Below are positions 1 to 59,260 of a stretch of DNA of 59,260 nt, piece by piece; within the stretch, counting starts at the first letter, position 1; each line of letters begins with the position of its first letter. Origin of the DNA: Flavobacteriales bacterium (GTDB lineage: Bacteria; Bacteroidota; Bacteroidia; Flavobacteriales; Schleiferiaceae); contig NSIH01000004.1 in the NCBI GenBank assembly GCA_002737315.1, positions 1 through 59,260 on the forward strand. The letters run 5' to 3'. The notes under the pieces were generated by a model that had not been told where the DNA came from, did no database searches, and was given only the letters and a program-made list of their open reading frames with translations. Position numbers and translations under genes: made by a program.

Positions 1-596
1 TTGACGTCGCATCGAAGCGAGCCCTCTTCCATATTGCCGTCTGAAATATCGAGGTAGCGCACCAACTGCCGAATTTCGTTGAGGAAGGCATAGGCCTCTT
101 CTCCGTTGCGAAGGTCTGGCTCGGTAACCACTTCGAGTAGGGGAACCCCCGCTCGGTTGAAGTCCAGAAGGGTGTTGAACGGATCCAAATCGTGAATGGA
201 CTTGCCGGTATCCTCTTCCATGTGAATGCGGGTCAAGCCTAGTGTTTTTGGGCCCTGCATCGTATCAATTACCACGGATCCTCCGTTGCAGATGGGTGTT
301 TCGTGCTGGGTAATTTGGTAGCCCTTGGTCAGGTCAGGGTAGAAGTAGTTTTTGCGGGCGTATTCGTTGTATTCGCGAATTTGGCAGCCCAAGGCCAATC
401 CCAGTCGGGTAGCCGCTCGAACCACGCCCCAGTTCGCTTGGGGGAGGGCGCCGGGTAAACCCAGCGAAACCGGACTAATTTGGGTATTGGCGGCCTCACC
501 ATACCCGTAGGCTTCGGAGCCATAGGCCTTACTCAGGGTGCTCAACTGCACGTGCACCTCTAAACCAATAACTGCTTCATAGCCCTGCTGCGTCAT
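1..596 (-). CDS. gatB: Asp-tRNA(Asn)/Glu-tRNA(Gln) amidotransferase subunit B (3' part outside window)
   Basis: Reverse strand reads MTQQGYEAVIGLEVHVQLST... and ...RYLDISDGNMEEGSLRCDV, typical GatB motifs; start ATG at 596-594, overlapping the lpxK stop (ATGA). Confidence 0.93.
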   Translation of the reverse strand, partial: MTQQGYEAVIGLEVHVQLSTLSKAYGSEAYGYGEAANTQISPVSLGLPGALPQANWGVVRAATRLGLALGCQIREYNEYARKNYFYPDLTKGYQITQHETPICNGGSVVIDTMQGPKTLGLTRIHMEEDTGKSIHDLDPFNTLLDFNRAGVPLLEVVTEPDLRNGEEAYAFLNEIRQLVRYLDISDGNMEEGSLRCDV

Positions 597-1648
597 AGCT
601 GCAAAGGTACACGGAACCCATGGGCCTTCCATTCCTGCTGAAGCCACTTTAGCAGGCGCGGACCGTCCTGGTCCAGCACGATTTCGTGTGGGAGCACATA
701 AACGCGGAATTCAGACCATGCCTTGGGCTTGGTACCCATGCGAGCCCTGTCTTTTTTGGTGGTTACAATGATAGAGATTTCGCGTTCGCGGCACTTTTGA
801 GCAATAGACTGCACCACCGACTTGCTGAAGGGCTCATGGTCGGCGAGCACGAAGGCATCAGCCATGGGTACCAGGCGCCGAACGCCTGCAAGAAATACCT
901 GAGGCTGACCGATTCCGCAGAGGGCGATGGCCTTGTCGGGCTTTATCGATTCCCAGGGTTCGGCGCCCCATTGCGGCTGGGGTTCCCCGTATCGCTCCCA
1001 GCTGCAAAATAGATCTTGTTCGGGACTCAGCTGCAGGGTCTTGCGAATGTCAAGCCGCGTGAGCGGATCCACCGGACCTGGGCAACGAGTTACCACTACG
1101 GCATGAGCGCGCAGGGCGGCCGAAGGATGCTCCCGAAGTCGTCCGACCGGAACCACATGATCCTGCGTGTACCACTGTCCAAAGGGGCATACCAAAATTT
1201 GCAGGGCGGCATTGACTCCGCGATGCTGAAAGGCGTCGTCAAGAATTACCGCGCCCACCTTGCCCATGGTTTTAAGAGCCTCAGCGCGCTGGTTGGCAAC
1301 AAATACTCGAATGTCATTGCTATGACCAAAGTGCTGGCGCACCATGAGCGCTTCGTCTCCCACGTCGAGGGGTTCATCCTCGAGGGTCACTTCGCGAAGC
1401 TCCCGTGTTTTGCGTCCGTAGCCGCGACTGAGGTAGTAGACCGGCTCAATGCGCTGGTGCAGCTGCTCCATAATCCAAAGACTGAGCGGCGTTTTTCCGG
1501 TACCGCCAAGGTGTAAATTGCCAATGGAAACGCTCGCAATCTCAGGTTGGTAGGTGCTTCGGATGCGCCAGCGGTAGGCAGCCGCGTGCAGCCAGGCCCC
1601 CAGGGCATAAATCCACGATAAAGGGAGAAGAATCCTACGCGCTAGCAT
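593..1648 (-). CDS. lpxK: Tetraacyldisaccharide 4'-kinase (lipid A biosynthesis)
   Basis: MLARRILLPLSWIYALGAWLHAAAYRW...SVSIGNLHLGGTGKTPLSLWI, LpxK Walker-like motif; the internal ATG at 1648 is preferred over the longer ORF because it follows a promoter-like element. Confidence 0.92.
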   Translation of the reverse strand: MLARRILLPLSWIYALGAWLHAAAYRWRIRSTYQPEIASVSIGNLHLGGTGKTPLSLWIMEQLHQRIEPVYYLSRGYGRKTRELREVTLEDEPLDVGDEALMVRQHFGHSNDIRVFVANQRAEALKTMGKVGAVILDDAFQHRGVNAALQILVCPFGQWYTQDHVVPVGRLREHPSAALRAHAVVVTRCPGPVDPLTRLDIRKTLQLSPEQDLFCSWERYGEPQPQWGAEPWESIKPDKAIALCGIGQPQVFLAGVRRLVPMADAFVLADHEPFSKSVVQSIAQKCREREISIIVTTKKDRARMGTKPKAWSEFRVYVLPHEIVLDQDGPRLLKWLQQEWKAHGFRVPLQL

Positions 1649-2537
1649 GATTGCGAAGGTAGTTCCAGGCCCCTTCTGCGGGAATGCGCAGACTCCCCTC
1701 AATTTTAGCCAGCCAAGTGCGCTGTCTTTTGGAGTACTGCCGCGTGCGAAGGGCAATCTGCGCGGTCATTGCCAGGTCGTCCAAGGAGCTAGATTTGGGC
1801 TCATAAAATTCCCGATAGCCCACCGTTTGAAGCGGCGTCAAAGAAGCAAAGGCCTCTAGGTCAAGGGCTTCGTTGCGGAGGCCTTCGGCCATCATTTGCT
1901 TGCTTCGCTCCATTATTCTAGGGTCGAGCCACTGGGAATCCGACTCGAGAACGACCTCGCGCAGGACCGCAGGCCAAATGCGGCCAACCTCGCCTCGGCG
2001 CTGGGCAGAGTAGGCCTGGCCACTGGACTCCATAACTTCTAGTGCCCGGAGCACCCGCCTTGGGTTTTGCAGGTCGGCCACAGCGGCGTAGTCCGGGTCG
2101 AGTTTGCGGAGTCTTGATCGCAATTCGTCGGGATTTTTGAGCCAAATAGCCTCGAGCTCGCTTCGAAATTCGGGCAGGGCTGGAGGCATGGGGTCGAGTC
2201 CTTGGAGCAGTGCCTTGGCATAAAGCCCCGAGCCTCCCACGACTACCGCTGATCCGCACTGGGCTATGATTCCGCGCAGAATAGGCTCTGCCCAGACGGC
2301 ATAACTCGCTGCGGTCAATGGCTCGTGAATGCTGTGGCTCGCTATGCCATGATGCCTTACCCCAGCAAGCTCTGCCTCGCTGGGTCGCGCAACGCCAATA
2401 CGCAGCTCGCGGTATACCTGGCGGGCGTCGCAACTTAGAATCTCACAGCCTAGGGCCTTGGCGAGCTCGATGGCCAAAGAGGTTTTGCCCGAGGCCGTCG
2501 GTCCGTGAATCATCCAAATACTGGGAACCGCGTTCAT
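1635..2537 (-). CDS. miaA: tRNA dimethylallyltransferase
   Basis: IHGPTASGKTSLAIELAKALGCEILSCDARQVYRELRIGVARPS, characteristic MiaA N-terminus. Confidence 0.95.
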   Translation of the reverse strand: MNAVPSIWMIHGPTASGKTSLAIELAKALGCEILSCDARQVYRELRIGVARPSEAELAGVRHHGIASHSIHEPLTAASYAVWAEPILRGIIAQCGSAVVVGGSGLYAKALLQGLDPMPPALPEFRSELEAIWLKNPDELRSRLRKLDPDYAAVADLQNPRRVLRALEVMESSGQAYSAQRRGEVGRIWPAVLREVVLESDSQWLDPRIMERSKQMMAEGLRNEALDLEAFASLTPLQTVGYREFYEPKSSSLDDLAMTAQIALRTRQYSKRQRTWLAKIEGSLRIPAEGAWNYLRNHASA

Positions 2538-2576
2538 TCTGCTAAGGTACTAAGTGAAATTGGCGTACATTTCCGT

Positions 2577-2906
2577 ATGGTCTTTCCATCACGCCCCGCT
2601 CAGACCTCTGCCTACCGTTTTATTAATCGGACTGACTTGCTCGGCCTCACTTTTGCTGATCAGGATGCCCTAACCAGCGAGGTCATGCGGCAAGAGCGTT
2701 GGGGTCTGCTGCACAAGGCTACCTTTCAGGGCAATGTAGAGGAGCGCAAAGTCACGCTTTTTTTCACGGCTAAGCAGGGTCGTTTTGCCCTCAACACAAC
2801 CATTTGGGCCTGCACCGAGCAGACCGTGGTGTTTAAGGATTCGGAGCTAATGCCGATACGCGCGGTGGAGGCGGTAGAATTTCACCAATCCTCCGAAGAG
2901 GAATAG
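2577..2906 (+). CDS. Hypothetical protein (about 109 aa)
   Basis: ORF; the internal ATG at 2577 follows a TACATTTC promoter-like element by 3 nt; no family recognised. Confidence 0.55.
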   Translation: MVFPSRPAQTSAYRFINRTDLLGLTFADQDALTSEVMRQERWGLLHKATFQGNVEERKVTLFFTAKQGRFALNTTIWACTEQTVVFKDSELMPIRAVEAVEFHQSSEEE

Positions 2907-3403
2907 CCGTCGGCTAGGTCTTCTTCGTCAAAGCCCAATTCGTCGTCTTCGTCGAGGTCGTCTTCGTCGCTAAATCCGCCCTCTGCGCTGTCGTTGTAGT
3001 GCAGTTCGGGTGCAGTTGCCGGGCGCTTGCCGTAGCTGAATACCAGGGATGGCTCGGGTACCTCCGCCTTCTCGTCGCGCACAAATTCCACCAAGAAGCT
3101 CCACATTTCGAGAAAGTCGTATACCATTAACAGCCTCTGGCCGCTTGAACCAAGCACTTCACCTACGCGGAGGTCTGCCATACTTGGACCAGTGGCCGGA
3201 TCCATCGCCATTAGGGGAATCTCGTCGCCTTGATTCCATTCAGCATCGGTGCGGTAGAATGAGGCCATCTGCCCAGGCTTTAGCTCAAAGGCTAGTGCTA
3301 TTGCGGCATGGGCCTCTTCGAGGCTGGCCTTGGCAGAAATAGCGATATCTCTAAAGATGTCTTCTTTGGTGTTTAAAATGGCGCGGACAACCTTGGTATT
3401 CAT
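2882..3403 (-). CDS. pRiA4b ORF-3-like (IS1096 passenger TnpR-family fold) protein with acidic C-terminal tail
   Basis: AILNTKEDIFRDIAISAKASLEEAHAAIALAFEL...ASFYRTDAEWNQGDEIPL resembles the pRiA4b ORF-3 family; acidic tail SDEDDLDEDDELGFDEEDLADGYSSSEDW. Confidence 0.7.
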   Translation of the reverse strand: MNTKVVRAILNTKEDIFRDIAISAKASLEEAHAAIALAFELKPGQMASFYRTDAEWNQGDEIPLMAMDPATGPSMADLRVGEVLGSSGQRLLMVYDFLEMWSFLVEFVRDEKAEVPEPSLVFSYGKRPATAPELHYNDSAEGGFSDEDDLDEDDELGFDEEDLADGYSSSEDW

Positions 3404-4821
3404 GATTTACTAGCAATTCCGTGTTCAGCAGCCCAAGCGGTAGCAAAGGCCTTGGCGTCGTCAAAGGTATTGGGAATTAAGCCATCCAAAATAGCCTCGC
3501 GTACCGCCGTTTTCATTTGGCCGATCAGGGCGCCCGGAGGCAGGTCAAACCAGGCCATGAGCTGCGTTCCGTCAATCGGCGGTTGCCAGTTGCGCAAGTG
3601 GTCGCGGGCTTCCAATTCTGCCATTTTGGCCTTCACATGCACGTAGTTGGTTAGGTACCGGGATTTTTTCTGCGGATTCTTGGTGGTGATGTCGCTCGAG
3701 CAGAGTATCATTAGGTCTTCGATGTCGGGCCCGGCATCAAAGAGCAAGCGGCGCAGCGCGCTGTCGGTGGCGGAATCACTTACCACCGCAATCGGGCGCG
3801 AACTCATTTGAATTAGCTTGACCACATAGTCCATGCGCTGGTCTAGGGGCAGCGAGAGCCGCCTAAATAGCTTTTTTGCCATTTTCCCCCCCAGGAACTC
3901 GTGGCCGTGAAAGGTCCATCCGGTGCCCTTCATGAACTTCTTGGTCGGAGGCTTCCCTATGTCGTGCAGCAGGGCGGCCAGGCGCAGCCAAACGTATTCA
4001 GACTGCCTTGCGCAGTTGTCGACAACCTCGAGGGTGTGCCAAAAATTGTCTTTGTGCAAATGTCCCTCGACTTCATCCACGCCGGCCAAGGCCGACACTT
4101 CGGGAATCAAAACCTCCATGGCGCCGCAGCGAAACATGAGGCCCAGTCCGACCGAGGGAATGGGGCTTTCTAAAATTTTGAGCAGCTCGTTTTGAACACG
4201 TTCGGGCGACAGGATGCGCAACCGTTCTGCAGTGGCCTTCATGCCCTCGAGGCTCTCGGGCTCTATTTCAAAGTCAAGCTGGCTTGCGAAGCGTATTGCG
4301 CGAAGAATCCGCAAGGGGTCGTCGCTAAAGGTGTCAATGGGTTCAAGGGGGGTACGAAGGATTCTGTCGTCGAGGTCGGCAAGCCCATGAAAGGGGTCGA
4401 GCAGTTCGCCCCAAGACTCCCGGTTGACGCCAATAGCCATGGCATTGATGGTAAAATCGCGCCGCAGCTGGTCGTCTCGGAGGCTGCCCGGAACCACCGT
4501 CGGCTTGCGGGACTCGCTGCGGTAGCTTTCGGTACGCGCCTGAACAAATTCAATTTGCCATCCGTTCCAAGTAAATTGCGCCGTGCCAAAATTGGGGTAA
4601 ACCACCACTTTGCCCGCATGAAGCATTTTTGCGGCACGCTGAGCAATGGCGAGGGCATCACCCACCACAACAAAATCAACGTCTTTGGAGCTGCCTCGCT
4701 TTAAAAATTGGTCGCGTACCCAGCCCCCAACCACATAACAGGGAAGGCCGAGGTCGTCAGCCGCTTCGCCAACCGTTTTAAAAAGATCATGGTCGATCCA
4801 ACCGGCAAAATTTTGGCTCAT
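3400..4821 (-). CDS. CCA tRNA nucleotidyltransferase / poly(A) polymerase family with HD domain
   Basis: YVVGGWVRDQFLKRGSSKDVDFVVVGD...RRDFTINAMAIG...LRILRAIRFASQLDFEIE; HD motif AALLHDIGKPPTK. Confidence 0.93.
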   Translation of the reverse strand: MSQNFAGWIDHDLFKTVGEAADDLGLPCYVVGGWVRDQFLKRGSSKDVDFVVVGDALAIAQRAAKMLHAGKVVVYPNFGTAQFTWNGWQIEFVQARTESYRSESRKPTVVPGSLRDDQLRRDFTINAMAIGVNRESWGELLDPFHGLADLDDRILRTPLEPIDTFSDDPLRILRAIRFASQLDFEIEPESLEGMKATAERLRILSPERVQNELLKILESPIPSVGLGLMFRCGAMEVLIPEVSALAGVDEVEGHLHKDNFWHTLEVVDNCARQSEYVWLRLAALLHDIGKPPTKKFMKGTGWTFHGHEFLGGKMAKKLFRRLSLPLDQRMDYVVKLIQMSSRPIAVVSDSATDSALRRLLFDAGPDIEDLMILCSSDITTKNPQKKSRYLTNYVHVKAKMAELEARDHLRNWQPPIDGTQLMAWFDLPPGALIGQMKTAVREAILDGLIPNTFDDAKAFATAWAAEHGIASKS

Positions 4822-4827
4822 AAGCGA

Positions 4828-5655
4828 TTAAACGGCTACTTGGAATTCGCGCAAGGCCTCGTTGAGCGAAGTTTTTTGGTCGGTGCTCTCCTTTCGACGG
4901 CCAATAATAAGCGCGCAGGGTACCTGGTAGGTGCCTGCAGCAAATTCTTTGGGCATGGTCCCGGGAATCACCACGCAACGCTCTGGCACAAGTCCGCGAT
5001 AGGTGATGGGTTCTGGGCCGGTCACGTCAATAATTTTGGTGGAGGCGGTCAATACCACGTTCGCTCCCAGAACGGCTTCACGGCCAATGCGAACTCCTTC
5101 TACCACAATGCACCGAGAACCGATAAAGGCACCGTCTTCGATAATAACGGGCGCGGCCTGCAGGGGTTCAAGCACGCCGCCAATGCCGACTCCGCCCGAA
5201 AGGTGCACGTCAGCACCAATTTGAGCACAACTTCCAACGGTCGCCCAGGTATCAACCATGGTCCGCGGCCCAACGTGCGCACCGATGTTGACGTAGGAGG
5301 GCATTAGAATAACGCCAGGGGCGAGGTAGGCACCGTGCCGCGCGATTGCATGGGGAACCACGCGAACCCCCAGGGACGCGTAGTTGCGCTTCAGGGGCAT
5401 TTTATCGTGAAACTCAAGGGGCCCGGCCTCGTAGGTTTCCATAGTACGCTGCGGAAAATACAGAACCACCGCTTTTTTGATCCATTCGTTGACAATCCAG
5501 CCCTCTGCATGGGGCTCGGCGACCCGCAATGCTCCGCGGTCGAGGGCTTCAATTACCTGCGCCACGGCATGGTGTGCTTCAGGGCTTTGCAGTTCGTCGC
5601 GGTGGGTCCACAGATGTTCTATGGTTTGGCGCAGTTCGTTCCAGTTTGGATTCAT
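4828..5655 (-). CDS. dapD: 2,3,4,5-tetrahydropyridine-2,6-dicarboxylate N-succinyltransferase
   Basis: Left-handed beta-helix repeats ...GVILMPSYVNIGAHVGPRTMVDTWATVGSCAQIGADVHLSGGVGIGGVLEPLQAAPVIIEDGAFIGSR. Confidence 0.96.
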   Translation of the reverse strand: MNPNWNELRQTIEHLWTHRDELQSPEAHHAVAQVIEALDRGALRVAEPHAEGWIVNEWIKKAVVLYFPQRTMETYEAGPLEFHDKMPLKRNYASLGVRVVPHAIARHGAYLAPGVILMPSYVNIGAHVGPRTMVDTWATVGSCAQIGADVHLSGGVGIGGVLEPLQAAPVIIEDGAFIGSRCIVVEGVRIGREAVLGANVVLTASTKIIDVTGPEPITYRGLVPERCVVIPGTMPKEFAAGTYQVPCALIIGRRKESTDQKTSLNEALREFQVAV

Positions 5656-6062
5656 CGTTTTTGGCTTAAAAAGTTTTCAAGTATTAGGCTGGCAGCTGCA
5701 GCATCAAGTTGGCCTTTGTCTTTTTTGACCACCTTAGACCGACCCAAAAGGGCTGCGCCCTGGGCTGCAAGCTTAGAGGTGAGGCGCTCGTCGACCATAT
5801 GCACCACCGCGTTGGGCCAGGTTGCTGCAAGAATTTTTGCGACCGAATCGCGGGCTGCTGCGCCATGCGAAATGCCGCCGTCTAACCTCTGGGGACTGCC
5901 CAGCGCGATACCCTGAATTCCAGAACCGTCACCGTACCTGCGCCCGAGTTCTTGGGCGAGGTCAGCCGTGGGAAGGGAAGCCACGGGGAATGCCATTATG
6001 CCCTGCGCATCGCTTTCAGCGAGACCAGTGCGGCGGAGTCCGGGATCAAGGCCAATCCACAT
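5652..6062 (-). CDS. ruvX: Putative pre-16S rRNA nuclease / Holliday junction resolvase YqgF family
   Basis: WIGLDPGLRRTGLAESDAQG...GIALGSPQRLDG...VVHMVDERLTSKLA. Confidence 0.9.
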   Translation of the reverse strand: MWIGLDPGLRRTGLAESDAQGIMAFPVASLPTADLAQELGRRYGDGSGIQGIALGSPQRLDGGISHGAAARDSVAKILAATWPNAVVHMVDERLTSKLAAQGAALLGRSKVVKKDKGQLDAAAASLILENFLSQKR

Positions 6063-6116
6063 GCTTTTAGTGCGGTTTCATTACAAGAGAACAAAGGTAG
6101 GGGGTATCTTTGCGCC

Positions 6117-6692
6117 ATGGTTTATTCGATTCTGGCTTATGGTTCAGCGATGCTCAAGCGCAAGGCCAAAACCGTGGAGTGCCCTAGCTCCGAGTTAGGG
6201 ACCTTCGTGGACTCTATGTTTGAGACCATGTATGCCACTAAAGGAGTAGGATTAGCTGCCCCACAAATAGGTTTCAGCACCAGGGTCTTTGTGGTAGACG
6301 GCTCGCCCTTTGCCGACGATCCGGCCAACGAGGCCGACGCTGAGGCACTCAAAACGTTTAAGAAGGTTTTTATCAATGCCGAGATTGTGGAGGAGTCCGG
6401 GGAGGATTGGGCCTTTGAAGAGGGCTGCTTGAGCATTCCCGACCTGCACGAGTCGGTGCTCCGCAAAAGTGCGCTAACGATCAAGTACCAGGACCTGCAG
6501 GGCAACTGGCTGCAAGAAACGTTCACTGGCGTGTGCGCTAGAATAATCCAGCACGAGTACGACCACATTGAGGGTATTCTTTTCACCGACCGTCTGAGTC
6601 CGCTTAAAAAGAGGCTTATTAGCGGACGCCTCAAAGACATTGCCTCGGGCAAGGTGACGGCAAACTACCGCATGAAATTTAACGTAGCATGA
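6117..6692 (+). CDS. def: Peptide deformylase
   Basis: GVGLAAPQIG, EEGCLSIPDL, QHEYDHIEGILFTDRL motifs; start at ATG 6117, 4 nt after TATCTTTG. Confidence 0.96.
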   Translation: MVYSILAYGSAMLKRKAKTVECPSSELGTFVDSMFETMYATKGVGLAAPQIGFSTRVFVVDGSPFADDPANEADAEALKTFKKVFINAEIVEESGEDWAFEEGCLSIPDLHESVLRKSALTIKYQDLQGNWLQETFTGVCARIIQHEYDHIEGILFTDRLSPLKKRLISGRLKDIASGKVTANYRMKFNVA

Positions 6693-7189
6693 AAAAGTTC
6701 TTAATCGCCCTTACTGGGGCTGCGGCAGTAGCCGGTTGTACCGGCAGCGCAGACGGAGAAAAAGCCGTTCAAGAAATGAGCGCACGGTCAAACTGGTCTG
6801 AGGATTCAACGGGTGCTAATGCCATTGTGCGAAGCCTTGAGTTGGCCGCGCAAGAGGCCCAAAACGATTCGTTGTGGACAAGGTATCAGCTCGCAGCGGG
6901 AGACCTTGAAGCCCAGATTCCCAGTCGGGCACTTTATGCGATACGCCACTACATGCGCGTGTTCGATAGCCTCCCCGAGACCCAGGGTCCGCGCGCATTG
7001 TTCGCGGTGGCAACGACATTTGATATCAATTTGAACGATCGAATTCGCGCGGCACAGGCCTATGAACTGTTTACCCAGCGCTATCCCCAGCATCCATGGC
7101 GAGGGCGCGTTGATACCCTAATGCAGCTTACCCAATCCAACGCCGACTCCCTTATTTTACAGCAAATTCAAGATAAATCCAATGAATGA
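6689..7189 (+). CDS. Lipoprotein, hypothetical (possible TPR-like repeat)
   Basis: Lipobox signal MKKFLIALTGAAAVAGC; ATGA overlap with def. Confidence 0.7.
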   Translation: MKKFLIALTGAAAVAGCTGSADGEKAVQEMSARSNWSEDSTGANAIVRSLELAAQEAQNDSLWTRYQLAAGDLEAQIPSRALYAIRHYMRVFDSLPETQGPRALFAVATTFDINLNDRIRAAQAYELFTQRYPQHPWRGRVDTLMQLTQSNADSLILQQIQDKSNE

Positions 7190-7652
7190 TCTCAAGCAAG
7201 TGCTCGCCATTGCAGGCCGCCCCGGACTCTACCAATTAATCGCATCTACCCGCACGGGTCTTGTTGCGGAACCCTTAGGCGGAGGCGCCCGTGTTAGCGC
7301 ATCGGCTCGACAGCAAGTGCATGTGCTCGACGAGATGGCACTCTACACCCATGAGGGTGAGCGCCCCTTGCGCGAGGTTCTTGCCGCCGTGGGCACCCTG
7401 CTTCAAGGCGCGGAGGCTCTGCCGCACAATTCAGACGGTTCAGTGATTACTGCGGAGTTTGCCAAACTGGTGCCCGACTACGACGAGGGCAAGGTCTACT
7501 TGAGCGACATGCGCAAGTTTTTTCAGTGGTACAATACCCTGGTTCGCTTTGGATTTTTTGTCGAAGCTCCCGAGGCTAAAGAGCCCAAAAGCCCCGCAAA
7601 ACCTGCCAAAAAGAAGGCCCCTGCAGCCCCAAAGGTAGAAGATGGCGAGTAA
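7182..7652 (+). CDS. DUF5606-like protein
   Basis: MNDLKQVLAIAGRPGLYQLIASTRTGLVAEPL..., N-terminal motif of a Bacteroidota DUF5606-type family; Lys/Ala/Pro-rich tail. Confidence 0.7.
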   Translation: MNDLKQVLAIAGRPGLYQLIASTRTGLVAEPLGGGARVSASARQQVHVLDEMALYTHEGERPLREVLAAVGTLLQGAEALPHNSDGSVITAEFAKLVPDYDEGKVYLSDMRKFFQWYNTLVRFGFFVEAPEAKEPKSPAKPAKKKAPAAPKVEDGE

Positions 7653-8436
7653 ATCCTCGGCCATTCCAGCGCTCGAAGCCTTTGATCGCCTGCTTGGCAT
7701 CATGGATGAGCTTCGTGCCCAATGCCCTTGGGACCGGGTGCAAACCGAGCAAACCCTGCGCATTCTTACCCTAGAGGAGGCCTATGAGCTCGCGGATTCC
7801 ATCGATGCTCGAGATTGGTCGGGCATGGCCAATGAACTGGGCGATCTTTTTTTGCATTTGGTATTCTACAGCAAAATAGCCAGCGAAGGGGGGCATTTTA
7901 GCCTGGCTGAGGTGCTGCACGGAGTCTGCGACAAGCTGGTTCGGCGCCATCCGCACATTTATGCCGACGTCAAAGCCGAGGATGCCGAGGCGGTAAAGGC
8001 CAACTGGGAGGCCATCAAGCTTGCCGAGAAAGCCGGAACAGAGGCGCAAAAATCAGTTTTAGAGGGAGTTCCAAAAGCATTGCCCGCCTTGGTCAAGGCC
8101 TACCGCATGCAAGAAAAGGTTCGTGGAGTGGGCTTTGACTGGCCCTCAGCCGACGGCGCTTGGCTCAAGGTACACGAAGAACTCGCGGAGCTTCAGCAAG
8201 CCCCTGACGATGAATCGGGCCGCGAAGAGCTGGGCGACTTGTTTTTTGCTCTGGTGAATTATGCCCGGCATCGAGGTTGGGACCCCGAGCAGGCCCTAGC
8301 TCAGGCCAACGATAAGTTTCGCCGCCGCTTTCAAGCCATGGAGGCCATGCTCGCATCGAGCGGAGAGAGCAACGCCAAACAAAGCATCGAATCTTGGGAT
8401 CTTCTTTGGAATCAGGTAAAAAGCCAAGAGAAATAA
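7642..8436 (+). CDS. mazG: Nucleoside triphosphate pyrophosphohydrolase
   Basis: CPWDRVQTEQTLRILTLEEAYELADSI...ELGDLFLHLVFYSKIA...ELGDLFFALVNYARH, tandem MazG domains. Confidence 0.95.
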   Translation: MASKSSAIPALEAFDRLLGIMDELRAQCPWDRVQTEQTLRILTLEEAYELADSIDARDWSGMANELGDLFLHLVFYSKIASEGGHFSLAEVLHGVCDKLVRRHPHIYADVKAEDAEAVKANWEAIKLAEKAGTEAQKSVLEGVPKALPALVKAYRMQEKVRGVGFDWPSADGAWLKVHEELAELQQAPDDESGREELGDLFFALVNYARHRGWDPEQALAQANDKFRRRFQAMEAMLASSGESNAKQSIESWDLLWNQVKSQEK

Positions 8437-8487
8437 CACTTGCTTAAGCTACACTTCACCTTTGCGATGAATCTTTAGGTTCATTCG

Positions 8488-8982
8488 ATGAAAACACTCT
8501 ACGTAGTCCGCCATGCCAAAAGTTCTTGGGAGTACCATGAACTGCCCGACATGGATCGCCCCCTGAAGGGCCGCGGAATTCGCGACGCGCATTTGATGGC
8601 GAGTTGGCTTCAGGATCTGCTGTCTACCGTTCCGGTGCTGTATTCTTCTCCTGCAACGCGGACCCTTCACACGGCCATGATTTTTGCACGAACCCTGGGG
8701 ATTCCCCTCGATGAGGTGCGGGTAGCCGAATCGCTGTATTCTGCATCGCACCTTGATATTGCCGCCTTTTTGCGTGGCATTCAGGGCGAACCGGGCAGCA
8801 TTATGCTCTTTGGACATAATCCGGGCATGAGTGAGTTCATTTCTGACTGCGTGCCGGGCTTTACGGAGAACCTCCCAACGGGAGGAGTGGCGGTACTGCA
8901 GTTTGAAATTTCGTCTTGGAATGATTTGCGCAGCGAGGCGGAACTTCGGTACTTTGACTTTCCTAAAAACCAAAAGAACTAG
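8488..8982 (+). CDS. SixA-like histidine phosphatase
   Basis: MKTLYVVRHAKSSWEYHELPDMDRPLKGRG (RHxKS catalytic motif), LFGHNPGMSEF. Confidence 0.88.
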   Translation: MKTLYVVRHAKSSWEYHELPDMDRPLKGRGIRDAHLMASWLQDLLSTVPVLYSSPATRTLHTAMIFARTLGIPLDEVRVAESLYSASHLDIAAFLRGIQGEPGSIMLFGHNPGMSEFISDCVPGFTENLPTGGVAVLQFEISSWNDLRSEAELRYFDFPKNQKN

Positions 8983-8991
8983 TTTTATAGC

Positions 8992-11079
8992 ATGGGCAAG
9001 ATGAGCGATTTACGCTCTCGATTTGTTAATCGAGACCTGAGCTGGCTGCAGTTCAATGCCCGCGTGCTGCAGGAGGCCGAAGACGAACGCAACCCGCTTA
9101 TCGAACGCCTCCGGTTTCTTGGTATTTTCTCGAATAACCTTGACGAATTTTTTAGGGTTCGCTACGCGAGCATACAGCGCATGTCGTACTCTGAGGACAT
9201 CAAAAAAGTTAAAGAAACGCTGGGGGGTTGGGCGCCTAACGACTTAATTCAAGCCATTCAGGATGAGGTTAATGTGCTGAACGATCGGGTAGAGTTGACC
9301 TATGCAAAGCTCATGGCTGAACTGGAGCTAAACGGTATCAAATTGGTCGACGAGTCCGACCTCACGCAAGGGCAAAAAGACTTCATTCGCAAGTTTTACA
9401 TCGAGAAGGTTAGTCCAACTGTTTTTGCTATGATTCTGCAGGAACAATTACCCTTCCCTGAGCTCAACGACGCCACCATCTACCTGGCTATCAGGCTTTG
9501 GCCCAAACAGGGCGGGGATCCGGTGCTGTCGCTGGTCGAGGTCCCGGCCGAAATACACGGTCGCTTTATAGAACTGCCCAAGTACGGCAGCAACTTTTTA
9601 ATGTTTTTAGACGACGTTTTGCGCCACAACCTACAGTACGCATACTTTTTATTCCCTTCCCAACGTATTGAGGCTTATACTTTTAAAATTTCGCGCGATG
9701 CGGACTTGGACCTGGACAACCATGACGTGAGCCGCACTGTTTTGGATCGAGTACGGCGCGGGCTCGAAGACCGTAAACTAGGGGATCCGGTGCGCATGGT
9801 CTACGACCGAGACATGCCTGCGGATTTTTTGGCCTACCTCATGGGCCGAATCGGTCTCGAAAACAACGATGCGGTAATTGCTGGGGGACGCTACCACAAC
9901 AAAAAGGACCTTATGCGTTTTCCGAACGTCGGCAAGCCGTCGCTGGAGCATCCGCGCCTCGAACCCCTGCAGCACCCCGACCTAGACATGGAGCGTTCTC
10001 TAATGCATGTGGTGCGGCAAAAGGACGTGCTGCTGTTTTTGCCCTACCACAATTTTTTGATTTTGGTGCGCTTTTTACGCGAAGCTGCCATTGACATGTC
10101 GGTAACAAGAATTAGCATCACGCTGTATCGTTTGGCGAGCCAATCGCGCATTATTTCTGCCCTTATCAACGCGGCGAAGAATGGCAAAAAAGTGCGAGTG
10201 GTCATTGAGCTTCAGGCCCGATTTGACGAAGAAAATAACCTGCATTACCTCGAGAAAATGCGCAAGGTTGGCATCGAGGTGCAAACGGGAGTGGAGGGTC
10301 TCAAGGTTCACAGCAAAATTGTGCACATTGAGCGAGAAAAACCCGACGGAGGGCTGGAACATTTCGCCGTGGTGGGTACGGGTAACTTTAACGAAGGAAG
10401 CGCTCGCTTCTACACGGACTACCACCTTTTGACGGCCAATCCAGAAATTTGTGCTGATTTGGCTAAGGTTTTTGAGTTTCTTTATGAGCCTTATAAGGTC
10501 GTCAAGTACAAGGAATTGCTAGTTTCTCCGCACTACAGCCGCGCAGGCATCATTAAGTGCATTGACCGCGAAATTGCCCAGGCCAAGAAGGGTAACAAGT
10601 CAGAGGTAATTATGAAGTTTAATTCCTTGAGCTCCTTTGACATTGGCGAGAAGCTCTATGAGGCCAGCAAGGCCGGCGTTAAGGTGCGCCTTTTGGTGCG
10701 CGGAGTCTGCTGCGTGCGGCCTGGAGTCAAAGGCCTAAGTGAAAATATTGAAGTGGTTAGTATAATTGACCGCTTTTTGGAGCACAGCAGGGTATATTAT
10801 TTTTCGAACGGCGGCAGCCCCATAATGTATTTGGCTTCCTTTGACATGATGACGCGCAACCTAGACCTGAGGGTGGAGGTCGCCACTCCAGTGCTTGATC
10901 CGCGCATACAGCGCGAGATTATGGACCACCTTGAAATCCAGTTTCGCGACAACGTGAAGGCCCGGGTCTACGACGAGCAGGGTCGCAGCGTGTACCGAAG
11001 CGTGCCTGGACCTCGAATTCGTAGCCAAATGGAGCTCTATGAGTACGTCAAGAAGCAGGCTAAAAAGCGTCGGGCGTGA
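8992..11079 (+). CDS. ppk1: Polyphosphate kinase 1
   Basis: RFVNRDLSWLQFNARVLQEAEDERNPLIERLRFLGIFSNNLDEFFRVR; VVIELQARFDEENN; KVHSKIVHIER; GTGNFNEGSARFYTDYHLLT. Confidence 0.97.
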   Translation: MGKMSDLRSRFVNRDLSWLQFNARVLQEAEDERNPLIERLRFLGIFSNNLDEFFRVRYASIQRMSYSEDIKKVKETLGGWAPNDLIQAIQDEVNVLNDRVELTYAKLMAELELNGIKLVDESDLTQGQKDFIRKFYIEKVSPTVFAMILQEQLPFPELNDATIYLAIRLWPKQGGDPVLSLVEVPAEIHGRFIELPKYGSNFLMFLDDVLRHNLQYAYFLFPSQRIEAYTFKISRDADLDLDNHDVSRTVLDRVRRGLEDRKLGDPVRMVYDRDMPADFLAYLMGRIGLENNDAVIAGGRYHNKKDLMRFPNVGKPSLEHPRLEPLQHPDLDMERSLMHVVRQKDVLLFLPYHNFLILVRFLREAAIDMSVTRISITLYRLASQSRIISALINAAKNGKKVRVVIELQARFDEENNLHYLEKMRKVGIEVQTGVEGLKVHSKIVHIEREKPDGGLEHFAVVGTGNFNEGSARFYTDYHLLTANPEICADLAKVFEFLYEPYKVVKYKELLVSPHYSRAGIIKCIDREIAQAKKGNKSEVIMKFNSLSSFDIGEKLYEASKAGVKVRLLVRGVCCVRPGVKGLSENIEVVSIIDRFLEHSRVYYFSNGGSPIMYLASFDMMTRNLDLRVEVATPVLDPRIQREIMDHLEIQFRDNVKARVYDEQGRSVYRSVPGPRIRSQMELYEYVKKQAKKRRA

Positions 11080-12002
11080 GCATGAAGTTTCTCACCCTGG
11101 GAGCGATTGACATTGGTTCCAATTCCATTAGGTTGCTGATAACCCACGTTATTCCCACGCCGACCTACACCTACTATAAAAAGGTCTCGATTACCCGCTT
11201 GCCCGTGCGCTTGGGTGCCGACGTTTTTACCCAGGGCGAAATTTCTAAAGAAACCGGCTACCGCCTGGTCGATGCGATGCGTGCTTTTGCGGCCATCATG
11301 AGGGTCAATGGCGCCACGGACTTTCGTGCCTGCGCGACCTCTGCCATGCGCGAAGCCAAAAATTCGTCACGGTGGATTCGCCGAGTGCGCCGGGCCTCTG
11401 GTATTGAAATCGAAGTCATTGACGGCGAAGAAGAAGCCAAGTTGGTGTTTCAGGCCAAGCTCTTTGACCGCATCCAGCCCGAGGAACCCAACCTCTGCTT
11501 TGTGGATGTGGGCGGCGGTTCCACGGAACTCACTTTTTTTTGCGAGGGGAGGGCCATGTCCTCACGGTCTTTTCCGCTCGGAACAGTGCGGCATTTAGAG
11601 GAGTCTGAAGAAGAACAAGTGTGGTCAGACCTGCGGGCCTGGCTCGAGGGCGAGGTGTCGCAGCTCGACGGCCCAGTGGCCCTTGTGGGCGCAGGCGGCA
11701 ACATCAACAAGGCCCATAAAATTAGCGGTCGCCCGGTGGAGGAGCCCCTGAGCAAGCAGTACCTCGATCGCTTCAGCAAGCAGCTCGAGTCCATGACGGC
11801 AGACGAGCGCGTGCTTCAACTGGGCCTCAATATGGACCGTGCAGACGTAATCGTCCCGGCCCTTCGCATCTACCGCAGGGTACTTCGCTGGACCAATGCA
11901 ACTTGGGTTTACGTACCCAAAATCGGAGTATCCGACGGAATCATTCGCGAACTCTACCACCGCAAATACCGAACACTTTGGGAACAGCCCCTCGAATCCT
12001 AG
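11076..12002 (+). CDS. ppx: Exopolyphosphatase / Ppx-GppA phosphatase
   Basis: LGAIDIGSNSIRLLI...FVDVGGGSTELTFF...VGAGGNINKAHKI. Confidence 0.92.
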   Translation: MSMKFLTLGAIDIGSNSIRLLITHVIPTPTYTYYKKVSITRLPVRLGADVFTQGEISKETGYRLVDAMRAFAAIMRVNGATDFRACATSAMREAKNSSRWIRRVRRASGIEIEVIDGEEEAKLVFQAKLFDRIQPEEPNLCFVDVGGGSTELTFFCEGRAMSSRSFPLGTVRHLEESEEEQVWSDLRAWLEGEVSQLDGPVALVGAGGNINKAHKISGRPVEEPLSKQYLDRFSKQLESMTADERVLQLGLNMDRADVIVPALRIYRRVLRWTNATWVYVPKIGVSDGIIRELYHRKYRTLWEQPLES

Positions 12003-13162
12003 TTCTGCTCTTGGCGGCCATGGTGGCCATGTTGGCTTCGTGCGGAGTCAAACCTACTGCCTCGACTGCAATGAGGGCGACCCGGGTTATGCTAACCACG
12101 GCAGAGGCGCTCGATGCCTCTGACACGGTGTGGATCACCGGCTACAATCCTGAGCTTGGCGCCTGGAGTGGCCGCGGAGTCGCGATGCAGCGCAGCGAAA
12201 GCCATGAGTGGCGAGCGGAGTTTCAAACCAAAGACAGCGCTATGGCCTTTAAGTTTACGCTGGGTTCCTGGGCCAAAGAAGCTCGGCTCGCTGCAGGCCG
12301 CCCTTTTGGCGACGTGGCAGGCTACCGCGGAATGGACACCGCCTTTCACGCCCTAGCATTCAGTGCAGCCCAACGACTAAACGACGGCCAGGTAACCGGG
12401 TTGCTTATGGAGCGCCTTACGCCTCCTGACCCTAAAGGACGGTTCCCCCAGCGGCCCATGTGGGTCTGGACCTCTGCGCCCCTTGTGCCGGGTCAGAAGT
12501 ATGATTTGCTGCTGCTCTCCGACGGTCAAAACTGCTTTGATCCTGTGAAGACCAGTTTTGGTGTGGACTGGGCCGTCGACGAGGCCTTGGCCCAGCTTGA
12601 GGCCGCGGGCGAGATTCCGCCCACCCTTGCCATCGGCCTGCAGTGCTCGTTTGACGCCGACAATCAGCGACGCAAAGAGTACGGCCCGGGAGCGGTCGGC
12701 GACGCCTACGCAGAGTACCTGACGCAGACGCTGCTGCCTTGGGTCGAGTCTGAATTCAATCTTAGCGGCCGACGCTATTTTGCCGGTTCGTCGATGGGCG
12801 GAATCTTCGGCTTTCGTTTAATGCATGGCTATCCTGATCTTTGGGATGGAATCCTGTCGTTTTCGCCCGCCCTATTCATTGAATCAGGTGGCCTGGTCGT
12901 CGACGGTCTTAGTCCGTGGAAGGCCAAAAACTACTTTTGGCCTCAGGGCAAGCGCGCCTATTTCTACAACGGTGGAGTTGGTCTTGATGCAGCCCTTCAG
13001 CCCGGCATCGACCGGATGCTTGAGCAGCTGCGCGCCCAAGGCTTCAAACTTGGAACCGACTACCAGTGGAAGCTCGATTCAAAGGCCAATCACGACGAGT
13101 ACGCCTGGCGCCAGCACTTTCCGGATGCCTACCGATGGGTTGTTAATGGTTCTAGTTACTAA
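11978..13162 (+). CDS. Lipoprotein alpha/beta-hydrolase (esterase D-like) with N-terminal CBM20-like domain
   Basis: Possible TTG start gives MGTAPRILVLLLAAMVAMLASC lipobox; VWITGYNPELGAW is starch-binding-like; LLLLSDGQNCFD...GRRYFAGSSMGGIFGFRLMHGYPDLWDGILSFSPAL is esterase-like. Start position uncertain. Confidence 0.75.
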   Translation: MGTAPRILVLLLAAMVAMLASCGVKPTASTAMRATRVMLTTAEALDASDTVWITGYNPELGAWSGRGVAMQRSESHEWRAEFQTKDSAMAFKFTLGSWAKEARLAAGRPFGDVAGYRGMDTAFHALAFSAAQRLNDGQVTGLLMERLTPPDPKGRFPQRPMWVWTSAPLVPGQKYDLLLLSDGQNCFDPVKTSFGVDWAVDEALAQLEAAGEIPPTLAIGLQCSFDADNQRRKEYGPGAVGDAYAEYLTQTLLPWVESEFNLSGRRYFAGSSMGGIFGFRLMHGYPDLWDGILSFSPALFIESGGLVVDGLSPWKAKNYFWPQGKRAYFYNGGVGLDAALQPGIDRMLEQLRAQGFKLGTDYQWKLDSKANHDEYAWRQHFPDAYRWVVNGSSY

Positions 13163-13173
13163 GTAGCTAGAAA

Positions 13174-13752
13174 CTAGCTTCGAACATAGTTCAGAGGGCA
13201 AACCTCTCCACGCTCCTCAAAATACTGCCATGCGTCAATCTCGCGCAGAATGTCGTCGACGTGGCGCATAACGGTAAAGAAGTTAACCGACTGGTAGCGC
13301 ACAATGCCTTGGCGGTCGATGAGGAAGGTTCCTCGTAAGGCGATGCGATCCCCTTCGGCGTGCAGCTGCCCCTCTTCATCGTAGGTCCAATCACCGTGGA
13401 GCACGTCAAAGTTGTGGCTTATGGTTTTGTTGAGGTCGGCAATAATCGGGTAGGTAATGCCTTGAATGCCTCCGTTAGCCTTGCTCAGTTTAAGCCAAGC
13501 CTGGTGGGCAGAGTCAGTGTCAGTAGAGCAGGCGACAAGCTGCACGTTGCGCTTCTCAAACTCAGCAAGGTTGGCCTGAAACTCGTGCATTTCAATGGGG
13601 CAAACGCCGCTAAAGTCTTTGGGATAAAAGAATAAAAGCACATACTTGCTACCCTCGTACTGCGAAATGCCAAAGTCATTGACGAGTTCTCCTCCGTTAA
13701 TAATGGCCTTGGCCGTGAATTCTGGGGCTTTTTTACCTACTAAGAGCGACAT
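13174..13752 (-). CDS. Peroxiredoxin (AhpC/TSA family)
   Basis: LLVGKKAPEFTAKAI...KYVLLFFYPKDFSGVCPIEMHEFQANLAEFEKRNVQLVACSTDTDSAHQAWL...RGTFLIDRQGIVRY. Confidence 0.93.
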   Translation of the reverse strand: MSLLVGKKAPEFTAKAIINGGELVNDFGISQYEGSKYVLLFFYPKDFSGVCPIEMHEFQANLAEFEKRNVQLVACSTDTDSAHQAWLKLSKANGGIQGITYPIIADLNKTISHNFDVLHGDWTYDEEGQLHAEGDRIALRGTFLIDRQGIVRYQSVNFFTVMRHVDDILREIDAWQYFEERGEVCPLNYVRS

Positions 13753-13810
13753 AATTGGTGGGTTTTAGAGGGTAAAGGTAATCGAGGAATTGGCTCCTTT
13801 TTCTGGCGAA

Positions 13811-14530
13811 TTAGTGTGCGTGGCCCCCAAAATTGCTTAGCACGTACCCTGCGGCGATGCCCACCAGCACGATGCCCCAGGTGCGCACGGGAATGCGATG
13901 GTCTTTTTGAACCTCAAACAAAATGGTACTGGAGACATGCAAAAAGATTCCCACAACAAGGCTGCCGACTACTACATCGACTAAGGGATGTTCTGGAATT
14001 AACCAACCGGCAGCCGCACCGAGCATCGGGGCAAGGCCAAGGGCGCCCATGGCTATCCATGTTTGGCGAGTACTGATTCCTTGCTGCCGCAGCCAGGAGG
14101 CTACCAGTGCTGCTATGGGTAGGTTGTGCACGCCTAAGGAGATGACCAGGGCTGCCTGAGAATCTTCTCTTAAGCCAAAAAGCGGAACCGCTTCGGCAAA
14201 AGAATGAATCCAGAGTCCGATGAATGCAGGCCAAGGATTTCCATGCCCATGGGCGTGACCGTGTTCCAATCCCTTGGAGAGGCCGTCGAGGGCAAACTGC
14301 AGAAAGTAACCGATTACGATCCAGAGGCCCCAGGTGCTGCTCGGCACAGAGCCGATACGACTAGACTCCGCAAGGGTGGGCATCCATAGAAACACGGTAA
14401 CGGCAAACAAAAAGGCGCCCGAGAAGGCGTTGGTTGCGGCAAGCCAATTGCTGGGTATCATTTGACCCCCAAGCCAAGCACCCAACAGCAAGGGAAGCAT
14501 TAGGCCCAGAAGCAGCAGCGTTTCGTTCAT
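13811..14530 (-). CDS. ZIP family metal transporter
   Basis: Multiple TM segments; HGHAHGHGNP loop; WIHSFAEAVPLF, SLGVHNLPIAALVA. Confidence 0.8.
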   Translation of the reverse strand: MNETLLLLGLMLPLLLGAWLGGQMIPSNWLAATNAFSGAFLFAVTVFLWMPTLAESSRIGSVPSSTWGLWIVIGYFLQFALDGLSKGLEHGHAHGHGNPWPAFIGLWIHSFAEAVPLFGLREDSQAALVISLGVHNLPIAALVASWLRQQGISTRQTWIAMGALGLAPMLGAAAGWLIPEHPLVDVVVGSLVVGIFLHVSSTILFEVQKDHRIPVRTWGIVLVGIAAGYVLSNFGGHAH

Positions 14531-14575
14531 TGCGCAAAAGTACGGCCGTAGAGGCTGTAGCTTGTTTGGCCTGAA

Positions 14576-15334
14576 TTAGGCTGCAAACAGGTTGTAGAGG
14601 GCGCGGCCTGCGCCAAAGACCACGGCGGCCATGACCACCCAGCGCACGGCGGGTTGGGCGGCCGGAATCCGCACCACATAGCGCGCTCCGATCCAGGCTC
14701 CGATGGCTGAACCCACCGCGAGCCAGAGGGCAGCACTCCAGACGATGTCGCCCATAAATAGGTAGATAAGGGTGGCGGGCAGGGCCAGGACGAGCGCGAG
14801 AATGAGTTTGATGACGTTGGCGTCGCGCAGGGTCCAGCGCTGCACCAGCACGAGGGCGGCGAGCATCATGATTCCGATGCCCATTTGAACGAATCCGCCA
14901 TAAAGGCCAATAGCAAAGAAGGTTAGCCAGCTCATCAGGCCGCCTTCGCGGCGTTCGCCCAAGGCCAGCCAGCGCGAGGGCTTGGTGAAGAGGGTGAAGA
15001 GCATGGCGGTCATAACCACTGCGATGCTAGCCTCCATAAATGCCGGTGTTGCGAGGCTGCCAACGACCCCGCCGAGCAGGCTTCCGGCAAAAGTGGGCAG
15101 TGCCAGTCGGCGGCTGGCGTGCATTAGGTAGCGTTTGCGCTGGGAAGGGCGCACGCTCAGTACCCCCGTCACGGTTTGGGCCAGTACCCCGACGCGGTTG
15201 GTGGCGTTGGCGACCGAACCATTCAAGCCAGAACCGAGCAGCAGCGAGAGGGTTATTGCGGAACCGTTGCCCGCCAGGGTGTTGACGACCCCTGCGACGA
15301 GTCCGCCGGCGAAAAAAAGGAGGTCGTGGACCAT
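14576..15334 (-). CDS. TSUP family (TauE/SafE-type) permease
   Basis: FFAGGLVAGVVNTLAGNGSAITLSLLLGSGLNGSVANATNRVGVL and GFVQMGIGIMMLAALV, TSUP signatures. Confidence 0.88.
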   Translation of the reverse strand: MVHDLLFFAGGLVAGVVNTLAGNGSAITLSLLLGSGLNGSVANATNRVGVLAQTVTGVLSVRPSQRKRYLMHASRRLALPTFAGSLLGGVVGSLATPAFMEASIAVVMTAMLFTLFTKPSRWLALGERREGGLMSWLTFFAIGLYGGFVQMGIGIMMLAALVLVQRWTLRDANVIKLILALVLALPATLIYLFMGDIVWSAALWLAVGSAIGAWIGARYVVRIPAAQPAVRWVVMAAVVFGAGRALYNLFAA

Positions 15335-15367
15335 GGTGGCAAAGGTAGGGGATGTACTTTAGCGCAC

Positions 15368-15715
15368 ATGAAGAAAAGCTTGTTTGCCCTTGGAATTCTG
15401 GGCCTCGCGGCCTGCCAAAGTGAGCCTGAAGCGGGCGCGATTGCCTTTACGGCGACCGTGGATACGCTCGAGATCGACGCCCTGCGCTGCTACGCCGTGA
15501 ACTACGAAGTCTGGGGTAGCCCGAGCGACACGGTCGGTACCAGCCTGGCGGTGCGCGGAATCCTGACTGCCGGTGCGGTCACCGACAGCAACAAGGCCGT
15601 GGACTACCTGCCAGCGGGAGACACCCTTCGCGGCAGCTTCTACTACTTGAGCGTTCCGGTCACGGCGGGCCCCGCCGAACTTGAGCTGAACGTCACCAAA
15701 ATCGACCAGCCATGA
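15368..15715 (+). CDS. Small lipoprotein, hypothetical
   Basis: MKKSLFALGILGLAACQSEPEAG lipobox; ATG 5 nt after TACTTTAG. Confidence 0.7.
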   Translation: MKKSLFALGILGLAACQSEPEAGAIAFTATVDTLEIDALRCYAVNYEVWGSPSDTVGTSLAVRGILTAGAVTDSNKAVDYLPAGDTLRGSFYYLSVPVTAGPAELELNVTKIDQP

Positions 15716-16680
15716 AGCACATTGGCGTACTGACCTCAGGGGGCGACGCCCCCGGCATGAATGCCTGCGTACGGGCCATAGTGCGCACCGCCGACCGCTT
15801 GGGCCTGCAGTGCACCGGTTTTTACCGCGGATACGACGGGGTGCTCCAAAACGAATTCATCAGCCTAACTCGATACGACGTGCGCAACATCATTCACCGT
15901 GGCGGAACCTTTCTGCAAACGGCGCGCAGCGACGAGTTCCGCAGCCCCGAAGGCCGCGCCAAGGCGGCCGCCAACCTGCGCGCCCTGGGCATCGAAGGCC
16001 TCGTGGTGGTGGGCGGAGACGGTTCGTTCACCGGCGCCAAATTGCTCAGCGAAGAACACGGGATCCGCGTCATGGGCTGCCCCGGCACCATCGACAACGA
16101 CCTCTTCGGAACGGACTATACCATCGGCTACCAAACCGCCGTCGACACGGCGGTGGAGGCCGTCGACAAGATTCGCGATACGGCGGTGTCGCACAACCGC
16201 CTCTTTTTTGTCGAAGTGATGGGCCGCGACGCCGGCTTCATCGCGCTGCGCACGGGCATCGCCAGTGGGGCAGAGGGTGTGCTGATTCCCGAAACCACCA
16301 CCGACATCGACCGCCTGATTAACTACCTGCGGACTGACCACCAAAAAAAGCGCCGTTCGGGCATCGTCATCGTAGCCGAGGGCGACGACAGCGGCGGAGC
16401 CTACGCCGTCGCCAAGCAGGTGCAGGCTGAGTTCCCCGACTGGGACACCAAAGTCACCATCTTGGGCCACACCCAGCGCGGAGGCAAGCCCAACGCCTTT
16501 GACCGAATCCTCGCCAGCCGCATGGGCCACGCAGCGGTGAACGCATTAGTCGAAGGGCGCAACTGCGAAATGGTCGGCGTTCAGGGTCACGAAGTGGTGT
16601 ATGTTCCGCTCGAACAGGCCATTAAGCACCACGCCGGAATCAGTCCCTACCTGCTCGAGCTCGTAGACGCCCTTTCGTAA
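15712..16680 (+). CDS. pfkA: 6-phosphofructokinase
   Basis: IGVLTSGGDAPGMNACVRAIVRTA...GGDGSFTGAKLL...GCPGTIDNDLFGTDYTIGYQTAVDTAVEAVDKIRDTA...VMGRDAGFIAL. Confidence 0.97.
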   Translation: MKHIGVLTSGGDAPGMNACVRAIVRTADRLGLQCTGFYRGYDGVLQNEFISLTRYDVRNIIHRGGTFLQTARSDEFRSPEGRAKAAANLRALGIEGLVVVGGDGSFTGAKLLSEEHGIRVMGCPGTIDNDLFGTDYTIGYQTAVDTAVEAVDKIRDTAVSHNRLFFVEVMGRDAGFIALRTGIASGAEGVLIPETTTDIDRLINYLRTDHQKKRRSGIVIVAEGDDSGGAYAVAKQVQAEFPDWDTKVTILGHTQRGGKPNAFDRILASRMGHAAVNALVEGRNCEMVGVQGHEVVYVPLEQAIKHHAGISPYLLELVDALS

Positions 16681-18965
16681 TGTCCGCAACGCGCTGGGTA
16701 GACGTCGTCGTGCCCGTGCCGGTGCGCACGGCCTTCACCTACGCTTGGTCGCTGGACTGCGAACCGGAACCGGGGCTCCGCGTCTTTGTTCCCTTCGGGC
16801 GGAACCGAGTGCTGCTCGGGGTGGTGGTTACCGTGTGCGCCGACGCGCCAGAATACAGCGCCAAAGAAGTGCTGCGCTGCGTCGACGAGCACCCTAGCTT
16901 TCAGCGCCAGCAGCTCGCAATGTGGTACTGGATTTCAGAATACTACATGTGCAACCCAGGCGATGCGCTTAACGCGGCAATGCCAGGGTTCATGCAGGTC
17001 GAGCCCGACGACGAGTCTACCTACACCCTGCGTGACGAGGGGGTATGGTCGCTGCGTTTTGCGTCACCGCGCCACGATTCCGACGCCGTCAACCGCGCCT
17101 TCACGACGCTGTCGCGCGCCAAGCTTCAGGCCGAAGCCCTACTGCGCTACTTTCAGCTGGCCCTCGAGGCCGAGCCCGAAGACAACCGCCACCCCTGGGT
17201 TGCTGTGGCGGCTCTCACCGCCGAGGACTCTGACATCAAGCCGGCCCACCTTTCGGCCCTGGTCGAGCGCGGAATCCTCGAGCGCGAGCTGCGTCCCCTT
17301 GACCGCAGCATGGATCTCGGGGATTCCCTGCTACTGCCTGAGCTAAGCCCGTCGCAAGCGGCGGCGCTTCAGGAGCTCGAGGCCGAGAAGCATGAGGCGC
17401 TTCCGAAGGTGCTCTGGGGCGCCACCGGGTCGGGCAAGACCGAGGTCTACCTGCACCTCGCGGCCCACGCCCTCGAGGAGGGAAAGCACGTGCTGCTGAT
17501 GGTTCCTGAAATCGGACTGGTTCCTCAGCTGATGCAGCGCGCGGGCCGGGCCCTCGGGCCCGACCGGGTGGTGCCCTGGCACCACCAGCTCGCTGACGGC
17601 GAGCGGCGCGCCCTTTGGGAACACCTCTTGGATCCCGATTCCGCCCCGCGCATCGTCGTGGCTACGCGCTCGGGAATTATGCTGCCGTGGCACCGCCTAG
17701 GCCTCATCGTCGTCGACGAAGAACACGAAACCAGCTACAAGCAGCAGGAACCCGCTCCGCGCTACCACGCCCGCGACGTCGCCGTCTGGCTTGCGCAGCA
17801 GAAAAAAATTCCAATTGTGCTTGGCTCCGCCACCCCGTCGGTCGAAACCTGGCACAACGCCGCCCAAGGCAAGTACCTCAGGGTGGACCTCTCGGAACGC
17901 TACTCGGGCGTGGCTTACCCCGAAGTCCGCTCGGTAAGCACCCTAAAAGCGCAGGCCCTGAATCAGCAAATCGGACCCTTTACCCAAGAGGCCTTTGCCG
18001 CCCTACAGCAATGCCTGGCCGACAAGCGGCAGGCGCTTGTCTTTCAAAACCGCCGCGGATACGCACCGGTGCTCACCTGCACCAACTGCGGATGGATCGA
18101 ACCCTGCTCGGACTGCGACGTTTCGCTGACCTACCACAAAAACAACCGCAAACTCGTCTGCCACTACTGCGGACTTCACAAGGACCTGCCCGATACCTGC
18201 CCTCAGTGCCGCCAAACGGCCTGGGATTGGCGCGGCCTCGGAACCGAGCGCATCGAAGAAGAAGTGGAAGCGCTTTTTCCTGAAGCGCGCATCCTGCGCG
18301 TGGATTCCGACTCGACACGGAGCAAGCGCGCCATGACCGACTTTTTGCAGTGGATGGAATCCGGCGAAATAGACCTTGTCGTCGGAACCCAAATGGTGGG
18401 CAAAGGTCTAGACCTCGCCGGCTTGGCCCTGGCGATAGTAACCAACGCAGACCCTATGCTCAGCCGCCCCGACTTTAGGGCCCACGAACGGGCTTTTCAG
18501 CTTCTGCTTCAGGTTGCGGGGCGCACCGGCCGTCGCGACCGACGCGGACTCATGCTGGTTCAAACCGCTACCCCGGGCCATCCGGTCCTTCAGCGCGTGG
18601 CCGATCACGACCTGCCAGGAATGATGGAGCTTATTCTAAGCGACCGCAAGGAATACCATTATCCGCCCTTTGCGCGCATGGTCCGCATTGAACTGCGCCA
18701 CCGAAGAGAGTTTGTGGTTCGCGACGTGGCAAACTACCTCGCCCAGCAACTTCTTGGGGCACTGGGTGGCGGAATACTGGGGCCCGATGCACCGCCGGTC
18801 GCACGAGTTCAGGGCCTTTACCGCCAGCATTTATGGGTTAAACTGCCCGTTGGGGGCAGCGTAAAAGCAACCAAGCGCCGCCTGCTCAAAGAGATTGATG
18901 GCCTGACTTTCTACCCCCAAGGGCGAAGCGTTCGAGTGGTTGTAGACGTGGACCCGATTAACTAA
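16680..18965 (+). CDS. priA: Primosomal protein N' (replication restart helicase)
   Basis: LWGATGSGKTEVYLHL, VDEEHETSYKQ, zinc-finger CTNCGWIEPCSDCDVSLTYHKNNRKLVCHYCG, GTERIEEEVEALFP. Confidence 0.96.
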   Translation: MSATRWVDVVVPVPVRTAFTYAWSLDCEPEPGLRVFVPFGRNRVLLGVVVTVCADAPEYSAKEVLRCVDEHPSFQRQQLAMWYWISEYYMCNPGDALNAAMPGFMQVEPDDESTYTLRDEGVWSLRFASPRHDSDAVNRAFTTLSRAKLQAEALLRYFQLALEAEPEDNRHPWVAVAALTAEDSDIKPAHLSALVERGILERELRPLDRSMDLGDSLLLPELSPSQAAALQELEAEKHEALPKVLWGATGSGKTEVYLHLAAHALEEGKHVLLMVPEIGLVPQLMQRAGRALGPDRVVPWHHQLADGERRALWEHLLDPDSAPRIVVATRSGIMLPWHRLGLIVVDEEHETSYKQQEPAPRYHARDVAVWLAQQKKIPIVLGSATPSVETWHNAAQGKYLRVDLSERYSGVAYPEVRSVSTLKAQALNQQIGPFTQEAFAALQQCLADKRQALVFQNRRGYAPVLTCTNCGWIEPCSDCDVSLTYHKNNRKLVCHYCGLHKDLPDTCPQCRQTAWDWRGLGTERIEEEVEALFPEARILRVDSDSTRSKRAMTDFLQWMESGEIDLVVGTQMVGKGLDLAGLALAIVTNADPMLSRPDFRAHERAFQLLLQVAGRTGRRDRRGLMLVQTATPGHPVLQRVADHDLPGMMELILSDRKEYHYPPFARMVRIELRHRREFVVRDVANYLAQQLLGALGGGILGPDAPPVARVQGLYRQHLWVKLPVGGSVKATKRRLLKEIDGLTFYPQGRSVRVVVDVDPIN

Positions 18966-18981
18966 AGGCCTTGACGGACTC

Positions 18982-20163
18982 CTAGCTAAGGCGCTCGAGC
19001 ACCATCGCCGAAGCACCACCGCCGCCATTGCAAATTCCGGCCGCGCCGTAGCGTGCTTGGCGGTCCTGCAGTACATGAATGAGCGTCACGAGAATGCGGG
19101 CACCTGAGGCTCCTAGCGGGTGACCCAGGGCCACCGCTCCGCCGTGCACGTTGGTTTGGGCGGCAGTGATTCCGAGTAGGTCGATGTTCACCAGGCCGAC
19201 GACGCTAAAGGCTTCATTGAGCTCAAAAAAGTCGATGTCGCTCACCGAAATTCCGGCGCGCTTTGCAGCCAAGGGCACTGCTTTGGCCGGAGCCGTCGTA
19301 AACCACTCGGGTTCGTGGGCTGCGTCGGCGGAACCTGCGATTCGAGCTAGGGGCTTGAGGCCCAGCTGGGCGGCCTTTTCTTCTGACATCAGGACCAGTG
19401 CGGCGGCCCCGTCGTTTAGCGTAGAGGCGTTGGCAGCAGTTACGGTTCCGTCCTTGGAGAAGGCCGGGCGCAGCGAAGCAACCTTGTCGCGCATGAGGTT
19501 GCTGTACTCTTCGTCGTGGGCGACCTGCACCACGTTGCCTTTGCGGTCCTTGACTTCGACAGGAACCACTTCCTGATCAAATTTACCGGTCGCCCAAGCC
19601 GCGGCACTGCGGTCGTAGGACTCGAGCGCAAACGCATCCTGCTGCTCGCGGCTGTAATTGTGCTCTTTGGCGCAGAGGTCGGCGCAGACGCCCATCACTT
19701 GCTGGTCGTAGACGTTCATCAGACCGTCCTTCGTCAAACCGTCCACCAGGGTCGTGTTGCCAAACTTGGTGCCGAGTCGGCTGCCGGGCAGGTAGTGCGG
19801 AACCTGAGACATATTCTCCATTCCGCCCGCGACAACCACGTCGGCGTGCCCGAGCGCAATGGCTTGAGCGCCCAATGCTACGGCCTTCATTCCTGAGGCA
19901 CAGACTTTGTTGACGGTGGTGCAGGGGACCGTGTTGGGCAATCCTGCGCCCAGTGCAGCCTGACGTGCCGGAGCTTGTCCGACGTTGGCCTGCAGCACGC
20001 ATCCCATCAAAACTTCGTCGACTTCTTTCGGGTCAAGTTTTATTCTATCAAGCGCTCCGCGTATCGCAACGGACCCTAATTCGGCGGTACTGATGCTGCT
20101 AAGGCTGCCCATAAAGCTCCCGATTGGGGTACGAACGGCCGATACGATAACTACGTTTTTCAT
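18982..20163 (-). CDS. Thiolase family protein, acetyl-CoA C-acetyltransferase
   Basis: VVIVSAVRTPIGSFMGSLSSISTAELG...NKVCASGMKAVALGAQAI...GGMENMSQVPHYL...NVHGGAVALGHPLGASGARILVTL. Confidence 0.95.
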   Translation of the reverse strand: MKNVVIVSAVRTPIGSFMGSLSSISTAELGSVAIRGALDRIKLDPKEVDEVLMGCVLQANVGQAPARQAALGAGLPNTVPCTTVNKVCASGMKAVALGAQAIALGHADVVVAGGMENMSQVPHYLPGSRLGTKFGNTTLVDGLTKDGLMNVYDQQVMGVCADLCAKEHNYSREQQDAFALESYDRSAAAWATGKFDQEVVPVEVKDRKGNVVQVAHDEEYSNLMRDKVASLRPAFSKDGTVTAANASTLNDGAAALVLMSEEKAAQLGLKPLARIAGSADAAHEPEWFTTAPAKAVPLAAKRAGISVSDIDFFELNEAFSVVGLVNIDLLGITAAQTNVHGGAVALGHPLGASGARILVTLIHVLQDRQARYGAAGICNGGGGASAMVLERLS

Positions 20164-20221
20164 TGTTTTGAGGTTGGGTCGCGAAGATACAGTCCGCTTA
20201 TGGTTAATCCCGGTCTAGGTG

Positions 20222-20229
20222 TATATTTG
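20222..20229 (+). promoter_or_regulatory. TATATTTG Bacteroidota -7 element upstream of tRNA-Ser
   Basis: Exact TAnnTTTG match 42 nt before the tRNA 5' end. Confidence 0.5.
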
Positions 20230-20271
20230 CAGCCCTTCAGCCAGGGCTTAACCGCCCTTAACTTGAATCCC

Positions 20272-20361
20272 GGTGAGGTGGGTGAGAGGCTGAAACCAGT
20301 AGTTTGCTAAACTGCCGTACGGGTAACTGTACCGCGGGTTCGAATCCCGCCCTCACCGCCA
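20272..20361 (+). tRNA. tRNA-Ser (anticodon GCT), CCA encoded
   Basis: Acceptor GGTGAGG/CCTCACC+G+CCA, anticodon arm GTAGT-TTGCTAA-ACTGC, long variable arm, T arm GCGGG-TTCGAAT-CCCGC. Confidence 0.95.
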
Positions 20362-20381
20362 GCGCTACCCAAGCGCACTGG

Positions 20382-20407
20382 AACCAGCCCCCGGGCTGGT
20401 TTTTTTT
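20382..20407 (+). terminator. Intrinsic terminator after tRNA-Ser
   Basis: AACCAGCCCCCGGGCTGGTTTTTTTT hairpin plus T-tract. Confidence 0.85.
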
Positions 20408-20520
20408 ATGGGCGCAGCGAACCGAGTCAAACCTCGTGTTTAGAAGAGGAGTGCTGCGCCCAAAAAGACGTCGACGCGAAGCGCGTCGACACCGTGCGCT
20501 AGGGTTGCGGTGTGCGACCC

Positions 20521-20623
20521 ACCCCCACGGGAGCGGCGAAAGCAATCCCGTTCCCACCCCCACGGGAACGCCGAAGGCAATCCCGTTCCCGCCCTCTCGG
20601 GAACGCCGAAGGCAATTCCTACC
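20521..20623 (+). repeat. Three tandem copies of a 35-bp hairpin-forming unit (third copy degenerate)
   Basis: 20521 ACCCCCACGGGAGCGGCGAAAGCAATCCCGTTCCC; 20556 ACCCCCACGGGAACGCCGAAGGCAATCCCGTTCCC; 20591 GCCCTCTCGGGAACGCCGAAGGCAATTCCTACC. Confidence 0.85.
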
Positions 20624-20650
20624 TTCGTAGCCTAATCCTCACTGAACCCC

Positions 20651-21250
20651 ATGCTCCACGTCGGCCTAACCGGATCCATTGGCAGCGGAAAATCCACCGC
20701 CGCCAAAGCCTTTGAAGAACTCGGAATCCCGGTCTACTACGCCGACGATGCGGCCAAACGCCTCATGACCGAATCCGCGCCGTTGCGCGATGCCATCGAG
20801 GCCGAATTCGGCCCTGGAATCTATCTGGGCGGCGTGCTGCAGCGCAAGGAACTCGCGGCGCGCGCCTTTGCCGACGAAGCATCTACCCAACGCATCAATG
20901 CCTTGGTTCACCCGGCCGTACACGATGACTTTGTAGCCTGGTTTGCGGCTCAAAAAGCCCCCTATGCGGTGCGCGAGGCCGCCATCCTCTTCGAATCCGG
21001 AACCTACCAAAACTGCGACGCCGTCGTGCTGGTGGAGGCTCCGCTCGACCAACGCGTTCAGCGCGTCATGGAACGATCCGCGCTCACTGATGCCGAAGTG
21101 CGCCAGCGCATCGCCCGGCAATGGCCCGACGCCCAAAAGCGCGCCCTGACCACATTGCGTGATTTTATTCTTGACAACAGTGGGAGCGAAGACGAACTGC
21201 GCAGTCAGGTGGAGGCCGTCGATGCGGAACTCCGCCGGCGCGGATCTTAG
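20651..21250 (+). CDS. coaE: Dephospho-CoA kinase
   Basis: HVGLTGSIGSGKSTAAKAFEELGIPVYYADDAAKRLM. Confidence 0.95.
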   Translation: MLHVGLTGSIGSGKSTAAKAFEELGIPVYYADDAAKRLMTESAPLRDAIEAEFGPGIYLGGVLQRKELAARAFADEASTQRINALVHPAVHDDFVAWFAAQKAPYAVREAAILFESGTYQNCDAVVLVEAPLDQRVQRVMERSALTDAEVRQRIARQWPDAQKRALTTLRDFILDNSGSEDELRSQVEAVDAELRRRGS

Positions 21251-21318
21251 GCGAGAATGGGTTGCGCCACTGCGGATCCCGTAGCGAACAGGAACAGCAC
21301 CAAACCGCAAAGCTTCAT
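21247..21318 (-). CDS. Possible 23-aa signal-peptide-only ORF
   Basis: Reverse strand ATG AAG CTT TGC GGT...GCC TAA = MKLCGLVLFLFATGSAVAQPILA*, ATGA overlap with the upstream transporter stop. Confidence 0.3.
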   Translation of the reverse strand: MKLCGLVLFLFATGSAVAQPILA

Positions 21319-22016
21319 GACGGAGTAGATTCCGTTTTCCGCACAAAGTGCCAGACGCGCCAGGCCATGACGGCGTTGACGAGGTAAAAGATGTACTTGG
21401 CAACAAAAGCTACGTTGCCAAACAAAATGTTTTGGTAGAGCTTTAAAACATTATAAACCAGCCAAAACACCCAGGTGTCGGCGTACATGCGGGGCATATT
21501 GAGGGTTCCGCTAAACGTAATACCCGTGATCAAGGCCGTCACCCAGAATTTGGAGACGTCTTCGCTCGCAATCGGATGGGTTAAAAATCCGGTGAACCCA
21601 ATGTAGTTCAAACCAAAGGCGAGGGCAAAGGCCCCTGCGGCCACCCAGAAATAGTAGCGGTCTAGGGTGCGCGGAATCCGGTCCCCGCGACGGCTCCATA
21701 CCAAAAAGCTCAGGGCGTTGCCGATCATCGAGACCGGGTAGGTCAAAAACGCGGCTTTATTGCCCAAAAAGTAGTCGACAATCGCAGAATTGACGCTGGT
21801 TACCACGCCCACGGCGTTGCCCCAGTTCTTGCGCTTGGTGGCCCATCGCGTGCCCATCATGCTCACTGCGGCCCCGACGGTGCTCAAGATTCCGATGGGG
21901 AGCCCCGCGACCACCGTTTTGTGAAAGCCCAAGGCCACGGACGCCGCAACCACCGTGACGACTCCGAGGACGTCCATCCACTTGCTTTCGGTGATTTTTT
22001 GCAGTTTCAGCGACAT
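21315..22016 (-). CDS. PnuC-like nicotinamide riboside/mononucleotide (vitamin) transporter
   Basis: About 7 TM segments; NWGNAVGVVTSVNSAIVDYFLGNKAAFLTYPVSMIGNALSFLVW...WVFWLVYNVLKLYQNI; start ATG 22016 (MSLKLQ...). Confidence 0.75.
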   Translation of the reverse strand: MSLKLQKITESKWMDVLGVVTVVAASVALGFHKTVVAGLPIGILSTVGAAVSMMGTRWATKRKNWGNAVGVVTSVNSAIVDYFLGNKAAFLTYPVSMIGNALSFLVWSRRGDRIPRTLDRYYFWVAAGAFALAFGLNYIGFTGFLTHPIASEDVSKFWVTALITGITFSGTLNMPRMYADTWVFWLVYNVLKLYQNILFGNVAFVAKYIFYLVNAVMAWRVWHFVRKTESTPS

Positions 22017-22017
22017 G

Positions 22018-22728
22018 CTATGCGAACAGCAATTTGGAGAAATGGTGCGCACCCGGACCGAGTTCGTGAATTCGTTCCGCTGCGAGGACGGCGCCGAGTG
22101 CGAATCCGCGGCGGTTGTGGGCGGTGTGCACGAGCTCAATTCGGTCGATGTCGGACTCGTAGCGCACAGTATGGGTTCCAGGAACGGGGTCTTCGCGGCG
22201 GGCATAAACCGGCAGTGCGCCAGGCTCTTGGCCGTCAAGCGACCAACCGTGCAGCGCGGTGAAGTGGGGGAGGAGGCCTTCAGCAAAACTGATGGCCGTG
22301 CCGCTGGGCGCGTCTTTTTTGGCGCTGTGGTGCACCTCTTCGATGCTCGGGATGTAGTCGGTTCCGTAGGGAGCCATCAGTCTCGCCAATTCCTCATTGG
22401 CTTTAAAGGCCAGTTGCACTCCAAGGCTGAAGTTGGACGCGTAGACCAAGCGATTCGAGGCCTTTGCAAACGATTCATCAACGGCGGGAAGTTCTTCGAA
22501 CCATCCAGTCGTTCCGCAGACCACTGGGATTTTTACCGCAGCGAGCCGCAGAAGGTTACCCGCTGCCGCGTCGGGTTGGGTGAATTCAATGACCACGCCG
22601 GCTCCGTGGAGGTCCCATTGGTCGGAACTACGGATCCGCGCCACCACCCGGTGTCCGCGCGCTGTGGCCTCAGCCTCGATGGCTTGCCCCATTTTTCCGT
22701 AGCCTAAAAGAGCGATGTTCAGTGCCAT
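22018..22728 (-). CDS. dapB: 4-hydroxy-tetrahydrodipicolinate reductase
   Basis: ALNIALLGYGKMGQAIEAEA...VVCGTTGW...ASNFSLGVQLAF...EVHHSAKKDAPSGTAIS. Confidence 0.95.
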   Translation of the reverse strand: MALNIALLGYGKMGQAIEAEATARGHRVVARIRSSDQWDLHGAGVVIEFTQPDAAAGNLLRLAAVKIPVVCGTTGWFEELPAVDESFAKASNRLVYASNFSLGVQLAFKANEELARLMAPYGTDYIPSIEEVHHSAKKDAPSGTAISFAEGLLPHFTALHGWSLDGQEPGALPVYARREDPVPGTHTVRYESDIDRIELVHTAHNRRGFALGAVLAAERIHELGPGAHHFSKLLFA

Positions 22729-23240
22729 GCCAGCGTCAATTGAGCTCCAAAGGTAGTTTGCGGTCCAAATGCGGGGCGGAATCGGGCGCTCAAGTTCGGC
22801 GACACGTCAAAATCTACGAGGTGCCCGGCGGCGTAGGCGTCCAATACCTGAAAGAGGTAGGCTGCTCCGACACCGAGCACCGCGTAATCCCGACGGCGCC
22901 GGTAGTCGTTCTGAAGCGAAAAAAGCTGGTTAGTAGAGAATTGTCCGTCAAACTCATCGAGCGTCAAAGGGTCGTTGTCAAGCCGGAGGTCAATGGCTCT
23001 GCTCAGCCGATTGAAGCTCTGCTGGTTGAGGTAGAGGTAGTAGCTGCTCCCGGCCATAATTCCCAGTGCAATTGGTGCCTTCCAAATCTGCTTGTTGAGT
23101 ATTTGCCCGGCGCCTGGAATCAGTGCGCTTGCGATCGCAGATTTTTCGGGCTGCCCCCAAACGCGTGGCGTTCGGGCGGAATCGGATTGGGCCATTAGAA
23201 TTGGTCCAGCAAGGATTAGGAGTATGAAGGTGACGCGCAC
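22719..23240 (-). CDS. DUF5683-like membrane/secreted protein
   Basis: PEKSAIASALIPGAGQILNKQIWKAPIALGIMAGSSYYLYLNQQ, DUF5683-type motif; GTG start. Confidence 0.75.
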   Translation of the reverse strand: MRVTFILLILAGPILMAQSDSARTPRVWGQPEKSAIASALIPGAGQILNKQIWKAPIALGIMAGSSYYLYLNQQSFNRLSRAIDLRLDNDPLTLDEFDGQFSTNQLFSLQNDYRRRRDYAVLGVGAAYLFQVLDAYAAGHLVDFDVSPNLSARFRPAFGPQTTFGAQLTLAWH

Positions 23241-23299
23241 AGCGGGTCAAAAGTAGGCGAGCGGTCTGATAAGAACTACTTTTGCCCGCTCAATCAACA

Positions 23300-23373
23300 G
23301 GTCCCGTAGCTCAGCTGGATAGAGCATTTCACTTCTAATGAAACGGTCGCGCGTTCGAATCGCGCCGGGATCA
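23300..23373 (+). tRNA. tRNA-Arg (anticodon TCT)
   Basis: GGTCCCG...CGGGATC acceptor, CTTCTAA anticodon loop, GTTCGAATC T-loop; CCA not encoded. Confidence 0.95.
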
Positions 23374-23405
23374 CAAAAAAAGGCGCCTCAGAAGGCGCCT
23401 TTTTA
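23374..23405. terminator. Bidirectional terminator shared by convergent tRNA-Arg and tRNA-Pro
   Basis: AAAAAAAGGCGCCTCAGAAGGCGCCTTTTT: symmetric hairpin with an A-tract on one side and a T-tract on the other. Confidence 0.8.
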
Positions 23406-23407
23406 AG

Positions 23408-23480
<73 letters not shown>

Positions 23481-23618
23481 AGGGCTGCAAATGTACTCTT
23501 AAAAGCTATTTAACCGAGCCTTTTAATCGGCTATTGCCCATGATTGGCCTCTTGATAGGTAAAAAATCTAAAAGAATTTCTTAAGTAATTAAATTATTCA
23601 ATACGATTTGGGTTAGAT

Positions 23619-26600
23619 TTGAAATTGATAAAAACCTATCTGCTGATGATATACCGCTGCCTGCTTGCCTTACTGCTTACCAATTCCTTAACAGCACTTT
23701 CTCAAAGTACAATATCTACCATGCCTGCCACGATCCCAAATAATGGGTTGGGGTCGATAACTTTTGAAATAAACGCCAATCAGCCTATTTTTTTGACGGG
23801 AATGACTAATGTTTTTAATGCGGCTTCGGGTAATTCGGGGCCCGTTGAAATCTGGTACCGTTTGGGTGGCGCCCTCGTAACAGGCCAAACGACCCCTTCG
23901 ATATCTACCTCAAACGGATGGGTTTTGGGCCTCACGGCGACATTAGTGAGTGCGGGTATTACCACCGCGACCAACATCCCCTTTAGTGGCACCATGATTC
24001 CGTTGCCCGCAAACCAGTCCATCGGAATATATGTCAATGGAGGTGCTCTCGGGTCTAGGTACATGACTTGGACCGCGGGAATTCAATCGGCTTTCACCGA
24101 CGGCAGTGTCACCATCAACACCATGCCAAACGGCTTTGGTGGATCGTTCCCAACCCCAAGTATTGCCTCGCGTGCATTCTGCGGCTCTATTACCTACATA
24201 CCCCAGGCTGCCTGCACGGGCACTCCCAATGCGGGAACGACCACTCCGAGCTTCACGGCAGTGTGTCCACTTCAGAATTTTTCTATATCTCTTACTGGTG
24301 CCACTGCAGCAGGCGGTTTGGCCTACCAATGGCAAACTGCCGCTGCCGCAACAGGCCCATGGACCAATATTCCAAACGCGACAACAGGGGTCGCCAGCGT
24401 TTCTCAAACAGTAGATACTTGGTACCGATGCGAGGTGACCTGTACCCCTTCGAGTGCCACCACGATCTCAAACCCCGTGCAGGTAACCACTTTACCTAAC
24501 CTTGCGGCAGGCACCTATACCATCGGTGCGGGCGGAACCTACCCCAGCTTCAACGCAGCTTTTGCGGCTGCTGCCTGCGGAGTAGCGGGACCTGTAGTTT
24601 TTCAGGTAATAGGGAGCTCTCCAATCTTCAACGAGCAGCTGCAAATCAATCAAATTCCTGGGATGTCCGCGACCAATACCATCAAGGTCAAGGGCAATTT
24701 TAACACCTTAAGTTTTGCAGCAACTGACCCTAGTTTACGCCATACGCTTCACCTGAATGGGGCGGACCACCTTAGGTTTGAAGACCTAACGATAGAGGCC
24801 ACCGGTGTGGCCTCGGGGTGGGCCGTGCGCATGAGCAATAACGCCAACCACAATACCTTCAAACGCTGTATCATTCGCACCAGCGAATCGTCTTCACTGT
24901 CTACCTATGTGGCATTTACCCTTACGCAGTCACCCACGGTAGCTAACGGAAGCCAGTCGGGTACTGCCTCCAACCTCATGATTGACTCCTGCCAAATTGT
25001 GGGTGGATACTACGGACTTTGCCTCAATGGCAATGGAATCGCAATGGGATCGCGCCCCAGCAACAACACGGTGCGCAATTCTAGCATCAGTAACTTTTAC
25101 TTATACGGGGTTTATGCATATGGCCAAAACGACTTGGTTCTGGAATACAACGACATCAATCGTTTGTCCCGTTCTTTGATAAGTACGTGCTATGGAATCT
25201 ACAACTTTGGGCGCAGTCCTGGCTTAAAAATCTTGTCCAACCGCATTCACGACCTAAGCGGAGTCCTTGGAACCACGGCCTTCACTGGATACCTAATTTA
25301 CTGCTCGAGCACGTCTGGTACGGCCGCGAGCCCTGCTCTGGTTGCAAACAACGCGATCTACAACATAAATAACTTAGGCAGCACGCTCTATGGGATGTAC
25401 ATGCTAACCACGGATACGGTTGAAGTGCTTCATAACACATTAGATATCAACTCGAATTCAGGCACGGGGGCGGCTACAGTCTACGGAGCCTATGTTTCCG
25501 GCAACATGAGCCAGTTCAACTTTAAGAACAACATCATGCAAATCGGTTCGTCGGGCACAGGTGCGAAGTATGGTCTGTACAACGCTTCCACCACGGCCTT
25601 AATAAATTCAAACTTTAACGCCATCCGCTTTACTTCGACTGTAGGCGGTTCAAGCAACTTCATAGGTGCCCAAAGCGCTTCTTTGACTTATCCAACCTTG
25701 GCCTCATGGACCGCGGCCACCGGTCGAGACGTCAACAGTATTTCAAGCGACCCTATTTTTACCAACGTTCTCGTTGGTGACTTGACCCCGATTTCGACTG
25801 CCTACAACAACGCCGGCGAAAACCAATTGGCAAAAGTGCCCCTTGACCTCAATCGGAACCCTCGTAGCATCACACCCGACCTTGGTGCAGTGGAATTTAC
25901 ACCCACAGGTTGTGCGCCTCCTTTCAACGTGAGCGTAACGAATGTTCGCGCCAGTTCCGCATTGGTGACCTTCAGCGGCACGGCTCCATCAACCAACCTG
26001 CAATGGGGACCCAAAGGATTTGTGCCGGGCACGGGCCAAGGTGCTACAGTTACCTCTCTTACCCACACCATTACCGGTTTGTCTGGCTACACCCAATACG
26101 ACGTTTACTTGGCGGGCAACTGCGGTACCCAAAATTCAATTTGGGTTGGACCTTATTCAATCCTTACGCCGGTTCAGGTTGGATGGACTGAGACCTTTGT
26201 CAATGGATACGACCCATTAGCGGCGGTAGCAAAACCCAAAGGTTGGGCTGAATTCAATGCAGTTGCCGCCAATCCTACTGTTCTGGTAGGCAATTCCTCG
26301 GCATGGATGGTCGACGGCTTTCTCAACGTTGGGACCACCGGTGCCGTGCGTAATCAGGTGCCCGCAACCTCCGTGGCCACTCAGGGTTGGACCATAACGC
26401 CCGGCATTGATTTGGGAGACGTGAGTCACACTACCTTTTTTGAGTGGAACATGGGCTTGACGCTTGCAAGCGGAGCTCAGGCCGCAGTTATGGGCAGCGA
26501 TGATACCTTGTTCGTACTGATCTCAACCAACAACGGCAGTACCTGGAACCGCAGCCAGGCTTTGGCAAAGTACCACCGCAACTCTAGCCTAAGTCCCTTT

Positions 26601-29600
26601 GGCGGAACCTATTCGGTGAACCTAAGTGCATACACAGGACTTGTTAAAATTGCTTTTTACCTAGAAAGTTTGACCAACAGCTCTTCGCAAATTGGAACGG
26701 TTAATTACGACCTTTTTATAGACAATACGGCCCTAAAGGCAACGGCCACGCCCTGTCCGGCAGCAGCATTGTCTCTTACTTCAACGACGTCTACTGCTAC
26801 GGTATCCTGGTCGGTGGCAGGGGTGGCAACAACTCCGGCAACAATTGCATGGGGTCCAATAGGGTTTATCATCGGCTCCGGAGGCTCTGGAGCCAATCAG
26901 TCGACCGCTACGACCAATCCCTTCACCATAAGCGGACTCCAGCAAGGAACAAGCTACCAGGTTTATGTGCAGTCGGCCTGCGCCGCCACCCTGGGCCAGT
27001 GGGCAGGCCCAATTACCTTCACCACGCCCTGCAACTTCACCCTTAGCGGTAGCTATACCATTAATTCCAATGGTGTTGGTGTGAATAACTTCAATAGCCT
27101 GTCTTCAGCTCTTGCCGCTATTACCAGTTGTGGAATCACCGGACCAGTGACCTTTACTTTGGCACCGTACACGCACATGGGCGGTCTTAATTTGGGCATG
27201 CTCAACGGATCTTCAGCGGTCAATACCGTGACCTTCCAAGGCCCGACGACTGGCACCGCCACTATCCAAGGTGCGGGCGGCCAAGTCGCTGCCGTGGTGC
27301 TTAACGGAACCGCGCACCTCACGCTTCGCAAGTTGCACATTGTTCACCCTACCGCATCGGGCATCATCATGACCGCAGGAGCCAACAATATTACCATTAC
27401 CGAAAACGTGATTCTAGCTGATACCTCGGCCACAGGGGTCACCATTGCAGGCATTGCGTCTTCGTCAGACTTGACTTCGGTAACAGGCTATGGCAATAAT
27501 GCTAACAACATTACGATCACTGATAATATCATAAAAGGGGGCTACTATGGCGTTCGGTTTAACGGAACCAGTGCCACGTCCTTCAACACGGGCATTAACC
27601 TCTCGGGCAATTCTATAACGAAGTCATACCTCTACGGTACCTACTTCTACTACATGGGCAACTTGACCATCAACGACAACGTGGTCAAAGGGCTACGCAA
27701 CAGCATCAACTACGGCTACTACCTCTATTACGTGGGTAACGTATCTATGCAGCGCAATGAAGCCTATGTCACATACTACGGAATCACGATGGGGTACCTC
27801 AACAACCAAACGAAGCCAGCTATTAATAGCTTGATTGCCAACAATATGATGGCGTCATCTACGAACTACGGAGCATATTTCCCTTATCTGCGACACGTAA
27901 ACATTTACCACAACACCTTCTTGGGTAATACCTATGGCATCTACCTTCTTTCGAGCACGACGGCTACGTTGACCTCAAAAAACTTGAATTTGCGCAACAA
28001 CATTTTTAAGGGCGGGACCTATGCGCTTTATCAGAGTTCGCTGCCGGATTCGATGACCCTGGACTACAACTTATATAATTCAGACGCCGCAACATTTGCA
28101 TTCTACAACACGGCCCAGGCGAGTTTGGCTGCCTGGAAGGCGAGCTACCCATCATTGAACGTGAATTCTACTGATATCCCGGTGATTTTTAATGCGAACG
28201 ATGACTTGCATGTAGTGAACACTGGTCCTAACAATTTAGGAACCCCAATTCCGAGTATTGCTGTAGACCTTGACGGCGATAGCCGATCTGCCACGATGCC
28301 TGACATTGGTGCCGACGAATTTACCCCCTTGGCAAACGACCTTCAGCTTCTCGGGCTGATTGTACCCAACAACAACGCCTGCGGTGATTCGAACACTTCG
28401 GTTTCAGTGATAATTCGCAATTTGGGTACGGCGTCGCAAAGCAACTTTGCAGTAGGGGCCAACGTTTCGGGCGCAGCGACAGCTAACTTCACAGGTATAT
28501 TCGCGGGCACATTGCCCTCGCTATCAACCGATACGGTAGCCTTAGGCACCTTCAATTCTGTCGTCGGTGGAACCTTCGTATTCAGGGGCTACGTGGCTTT
28601 AACCAACGACGGTAAGTCCTCTAACGATACCCTGTTAGTGAACCGCAACCTGCTTGATGCCCTGCCCCCTATCCCCACGGCCTCGATAGATACCCTGTGC
28701 GATGGCGGGTTCGCAACACTGTACTTCCCTTCGGTTACGGGCAACGCTTCTTACCGCTGGCTGACTACGTCGGGTGATACCCTTGGCACATCGGACAGTT
28801 TATTGGTTGGCCCCATGAACGCCGCAGATACAACGTTTGTGCTCCGCCAAACCTCGACTTCAGGTCAAGTTGGTCCATTGAATAATACCATCGGAGCCAC
28901 ATCGAATTACACTGCCATGAACCACTATCTGCTATTCACAGTAAATGCGCCGACAACCATTCATAGTTTGGACGTGTTTGCTCTAAATAGCGGTTTGATT
29001 GATGTAGTAATTCAAAATGCCTTGACAACAGCCATTGTTCAGACCGTGACTGTTCCTTCCACCGGTGCCGGCTTTAATCGATTGATAGTAAATATTCCAC
29101 TTCCGCCAGGGGACTACCGTATGGGCAGTACGACGACCAATAACGCGGGCGGACTTCAACGCAATTCCTCGGGGGCTTCGTATCCTTACCTTTCGACGGA
29201 CGGGAGCGTGACAATTACCGGATCGTCGTTCGGCGCGGCTTCTTATTACTATTTCTACAACTGGCAGTTGGGCGGTGGCGGTTGCCCGCGTCCTGATGGT
29301 GAGGTGACTCTCTACCGTCGAGCTGCGCCTACTGCGAGCTTTACCAGCACGCCTCAAGCGGCAACGCTTGCGGCTATGAATGTTGACTTTGATGCAAGCG
29401 CAACAACGAATGCAATCACCTACGACTGGAACTTTGGCGACGGAGGCACCGCATCGGGTGCTCAGGTCAGCCACAGCTATGCCGCGAACGGAACCTACGG
29501 CGTGACCCTTTTGGCTACCGGTTTATGTGGAGTCGATACCTTGGTTGTTCCTGTACTAGTGGCCGGCATCAATGTGGCGGAGTCTGCCTTAAGCCGCAGC

Positions 29601-29846
29601 CTGAGTATGTATCCAAACCCTACTGCGGGCCTATTCCATGTGGACTTTGACTTAGGCTCCATGCAGCATGCAGAGCTCAAAGTGGTCAATGCCTTGGGTC
29701 AATCGGTTTATGTGCGCATCTTGGAGTCTGCGAGCGGACTTCAGCACCACAGCATTGATCTTCGCGGTCACGCCTCGGGTCTTTATTGGCTTCAGATAAC
29801 CAGCGAAGAAGGCCAGGCGATGCAGCGCGTAGCGCTTCAGAAGTAG
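23619..29846 (+). CDS. Giant secreted right-handed beta-helix / Fn3-like / PKD protein with T9SS type A sorting domain (2075 aa)
   Basis: N-terminal signal (TTG start at 23619 or ATG at 23646: MIYRCLLALLLTNSLTALSQ); two beta-helix blocks; PKD-like ITYDWNFGDGGTASGAQVSHSYAANGTYGVTLL; C-terminal SMYPNPTAGLFHVDFD...GLYWLQITSEEGQAMQRVALQK. Confidence 0.9.
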   Translation: MKLIKTYLLMIYRCLLALLLTNSLTALSQSTISTMPATIPNNGLGSITFEINANQPIFLTGMTNVFNAASGNSGPVEIWYRLGGALVTGQTTPSISTSNGWVLGLTATLVSAGITTATNIPFSGTMIPLPANQSIGIYVNGGALGSRYMTWTAGIQSAFTDGSVTINTMPNGFGGSFPTPSIASRAFCGSITYIPQAACTGTPNAGTTTPSFTAVCPLQNFSISLTGATAAGGLAYQWQTAAAATGPWTNIPNATTGVASVSQTVDTWYRCEVTCTPSSATTISNPVQVTTLPNLAAGTYTIGAGGTYPSFNAAFAAAACGVAGPVVFQVIGSSPIFNEQLQINQIPGMSATNTIKVKGNFNTLSFAATDPSLRHTLHLNGADHLRFEDLTIEATGVASGWAVRMSNNANHNTFKRCIIRTSESSSLSTYVAFTLTQSPTVANGSQSGTASNLMIDSCQIVGGYYGLCLNGNGIAMGSRPSNNTVRNSSISNFYLYGVYAYGQNDLVLEYNDINRLSRSLISTCYGIYNFGRSPGLKILSNRIHDLSGVLGTTAFTGYLIYCSSTSGTAASPALVANNAIYNINNLGSTLYGMYMLTTDTVEVLHNTLDINSNSGTGAATVYGAYVSGNMSQFNFKNNIMQIGSSGTGAKYGLYNASTTALINSNFNAIRFTSTVGGSSNFIGAQSASLTYPTLASWTAATGRDVNSISSDPIFTNVLVGDLTPISTAYNNAGENQLAKVPLDLNRNPRSITPDLGAVEFTPTGCAPPFNVSVTNVRASSALVTFSGTAPSTNLQWGPKGFVPGTGQGATVTSLTHTITGLSGYTQYDVYLAGNCGTQNSIWVGPYSILTPVQVGWTETFVNGYDPLAAVAKPKGWAEFNAVAANPTVLVGNSSAWMVDGFLNVGTTGAVRNQVPATSVATQGWTITPGIDLGDVSHTTFFEWNMGLTLASGAQAAVMGSDDTLFVLISTNNGSTWNRSQALAKYHRNSSLSPFGGTYSVNLSAYTGLVKIAFYLESLTNSSSQIGTVNYDLFIDNTALKATATPCPAAALSLTSTTSTATVSWSVAGVATTPATIAWGPIGFIIGSGGSGANQSTATTNPFTISGLQQGTSYQVYVQSACAATLGQWAGPITFTTPCNFTLSGSYTINSNGVGVNNFNSLSSALAAITSCGITGPVTFTLAPYTHMGGLNLGMLNGSSAVNTVTFQGPTTGTATIQGAGGQVAAVVLNGTAHLTLRKLHIVHPTASGIIMTAGANNITITENVILADTSATGVTIAGIASSSDLTSVTGYGNNANNITITDNIIKGGYYGVRFNGTSATSFNTGINLSGNSITKSYLYGTYFYYMGNLTINDNVVKGLRNSINYGYYLYYVGNVSMQRNEAYVTYYGITMGYLNNQTKPAINSLIANNMMASSTNYGAYFPYLRHVNIYHNTFLGNTYGIYLLSSTTATLTSKNLNLRNNIFKGGTYALYQSSLPDSMTLDYNLYNSDAATFAFYNTAQASLAAWKASYPSLNVNSTDIPVIFNANDDLHVVNTGPNNLGTPIPSIAVDLDGDSRSATMPDIGADEFTPLANDLQLLGLIVPNNNACGDSNTSVSVIIRNLGTASQSNFAVGANVSGAATANFTGIFAGTLPSLSTDTVALGTFNSVVGGTFVFRGYVALTNDGKSSNDTLLVNRNLLDALPPIPTASIDTLCDGGFATLYFPSVTGNASYRWLTTSGDTLGTSDSLLVGPMNAADTTFVLRQTSTSGQVGPLNNTIGATSNYTAMNHYLLFTVNAPTTIHSLDVFALNSGLIDVVIQNALTTAIVQTVTVPSTGAGFNRLIVNIPLPPGDYRMGSTTTNNAGGLQRNSSGASYPYLSTDGSVTITGSSFGAASYYYFYNWQLGGGGCPRPDGEVTLYRRAAPTASFTSTPQAATLAAMNVDFDASATTNAITYDWNFGDGGTASGAQVSHSYAANGTYGVTLLATGLCGVDTLVVPVLVAGINVAESALSRSLSMYPNPTAGLFHVDFDLGSMQHAELKVVNALGQSVYVRILESASGLQHHSIDLRGHASGLYWLQITSEEGQAMQRVALQK

Positions 29847-29908
29847 GATAGAATTCAAGGGTAAAAAAGAATGTCGCTCTACTGACAGAGCGGTGTTCTT
29901 ATTTTACG

Positions 29909-29916
29909 TACCTTTG
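29909..29916 (+). promoter_or_regulatory. TACCTTTG promoter element of rnpB
   Basis: Exact TAnnTTTG, 5 nt before the inferred rnpB 5' end (29922). Confidence 0.7.
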
Positions 29917-29921
29917 CGCCC

Positions 29922-30314
29922 GCATATCGTCCGCCTTGCCGCCTTAAAGTATTTCGGTACCAGAGGGAGGAAAGTCCGGACATCACAGAGCACCGCGCTA
30001 CCTAACGGGTAGGCAGTTGAGGGGCAACCCAAGGCTGACAGCTAGTGCCACAGAGAGGGAAACCGCCGCCGGTTGCATCGTACGAGTACCGGAGGTAAGG
30101 GTGAAAAGGTGGGGTAAGAGCCCACCAGCGTCGAAAGCAATTTCGATGGCTTGGTAAACCTCGCGGGATGAAATGCCATGTAGGCTGGCGCTTGAAGACT
30201 GTTCGTCTGAGCCAGCGGGTAGGCAGCTTGAGCAGTTGGGTGACCAACTGCCTAGATTAATGGCAAGGACGCGCTTTACAGCGCGGACAGAATCCGGCTT
30301 ATAGGACGATATGC
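29922..30314 (+). ncRNA. rnpB: RNase P RNA, bacterial class A
   Basis: GAGGGAGGAAAGTCCGGACATCACAGAGCACCG... and ...CAGAATCCGGCTTATAG signatures; termini GCATATCGTCC / GGACGATATGC pair perfectly. Confidence 0.96.
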
Positions 30315-30328
30315 TTTCTACGACCGAA

Positions 30329-30353
30329 GGCTCCGCGGGTTGGGGCCATTTTT
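30329..30353 (+). terminator. Probable rnpB terminator
   Basis: GGCTCC-GCGGGTT-GGGGCC stem followed by ATTTTT. Confidence 0.55.
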
Positions 30354-30377
30354 AGGGCTTTTAATTCCATCCACGAG

Positions 30378-32759
30378 ATGTCTTCATTTACAGATCTCGG
30401 CCTACGTGCCGAATTACTTCAAGCGGTTAGTACGCTTGGCTTTGAACTAGCAACGCCAGTTCAGGCCGAAACAATTCCAATTCTTCTCAATGCTAAGGGC
30501 CAAACCGACATGGTTGCCTTGGCTCAAACCGGTACCGGTAAAACGGCTGCATTTGGCTTGCCATTGCTGCACATGCTTCTTGAAGACGGCGAACCGTCGG
30601 CAAAGAATCGACCGAAGGCCCTAATTCTCGCTCCAACGCGCGAACTCTGTGTTCAGATTTCGGCCGAGATGGAGAAGTACGCTACCGAAACCGGACTGCG
30701 AATTCTTGCGGTTTATGGAGGTTCCTCCATGCGCACTCAGGTTACCGCCCTCAAGAGAGGCGTAGATATTTTAATGGCGACGCCCGGAAGGTTGCTCGAT
30801 TTGAACCGCCAAGGGCAGGTTCTTTTTGATGATCTTCAGTACATCGTGCTCGACGAAGCCGACGAGATGCTCAACATGGGCTTTTGGGATGACGTGCAAG
30901 AGGTTCTCAAGCAGGCTCCCGAGGGCCGAAACATTTGGTGCTTTAGCGCAACCCTGCCCAAGCCCATCGATGCGATGACCAAGACTCTGATGAACAACCC
31001 CGTTCGCGTTCAGATCGGTCAGCGCAATTCGGGTACTGCCACTGTTTCCCATACTGTTTTTGTAGTCCCCAAGGAGCACCGATACAGCGGTTTGCGCCGC
31101 CTTCTCGACAGCGCGCCTGGCCTTTATGGCATGATTTTTTGCCGCACCAAGATCGAAACGCAGGAGCTCTCGGAGCGTCTTGTGGCCGAAGGATACACTG
31201 CCTCAGCCCTGCACGGCGACTTGAGCCAGCAGCAGCGTGACTTGGTGATGCAGTCCTTTCGTCACAAGAGGATTAAGCTTCTGGTCTGCACCGACGTAGC
31301 AGCCCGTGGAATTGACGTTCAAGACCTGTCTCACGTTATTCACTTCGGATTCCCTAACGACACCGAGAGCTATACCCACCGCAGTGGCCGTACCGGCCGT
31401 GCTGGAAAATCCGGTCAGAGTTGGTCCCTAATCAACCCCATGGAGCGCCGCAAGATCGCCTACATCCAGAAATCGATTCAACGCGAAATGCTGCAGAGCC
31501 AGTTACCGACCCGCGATGAGGTTCTTGCGCGTCAGGTTAACTACTTCGCCGAAGAATTTGCCGCACACCCAGAGGCTCCTGAGAACATCAAGCCACTTAT
31601 TGAAGCCATCATGCCCCAGTTTGAGCATTTAACCTCTAGAGAGCTCATCGAGCGCTTTTTTGCGGCAGAGCTTCACGAGTTGGTTCAGCACTACGTAATG
31701 GAGCAGCAAGAAATTCCCTCGGTTCGTGCCCAAAAGGAGCGCAGAGAGCGAGGCGACGATTTTGAAGAGCGCGGACCAAAGCGTGCCCGTAACATGGACG
31801 CTCCCGTGGAGCAGCGCTTCTTTATCAACGTGGGCACAGCCCAAGGCTTCAGCTGGTTCTCCCTCAAGGATTTCTTGCGCGAGACGGTGCGATTGGGAGA
31901 AAACGACGTTCAAGGAGTGAACTGCGAAGATGCCCACAGCTACTTTAACGTGCCCGAGTCCCGTGTGGCCGACGTACGCACAGCACTAGAGGGTTCCTTG
32001 ATTCAAGGCGTTGAGGTAAAACTCGACGCGGTTGAAGATCAAGTCGGACGCTTTGAGCGCGACAAAGGACCTCGTAACGATCGCTTTGGTGGCGGTCGTC
32101 CCCAGGGTAAGTTTGGCGACCGAGGCGGTCGTGGCGGCTACCAAGGTGGCGGCGGTGGCGGCTACCAAGGTGGTGGCGGCGGAGGCTTCAGAGACCGAGG
32201 CGGTGACCGTGGCGGCTATCAAGGTGGCGGCGGAAGCGGCTACCAAGGTGGCGGCGGTGGCGGCTTCAGAGACCGTGGCGGCTACCAAGGCGGCGGCGGT
32301 GGCGGTGGCTTTCGTGACCGAGGCGGCTATCAAGGCGGCGGCAGTGGTGGCGGCGGATTCCGCGATCAAGGCGGCAACCGTGGTGGTTATCAAGGCGGTG
32401 CAGGAGCAGGATCACGTGATCAAGGTGCGGACCGTGGCGGTTCTCAGGGCGACAGTGCCCGCGGAGGTTCATGGACCCAGCGTCAAGAATCGCCCGATTG
32501 GGCTCAAGGTGGCGGAGGTGAAGACCGCGCTAGTGCCTTCAACCGCGGTGCAAGCGATTCCTTCGGTGGTGCTTCGGGCAAGCCTCGCTTAAGTTCAGGC
32601 GGAAAGCCAAGCTTTGGTGGAGCCAAGCGCTTTGGTGGAGGTGCAGGCGGAAGCCGACCAAGCTTTGGCGGAGGTGCGGGCGGCGGAAGCCGACCAAGCT
32701 TTGGCGGAGGCGATAAGCCTGGCTTTGGCGGCAAACCTAGCGGACGCAAGCGCTTGTAA
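30378..32759 (+). CDS. DEAD-box RNA helicase with DbpA-type RNA-binding domain and long Gly/Arg-rich tail (793 aa)
   Basis: ALAQTGTGKTAAFGLPLL, APTRELCVQ, DEADEMLNMGF, SATLP, HRSGRTGRAGKSG; DbpA-like FFINVGTAQGFSWFSLKDFLRE; repeated GGYQGGGGGGFRDRGG. Confidence 0.96.
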   Translation: MSSFTDLGLRAELLQAVSTLGFELATPVQAETIPILLNAKGQTDMVALAQTGTGKTAAFGLPLLHMLLEDGEPSAKNRPKALILAPTRELCVQISAEMEKYATETGLRILAVYGGSSMRTQVTALKRGVDILMATPGRLLDLNRQGQVLFDDLQYIVLDEADEMLNMGFWDDVQEVLKQAPEGRNIWCFSATLPKPIDAMTKTLMNNPVRVQIGQRNSGTATVSHTVFVVPKEHRYSGLRRLLDSAPGLYGMIFCRTKIETQELSERLVAEGYTASALHGDLSQQQRDLVMQSFRHKRIKLLVCTDVAARGIDVQDLSHVIHFGFPNDTESYTHRSGRTGRAGKSGQSWSLINPMERRKIAYIQKSIQREMLQSQLPTRDEVLARQVNYFAEEFAAHPEAPENIKPLIEAIMPQFEHLTSRELIERFFAAELHELVQHYVMEQQEIPSVRAQKERRERGDDFEERGPKRARNMDAPVEQRFFINVGTAQGFSWFSLKDFLRETVRLGENDVQGVNCEDAHSYFNVPESRVADVRTALEGSLIQGVEVKLDAVEDQVGRFERDKGPRNDRFGGGRPQGKFGDRGGRGGYQGGGGGGYQGGGGGGFRDRGGDRGGYQGGGGSGYQGGGGGGFRDRGGYQGGGGGGGFRDRGGYQGGGSGGGGFRDQGGNRGGYQGGAGAGSRDQGADRGGSQGDSARGGSWTQRQESPDWAQGGGGEDRASAFNRGASDSFGGASGKPRLSSGGKPSFGGAKRFGGGAGGSRPSFGGGAGGGSRPSFGGGDKPGFGGKPSGRKRL
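32110..32410 (+). repeat. In-frame tandem low-complexity repeat encoding GGYQGGGGGGFRDRGG units
   Basis: Repeated GGCGGCTACCAAGGTGGCGGCGG / GGCTTCAGAGACCGAGGCGG units. Confidence 0.85.
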
Positions 32760-32777
32760 ACCAAGCTATAAAACAGC

Positions 32778-32807
32778 AAAAAGCCGGACTTTGGTCCGGC
32801 TTTTTTT
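32778..32807 (+). terminator. Intrinsic terminator of the DEAD-box gene
   Basis: AAAAAGCCGGACTTTGGTCCGGCTTTTTTT. Confidence 0.9.
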
Positions 32808-32833
32808 ATGGGATAAAAGTTAGGTATTGCTTC

Positions 32834-33769
32834 TTAGTGAAACTCTGCCAAATAGCGTTCTGCGTCGAGGGCGGCCATGCAGCCGGTTCCCGCTGCCGAT
32901 ATGGCTTGACGGTAGACCTTGTCGGCGACATCTCCCGAGGCAAAAACACCGGGTTTAATGGTTTTGGTGCTTCCTGCTTGAATGTGCAGGTAGCCCACCT
33001 CATCCATCTCAAGTTGCCCCTTAAAAATATCAGTATTGGGCTTGTGGCCGATGGCTACAAAGAACCCACTCGCAGCAATCACGTCTTCCTCTCCCGTTAG
33101 AATATTGCGCACCTTAACGGCTTCAACCCCTTGATCGCCTAGGAGCTCTAGGGTTTCGGTATTCCACCGAACCACGATGTTGGGCGTTGCCATAATGCGG
33201 TTCTGCATTGCTTTAGAAGCGCGAAGTTCCCCTTTGCGCACCAGCATGGTTACCTTGGGGCAAAGCTTAGACAGGTAAGAGGCCTCTTCGGCCGCGGTGT
33301 CGCCACCGCCCACAATTACTACCTCTTGGCCCTTGTAGAAGAAGCCGTCGCAGACTGCGCAAGCGCTTACTCCGTGGCCCATGAAACGCTCTTCACTGGG
33401 CAGTCCTAGGTATTTAGCGGTAGCTCCCGTAGCAATTACTACTGTTTTTGCCTGAATTATTAAGTTGTCGTCGACCGTTAGGCTGTGATATCCGCCCGGA
33501 GTATCGCTGAATTCAACCTCAGTAATCATTCCCCAGCGGACTTCAGTTCCAAAGCGCTCTGCCTGGACTTTGCAGTCTTCCATGAGTTGGTTTCCATCTA
33601 CACCTTGAGGGTAGCCTGGGAAGTTATCTACCTCGGTGGTGGTGGTTAGCTGCCCCCCGGGCTGCAGTCCGACGTACATAATTGGCTTGAGGTCTGCCCG
33701 TGCGGCATAGATGGCGGCAGTGTAGCCTGCAGGGCCAGATCCAATAATTACGAGGCTGTGTTGTTCCAT
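32834..33769 (-). CDS. trxB: Thioredoxin-disulfide reductase
   Basis: VIIGSGPAGYTAAIYAARADLKP...CAVCDGFFYKGQEVVIVGGGDTAAEEA...GVFASGDVADKVYRQAISAAGTGCMAALDAERYL. Confidence 0.97.
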   Translation of the reverse strand: MEQHSLVIIGSGPAGYTAAIYAARADLKPIMYVGLQPGGQLTTTTEVDNFPGYPQGVDGNQLMEDCKVQAERFGTEVRWGMITEVEFSDTPGGYHSLTVDDNLIIQAKTVVIATGATAKYLGLPSEERFMGHGVSACAVCDGFFYKGQEVVIVGGGDTAAEEASYLSKLCPKVTMLVRKGELRASKAMQNRIMATPNIVVRWNTETLELLGDQGVEAVKVRNILTGEEDVIAASGFFVAIGHKPNTDIFKGQLEMDEVGYLHIQAGSTKTIKPGVFASGDVADKVYRQAISAAGTGCMAALDAERYLAEFH

Positions 33770-33838
33770 GCATCAAAGGTACGAGGCGGGGTAGATTTTG
33801 CGAGCAAAGTTGTCCATAAATTCGGTCCGCGAAGGGCG

Positions 33839-33846
33839 TATATTTG
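33839..33846 (+). promoter_or_regulatory. TATATTTG element upstream of tRNA-Pro(GGG)
   Basis: Exact TAnnTTTG 10 nt before the tRNA 5' end. Confidence 0.6.
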
Positions 33847-33856
33847 CCGCCCTAAT

Positions 33857-33929
33857 CGGGATGTAGCTCAGGTGGTAGAGTGCACGTCTGGGGGGCGTGA
33901 GGTCGCAGGTTCAAGTCCTGTCATCCCGA
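33857..33929 (+). tRNA. tRNA-Pro (anticodon GGG)
   Basis: CGGGATG...CATCCCG acceptor; CACGT-CTGGGGG-GCGTG anticodon arm; GCAGG-TTCAAGT-CCTGT T arm. Confidence 0.92.
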
Positions 33930-33944
33930 CTAAATTTCCCTAAG

Positions 33945-33976
33945 AATCCTCTTGGTACGCGCCAAGGGGATTTTTT
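33945..33976 (+). terminator. Intrinsic terminator after tRNA-Pro(GGG)
   Basis: AATCCTCTTGG-TACGCG-CCAAGGGGATTTTTT. Confidence 0.85.
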
Positions 33977-34070
33977 ATGGTTCATGCATACTCCAATATT
34001 TGTTTGTAAATTGTTGTTTATTAATGGGTTATCGGCTTTAAGTTTAAAATAAAATAAAGTTATTAACAGG

Positions 34071-34102
34071 TTTAGGAAATGCAATATTTTTTGATACTTT
34101 AG
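34071..34102 (+). promoter_or_regulatory. Candidate promoter of the structured RNA (-33 TTTAG, 19-bp spacer, -7 TACTTTAG)
   Basis: TTTAG at 34071-34075 and TACTTTAG at 34095-34102; the same -7 variant precedes the lipoprotein at 15368. Confidence 0.5.
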
Positions 34103-34107
34103 TAAAG

Positions 34108-34657
34108 CGTAAAAGAAAAAAGCGAATGGCAACAAGATGCTTTTTTCTGCTTCTGCTCTCAGAGCAATTAGCTAGCGTTGAGGAATTTAAGTGAGATTTT
34201 TATCTTGCGAGTAGAGGAAGGCCTTGCTTGGCTGACCAACACAAACCTCAAAGAACCCTATGCGTCCAATGACGATTGGAACCACGTAGAAAGGTTTATG
34301 GGAGGTTGTGCCTCCCGGCCAGCACGAGACACCCTTGGGTGTTGGAGTTTACTCCTTTCGTGCTGCTCAATTACTGAGTGGAGAGCTTAGGTTCGAGACT
34401 CGGAGTGGAAAAAGCCACGAACCGTCGCTTGCACGGTCTAGTTGAGAGAAAGACCGCTCACGGAATCTTGAAATAGAGGTTCGGTAGCCTCTGTCGAGAG
34501 GAAGGCCTGAGTGAGTTCTTTCAAAGTTCGATTCACCAGGTTCAGGCTAATGGTGGTAAGGTCGAGCAAAAACCGTCCTATGGGACGTGTGGGTACTACA
34601 TTCTCATTGAGTGTTTCCACTGAGCGCGGTTTCGAAAGAAGCCGCGCTTGTTTTTTA
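34108..34657 (+). ncRNA. Candidate novel large structured RNA (about 550 nt), family not recognised
   Basis: No convincing ORF; continuous series of perfect or near-perfect hairpins and long-range helices, flanked by a promoter-like element and a strong terminator (details in findings). Confidence 0.7.
34623..34656 (+). terminator. Intrinsic terminator of the candidate structured RNA
   Basis: AGCGCGGTTTC-GAAA-GAAGCCGCGCT (11 bp with one G-T wobble, tetraloop GAAA) followed by TGTTTTTT. Confidence 0.88.
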
Positions 34658-34667
34658 CCCCCTTTTT

Positions 34668-34707
34668 GTAAGGGGTAAGCATAAAAAGTAAGGGGTAAGC
34701 ATAAAAA
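34668..34707. repeat. 20-bp tandem direct repeat GTAAGGGGTAAGCATAAAAA x2
   Basis: Identical copies at 34668-34687 and 34688-34707. Confidence 0.9.
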
Positions 34708-34754
34708 AAGAGGCCCATTGAGCCCCTTTTTAGTAAAAATCGAGAATCGATCCC

Positions 34755-36239
34755 TTAGTGAATTCCGCGCATGAGCTTGCGCAGCAGAGGAGTAAGGGCA
34801 AACAAGAGTGCTGCACCAACCGCCGAGGTGATGGTAAGAAACACAAACAAATTCATGTCGGGAGCGATGGAGTGCAGCAGGCTCTCCATAATTCCAGAGA
34901 GGTAGTTGGCCAAAGCCATAGAGGCAAACCAAAGGCCCATGACAATGCTCACAATTTTAGGCGGAGCCAGTTTGGTAATCATAGAAAGTCCGATGGGGGA
35001 GATGCAAAGCTCGCCAAAGGTGTGGAGCACATAAACCCCCACAAGCCACATGGGGCTGATGAGCTCCTCGCCACTGGCTGCAAAGCTCGCGAACGACATG
35101 ACAACAAAACCCACCGACAGCAGGACTAGGCCAAGGCCAAATTTAACGGGCGTGGAGGGATTCATGTTGCGCATGGCCAAGGTGACCCAAAGCGAGCCAA
35201 AGAGGGGCGCAAAAATGAAGATGGCCAGGGCGTTCACGCTCTGAAAGAGGGATGCGGCAATCTCGTAACCAAAAATATTCCTGTCGATTTCTTCGGCGGC
35301 AAAGAGGTTAAAGGTTCCGCCGGCCTGCTCAAATCCGCTCCAAAAGAAGATGTTGGCAACCATAAAAATTAGAATGGCGCCCACACGGCTCCACTGCTCA
35401 GAACCGTTAGTACCGCTGTAAATGATGTAGGCAACCCCCGCAATGGCCAGAACGGCCACCACCTTAAGCGCCAACGACATGGTTTCTTCGGGAATTGCTT
35501 CTTGCAGGGCCAAAAATCCAAGGACCGTGGCCATGGAACCCACGACGTATGCGGCTATGGTGCCAAAGTCAGAAGGCTTTAGGCGCAGGCCTTCGCGGCC
35601 CGGTGGCATTCCTCGACCATCGAGTTTGGGCTCTTCGATATAAAGCCAAACGGTGGCAAGCAGCATACCGACTCCAGCACTGCCGAAACCATACATCCAG
35701 CCCACTTGCTCGCCAAGGGTTCCGCAAATAACGGGCGACAGAAAAGCGCCGAGGTTGATTCCCATGTAAAATATGGTGAAGGCCGAGTCCTTACGCGGAT
35801 CGTTGTCGGTGTAAAGAGCACCTACAATAGTGGAGATATTGGGCTTAAAAAATCCGTTGCCGGCAATTAAAAGACCGAGCCCTAGGTGAAACAACCATTG
35901 TCGGGTGGCTTCGTCTGCCGCATAGGCATGCGACCCGGCCAGGGCAAACTGCCCAAAGGCCATCAGAAATCCGCCGATATAGATAGCCCTTCGCTGCCCT
36001 AAAATTCGGTCGGCAAGGGCGCCACCTATGATGGGGGTCAGGTAGACCAATCCCGTGAAAATCCCGTAAATCTCTAGCGCAGAGGCCCGGTCCATTCCGA
36101 ATCCGCCCCGGGCGTACTCGGTGGTGAGGTAAAGAACCAAAAGAGCCCGCATGCCATAGTAGCTAAAGCGTTCCCACATCTCTGTGAAAAATAGGGTGTA
36201 GAGTCCGCGCGGATGCGCCATTTTTTGAGACGTAGCCAT
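34755..36239 (-). CDS. POT/PTR family peptide:H+ symporter (MFS)
   Basis: GLYTLFFTEMWERFSYYGMRALLVLYL...GGALADRILGQRRAIYIGG...FTIFYMGINLGAFLSPVICGTLGE. Confidence 0.95.
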   Translation of the reverse strand: MATSQKMAHPRGLYTLFFTEMWERFSYYGMRALLVLYLTTEYARGGFGMDRASALEIYGIFTGLVYLTPIIGGALADRILGQRRAIYIGGFLMAFGQFALAGSHAYAADEATRQWLFHLGLGLLIAGNGFFKPNISTIVGALYTDNDPRKDSAFTIFYMGINLGAFLSPVICGTLGEQVGWMYGFGSAGVGMLLATVWLYIEEPKLDGRGMPPGREGLRLKPSDFGTIAAYVVGSMATVLGFLALQEAIPEETMSLALKVVAVLAIAGVAYIIYSGTNGSEQWSRVGAILIFMVANIFFWSGFEQAGGTFNLFAAEEIDRNIFGYEIAASLFQSVNALAIFIFAPLFGSLWVTLAMRNMNPSTPVKFGLGLVLLSVGFVVMSFASFAASGEELISPMWLVGVYVLHTFGELCISPIGLSMITKLAPPKIVSIVMGLWFASMALANYLSGIMESLLHSIAPDMNLFVFLTITSAVGAALLFALTPLLRKLMRGIH

Positions 36240-36314
36240 AAGGCAGTGTTTAAAGGGTTAGCGAGATGGGGTAAAAGTTAGGAATAAAGCCGCACAAAGG
36301 CCATAAAAGTTTAA

Positions 36315-38462
36315 CTATAAATTCTCAAGGATGAAGTTGGTCATCTTTGTGTAGAGCTGATAGCGTGTGGCGCCACCCGAAATTCCGTGGTTTTTGTCGG
36401 GGTAAATCATAAAGTCAAACTGCTTGTTGGCCTTGATCAACTCTTCGGCAAGTCGCATGGAGTTTTGAACATGCACGTTGTCGTCGGCAGAACCATGCAC
36501 CAGCAAAAAGTTGCCCTTGAGCTTTGCGGCGTGGTCCAAGGGCGAATTCACGTCGTAGTTGGTCGAGTTCTCGGCCGGAGTGCGCATGTAGCGCTCGGTG
36601 TAGATGTTGTCGTAAAAGCGCCAGTTGGTCACTGGAGCCACCGCGATGGCCGCCTTAAAGACGTCGGCGCCCTGAAGCAGGCAATTCGCCGACATGAACC
36701 CGCCGTAGGACCAGCCCCAGATGCCGATGCGGCTTGCGTCTACGTTGGGGTGCTTGGCCAGCGACTGCGCGGCGGCGATTTGGTCCTCAACCTCGTACTT
36801 ACCGAGCTGCAGGTAGGTCACCTTCTTAAAGTCACGGCCCATTCCGCCGGTTCCGCGGTTGTCGACGCAAACAATCCAGTATCCCTTGGCCGCAAGCATT
36901 TGGTACCAGAAGTAGTCTCTTCCTCCCATTTGCTCCAGCACGTTTTGCGATCCGGGCCCACCGTATACAAACATGAGTAGGGGGTATTTTTTGCTCGCGT
37001 CAAAGTTCACGGGGCGAATTTCCCAGGCGGGCAGTTTTTGACCGTTCGCAGCCTCGAGGGTATAAAATGTCTTCGGAGAAAGGGTAAAATTCTCAATGCT
37101 CTTGGACAGTTCCGCATTGTCTTCAAGCATGCGAACCTGCTGGCCGTTGCGCTGGTGCAGGCTGTAGCGCGGAGGACGGTTGCCCTCTTGGGTGCTAAGC
37201 ACATAAAAGTCAAAGGAGGACGAGAAGTCAGCCCCGTTCCAGGGCGCGTCCTTGGCTATGGCAGAGGCTTTGCCGCTTGCTAGCTTCACGCGAAACACTT
37301 CCCTCTGCCTGGCGCTCCGGCTGGCGGCCTGATAGTAGGCTTCGCCGCGGACCTCATCTACCCCGTACCACTGGGTCACGTCAAAGGATCCGCTTGTGAT
37401 GGGACTAACCTTTTTGCCGTCAGTAGAATACAAGTAATAGTGCGTGAACCCGCTGCGCTCGCTGGCCCAAACAAGACGACCGTTGGCCAAAAAGCTAAAC
37501 TCTCGCTCGGATTCGACATAGGCTGCGTCGGTTTCGAGAAAAAACAAGGAGGACGCCTTTCCCAAAGTGTAGGTCATCACCTTCATGGAGTCTTGATGGC
37601 GGTTTAGGGTGGCAAAAAACAAGGCGCCCTGAGGGCTCCAGGCCATGCGCGGAATGTACTCGTAGTTAAGGCCCTCGCTCGCCGTCTGACTGCGTCCATT
37701 GGTCCAAACATGCAGGCTGACCTTGGAATTTACCTCGCCGGCCTTGGGATACTTAAAAACATAGGGCTCTGGGTAGGTTTCGCTACCAAAAACATCCATG
37801 CTGAAGGTGGGCACGGCGGTCTCGTCAAAGCGCAGGTAGGCTAGGGACTTGCTGTCGGGGCTCCAAGCAATGCCAACGTGGAAGCCAAATTCTTCTTCGT
37901 AGACCCAGTCGGGTGCTCCGTTAATAATGGCATTGCGCTCGCCGTCGAGCGTAACAGTAGTCAGCTCGAGGCTGCTTAGATTTTGAATGTAGACGTTGTT
38001 CTCGTAGACAAAGGCAAGATTGCTTCCGTCAGGCGACAGGACCGGATTCTGAATGGGCTTACCAAAGACATGAGTCAATTTTTTGCTTTCGCGGTCAAAA
38101 ACATAGACCGAAGCCTTGTAGGAATGCCGGTAAATCGGTTCAATTTCGGACTCTAAAATCACATAGCGTTCGCCCGGTGCAAAGACGTAGTTGTTGAGAT
38201 TGAGTTGAGTTCCGTTGATTTTTAGGTTCTCGGTGGCGACCATTAAGTCGACGGCTTCGCCCGTGGCAAAACTGTAGCGCTCAATGCCTTTGGTAGTTTG
38301 GCGGCTAAAGTGAAGGCCGTCTTCGAGGGATCCAAATCCCCGCACTCCCCGTGCGCTGAAAACGCGGGATTCAAACAAGTCAGTTAACTCGACTGGGCGC
38401 TGTGCAAAAAGAGAAGCATGACCTGTAAGAAGCAAGAAGACTAGTCGGATACTGCGGTACAT
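36315..38462 (-). CDS. S9 family peptidase, dipeptidyl-peptidase IV-like
   Basis: Signal peptide MYRSIRLVFLLLTGHASLFAQ; DPP4 beta-propeller WVYEEEFGFHVGIAWSPDSKSLAYLRFDE; catalytic GIWGWSYGGFMSANCLL; GSADDNVHVQNSM; DKNHGISGGATRYQLY. Confidence 0.95.
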   Translation of the reverse strand: MYRSIRLVFLLLTGHASLFAQRPVELTDLFESRVFSARGVRGFGSLEDGLHFSRQTTKGIERYSFATGEAVDLMVATENLKINGTQLNLNNYVFAPGERYVILESEIEPIYRHSYKASVYVFDRESKKLTHVFGKPIQNPVLSPDGSNLAFVYENNVYIQNLSSLELTTVTLDGERNAIINGAPDWVYEEEFGFHVGIAWSPDSKSLAYLRFDETAVPTFSMDVFGSETYPEPYVFKYPKAGEVNSKVSLHVWTNGRSQTASEGLNYEYIPRMAWSPQGALFFATLNRHQDSMKVMTYTLGKASSLFFLETDAAYVESEREFSFLANGRLVWASERSGFTHYYLYSTDGKKVSPITSGSFDVTQWYGVDEVRGEAYYQAASRSARQREVFRVKLASGKASAIAKDAPWNGADFSSSFDFYVLSTQEGNRPPRYSLHQRNGQQVRMLEDNAELSKSIENFTLSPKTFYTLEAANGQKLPAWEIRPVNFDASKKYPLLMFVYGGPGSQNVLEQMGGRDYFWYQMLAAKGYWIVCVDNRGTGGMGRDFKKVTYLQLGKYEVEDQIAAAQSLAKHPNVDASRIGIWGWSYGGFMSANCLLQGADVFKAAIAVAPVTNWRFYDNIYTERYMRTPAENSTNYDVNSPLDHAAKLKGNFLLVHGSADDNVHVQNSMRLAEELIKANKQFDFMIYPDKNHGISGGATRYQLYTKMTNFILENL

Positions 38463-38478
38463 TTGGTTTCTAATTTTA

Positions 38479-39882
38479 ATGAAGATGGCCGAAGTTACGC
38501 GAAAATCCATTCAGGCTCTGATCGACTTAATGGGTGCGGACCAGGTCTCGGTCGACCCCGATCGTCTGGCGGACTTTTCGCATGACGAAACCGAAGACAT
38601 TCGGGTGCTGCCCGACGTGGTGGTTCGGCCGTCGACTCCCGAGGAGGTCTCGCTCTTGCTACGCTGGGCTAACGAAGCACGCATTCCCGTGACGCCCGCA
38701 GCGGCCCGCACCGGCCTGAGTGGCGGGGCTATTCCTGTGCATGGCGGAATATCTCTGAGCATGGAGCGCTTTAATCGGATTCTTGAAATCGATCCGGCAA
38801 ACTTTCAGGCAAGCGTCGAGCCCGGCGTGGTTAACCAGGTTTTTCACGAGGCATGCAAGGAGCAGGGACTGTTTTATCCGCCCGACCCCTCGTCGTGGGG
38901 CAGCAGCACCATGGGCGGCAACGTCGCCTACAACGCCGGCGGACCCAAGGCCGTGAAGTATGGCGTGACTGGGGCCTACGTGCTTAACCTCGAAGTGGTT
39001 TTGCCCAGTGGCGAGATCATCTGGACCGGCGCCAACACCCTCAAAAACAGCACGGGATACAACCTTACCCAGCTCATGGTGGGCTCGGAGGGAACCCTGG
39101 CCGTAATTACCAAGATTGTGGTCCGCTTGATTCCCTACCCGCGCCATCATTTGACGCTGCTCGCCCCCTTTGCGTCGGCAGAGGTAGCATGCGCCGCGGT
39201 AAGTCGCATTTTTCAGGCCGGAATCACCCCAAGCGGACTGGAGTTCATGGAGCGCGACGCCATCGATTGGACTCTGAGGTACGTTGACGGCGTGTCGATT
39301 CCCACCGGACCAGGCATTGAGGCCCACCTGCTGATGGAGGTTGACGGCACCGACCAAGAGGCTGTGATGCGCGAGGCGGAGCAGCTTGCCCTTGTAGCCG
39401 AGGAGGCCGGAGCTCTTGAAGTACTTTTTGCCCAAACCCAGGCAGAGCGCGACGCGCTTTGGAAGCTGCGCCGCAGGGTGGGGGAGGCCGTAAAAAAGCA
39501 CAGTGTATATAAAGAAGAAGATACCGTGGTGCCGCGGGCCAAACTGCCCGACCTGCTCCGGGCGGTCAAACGCATCGGAGGCGAGTACGGTTTTAAATCA
39601 GTCTGCTATGGTCACGCAGGCGACGGAAACCTTCACGTCAACATCGTCAAGGGCGATATGACCGATGCCGACTGGCAGGGCGAGCGCCTAAAAATGGGCA
39701 TTCGCCAAATCTTCATTGAGGTGCGTGCCATGGGCGGAACCATCTCGGGCGAGCACGGGATCGGCTTGGTTCAGCGGGAATTTATGGACTTGGCCTTTGC
39801 CCCCGCGGCCCTGGACCTTCAGCGCGGAATCAAGGCGCTGCTCGACCCCAACAATATTTTGAATCCGGGTAAGATTTTCTAG
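38479..39882 (+). CDS. FAD-binding oxidase (GlcD / D-lactate dehydrogenase family)
   Basis: VVVRPSTPEEVSLLLRWANEARIPVTPAAARTGLSGGAIPVHGGISLSMERFNRI...GHAGDGNLHVNI...SGEHGIGLVQREFM. Confidence 0.93.
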   Translation: MKMAEVTRKSIQALIDLMGADQVSVDPDRLADFSHDETEDIRVLPDVVVRPSTPEEVSLLLRWANEARIPVTPAAARTGLSGGAIPVHGGISLSMERFNRILEIDPANFQASVEPGVVNQVFHEACKEQGLFYPPDPSSWGSSTMGGNVAYNAGGPKAVKYGVTGAYVLNLEVVLPSGEIIWTGANTLKNSTGYNLTQLMVGSEGTLAVITKIVVRLIPYPRHHLTLLAPFASAEVACAAVSRIFQAGITPSGLEFMERDAIDWTLRYVDGVSIPTGPGIEAHLLMEVDGTDQEAVMREAEQLALVAEEAGALEVLFAQTQAERDALWKLRRRVGEAVKKHSVYKEEDTVVPRAKLPDLLRAVKRIGGEYGFKSVCYGHAGDGNLHVNIVKGDMTDADWQGERLKMGIRQIFIEVRAMGGTISGEHGIGLVQREFMDLAFAPAALDLQRGIKALLDPNNILNPGKIF

Positions 39883-39885
39883 AAT

Positions 39886-40446
39886 CTAGCGAACTTCTAC
39901 TCCTTCATCGAGGGAAAGTCCCTGAAAACGTGGAGCGGCCATGCCCGGTCGAGCCTGATTCAGCGCGTAGCGCATCCAGTGCACGTCGCACCATTCTCCA
40001 AACTTTTGACCTGCCGCGCTGTAGGTAGCAAATGATTCGTAGCCGCATGCGGCATGCAGAGCGATGCTAGCGTCGTTGGGTAGCGTGATGACACCATAGG
40101 CCCAGACGAACCCGCGCTCAACCAGCGAAGGCAAGAGGGCGGAGTAGAGCGCGCGGCCCAGGCCCTGGCGGTGGGCGGTGGGCGCAACGTACACGCTGGT
40201 TTCTACGGTCCACTGGTACGCGATGCGCTCGCGGTGTGTGGTTGCGTAGGCATAGCCTAGAATGGAGCCGTTGGCGTCTTCAGCCACCCAAAACGGGAAA
40301 CGCCCGGCGATCTGCGCCAGGCGTTCCGAAAAGTCGTTCAGCGACGGAACTTCAACCTCAAAGGTGGCCGAAGAATTGGCTATGATAGGGCCGTAAATGG
40401 CTAAAATTTGCGCACTGTCCGCAGGCCGGTAGGGGCGAAGGGTCAT
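39886..40446 (-). CDS. GNAT N-acetyltransferase (phosphinothricin acetyltransferase-like)
   Basis: LRPYRPADSAQILAIYGPIIANSSATFEVEVPS...TVETSVYVAPTAHRQGLGRALYSALLPSLVERGF. Confidence 0.9.
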   Translation of the reverse strand: MTLRPYRPADSAQILAIYGPIIANSSATFEVEVPSLNDFSERLAQIAGRFPFWVAEDANGSILGYAYATTHRERIAYQWTVETSVYVAPTAHRQGLGRALYSALLPSLVERGFVWAYGVITLPNDASIALHAACGYESFATYSAAGQKFGEWCDVHWMRYALNQARPGMAAPRFQGLSLDEGVEVR

Positions 40447-40447
40447 T

Positions 40448-41134
40448 TTAGTCCCTGCGACCCATGTAAAGCATAATGTAGTAGAGCAGCTGGGTTACTG
40501 CGGCTGCGGCAGCCACGAGGTAGGTTCTCGCAGCCCACTTAAGCGCGTCCTCTGCCTGGTGGTGGTTGCTGGCATCGGTAATGCCTGCTCCCTGAAGCCA
40601 AACTAAGGCACGGCGTGAAGCGTCGTATTCTACGGGCAGGGTAACTAGGGCAAAAGTGGCCACAACAGCCTGTGCGGCAATGACCACCACAAGGGCCTGC
40701 TCAAAACCAAGACCGAGGACACTCATTCCCAAAATAGAAAACAAAAACACCATGTTCATGATTTTGCCGCTAAAGCTCACCACGGGAACCATTTTGCTGC
40801 GCATGGTCAGCCATGCATAGGCCGTGGCGTGCTGTACCGCATGCCCGCACTCGTGGGCGGCAACCGCAGCTGCCGAGATGTTTCTGCCCTCGTAGACCTC
40901 GGGAGACAAATTCACGGTTTTGTTGGCTGGATTGTAGTGGTCGGTCAGCTGGCCAGGTACACTAATGATCTGAACGCTGTCAAGCCCATAGAAATTGAGC
41001 ATTCGCCGCGCGACCTCGGCTCCAGAGAGTCCGCTGGAGAGGTAGCTCTCGGAATACTTTTTAAAACGGTTCTTTAAGCGAGCTTGCACCGCGAAGCCGG
41101 CAACCATAAAAACGAGGAGGATAATAAAAATCAT
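40448..41134 (-). CDS. Zinc metallopeptidase, YugP-like
   Basis: GLSGAEVARRMLNFYGLDSVQI...AAAVAAHECGHAVQHATAYAW (HExxH-like) with flanking TM segments. Confidence 0.88.
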   Translation of the reverse strand: MIFIILLVFMVAGFAVQARLKNRFKKYSESYLSSGLSGAEVARRMLNFYGLDSVQIISVPGQLTDHYNPANKTVNLSPEVYEGRNISAAAVAAHECGHAVQHATAYAWLTMRSKMVPVVSFSGKIMNMVFLFSILGMSVLGLGFEQALVVVIAAQAVVATFALVTLPVEYDASRRALVWLQGAGITDASNHHQAEDALKWAARTYLVAAAAAVTQLLYYIMLYMGRRD

Positions 41135-41211
41135 AGTTTGGTCGATAAGTGAGTGGAAAAGTACAAATCTTGTGCCTGATTTTGCTAACGCTCCCTACTT
41201 AATTTGCACCC

Positions 41212-41988
41212 ATGGATCTACCCCTGATTTTGGTTACCAACGACGACGGCATCACAGCGCCGGGAATCCGTCGCTTAATCCATGCCATGAACGGCTTGGG
41301 GACGGTTGTTGTCGTGGCTCCAGACAGCCCACAAAGTGGTATGGGTCATGCTATTACGCTTCATGATTCCCTGCGCCTTCGGCCGATGCAAATCGATGCA
41401 GGCCCCCAAACAGAGTACTCCTGCAGCGGTACGCCAGTAGACTGCGTGAAGCTTGCCCTGCACGAGGTACTCAAGGATCGCAAGCCCGATTTAATTGTCA
41501 GTGGAGTCAACCACGGCAGCAACGCAAGCGTCAACGTCATCTACAGCGGGACCATGTCGGCCGCAGTAGAGGGTGCCATGCAGGCTGTTCCAAGCATTGG
41601 ATTCAGTCTTTTGGACTCCCGTTGGGACGCGGACTTTAGTGCTCTAGAACCCTACCTGAAGCAAATTGCACGAAACGTGCTCGATCAGGGATTACCCAAA
41701 GGAACCTGCCTTAACGTGAATTTTCCGCATGCCGATAAGGCGCCCTATGCCGGGGTGCGCGTGGCCCGCCAGGCCCTAGGCTTCTGGAAGGAAGAGTTTG
41801 AGGAGCGCTTTGACCCCAACGGCAAGCCCTATTTTTGGATGCGCGGGGACTACTTTAACCCCGACGGGGCTACCGATACCGACATCTGGGCGCTTGATAA
41901 TGGGTACGTCAGTGTGGTTCCGACCCATTTTGACCTTACCGCTCACGACGCTTTGGCTGATCTTAAAGGCCGCCTCGACCAGCAATGA
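41212..41988 (+). CDS. surE: 5'/3'-nucleotidase SurE
   Basis: LILVTNDDGITAPGIRRLIHAM...VVVAPDSPQSGMGHAITL...SCSGTPVDCVKLAL...SGVNHGSNASVNVIYSGTMSAAVEGAM. Confidence 0.97.
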   Translation: MDLPLILVTNDDGITAPGIRRLIHAMNGLGTVVVVAPDSPQSGMGHAITLHDSLRLRPMQIDAGPQTEYSCSGTPVDCVKLALHEVLKDRKPDLIVSGVNHGSNASVNVIYSGTMSAAVEGAMQAVPSIGFSLLDSRWDADFSALEPYLKQIARNVLDQGLPKGTCLNVNFPHADKAPYAGVRVARQALGFWKEEFEERFDPNGKPYFWMRGDYFNPDGATDTDIWALDNGYVSVVPTHFDLTAHDALADLKGRLDQQ

Positions 41989-42290
41989 GCCCTGGTCCCC
42001 GCAGAGATCGACTCGAAGCCTACATGGGTCTTGCCGTTGCTGCGGGCACGCCCTGGTTCGCCTGGTCCTTTTTGTTGGCGACCTATCCGAACCTGCCTCC
42101 CGTTGCGGAGCTGGATTCTGACCTTTGGGCTTATTTACTCAACCGTGTTTTGGGAATTTCGCTGGTGCTTGAGGGGATTTTTTTGACGCTTGCCATTGTT
42201 TTGAAGCGCTACCGCATGGCCTTCAGTATGGTGCTCATTAGCGCAGTCTATCTCATTGTTGCGGTTTATTGGCGGTGGGAATGGCTATAA
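41985..42290 (+). CDS. Small membrane protein, hypothetical
   Basis: 101 aa with three predicted TM segments; ATGA coupling to surE. Confidence 0.6.
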   Translation: MSPGPRRDRLEAYMGLAVAAGTPWFAWSFLLATYPNLPPVAELDSDLWAYLLNRVLGISLVLEGIFLTLAIVLKRYRMAFSMVLISAVYLIVAVYWRWEWL

Positions 42291-43381
42291 AACGCGTTTT
42301 TATTTTAGCAGGCGAAGCCTCGGGCGACGTTCTGGGTGCTGAGATTCTGCGCGCACTGCGTTCGGTGCAACCTGATTGGTATTTTGATGCTTGGGGAGGC
42401 CCAGAACTCAGCCGCGCCTTGGGCAAACCAGTGCTTCGCGGGCTGGAGAGCCTTGCCTTTATGGGGTTCTTAGACGTGCTGCGCAACAGCCGCTCGGTCT
42501 TGGCTAACCTTCGCGAGGCAAAGGCAATCCTCGCGGAGCCCTGGGACCTCGTGCTGCTGGTGGACTACCCGGGATTCAACCTGCGCCTGGCCAAGTGGAT
42601 GGCGAAGCGCCCTTGGCGCAGCGAGCGCCGGGTGGTTCAGCTCGTTGCACCAAGCGTCTGGGCCTGGAAGGAGTCTAGGGTAGAAATCCTCGCCAAGGCC
42701 TTTGATGCAGTTATTGCCTTGCTGCCTTTTGAACCAGAATTTTTGCAGCAGCGGGGCGTGAATGCATCCTATTTTGGGCATCCTGCCCTGGATCGCTACG
42801 AATCCGACTCCAGTACAAGCCAGTCTTTTGGCCTGGTGCTTGCCCCAGGGTCGCGCCGTTCGGAACTCGAGCGCCTCGTGCCGGTGTTTGCGGCGACTGC
42901 CGAGCGATTGGGGCAGATTCCGCTATGGATACGACCGAGTTCGTGGACCGAGACGCAGTACCGAGTATTGCTGCGGGGCATCCTCAATGCGGAGCCGCGC
43001 GGAACCATTGCTCAGGGAATGGGCAGCGCAAAAGGGGCGAGGCTTGCCCTGGTCGCCAGCGGAACGGCCACCCTGGAACTCGGAATTCTTGGCATCCCCA
43101 TGGTCGTTGCCTATCGGGTTGATCCGCTCAGTTTTGCCATCGCCAAGCGCTTGGTAACGGTGAAGCATGTGTCGCTGGTTAATTTGGTTTTGGGCAGAGG
43201 GGCGGTGGCCGAGCACCTCCAGGAATCCTGCAACGCAGAGAACCTCGCGCGGGAGCTTCAAAAGATTAATGCCGAGGGCCCTGAGCGCGCGCAAATGCTT
43301 GACGATTTGACGGAATTTCGCTCGATGCTGGGCCATTCAGGCGCCATGGACCGCATTGCTCACTATGTGCTGACCTTATGA
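42281..43381 (+). CDS. lpxB: Lipid-A-disaccharide synthase
   Basis: RVFILAGEASGDVLGAEILRALRSVQPDWYFDAWGGPEL...VDYPGFNLRLAKWM...LVLAPGSRRSELERLVPVF. Confidence 0.95.
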   Translation: MAIKRVFILAGEASGDVLGAEILRALRSVQPDWYFDAWGGPELSRALGKPVLRGLESLAFMGFLDVLRNSRSVLANLREAKAILAEPWDLVLLVDYPGFNLRLAKWMAKRPWRSERRVVQLVAPSVWAWKESRVEILAKAFDAVIALLPFEPEFLQQRGVNASYFGHPALDRYESDSSTSQSFGLVLAPGSRRSELERLVPVFAATAERLGQIPLWIRPSSWTETQYRVLLRGILNAEPRGTIAQGMGSAKGARLALVASGTATLELGILGIPMVVAYRVDPLSFAIAKRLVTVKHVSLVNLVLGRGAVAEHLQESCNAENLARELQKINAEGPERAQMLDDLTEFRSMLGHSGAMDRIAHYVLTL

Positions 43382-44526
43382 GGATTAGGTTGGTTTTTGG
43401 GCTTTTAGCCTCGCTTCTTCTGATGCCTTCTGCGCTGGCCATGCCCCAGGTGAGGGTGCGGATTTATGCCGTTAAAGACGTTTATGAGTTTAAAATGGGC
43501 GGAACCACCCTGCGCAGCATCTGGTTTTTGCTCGGAGCCCAACCCGACACCGTGGAGTCGAGCAACCTGCATTTGCGACGGTCAGGAGCCATGGTTCAGG
43601 GTAATACCGACGGAACCTGGCGTAGCGCAGACTCCATACGGGTTGAGGCCGACCAGCCTGTAGCAACGGAGGGTCCCTCGGGGCAGCGGCGTAGTTATCC
43701 CGGTGGATTTACACTGGCTCCGCTCGGTGCGACCGAGCTTTTGGTGGTCAATCGAGTTCCGCTGGAGGATTATGTGGCCGGAGTCGTCAATGCAGAGCTC
43801 GGCAAGTACCTGGGGCGCGAGCTTTGGCGAGCTCAGGCGACGGTAGCTCGCACCTGGTGGGCTGCCAACCGGCGCAAGTACGCGCCATTGGGCTACCAAG
43901 TTAGCGACGACGTGCGTTCTCAGGTTTACCACGGATGGCCGGCTGATTCCACGCGGCGTTTTAACCTGATTGAGGCGGCGTTCAGCACCGAGGGCTTGCT
44001 GCTCTACCGCGCCGACACCAATGCCTTTGTGGAGACGCTTTTTCACGCCAATTCGGGCGGAGAACTGATGCCGGCAGCTTGGTACTTCAAGCCAAGCGCC
44101 CATCTGGTGAACAAGCCCGATAGCTTTAGTCTAGATTGTCCGCAAACCTATTGGGTAAAGCGCATTCCGAGCGCCGATTGGATTCGGTTTTTTGCGCAAA
44201 CCTGGTCGGTATCTTCCACCAACGAAAGCCTGCGGCAAGCGGTTTTTAGCATTGAGCAAGACAGCCGCCGCGAGTTCTTGGAGTGGAACGGCAACAAAAT
44301 TCGCTTTAGGCTTCTGCGCGAGCGTTTTGGCCTTCGGTCGTCCTGGTTTTCTACCGAACTTGAGGGCAACGAGGTGCTTTTGCACGGACGCGGCAACGGC
44401 CACGGAATCGGACTTTCTCAGGAGGGCGCATGGCGCATGAGCCAGCTGGGCTATGGGTTTAGGTCGATTCTCGAACACTACTACCCGGGTGCCCGCCTGA
44501 GTGATTTGCAGCACTCGGGGCTCTGA
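43378..44526 (+). CDS. SpoIID/LytB domain-containing protein
   Basis: NRVPLEDYVAGVVNAELGKYLGRELWRAQATVARTWWAANRRKY...GRGNGHGIGLSQEGAWRMSQLGYGFRSILEHYYPGARL. Confidence 0.9.
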   Translation: MRIRLVFGLLASLLLMPSALAMPQVRVRIYAVKDVYEFKMGGTTLRSIWFLLGAQPDTVESSNLHLRRSGAMVQGNTDGTWRSADSIRVEADQPVATEGPSGQRRSYPGGFTLAPLGATELLVVNRVPLEDYVAGVVNAELGKYLGRELWRAQATVARTWWAANRRKYAPLGYQVSDDVRSQVYHGWPADSTRRFNLIEAAFSTEGLLLYRADTNAFVETLFHANSGGELMPAAWYFKPSAHLVNKPDSFSLDCPQTYWVKRIPSADWIRFFAQTWSVSSTNESLRQAVFSIEQDSRREFLEWNGNKIRFRLLRERFGLRSSWFSTELEGNEVLLHGRGNGHGIGLSQEGAWRMSQLGYGFRSILEHYYPGARLSDLQHSGL

Positions 44527-46300
44527 GCGTCCGGCCTGTTTTTTAGAAGCGGAATTCGTTAAAAAACGCTTGCTCGGGCTCTGCGCTGCATTTTGCAGCA
44601 TGGTTGTTTGGGCTATGCTTGGAATGTGGGCTGGACTCTTTGCCTTGCCGGGCGAGAGCCGCATGCTCTGGGCTGCTACGGGCCTTGTTTTGGTCGCTAT
44701 TGCTGCCCTGGCCTCGGCGGGGTCCCTGCGTCTTAGAATTTTATTTTGGGCGGACTTCGCGTGGCTTAGAGGCTTTGGCCTCATGCTTCTGGTTGCAAGC
44801 ATCCGTACGGTTCCAAACATGCCCCAGCTGGATGTACCCCGCCGCTGCGAAGGCTGGTACTGGACCCAGGGATCGGGAATCATTGAGGACTCCTCGGGCT
44901 TGAAGCTTCGGTGCTACGATACCCTTCAAGAGGGTTTTGCCTACCAACTGCGGCTGGACCTGATTCCGCTTGACAGCGCCCAGGTTCCATGGGCTTTTGA
45001 CGCAGCCAAGGCTGCGGCCCCCCGCGGCATCGTCGCTCGGGCAAAGATCAGGGCTCGTTTGACTCGAGTGCCCATGGCAAGCGCATGGTGGAGACGAAGC
45101 GCAATCTGGGGCCGAAACCAGATTCAAAAACTCCCTTGGGGCCCTGCTTCGCGCGGGCTTACCCAGGCCTTGTGGATCGGAGACATGGACGATCTTCCCG
45201 AGTCGAGCATGCAGGCATTCCAGGCCCTGGGAATAATACACGTGCTGTCGGTGTCGGGATTCCATCTCGGCCTGATTTGGGTCGGAATGCTCGGTCTGCT
45301 GCCCTTGGTTCCGCGCGCTGCTCGGGGCTTGGTAACCCTTATCGCGCTGGCCGTCGTCTGGGCATTTGTAGCGGTTGTGGGCTTTGCTCCCAGCGCTATT
45401 AGGTCCGCAGCCATGATTACGGTGGTGGGCATAATTGGCCTAGGGGGCAACCGTCCGCGCGGCATCGACGCCTTTGCACTCGCTCAGGTTGGACTGCTGG
45501 TATTCTTCCCCAAGATGGCTTATCAGCTTGGCTTTCAGTTGTCTTCGGCCGCGGTTCTCGGGCTTATTTTGGCCTCTCCGCCCGCCACAGTGGGCCACAA
45601 AAGCAGCAAAATCATCGCAGGCCTGCGAACCTCCTTGGCGGCTCAATGGGCTACCACGCCGCTGGCCCTGCCCATTTTTCACTCCATGCCCCTCACGTTT
45701 TTGCTCAGCAACTTTTTGCTCGTGCCGCCGCTGCTCATGGTCTATCCCTACAGCATCTTGGCTTTTTGCGGACTTCCCATGCCCGATCCGGAGCCTCTGC
45801 TCGAGGGCCTGGCGCGAATTGCGTCGGACCCTCGCCTGGTCTGGGCGGACCGCTTCCCTTCATCGACCCAAACCGCGCTGCTGGTGTTTTATACCCTGGC
45901 GGGGCTGCTGGCCCTGCGCAGGCGAAGGCCTTGGATTGTGGCTGCGGCCCTTGCCTTCACGGCGCTTGTTTTAGCGCAAAGCGTACCCCGTTTGCACCAG
46001 GAGCAGCGTTGGATTGCATTGGGGCGCGGAATAGCCTGCATTCAAGTGCGCGGAGACAGCGTCCGAGTCTATGGCACCAAGTACCTTTTAGCCAACGACT
46101 TCCTATGGACGCGATCCATGCAGCCCTATTTTAGGTCCCGAGGAATAAAATACCTTGGGAAGCATCCGCGCTCATATAAGGTCATGGAGCAGGGGTTTAG
46201 AGCCCACCAAATTGGTTTAGGCCATGAGCTCCCGAAGCGCGATGACCTGCCGGGCCTCGAGAGGGTCGTGAACCCGCAGAATTTGGGCTCCGCGCTCTAA
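44501..46300 (+). CDS. comEC: ComEC/Rec2 family competence protein (DNA uptake channel)
   Basis: MQAFQALGIIHVLSVSGFHLGLIWVGMLGLLP...GFAPSAIRSAAMITVVGIIGLGGNRPRGIDAFALAQVGLLVFFPKMAYQLGFQLSSAAVLGL. Confidence 0.9.
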   Translation: MICSTRGSERPACFLEAEFVKKRLLGLCAAFCSMVVWAMLGMWAGLFALPGESRMLWAATGLVLVAIAALASAGSLRLRILFWADFAWLRGFGLMLLVASIRTVPNMPQLDVPRRCEGWYWTQGSGIIEDSSGLKLRCYDTLQEGFAYQLRLDLIPLDSAQVPWAFDAAKAAAPRGIVARAKIRARLTRVPMASAWWRRSAIWGRNQIQKLPWGPASRGLTQALWIGDMDDLPESSMQAFQALGIIHVLSVSGFHLGLIWVGMLGLLPLVPRAARGLVTLIALAVVWAFVAVVGFAPSAIRSAAMITVVGIIGLGGNRPRGIDAFALAQVGLLVFFPKMAYQLGFQLSSAAVLGLILASPPATVGHKSSKIIAGLRTSLAAQWATTPLALPIFHSMPLTFLLSNFLLVPPLLMVYPYSILAFCGLPMPDPEPLLEGLARIASDPRLVWADRFPSSTQTALLVFYTLAGLLALRRRRPWIVAAALAFTALVLAQSVPRLHQEQRWIALGRGIACIQVRGDSVRVYGTKYLLANDFLWTRSMQPYFRSRGIKYLGKHPRSYKVMEQGFRAHQIGLGHELPKRDDLPGLERVVNPQNLGSAL

Positions 46301-47068
46301 GGCCCAGGCGTGCAGGGCCGATGTGGCGGGCAGAGCCTCGTCTTGACTAATGTTCAAAGTTTTGGTTATGAGTGATTTGCGCGAAACTCCAACCATTATT
46401 GGGTGGGCAAAAACGGTCAAGAGCTCAAGGTCACGAAGCATTCTCAGGTTGCCTTCGGGCGATTTTCCGAAACCAAAACCGGGATCGAGAATCACGTCGT
46501 TGAGGCCCGCCTCACGGGCTAAAATCAGACGCTCGCTGAGCTCGAGAAGCACCGCGGGACTCACCTCGTCGGGACCGAGGGCCTGAAAGTCGGCTCCTTC
46601 GCGGCCAGTAGGGTAGTGGGTAAGCACATAGGGCGCGCGGGCCTCTGCCGCAACCGACCAAATTTTGGGGTCCAGGGTTCCGCCCGAAATGTCGTTGACC
46701 ACGTCAGCGCCCTCTTGGAGTGCGCGGCGAGCAACCTCCGCCCGGAACGTGTCTACCGACAGGGGCAAATCGGGGCCAAAGCGCAGCCTAAGCCGGCCAA
46801 AAGCTCCTTTAATTCGGGCCCATTCTTCGTCGATACTGGGCCAATCTGCGCCGGGTCGGGTGGAGCAGCCGCCCAGGTCAAGCCAATCGGCACCCTCGCC
46901 CAAGAGCCGGTCGGCCTGTTCCTCGAGTTGGTCCAGTCCCGACAGGCGGCTCGGCTTGTAGTAGGAGTCCGGAGTGGCGTTTAGGATGCCCATGACCATT
47001 GGGCGGTCCGCAGCAAAAAGTCGGCCGCGAAGGTTCAGGGTAAATGGACGAAACGCCGTACTTTTCAC
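46217..47068 (-). CDS. folP: Dihydropteroate synthase
   Basis: PMVMGILNATPDSYYKPSRL...WLDLGGCSTRPGADWPS...VNDISGGTLDPK...VILDPGFGFGKSPEGNLRML; GTG start at 47068 preferred. Confidence 0.95.
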   Translation of the reverse strand: MKSTAFRPFTLNLRGRLFAADRPMVMGILNATPDSYYKPSRLSGLDQLEEQADRLLGEGADWLDLGGCSTRPGADWPSIDEEWARIKGAFGRLRLRFGPDLPLSVDTFRAEVARRALQEGADVVNDISGGTLDPKIWSVAAEARAPYVLTHYPTGREGADFQALGPDEVSPAVLLELSERLILAREAGLNDVILDPGFGFGKSPEGNLRMLRDLELLTVFAHPIMVGVSRKSLITKTLNISQDEALPATSALHAWALERGAQILRVHDPLEARQVIALRELMA

Positions 47069-47079
47069 CCTGTAAAAGT

Positions 47080-47619
47080 ATGGCCAACACCGCAACCCAA
47101 TACGCCCACGAAATCGCGCTCTGCCGGGCTCTTTTTGGCAATAAACTCAAGGACTACGGCGCCGCCTGGCGCATTTTGCGGCTGCCTTCGTTGACCGATC
47201 AATTGTTCATAAAGGCGAACCGCCTCCGCACCATTCAAGACGCCGGCGAGCAAAAAGTAGCCGACAGTCAAGAGGGCGAGTTCATTGGAATCGTCAATTA
47301 CTCCATCATGGCCCTGATTCAGATGGACCGAGGGGTGGTTAGCGAGCCTGATTTGGACCTGCAGGAGGCCATGGACGCTTACGACTTTCAAGCCGCTCGA
47401 ATTCAAGCCTTGATGGTGGCCAAGAACCACGACTACGGGGAGGCATGGCGCGACATGCGCATCACCTCGCTCACCGACCTAATTTTGCAGAAGGTGCTGC
47501 GCGTCAAGCAGATCGAAGACAACTCGGGCAGCACGCTGGTCTCCGAGGGGGTCGACGCCAACTACATGGACATGGTGAACTACGCCTTGTTTGCTCTGAT
47601 TCTAATGCGCAATTCCTAA
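47080..47619 (+). CDS. DUF1599 (nucleotide modification-associated domain 1) protein, tandem domains
   Basis: Two homologous halves: ALFGNKLKDYGAAWRILRLPSLTDQLFIKANRLRTIQD and ALMVAKNHDYGEAWRDMRITSLTDLILQKVLRVKQIED. Confidence 0.85.
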   Translation: MANTATQYAHEIALCRALFGNKLKDYGAAWRILRLPSLTDQLFIKANRLRTIQDAGEQKVADSQEGEFIGIVNYSIMALIQMDRGVVSEPDLDLQEAMDAYDFQAARIQALMVAKNHDYGEAWRDMRITSLTDLILQKVLRVKQIEDNSGSTLVSEGVDANYMDMVNYALFALILMRNS

Positions 47620-47675
47620 ACATTCCGGAACAATCATTGTGCCCCGCGGTTTTTAACTCTAAATACTCAATTCCC

Positions 47676-47789
47676 ATGGACCTAATCCTCATCAGCGCCG
47701 CCTTCTTGGTTACTTTGGCCTCAACCTATGCCTTGCTTTCGGTCAAAATGCAGCTTCTAAAAAAGGAACTCGAGCTCCGCTCTGAGTAG
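47676..47789 (+). CDS. 37-aa single-TM microprotein
   Basis: MDLILISAAFLVTLASTYALLSVKMQLLKKELELRSE. Confidence 0.45.
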   Translation: MDLILISAAFLVTLASTYALLSVKMQLLKKELELRSE

Positions 47790-47810
47790 TCTTTTTTAAG
47801 TCTTTACCGC

Positions 47811-48941
47811 ATGAAATTTTCTAGTGTAGCGCAGAACCTGATTCGCTTTGTTTTGGGCGGACTCTTTATTTTCTCGGGCGTCATTAAAATGAACGACCCC
47901 TTGGGCTTTAGCTACAAGCTCGAGGAATACTTTGGTGCCGACGTGCTCAACCTGGAGTTTCTGCAGCCCCTTGCGCTGCCCATGGCCATCTTCTTGGTCG
48001 CCTTTGAGGTGGTCCTCGGCTTGCTAATGCTCCTGGGGCATCTTCGGTTTTTAACCTTTATTAGCATGGCAGGCCTCATGGCCTTCTTCACCTTTTTGAC
48101 GTTTTACAGTGCTTACTTTAATAAGGTTACCGACTGCGGATGCTTTGGCGACGCCATTCCCCTGACCCCTTGGCAGAGCTTTGGTAAAGACGTTATCTTG
48201 AGTGTATTAATTGGTGTTTACTACGCCCTTGGCCTGTCCAATGCCAGGCCGATTGTGAATTTTAAGGCAGCGGCGGCAGTGCTTGGCTTGTCGGTTATTG
48301 CCATGGCCGGGTTTACCGCTCAGGTCATGAACCACCTCCCCGTATGGGATTTTAGGGCCTACAAGCCCGGAACAGACATTGCGCGAGCGATGGCGCCAGC
48401 GGAAGAGTTGGGTTTGACTCCGCCCCAGTTTGACGCAGTCTACACCCTGCGCAAGGGCGACGAGGTAGTGGAGGTAACCGGTACCGACTACGTCGAGCAG
48501 AAGTGGTGGGAAAAGCCCGAGTGGGTCATGGACGCCGAGGCCACCCAGACCATTAAGGTAGCCGACGGGTACGTGCCCCCGGTTCACGATTTTGCCATTG
48601 CTCCTGGGGGCGAAGACCAGACCGCTCAGTGGCTTGCCTACCCTGAATCCTACTGGTTGGTAGCCTATGACTTTGAACGTGCAGACATGGAGCAGCTCGA
48701 GCGCCTCTGCAGGGAAATGCAAAAAATGCAGGACCGAGGCATCCCCGTGGTCGGCCTAACCTCAAGCGGAGTGGAGGAAATTGAGTCGCTTAGGGCCCGC
48801 ACTCAAACGAACTTCCCTTGGTCCAACGGCGACGGAACCGCGCTCAAGACCATAGTGCGTTCCAATCCAGGGGTAACCTACCTGCGCAAAGGGGTAGTGG
48901 TAAGCCACAGCCATTTTAACGACTTTCCTCTCACGAAATGA
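47811..48941 (+). CDS. BT_3928-type DoxX-like membrane protein
   Basis: NLIRFVLGGLFIFSGVIKMNDPLGFSYKLEEYFGADVLNLEFLQPLALPMAIFLVAFEVVLGLLMLLG...YFNKVTDCGCFGDAIPLTPWQSFGKDVIL. Confidence 0.85.
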   Translation: MKFSSVAQNLIRFVLGGLFIFSGVIKMNDPLGFSYKLEEYFGADVLNLEFLQPLALPMAIFLVAFEVVLGLLMLLGHLRFLTFISMAGLMAFFTFLTFYSAYFNKVTDCGCFGDAIPLTPWQSFGKDVILSVLIGVYYALGLSNARPIVNFKAAAAVLGLSVIAMAGFTAQVMNHLPVWDFRAYKPGTDIARAMAPAEELGLTPPQFDAVYTLRKGDEVVEVTGTDYVEQKWWEKPEWVMDAEATQTIKVADGYVPPVHDFAIAPGGEDQTAQWLAYPESYWLVAYDFERADMEQLERLCREMQKMQDRGIPVVGLTSSGVEEIESLRARTQTNFPWSNGDGTALKTIVRSNPGVTYLRKGVVVSHSHFNDFPLTK

Positions 48942-49927
48942 GGCCTTTGGGCAACGCCCTTCTCGTGCTCTGGGGCGTCGCGACCCTTGTCTTTTTTCTT
49001 TTTCATTCGGTAGGTGGCGACCCAGCCCGCATGATGCTGGGTCAGGTTGAAGATCCTCAGGCTCTGGCGGCCTTGCGTGCTTCTTATGGCTTGGACCAGC
49101 CCCTGCTCACTCAGTACGGGCGGTATTTGGGCGGTATGTCGCCCCTGCGGCCAGTCGACGGAGTTTGGGGGCTTCATTGGCCAGACTTGCAGACTTCCTA
49201 CCAGCAGCGTGGGGTTCCCGTTGCGCAGTTAATAGGCCAAACGCTACCCAATACGGCCTTGCTCGCCTTTGTTTCGCTCGGTGCTGCAGTCCTAATTGGC
49301 ATTCCCTTGGGTCTTTACTCGGCCCTCAGGGCGGGTTCTTTTGCGGACCGTGCCATTACGGTCTTGAGCACCGTGGGTATGGCAACTCCTTCTTTTTTCT
49401 CGGCCCTCTTGGTAGCCTGGGTTTTTGCCTTTCTGCTTCACGACTACACCGGACTGCCCCTGACCGGAAGCCTTCGAGAGCTCGACGACTTTGGCAATGC
49501 GGTGGGTTGGGAGTGGTCGCATTTGATTCTGCCGGCCCTGACTTTGGCCCTCAGGCCCATTGGAGTTATTGTTCAGATGATGAGGTCTTCTGCGCTAGAA
49601 ATCATGAATTTAGATTATGTTAGAACGGCCTACGCGAAGGGTTTGACTACCAGCCAGGTTCTGCGCAGGCACGTGCTTCGCAATTCACTGAATCCACTCA
49701 TTACCACGATTTCTGGCTGGTTTGCCTCCCTGCTTGCGGGGGCTGTTTTTGTGGAGACCGTCTTTGGCTGGCGCGGTTCGGGCAAGCTGATGGTCGACGC
49801 CTTAGAAGGCCGCGACTTCCCGGTCGTCATGGGCAGTATTTTGGCCCTTTCCCTAGTTTTTGTGCTGCTTCAGGCCCTGGTCGATTGGCTCTACCGCGTT
49901 GTGGATCCGCGGGTGAGGGCGCGTTAG
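48938..49927 (+). CDS. ABC transporter permease (DppB/OppB family)
   Basis: GVATLVFFLFHSVGGDPARMMLGQ...LRPIGVIVQMMRSSALEIMNLDYVRTAYAKGLTTSQVLRRHVLRNSLNPLITTISGWFASLLAGAVFVETVFGWRGSGKLM. Confidence 0.95.
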   Translation: MRPLGNALLVLWGVATLVFFLFHSVGGDPARMMLGQVEDPQALAALRASYGLDQPLLTQYGRYLGGMSPLRPVDGVWGLHWPDLQTSYQQRGVPVAQLIGQTLPNTALLAFVSLGAAVLIGIPLGLYSALRAGSFADRAITVLSTVGMATPSFFSALLVAWVFAFLLHDYTGLPLTGSLRELDDFGNAVGWEWSHLILPALTLALRPIGVIVQMMRSSALEIMNLDYVRTAYAKGLTTSQVLRRHVLRNSLNPLITTISGWFASLLAGAVFVETVFGWRGSGKLMVDALEGRDFPVVMGSILALSLVFVLLQALVDWLYRVVDPRVRAR

Positions 49928-49932
49928 GCGCC

Positions 49933-49940
49933 TACCTTTG
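49933..49940 (+). promoter_or_regulatory. TACCTTTG element upstream of tpiA
   Basis: Exact TAnnTTTG 21 nt before the ATG. Confidence 0.5.
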
Positions 49941-49961
49941 CAGTTCTTAAAAAACCCTCCT

Positions 49962-50723
49962 ATGAAAATTCTCGCCGGCAATTGGAAGATGAACACCTCC
50001 TTTGAAGAGGGCTACAACCTTATTGAAACCCTAAAAGCGGAACTTAGTCCGGAGCGCTTGGGAGACGTGGTGGTAGTTATTGCTCCGCCCTCGATTCAGC
50101 TCACGCAGGCGGTTGACCTGCTGGTGGACTACCCGGAGCTCGCCGTGGCAGCGCAAAACGGCCATGCTGGGGACTATGGTGCCTTTACCGGCGAGGTCAG
50201 TATGGCTCAATTGGCCGATGCGGGGGCTGATGCGGTGATTATTGGTCACAGTGAGCGCCGCCAGTTCTTTGGTGAGTCCGATTCTGTGGTCAATAAGAAG
50301 GTACTCTCGGCCCTAGAGCAGGAGCTTCGCCCGATTGTCTGTGTGGGCGAGGTCCTCGAGCTGCGCAAGGCGGGCAAGCACCTTTCGGCAGTAAAAGAAC
50401 AGCTGCGCCTTGCCCTGGAGGGGGTTAGTGGCGACCTGGCTGAAAACCTTGTGATCGCCTACGAGCCTGTTTGGGCCATTGGGACCGGCGAGACGGCCAC
50501 GGCCGCTCAGGCTCAAGAAATGCACGCCCACCTTCGCGGCTTGCTCCGCGAGCTCTACGGCGACTTGGCCGACCACCTTCCCATTATCTATGGTGGCTCC
50601 TGCAAGCCCAGCAACGCAGCCGAGCTCTTTGCTCAGGCCGACGTGAATGGCGGGCTTATTGGCGGCGCCTCGCTTGTGGCTGCGGATTTTATTGCTTTAG
50701 CAGACCTGCTTCATAAGTCCTAA
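49962..50723 (+). CDS. tpiA: Triose-phosphate isomerase
   Basis: KILAGNWKMNTSFEEGYNLIETLK...GHSERRQFFGESD...AYEPVWAIGTGETATAAQAQEMHAHLR...IIYGGSCKPSNAAELF. Confidence 0.97.
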   Translation: MKILAGNWKMNTSFEEGYNLIETLKAELSPERLGDVVVVIAPPSIQLTQAVDLLVDYPELAVAAQNGHAGDYGAFTGEVSMAQLADAGADAVIIGHSERRQFFGESDSVVNKKVLSALEQELRPIVCVGEVLELRKAGKHLSAVKEQLRLALEGVSGDLAENLVIAYEPVWAIGTGETATAAQAQEMHAHLRGLLRELYGDLADHLPIIYGGSCKPSNAAELFAQADVNGGLIGGASLVAADFIALADLLHKS

Positions 50724-51562
50724 TGGACTACGTTGAGCTGCGCATCACCGCGAGCGATCCACGAGCAATCGAGCTTCTCTATGCCGACCTAGAGCCCCTT
50801 CAGGTCGAGTCGGTTCAGCAAGACGGCGACGATTTGTTGGCTTATCTGCCCGCTGCACTGTGGACGGGTCAGGCGTCCTTCCCCATTGCCTCTGCATTGG
50901 CTACCATTTCATGGACCGAGCGCCGCATTGCCCACCAAAATTGGAACGAGGTTTGGGAGTCTTCTTTTGATGCATTAAATATTGGCAATGAGTTGATTAT
51001 CTATGCCCCCTTTCATAAGGGATTGAGGCTCGAAGACTACCGCTACCGCATTCAAATGCTTCCTAAGATGGCTTTTGGCACCGGGCACCACCCCACGACC
51101 TACCTTATGCTTCAGCGGGTTCTTGAGGCTGATCTTCGGGGCCTTAAGGTGCTCGATATAGGTTGTGGGACTGCCATTTTGGCCATTCTTGCCCTGATGC
51201 ATGGTGCCGAGCGGGCGCTGGGAATTGAGATTGAGCCCCACGCGGCCGATAACGCCCGCGAGCTCGTCGAACTGCATGAGCTAAGTAACCGATTAGAGGT
51301 TCGCACCGGCGACATTTCGGCCCTGCTGCCCGACGAAGACTTTGAGGTAATCTATGCCAACATTCACCGCAACGTCCTGCTCGCCGACATGGGGCGCTAT
51401 GCTTCAGCACTAAAGCCCAGAGGCCAACTGCATTTGAGCGGATTCTACCGCGCCGACCTGCAGACCATTGAGGCGGCGGCAAGGGAAGTTGGCCTTGCCA
51501 TTACCCGACACCACGAACGCGAATCCTGGCAGGTTCTGACTGTGGAAAAGCCGGTGAATTAA
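50723..51562 (+). CDS. prmA: Ribosomal protein L11 methyltransferase
   Basis: NWNEVWESSFDALNIGNELIIYAPFH...MAFGTGHHPTTYLMLQRVLEADLRGLKVLDIGCGTAILAILALMHGA. Confidence 0.95.
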   Translation: MDYVELRITASDPRAIELLYADLEPLQVESVQQDGDDLLAYLPAALWTGQASFPIASALATISWTERRIAHQNWNEVWESSFDALNIGNELIIYAPFHKGLRLEDYRYRIQMLPKMAFGTGHHPTTYLMLQRVLEADLRGLKVLDIGCGTAILAILALMHGAERALGIEIEPHAADNARELVELHELSNRLEVRTGDISALLPDEDFEVIYANIHRNVLLADMGRYASALKPRGQLHLSGFYRADLQTIEAAAREVGLAITRHHERESWQVLTVEKPVN

Positions 51563-51617
51563 ACGCATCGATTGCTCGCTGCAGCCCCACAAATCCGGAG
51601 TACTTTGCAGAATTCCT

Positions 51618-54600
51618 GTGAAATACTTCAGCGCCCTTTTTGCCCTTTTGCTCTGCACGGTTTTGACGGCACAGACCCAGCGCAGTTTGGGCGCCTCCGA
51701 AGCCGACTTTTGGCGGGACTTCAGCAAGCTCTATGCGGAGTTTCTCCCTAAAAAGGAATCGGACCTGGACCTATTAAGCCTTAAGTCGGTCTACGACGAC
51801 CCAAGCTGGGAGCACCGTGCTGCCTTCCAGGATTTGACCCGAGAAATGCTGCGCAAACGAATCGTCGATGCCCAGTCATGGGCGGAATGCATAAAGCTCG
51901 CCGTAGGCTGGTACTCTAATGCAAGCGACCAAGCTCAGAATCGCTGGTGGGCCGAGACGTCAGAGTTGGTGCAAAAAAGCAGCAGGGCCGCCCTTTCTGA
52001 ATACTTGCACACGGCTGCGGGTATGTCGGTCGGGTTCGGCTCCCCCAATGCGCGTCTCCGCCTTTTTGAGGCGGGTCCCCTGCGTTGGGAACTGGAGTTT
52101 GGCGACGCTACCCTAGACGAAGAAGCACCAAGCACCCGCTACCGCATCGAAGGGGCGGTACTCCGCGGCTACTTTAAAAACGATTCCACGCAAATAGACA
52201 GCCTCAGTGGCTGGTACGATCCGCGCAGCGCCCAGCTGACTGCCGAATCCGGCAGGGTGGATTGGTACCGAGCGGGCTATGGCTACGGCGAGGTCTACAA
52301 TGAGCTCGGCAGGTTCAGCCTAGACCTTAAGCAGACCGGTTTTGTGGTGGATAGCGCCCTGCTTCAGAGTCTGTACTACATCAATCAACCCCTGCGCGGA
52401 CGCTTCGAGGAACGCCTCGGTACGCGCAGCACTGCAGAGAACGCGATTTATCCTCGCTTTGAGGCCTATGCCAACGACCTGGTGATTCCCAACTTTTTTG
52501 AAGACGTAACCTACCGCGGGGGGTTTTCGCTAGTCGGCGCCAATTTCTTTGCCTCCGGAAGCCCTGAAACGCCTGCTGCCTTTGAATTCATGAGGGATTC
52601 TTCTCTGGCCGCAACCCTTAGGGCAGACCGTTTTGTGGTGAGGCCCACCGGCCTCTCCGCCAAGGTGAGCGCCTTCTCGCTCCGCCTGGGAACCGAGGAT
52701 TCGCTGCACCACGCCAAGGTCGAGGTCAAGTACGCTCCAGACAGCCGCGAACTTCAAGTGTTTCGGCCCGACCAGGGCCTTGCTATTAAGCCCTTTAGCG
52801 ACAGCTACCACAACGTGACCATTGACCTGGACCAGCTGCGCTGGACCACCAGCGAGCCGAGGCTGTTTTTGAGCGGACTCAACATGGGCAGTGGAGCACC
52901 CATGACCATTGAGAGCGACCAGTACTACCGCAACACCCGCTACGTGGCCCTTCAAGGATTGGAGAGCGAGAATCCCTTGGTTCTGCTCGACCAGGTGGGC
53001 CAAGGAGCCATGGGGGCGCGCATGACCATTAAAGACGTGGCCGTTGGCATGGGTATGCCCGTCGACCCCTGTGAGCGCTTGATGATGGAGTACCATTTGA
53101 AGGGCTTTGTGCGCTACCGCCCCGAAGACCGCAGCCTTGAGGTTCTGCCTAAAACGGGCGAGTACGTCATGAACCACCGCAAAAATCGCGACTACGACGT
53201 AATTCAGTTTGAGTCCGTAGTCCCCGAAGGCATGAATGCCGAGCTCAACCTTTTGAACTTCGACCTCGAAGTAGTAGGCGTAGACCGCATTTGGCTGAGC
53301 GATTCCCAAAAAGTCAGCCTGCACCCCGTTGGCGGTCGTCTGCTGCTGCATGAGGGTTTGGATTTTGACTTTGACGGACTCATTCGCGCCGGCAGATTTG
53401 AGTTTTTTGGTCGCGAGCATCAGTTCGACTACCAGGATTTTAGCTTTAGAATGCCCGCCGTGGATTCCATGCGGTTTTTTGTGCCGGCTTTTGAGCTCAA
53501 CGAGCAGGGCGAGCGACCCCTGGTGCGCGTGCGCAATACGCTGCAGGATATTTCGGGCGACCTTTATATTGACCGGCCCGACAATAAGTCAAGCACCCTA
53601 ATAAGTCCAGAGTACCCCATTTTCAAGTCGGGCAAGGGCGCCAAAATATACTACGATAAGGTCGAGAAGGGCGTTTATGCACGGTCTAGGTTTTATGTAG
53701 ACCTCGATGCATTTACCATCGATTCGCTCGACAATGCACGCACCGAGAGCCTTGGTTTTGAGTCGACCTTCTTTAGCGCCGGAATCTTTGCCGCCCGTCG
53801 CCAGGTGATCAAGGTTCAGCGAGATTATTCCCTCGGATTCATCGAAGAAACCGGCCAGGAGGGTTGGGCGGCTTACCCCTCAATGGGCACTGACGCGGGC
53901 AAGGTCCGAGGCAGCGTTCAGCTGTCCTTGAGCGGTTTTCGCTTCAAGGGCGACCTGACCTACCAAAGGGCTGGGGCCAGTTCCGATGAGTTTCGTCTTT
54001 ATCCGGACTCGACTAAGGGCCGCGGAACCTTTGATCTTCAGGAGTTGGGCGCTGCAGCGCGTGGAGCGGGCCACCCTTCGGCCCAGGGAGCCGACGTGCG
54101 CAGCAACTGGCATCCCTACGCTAAAACATGGTATGCTACCACCTTGGGAGCTCCATTGGCTACCTATTCAGTCCGCCCTGCCAGTGCCAGCGGCCGCCTG
54201 ACCTATCAGCCCGATCGATTGAGCCTCAAGGGCACCGCCGCCTTTAACCTCGCAGAACTAAGTGGCGCAGACCTCAAGCTTCATCACAAGTGGATCCAGA
54301 GCGGCATGGCAGACTTCAGGGTTAAGGGCGAGCCTGAGGCCCAATGGGGTTTCAGCCTAAAGAATGCAAGTGCTGATGTGGATTTTGTGGCTGAAAAAGG
54401 TAAATTTTCTTTGCTCGACGGCGACCGCACTGTGGACTTTCCGCGCAACCAGTACCAGGCCGAGATGGACAGGGCCAGTTGGGACATCCTCGAGAAGAGC
54501 ATCAGCCTTCAAAAGGGCGACGGCCTGGATTCCCGCATGACCAGTACCCACCCCGGCCAAGACGGACTCACTTTTTTGGCGGGTCGTGCTAAGTTTTGGT

Positions 54601-56048
54601 TGATTCCGAGTCGCTTGGAGGCCTTTGGGGTCCCCTATATTGACATTGCAGACAGCAGAGTTGTTCCCGACTCCGGCCGTGCGACCATCAAGGAACTTGC
54701 CGACATGCAGCCCCTTCATAATGCCCGCATTTTGGCCAGCAGGGTAGGGGCCTACCACAAAATCGATTCCGCAGAATTAAAGATTCAGGGTCGCCTAGAC
54801 CTTTACGGCAGTGGTATTTACCGCTACCTCGACCAAAATAATAAGAGCTGGCGCATTCCCATGGGCCGCATTGACGTCGACAGTTCCGACCAAATGGTGG
54901 CTCAGGGAGAACTTGGAATTCAAGACGACTTTTTTTTGAGTCCCTATTTTAGGTACTACGGAATCGTGCGCATGGAGGCGCAAGACCCCCAGCTAGAAAT
55001 GGACGGCCGCATTCGCATAACCGCCGAATGCCCGGCTTTGGAGACCGACTGGATTGTTACGCGCACGCGAATCGATCCAATGGATATTCTGGTGGCATTG
55101 CCCGATCCCGATACGGCCCGCCCCGCACAAACCGTGTACAACGGAATCTACCTTATGCAGGATTCCATCACGCCCTACACGGCTTTTGTGCGGCGCAACA
55201 ACCCCAATGTCGCGGTGGAGCTCTTTAGTACCAATGGGGTGCTCTACTACGACGAGAGCAGTAAGTCCTACATTGTCAGCAGCCTGCGCCGCGTGGCTGA
55301 TCCCGAGGCTCCCGACAATTGGCTGGAGCTCAACACCCAGTCTTGTGCCGTCACAGGCTACGGGCAAATGTCGCTGGGCGCAAAAATGGGTCGGGTTGAA
55401 ATGTCGGCCTACGGGCGCATCGAGCACCGCCTTCGCTCTGGTCGAATGAGTGCCAAGGTGGCCTTGACCCTTGACTTTTTAATGCCCGAAGAGCTATCGA
55501 AACCCCTTAAGACCGCCCTTCTTTCTGCCTCGGGCGGACCCACCGACCCGGCCAACGAGGTGCTCGGCGAGGCCCTTCGCCGCAAGCTCGATGCCAAAGA
55601 CCTCAAGCGCTACTATGAGTCAGGCCTCAACGACCGCATGCCCAAGGAATTCCGCCAAACCGTAGTTCTTGATGAGGTCGACCTGGACTGGAAGCCCAAC
55701 ATTCGCGCCTTTCGCAGCAAGGACGGAGTGGGCGTGGGTTCTGTTGCCGGGGACCCGGTTCACCGCTTTGCCGACGGAACCCTCGAGCTGCGCAAGCGCC
55801 GCGGAGGAGACGAGTTTACCCTTCACCTAGCGCCCGCAAACGAGTATTTTTTGACCTACAAAAAGGGGAATATGCGCTTCTATTCCAGCGATCGTGCCCT
55901 TATGGAGGCCCTAACCAAGGTGGACCCCAAGAAGCGCTCGCTGCCTTCCAAAGACGGCCTGCCCTTCTACCAGCTGATGCCAACTACGGGCGGAGCCATG
56001 AAGCGCTTTCTTGACGGGCTCGAGCCTGAAGAGGGTGGGCGGGACTAG
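51618..56048 (+). CDS. Very large secreted protein of unknown function (1476 aa)
   Basis: GTG start, signal peptide MKYFSALFALLLCTVLTAQ; uninterrupted ORF with consistent codon usage; no domain recognised. Confidence 0.85.
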   Translation: MKYFSALFALLLCTVLTAQTQRSLGASEADFWRDFSKLYAEFLPKKESDLDLLSLKSVYDDPSWEHRAAFQDLTREMLRKRIVDAQSWAECIKLAVGWYSNASDQAQNRWWAETSELVQKSSRAALSEYLHTAAGMSVGFGSPNARLRLFEAGPLRWELEFGDATLDEEAPSTRYRIEGAVLRGYFKNDSTQIDSLSGWYDPRSAQLTAESGRVDWYRAGYGYGEVYNELGRFSLDLKQTGFVVDSALLQSLYYINQPLRGRFEERLGTRSTAENAIYPRFEAYANDLVIPNFFEDVTYRGGFSLVGANFFASGSPETPAAFEFMRDSSLAATLRADRFVVRPTGLSAKVSAFSLRLGTEDSLHHAKVEVKYAPDSRELQVFRPDQGLAIKPFSDSYHNVTIDLDQLRWTTSEPRLFLSGLNMGSGAPMTIESDQYYRNTRYVALQGLESENPLVLLDQVGQGAMGARMTIKDVAVGMGMPVDPCERLMMEYHLKGFVRYRPEDRSLEVLPKTGEYVMNHRKNRDYDVIQFESVVPEGMNAELNLLNFDLEVVGVDRIWLSDSQKVSLHPVGGRLLLHEGLDFDFDGLIRAGRFEFFGREHQFDYQDFSFRMPAVDSMRFFVPAFELNEQGERPLVRVRNTLQDISGDLYIDRPDNKSSTLISPEYPIFKSGKGAKIYYDKVEKGVYARSRFYVDLDAFTIDSLDNARTESLGFESTFFSAGIFAARRQVIKVQRDYSLGFIEETGQEGWAAYPSMGTDAGKVRGSVQLSLSGFRFKGDLTYQRAGASSDEFRLYPDSTKGRGTFDLQELGAAARGAGHPSAQGADVRSNWHPYAKTWYATTLGAPLATYSVRPASASGRLTYQPDRLSLKGTAAFNLAELSGADLKLHHKWIQSGMADFRVKGEPEAQWGFSLKNASADVDFVAEKGKFSLLDGDRTVDFPRNQYQAEMDRASWDILEKSISLQKGDGLDSRMTSTHPGQDGLTFLAGRAKFWLIPSRLEAFGVPYIDIADSRVVPDSGRATIKELADMQPLHNARILASRVGAYHKIDSAELKIQGRLDLYGSGIYRYLDQNNKSWRIPMGRIDVDSSDQMVAQGELGIQDDFFLSPYFRYYGIVRMEAQDPQLEMDGRIRITAECPALETDWIVTRTRIDPMDILVALPDPDTARPAQTVYNGIYLMQDSITPYTAFVRRNNPNVAVELFSTNGVLYYDESSKSYIVSSLRRVADPEAPDNWLELNTQSCAVTGYGQMSLGAKMGRVEMSAYGRIEHRLRSGRMSAKVALTLDFLMPEELSKPLKTALLSASGGPTDPANEVLGEALRRKLDAKDLKRYYESGLNDRMPKEFRQTVVLDEVDLDWKPNIRAFRSKDGVGVGSVAGDPVHRFADGTLELRKRRGGDEFTLHLAPANEYFLTYKKGNMRFYSSDRALMEALTKVDPKKRSLPSKDGLPFYQLMPTTGGAMKRFLDGLEPEEGGRD

Positions 56049-56080
56049 TGGGGCCGCTTGATTCTGCGTACTTTAACATA

Positions 56081-56533
56081 ATGAAAAACTTAGTTCTCTA
56101 TGGTGCCCTTGCTTCGGCCGTTTTGATGGCCTGCACCTCCGCCTCCGACGAAGCCGTCCCCGTTACCTCGCCCGAAGACGAACTCGTCATGACCATGACC
56201 GACTGGGTTCAGGCCTACAACGATCGGGATACGGCCACGGTGGGCAAGGCCGTGGTGGATTCCATTCTTGTGCACGCCGCCGATGGCCGCCACGTCTGGG
56301 TGACCCGCGAGGGCCTCAATAAATTCCTAATCGAAACCCCAGAATTCAGTTGGGAGCCCCTGAGCATCGAATACGCCGGAACCCGCGAGGGCGGCCGCGA
56401 GGTCATTGCCCTGCAGGGACAGGAAAAGCGCAAATACCCCGACGGACGCGTTTTTGACGAAATCCTCGCCGAGTTCTTTGAGTGGAAGGACGGACGCATT
56501 GTCGAAGTCACGCAGTACAGCCGCAAGCCGTGA
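56081..56533 (+). CDS. NTF2-like lipoprotein
   Basis: MKNLVLYGALASAVLMAC lipobox; VQAYNDRDTATVGKAVVDSILVHAADGRHVWVTREGLNKFL...FFEWKDGRIVEVTQYSRKP. Confidence 0.7.
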   Translation: MKNLVLYGALASAVLMACTSASDEAVPVTSPEDELVMTMTDWVQAYNDRDTATVGKAVVDSILVHAADGRHVWVTREGLNKFLIETPEFSWEPLSIEYAGTREGGREVIALQGQEKRKYPDGRVFDEILAEFFEWKDGRIVEVTQYSRKP

Positions 56534-58110
56534 AGTGGCTCGCCAGCTGCTGGATGCTCGCAACTAGTTACTTGGGCTTTGCCCAGACCTTGCAGGTGAT
56601 TCCGCAGCCGCAGTCCGTGGTCTTCGAGGGCGAAGCGCTGCCCGTGTCGGGCAAGCTGTACGTCTTGGCCACGCCGGCCGTGAAAGGTGAGGCCGACCTG
56701 CTGCGCACCTGGTGGAACGCAACGTCCAAGGGCGCCAAGGGCGGTATGGTTCAAGCGGAACTCCGCATTATTGCCGGTGTGCCGGCCGAGGAATACACGC
56801 TCAAAGTGGCTCCGGGCAAAATCGTGGTGGTCGGAGGCTCCGCCGCAGCGGTTTTTTACGGTATCCAAACCCTGATTCAGGCCGAAGCGGGCCAAAAATC
56901 GCTTCCGGGCATGACCCTGCGCGACCAGCCGGCCTTTGCCTACCGCGGAATGCACCTCGACGTCTGCCGCCACTTCTTTGACGTAGCCTTCGTCAAGCGC
57001 TACCTCGACCTGATGGCGGAGCACAAGATGAACCGCTTTCACTGGCACCTCACCGAAGACCAGGGCTGGCGCATCGAGATTAAGCGCTACCCGCGCCTCA
57101 CCGAGGTCGGGGCATGGCGCGAGGCCTCCCAAATCGGACCCTACGGCGACCAGCGTTTCGACAGCACCCGCTACGGCGGATTTTATACCCAAGAGGAGGT
57201 GCGCGACATCGTGGCCTACGCCGCCGCCCGCCACATCACCGTGATTCCCGAAATCGAGCTTCCGGGCCATGCTCGCGCGGCCTTGGCGGCCTATCCCGAG
57301 TTGAGCTGCAGGGCTGCGAGGCTTCCCGTGTCCATCGGCTGGGGTGTGTTTGACGACGTCTACTGCGCCGGCGACGACCGCGTTTTTACCTTCCTTGAGG
57401 GCGTACTGGACGAAGTAATGGTCCTGTTCCCCAGCGAGTACATTCACATCGGGGGTGACGAGTGCCCCAAGACACGCTGGCATGATTGCGACAAATGCCA
57501 GGCTCGCATTAAAGCCGAAGGTCTTGCGGACGAGCATGCCCTGCAGAGCTACTTCATTCGCCGCATCGAGGCCTACCTCAACGAGCGCGGACGCCAAATC
57601 ATCGGCTGGGACGAAATCCTCGAAGGCGGACTTGCGCCCAACGCCACCGTGATGAGCTGGCGCGGCGAGGCCGGAGGCATCGCCGCCGCTAAAGCCGGCC
57701 ACGACGCCATTATGACTCCGGGGAAGCCCTGCTACTGGGATCACTACCAAAGCAAGGATCCAGGCGAGCCGCATGCCATAGGAGGCTACAATCCGGTCGA
57801 ATCGGTTTTTCTGTATAATCCAGTTCCGGCGGAGCTTAGTACCGAAGAGGCCAAGCACATCCTCGGCGCCCAGGCCAACCTGTGGACCGAATATATTTTG
57901 ACGCCGGAGCAGGCCGAATACATGATCCTTCCCCGCCAATTTGCCCTGGCCGAGGTGCTCTGGACGGGACCGCGTCGCGCCGAGCAGCTCCCGGAGTTTC
58001 GACTTCGTTCCATGTACCGGGCCCGCGCGCTGAAGGCGCGCGGATTCAATGTGGCTCCGCACTTTTTAATTTCTGAATCCATAGCCCAAGACCACCATGA
58101 AGCGAAGTGA
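56530..58110 (+). CDS. Beta-N-acetylhexosaminidase (GH20)
   Basis: GTG start overlapping the previous stop; FAYRGMHLDVCRHFFDVAFVKRYLDLMAEHKMNRFHWHLTEDQGWRIEIKRYPRLTEVGAWR; HIGGDECPKTRWHDC; GWDEILEGGLAPNATVMSWRG. Confidence 0.96.
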   Translation: MKWLASCWMLATSYLGFAQTLQVIPQPQSVVFEGEALPVSGKLYVLATPAVKGEADLLRTWWNATSKGAKGGMVQAELRIIAGVPAEEYTLKVAPGKIVVVGGSAAAVFYGIQTLIQAEAGQKSLPGMTLRDQPAFAYRGMHLDVCRHFFDVAFVKRYLDLMAEHKMNRFHWHLTEDQGWRIEIKRYPRLTEVGAWREASQIGPYGDQRFDSTRYGGFYTQEEVRDIVAYAAARHITVIPEIELPGHARAALAAYPELSCRAARLPVSIGWGVFDDVYCAGDDRVFTFLEGVLDEVMVLFPSEYIHIGGDECPKTRWHDCDKCQARIKAEGLADEHALQSYFIRRIEAYLNERGRQIIGWDEILEGGLAPNATVMSWRGEAGGIAAAKAGHDAIMTPGKPCYWDHYQSKDPGEPHAIGGYNPVESVFLYNPVPAELSTEEAKHILGAQANLWTEYILTPEQAEYMILPRQFALAEVLWTGPRRAEQLPEFRLRSMYRARALKARGFNVAPHFLISESIAQDHHEAK

Positions 58111-59104
58111 CTTTCTCAAAACCCTCGGACTCGGAGCGTTGGGAACCTTGTTTGCCTCAGGCCGAGCGCTAGGGGCACAGAGGTCAGGCTCGATGCCCAA
58201 GGGCAATTTTAAAGGCGCGCGGGCTCCCATTTCTATCGGAACCTGGCCCTTTGCCGAGCACACGACCCGGGCCTCGCTCGAAGCAATGCAAAAGGGCGCT
58301 AACGCCCTCGACGCCGTGGAGTTGGGTGTGAAAATTTGCGAAGCCGACCCGCGCGAACGCAGTGTGGGACTCGGCGGGCGCCCCGACCGCGACGGCCGGG
58401 TCACCCTGGATGCCTGCATTATGGACCACCTGGGCAACATCGGAGCCGTCGCGGCATGCGAGCAGGTCGTGCACGTTTCGAGTTTGGCTCGGGCCGTCAT
58501 GGAGCACACGCCTCACGTCATGCTGGTGGGCGACGGGGCAACCCAATTCGCTAGGGAGCAGGGCTTCCCCATGCAAAATCTCTTGGTGCCCGACTCCGAA
58601 GCCGAGTGGAAGAAGTGGCTCGAAAAGTCCGAGTATAAGGCAATTCCCAACATCGAAAACCACGACACCATTGGGCAACTGACGCTCGACGCCCAGGGTA
58701 GGCTTGCCGGCTGCTGCACCACCAGCGGCATGGCTTTTAAAATGCACGGAAGGGTTGGGGATTCGCCCATCATCGGGGCCGGGCTCTACGTCGACGGCGA
58801 GGTTGGAGCTGCTACGGCTACGGGTCAAGGTGAAGAAGTAATTCGCACCGTGGGCTCGTTCCGTGTCGTGGCGGCCATGAAGTCGGGTAAAAGTCCGCAG
58901 CAGGCCTGCGAAGACGCGGTGCACGAAATTCACAAATTTTTTGTACGCCGCGGCAAGCCCTGGGCCGATACTCAAATCGGATTTATTGCGATGGATGTTC
59001 AGGGGTACGTGGGCGGATACGCGCTAAGGCCTGGATTCAGCTACGCGGTGGCCTCGGTCGACGGGGTGCAAGTACTTCGGGCGGAATCCCTGTTCGACGC
59101 TTAA
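58097..59104 (+). CDS. N4-(beta-N-acetylglucosaminyl)-L-asparaginase (glycosylasparaginase)
   Basis: NALDAVELGVKICEADPRERSVGLGGRPDRDGRVTLDACIMD...ENHDTIGQLTLDAQGRLAGCCTTSGMAFKMHGRVGDSPIIGAGLYVDGEVGAATATGQGEEVIR. Confidence 0.95.
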   Translation: MKRSDFLKTLGLGALGTLFASGRALGAQRSGSMPKGNFKGARAPISIGTWPFAEHTTRASLEAMQKGANALDAVELGVKICEADPRERSVGLGGRPDRDGRVTLDACIMDHLGNIGAVAACEQVVHVSSLARAVMEHTPHVMLVGDGATQFAREQGFPMQNLLVPDSEAEWKKWLEKSEYKAIPNIENHDTIGQLTLDAQGRLAGCCTTSGMAFKMHGRVGDSPIIGAGLYVDGEVGAATATGQGEEVIRTVGSFRVVAAMKSGKSPQQACEDAVHEIHKFFVRRGKPWADTQIGFIAMDVQGYVGGYALRPGFSYAVASVDGVQVLRAESLFDA

Positions 59105-59109
59105 ATTAT

Positions 59110-59260
59110 TTAAAAACGGCGAAAACCCCGAAGCGCAGCGTACCAGGCGCGTTTGGGCTGGTTGTCGGCGTCGATTAGGCTCCAGCTGATTACGTCGTCG
59201 AGGTCGTTGAGTTGCCAAATAAGGGTTCCGCTGCAGAACGGGCGAGCGCGGCGCTGGGCC
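59110..59260 (-). CDS. C-terminus of a beta-mannosidase-like GH2 protein (rest outside window)
   Basis: Reverse-strand frame ...FCSGTLIWQLNDLDDVISWSLIDADNQPKRAWYAALRGFRRF*, resembling the GTLIWQLND-SWS-ID segment of GH2 beta-mannosidases. Not in the supplied ORF list. Confidence 0.7.
   Translation of the reverse strand, partial: AQRRARPFCSGTLIWQLNDLDDVISWSLIDADNQPKRAWYAALRGFRRF

Follow-up and report, generated by a model that had tools for sequence, protein, structure and literature searches.

A candidate new family of large structured RNAs at a conserved chromosomal locus in one genus of Flavobacteriales

The window (the whole stretch of DNA that was analysed, 59,260 nucleotides from a Flavobacteriales bacterium of the Schleiferiaceae) contains a candidate RNA gene of about 550 nt at positions 34105-34656 of the + strand, bounded by a -7 promoter box and an intrinsic terminator. 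With a probability of roughly 0.6, as judged from sequence comparison, this gene belongs to a new family of large structured RNAs that are transcribed independently and act in trans, with a scaffold-type action. The anatomical part of this reading, i.e. one gene per genome, equipped with a promoter and a terminator of its own, and a preserved paired architecture, can be regarded as almost certain. The source genome of the window measures 1.36 Mb in 51 contigs and is 84% complete, and the genomes with which it was compared are likewise draft assemblies from uncultured bacteria.

The gene lies downstream of tRNA-Pro(GGG) (33857-33930, + strand), and a POT-family transporter gene (34755-36239, - strand) converges on it. 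The sequence-only reading of this DNA had described a 780-bp gap without a credible open reading frame between these two genes, and sequence, coordinates and neighbours match that description. A terminator-like hairpin stands directly behind the tRNA gene, which means that the RNA does not arise by read-through from the tRNA. The promoter-like boxes and the 11-bp GAAA-capped terminator were also present as that reading had stated: TTTAG (34071-34075, + strand, by inspection) in the -33 region, TACTTTAG (34095-34102, + strand) as the -7 box, and AGCGCGGTTTC(GAAA)..CCGCGCTTG followed by T6 (34623-34656, + strand). The -7 box is of the sigma-A type, with TAnnTTTG at -12 to -5, the consensus reported for Bacteroidota sigma-A promoters (PMC9723704); aligned across 19 promoters it most often reads TACTTTCAT. 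Together the boxes predict a start of the RNA at about 34107. The terminator is followed by the tail TTGTC or a close variant in each of the four RNA types described below. Further upstream stands the element TTATTAACA (34060-34068, + strand; consensus TTWTNMAC[A]), about 39-47 nt before the RNA start (about 40-50 nt when the relatives are included), and it occurs at a near-constant distance in 19/19 aligned promoters that represent all four types. In types 2 and 3 a palindrome, TGTTTAAACA, is conserved near -120. Both are possibly regulator or UP-type sites. The TTWTNMAC[A] element looks like a DnaA box, and this, together with a slight shift of skew along the window, gave rise to the idea of a DnaA-regulated or oriC-linked RNA, which was rejected as the GC skew on the relatives' contigs showed no consistent switch at the RNA.

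Some features of the surroundings can be added. Between the RNA terminator and that of the transporter a unit of about 20 bp, GTAAGGGGTAAGCATAAAAA, occurs twice in tandem (34660-34705). Just upstream (30378-32759) a DEAD-box RNA helicase is encoded with a DbpA-like domain and a long Gly-rich tail; the order helicase - TrxB - tRNA-Pro - RNA of the window is repeated in a type-2 genome (L103, 3-548), and the helicase could be a partner of the RNA or its position mere synteny. Adjoining the RNase P gene, positions 23619-29846 encode a protein of 2075 amino acids in which fibronectin-like and right-handed beta-helix-like repeats and a C-terminus resembling a type IX secretion sorting signal were seen by eye.

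The predicted fold of the RNA has an energy of -211.6 kcal/mol compared with -170.2 +/- 7.1 kcal/mol for 100 dinucleotide shuffles (z -5.8), none of which was as low. This fold, and the helices kept across the orthologues, bear out the earlier claim of a helix-dense structured RNA. On neither strand was an open reading frame above chance length found (the longest ran to 72 codons, against a mean of 82 in shuffled sequence), nor was a conserved one found on the sense strand. A coding function was rejected, as the many stops exclude a protein product and the open stretches are of chance length.

By a blastn-type search the RNA was recognised in seven congeners, with identities of 69-90%, and in none of 38 genomes from other genera. 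The orthologues sit downstream of tRNA-Pro(GGG) wherever the contig shows it in type-1 and type-2 genomes. In the full-length alignment of 7 type-1 orthologues, 174 consensus pairs were arranged in 30 helix segments with 93% of cells paired, a share biased upward since the pairing was taken from this very alignment; in slid controls it was 35-43%. Double-sided changes were counted at 84 pairs vs 43.8 +/- 4.3 in shuffled and 12-24 in slid controls, a value reached in 0/500 shuffles, and the covariation score was 0.488 vs 0.249 (shuffled) and 0.07-0.13 (slid). The 3' domain, aligned separately (8 sequences, 158 columns), gave 50 pairs, 21 of them with double-sided change, with 96% of cells paired compared with 31-50% in slid controls; again 0/500 shuffles were as high. 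One stem appears in turn as GAATC/GGTTC, GAACC/GGTTC, GATCC/GGATC and GACC/GGTC. The effect size and such individual helix replacements are hard to explain otherwise than by selection on structure. The alignments indicate that it is the base-paired architecture of the RNA, and not its sequence, that selection preserves. Conservation and covariation, named beforehand as the tests on which the sequence-only reading might fail, thus both turned out strongly positive.

The consensus structure divides the type-1 RNA into a series of domains, all given here on the + strand. The 5' domain (34106-34179) is closed by P1 (34106-34110/34175-34179), which encloses small hairpins; inspection of the type 2-4 sequences revealed a counterpart of P1, GCACA/UGUGU. 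Inside this domain the proposed helix AGAAAAAAGC/GCTTTTTTCT (34114/34139) held in the window and its nearest relative and failed elsewhere, and is lineage-specific. The second domain (34180-34249) has the closing helix GAGGAATTT / ..AAACCTC and contains CCTTGCTTGG (34222-34231), which is invariant in 7/7 full-length type-1 sequences and was not traced in the other types. It is followed by two hairpins (34254-34316), an AACC..GGTT arm with CCAAT(GACG)ATTGG and a GGGAGG/CCTCCC stem, by a three-way junction (34321-34364) closed by AGCACGA/TCGTGCT, in which 6/7 pairs covary, and by a multibranch domain (34366-34446) closed by CTCAATT/AGTTGAG. The pairing of GGTTCG 34390 with CGAACC 34418, assigned earlier to this region, had to be abandoned, since merely 1-3 of its 6 pairs form in most relatives.

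In the 3' core (34448-34523) the proposed long-range helix GAAAGA..GCTCA/TGAGT..TCTTTC was recovered. The AGAGG 34475/CCTCT 34488 pairing that it was thought to enclose was not; the helix actually surrounds two hairpins, GAATC..GGTTC (GAATCTTGAAATAGAGGTTC, 34463-34482) and CCTCT..AGAGG (CCTCTGTCGAGAGG, 34488-34501). The former has a loop UUGRRAUAG, common to types 1-4, that by its sequence reads as putatively T-loop-like. The core is followed by a two-step hairpin (34526-34567) with a conserved loop TCAGGCT, the hairpin CGTCC(TATG)GGACG (34574-34587), which in relatives has a UACG tetraloop on a covarying stem, and the hairpin GTGG..CCAC (34589-34620) with an inner ACATTC..GAGTGT. Most of the helices paired by hand in the sequence-only reading survived the comparison: those at 34266/34275, 34300/34311, 34321/34358, 34329/34338, 34527/34562, 34534/34551, 34574/34583 and 34589/34617, as well as the terminator, are conserved in the seven orthologues with double-sided changes.

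At the same site, other congeners (L101-L106) carry an RNA of about 655-672 nt (type 2) that gives no blastn alignment to the RNA of the window and has the same promoter boxes and start (AAAGCRCAACAG) as type 1. On its own, type 2 has 186 pairs, 78 of them with double-sided change. A covariance model trained on the 3' domain of type-1 sequences only (R1) recovered type 2 on the correct strand and in register, with 34.5 bits and E 4.8e-8 for L106 and E 0.003-0.03 in 88 kb for the other type-2 loci. The same model also recovered a third type in two genomes (L128, L131), again on the correct strand and in register. A joint model (R2) recovered five congeners outside its training set (L140-L144) with 33-55 bits, and matched a record of an uncultured Cryomorphaceae bacterium (L009) with E 8.5e-7. 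The lengths are 552-563 nt for type 1, about 655-672 nt for type 2, 616-623 nt for type 3 and 826 nt for type 4. This last and largest version is known from a single sequence (L143, 888-1713), which has 12 GNRA loops in its minimum-energy fold. The -7 box, the upstream TTWTNMAC element and, by inspection, P1 are common to all types, as are the UUGRRAUAG-loop hairpin, a UNCG-type hairpin just before the terminator and the terminator; the middle domains differ in size.

Exactly one copy of the RNA was found with R2 in 20/22 congeners. In one of the remaining two (G021) the contig stops 111 bases beyond the FAD oxidoreductase gene, at the expected site of the RNA, and in the assembly of the other (G007) neither tRNA-Pro(GGG) nor the FAD oxidoreductase was found; both misses look like assembly gaps. 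In the 66 other genomes of the family, from 18 other genera, R2 matched terminators only. A sample of 398 genomes of the order gave it no hit beyond the genus, and one of 395 genomes from elsewhere in the phylum gave none at all; both samples were searched under stricter filters that weak relatives can escape. Matches of 18-24 bits in the sister genus g6 (L145-L148) were rejected as ordinary terminators with the core GCCGCCCTACGGGGCGGC or like, and their scores set the false-positive floor for searches with models of this RNA. In sister genera, protein genes come immediately after the FAD oxidoreductase orthologue and after tRNA-Pro(GGG), and no RNA was present at these homologous sites. These searches suggest that the RNA originated at the base of the genus, unless it exists elsewhere in a form that escapes recognition; more distant relatives may have diverged beyond the reach of the model.

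Within the genus the locus is kept beside tRNA-Pro(GGG) and/or the FAD oxidoreductase. Type 3-4 genomes do not have the RNA adjoining tRNA-Pro. In congeners of the window's genome the interval between the POT transporter and the RNA holds an FAD-dependent oxidoreductase, a NUDIX-like gene or both. We infer that the ancestral order was tRNA-Pro - RNA - FAD oxidoreductase - NUDIX-like gene - POT transporter; the oxidoreductase would have been lost in the type-1 lineages and the NUDIX-like gene also in the lineage of the window. Gene order indicates that the RNA is inherited vertically at one conserved chromosomal locus. A mobile element is excluded because of the single copy and the synteny. A phage or plasmid origin was rejected too: blastn against 50,697 phage and 72,556 plasmid records revealed no similar DNA, and three scans of viral contigs for conserved words gave model scores at chance level.

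The sequence-only reading had offered two choices, a known family that it failed to recognise or a new ornate RNA, having seen no tmRNA, 6S, SRP, RNase P, riboswitch or intron signatures. The second choice was supported by cmscan with all 4227 Rfam 15 models, applied to the window (E<=5) and to 18 orthologous loci (E<=0.5-1): the RNA did not reach a gathering threshold and gave no match to any of these models, and those thresholds were reached at the loci by tRNA only and elsewhere by RNase P. The best sub-threshold overlaps were at chance level (L20_leader, 17.5 bits of 58.7; MicX, 23.6 of 75). RNase P RNA, tmRNA and SRP RNA are also stable structured housekeeping RNAs, and the RNA matches none of their models (including Bacteria_small_SRP and class A RNase P); neither a tRNA-like domain nor a tag ORF of tmRNA was found in it by ARAGORN or Rfam. 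A diverged version of one of these was rejected since their genes stand elsewhere in the genome, RNase P (RNaseP_bact_a, 285 bits) at 29923-30317 of the window, 4 kb upstream of the RNA, tmRNA (150 bits) on contig C42 and SRP RNA on contig C49. In the literature searched, which covered subscription journals and preprints thinly, no account of such an RNA in this group was found. The RNA family is thus new to the searched sources, in which there was no model, phage relative or paper.

How the RNA acts may be approached by weighing the alternatives. A cis-acting leader, or a functionless by-product of the tRNA-Pro transcript, is suggested by the gene order of type-1 and type-2 genomes, where the RNA comes after tRNA-Pro(GGG) with both on one strand, and is extremely unlikely: a leader role is excluded because of the terminator and the converging neighbour, the tRNA has its terminator-like hairpin and the RNA its own promoter, type 3-4 RNAs lie away from the tRNA, and the covariation implies selection on the RNA itself. 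The RNA might stand in for a seemingly missing housekeeping RNA, for example a 6S-like RNA that binds RNA polymerase, as 6S-Flavo (RF01685) was found in 0/22 congeners. That search was equally silent in control genomes, however, and so does not establish an absence; the RNA, which does not match the 6S and 6S-Flavo models, has a multi-domain consensus fold and not a single long hairpin with a central bubble. Moreover, tmRNA and RNase P are in this genome and SRP RNA is present in 19/22 congeners, which makes such a replacement improbable.

A new large ribozyme, acting on itself or on other RNAs with the 3' core as its catalytic part, would fit a size and complexity in the range of large ribozymes, the dense tertiary packing suggested by the many GNRA loops of types 2 and 4, and the conserved unpaired loops UUGRRAUAG, TCAGGCT and CCTTGCTTGG. 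It is nevertheless quite unlikely, as the Rfam scans linked the RNA neither to RNase P nor to group I or II introns, it is neither mobile nor inserted in a gene, and no cleavage or splice site is marked. Group II introns, among them those with a circularly permuted order (PMC8637638), are likewise large and multi-domain, and a string in one relative (L004) had suggested their domain V. This candidate was dropped: the string is not conserved in other relatives and forms a hairpin of about 20 nt, whereas domain V has 34 nt, and group II intron models gave no match at E<=1 to 5 in the window and the orthologous loci. Rather unlikely is also a large sRNA regulator whose exposed loops base-pair with mRNAs and whose remaining parts serve as a stabilising scaffold. 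The independent gene signals including the terminator and invariant stretches such as CCTTGCTTGG would agree with this, and Rfp18 of Flavobacterium, another relative within the Flavobacteriales, is a precedent for a structured trans-acting RNA (PMC9723704). Rfp18, by its description, is set apart as a small regulatory RNA from a different family of the order; the present RNA greatly exceeds pairing sRNAs in size and in structure, CCTTGCTTGG is invariant in type 1 and was not traced in the other types, and pairing does not require an architecture conserved over 550 nt.

A scaffold is favoured over both a ribozyme and a pairing regulator because selection maintains the whole-molecule architecture of about 30 helix segments while the sequence is free. 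Scaffolding is chosen over catalysis or base pairing on the grounds of size, complexity and structural conservation only. The predicted RNA would accumulate as a stable molecule and act through its three-dimensional shape; it may serve as scaffold in a ribonucleoprotein or in an assembly of RNA only, comparably to OLE, ROOL and GOLLD and without kinship to them. The conserved 3' core would then carry the function, and the middle domains would elaborate the structure. Cryo-EM has shown that OLE, ROOL and GOLLD form homo-oligomeric RNA complexes (PMC12286853). ROOL and GOLLD resemble the present RNA as ornate, multi-domain noncoding RNAs of about 600-850 nt, often near tRNA genes (PMC12286853), but their genes belong to phages and prophages; the present RNA is chromosomal, single-copy and vertically inherited and has no relative in the phage records searched. 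OLE is a large ornate chromosomal RNA and an RNP scaffold in extremophilic Firmicutes (PMC12286853); it is of similar size and belongs to a different phylum, with no sequence or structure match. The covariance models of GOLLD, ROOL and OLE did not match the RNA, and a functional likeness to these RNAs is proposed here by analogy. What is new is the RNA class; 'large ornate RNAs' as an informal group already has precedents. For a housekeeping RNA it would be unusual to be confined to a single genus, and this counts against the scaffold reading.

Length and the number of covarying helices place this RNA in the small set of the most complex bacterial RNAs. Its chromosomal, single-copy and near-universal presence in the genus argues for a cellular and not a phage role. 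Because the identity between types is below blastn detection, family libraries miss such lineage-specific large RNAs. The four size classes (about 550, 620, 660 and 830 nt) within one genus amount to a natural set of deletions, from which the dispensable domains can be read, and offer a good entry to function. A more far-reaching and tentative view, which we hold to be possible but doubtful, is that the RNA would form the genus-universal centre of a new RNP, of an RNA-only assembly or of a ribozyme, and would perform a biochemical task not known from any bacterial RNA; it would have arisen within one small-genome Flavobacteriales lineage and been kept in every species while its middle domains were rebuilt. 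The genus would thus seem to own a large RNA machine.
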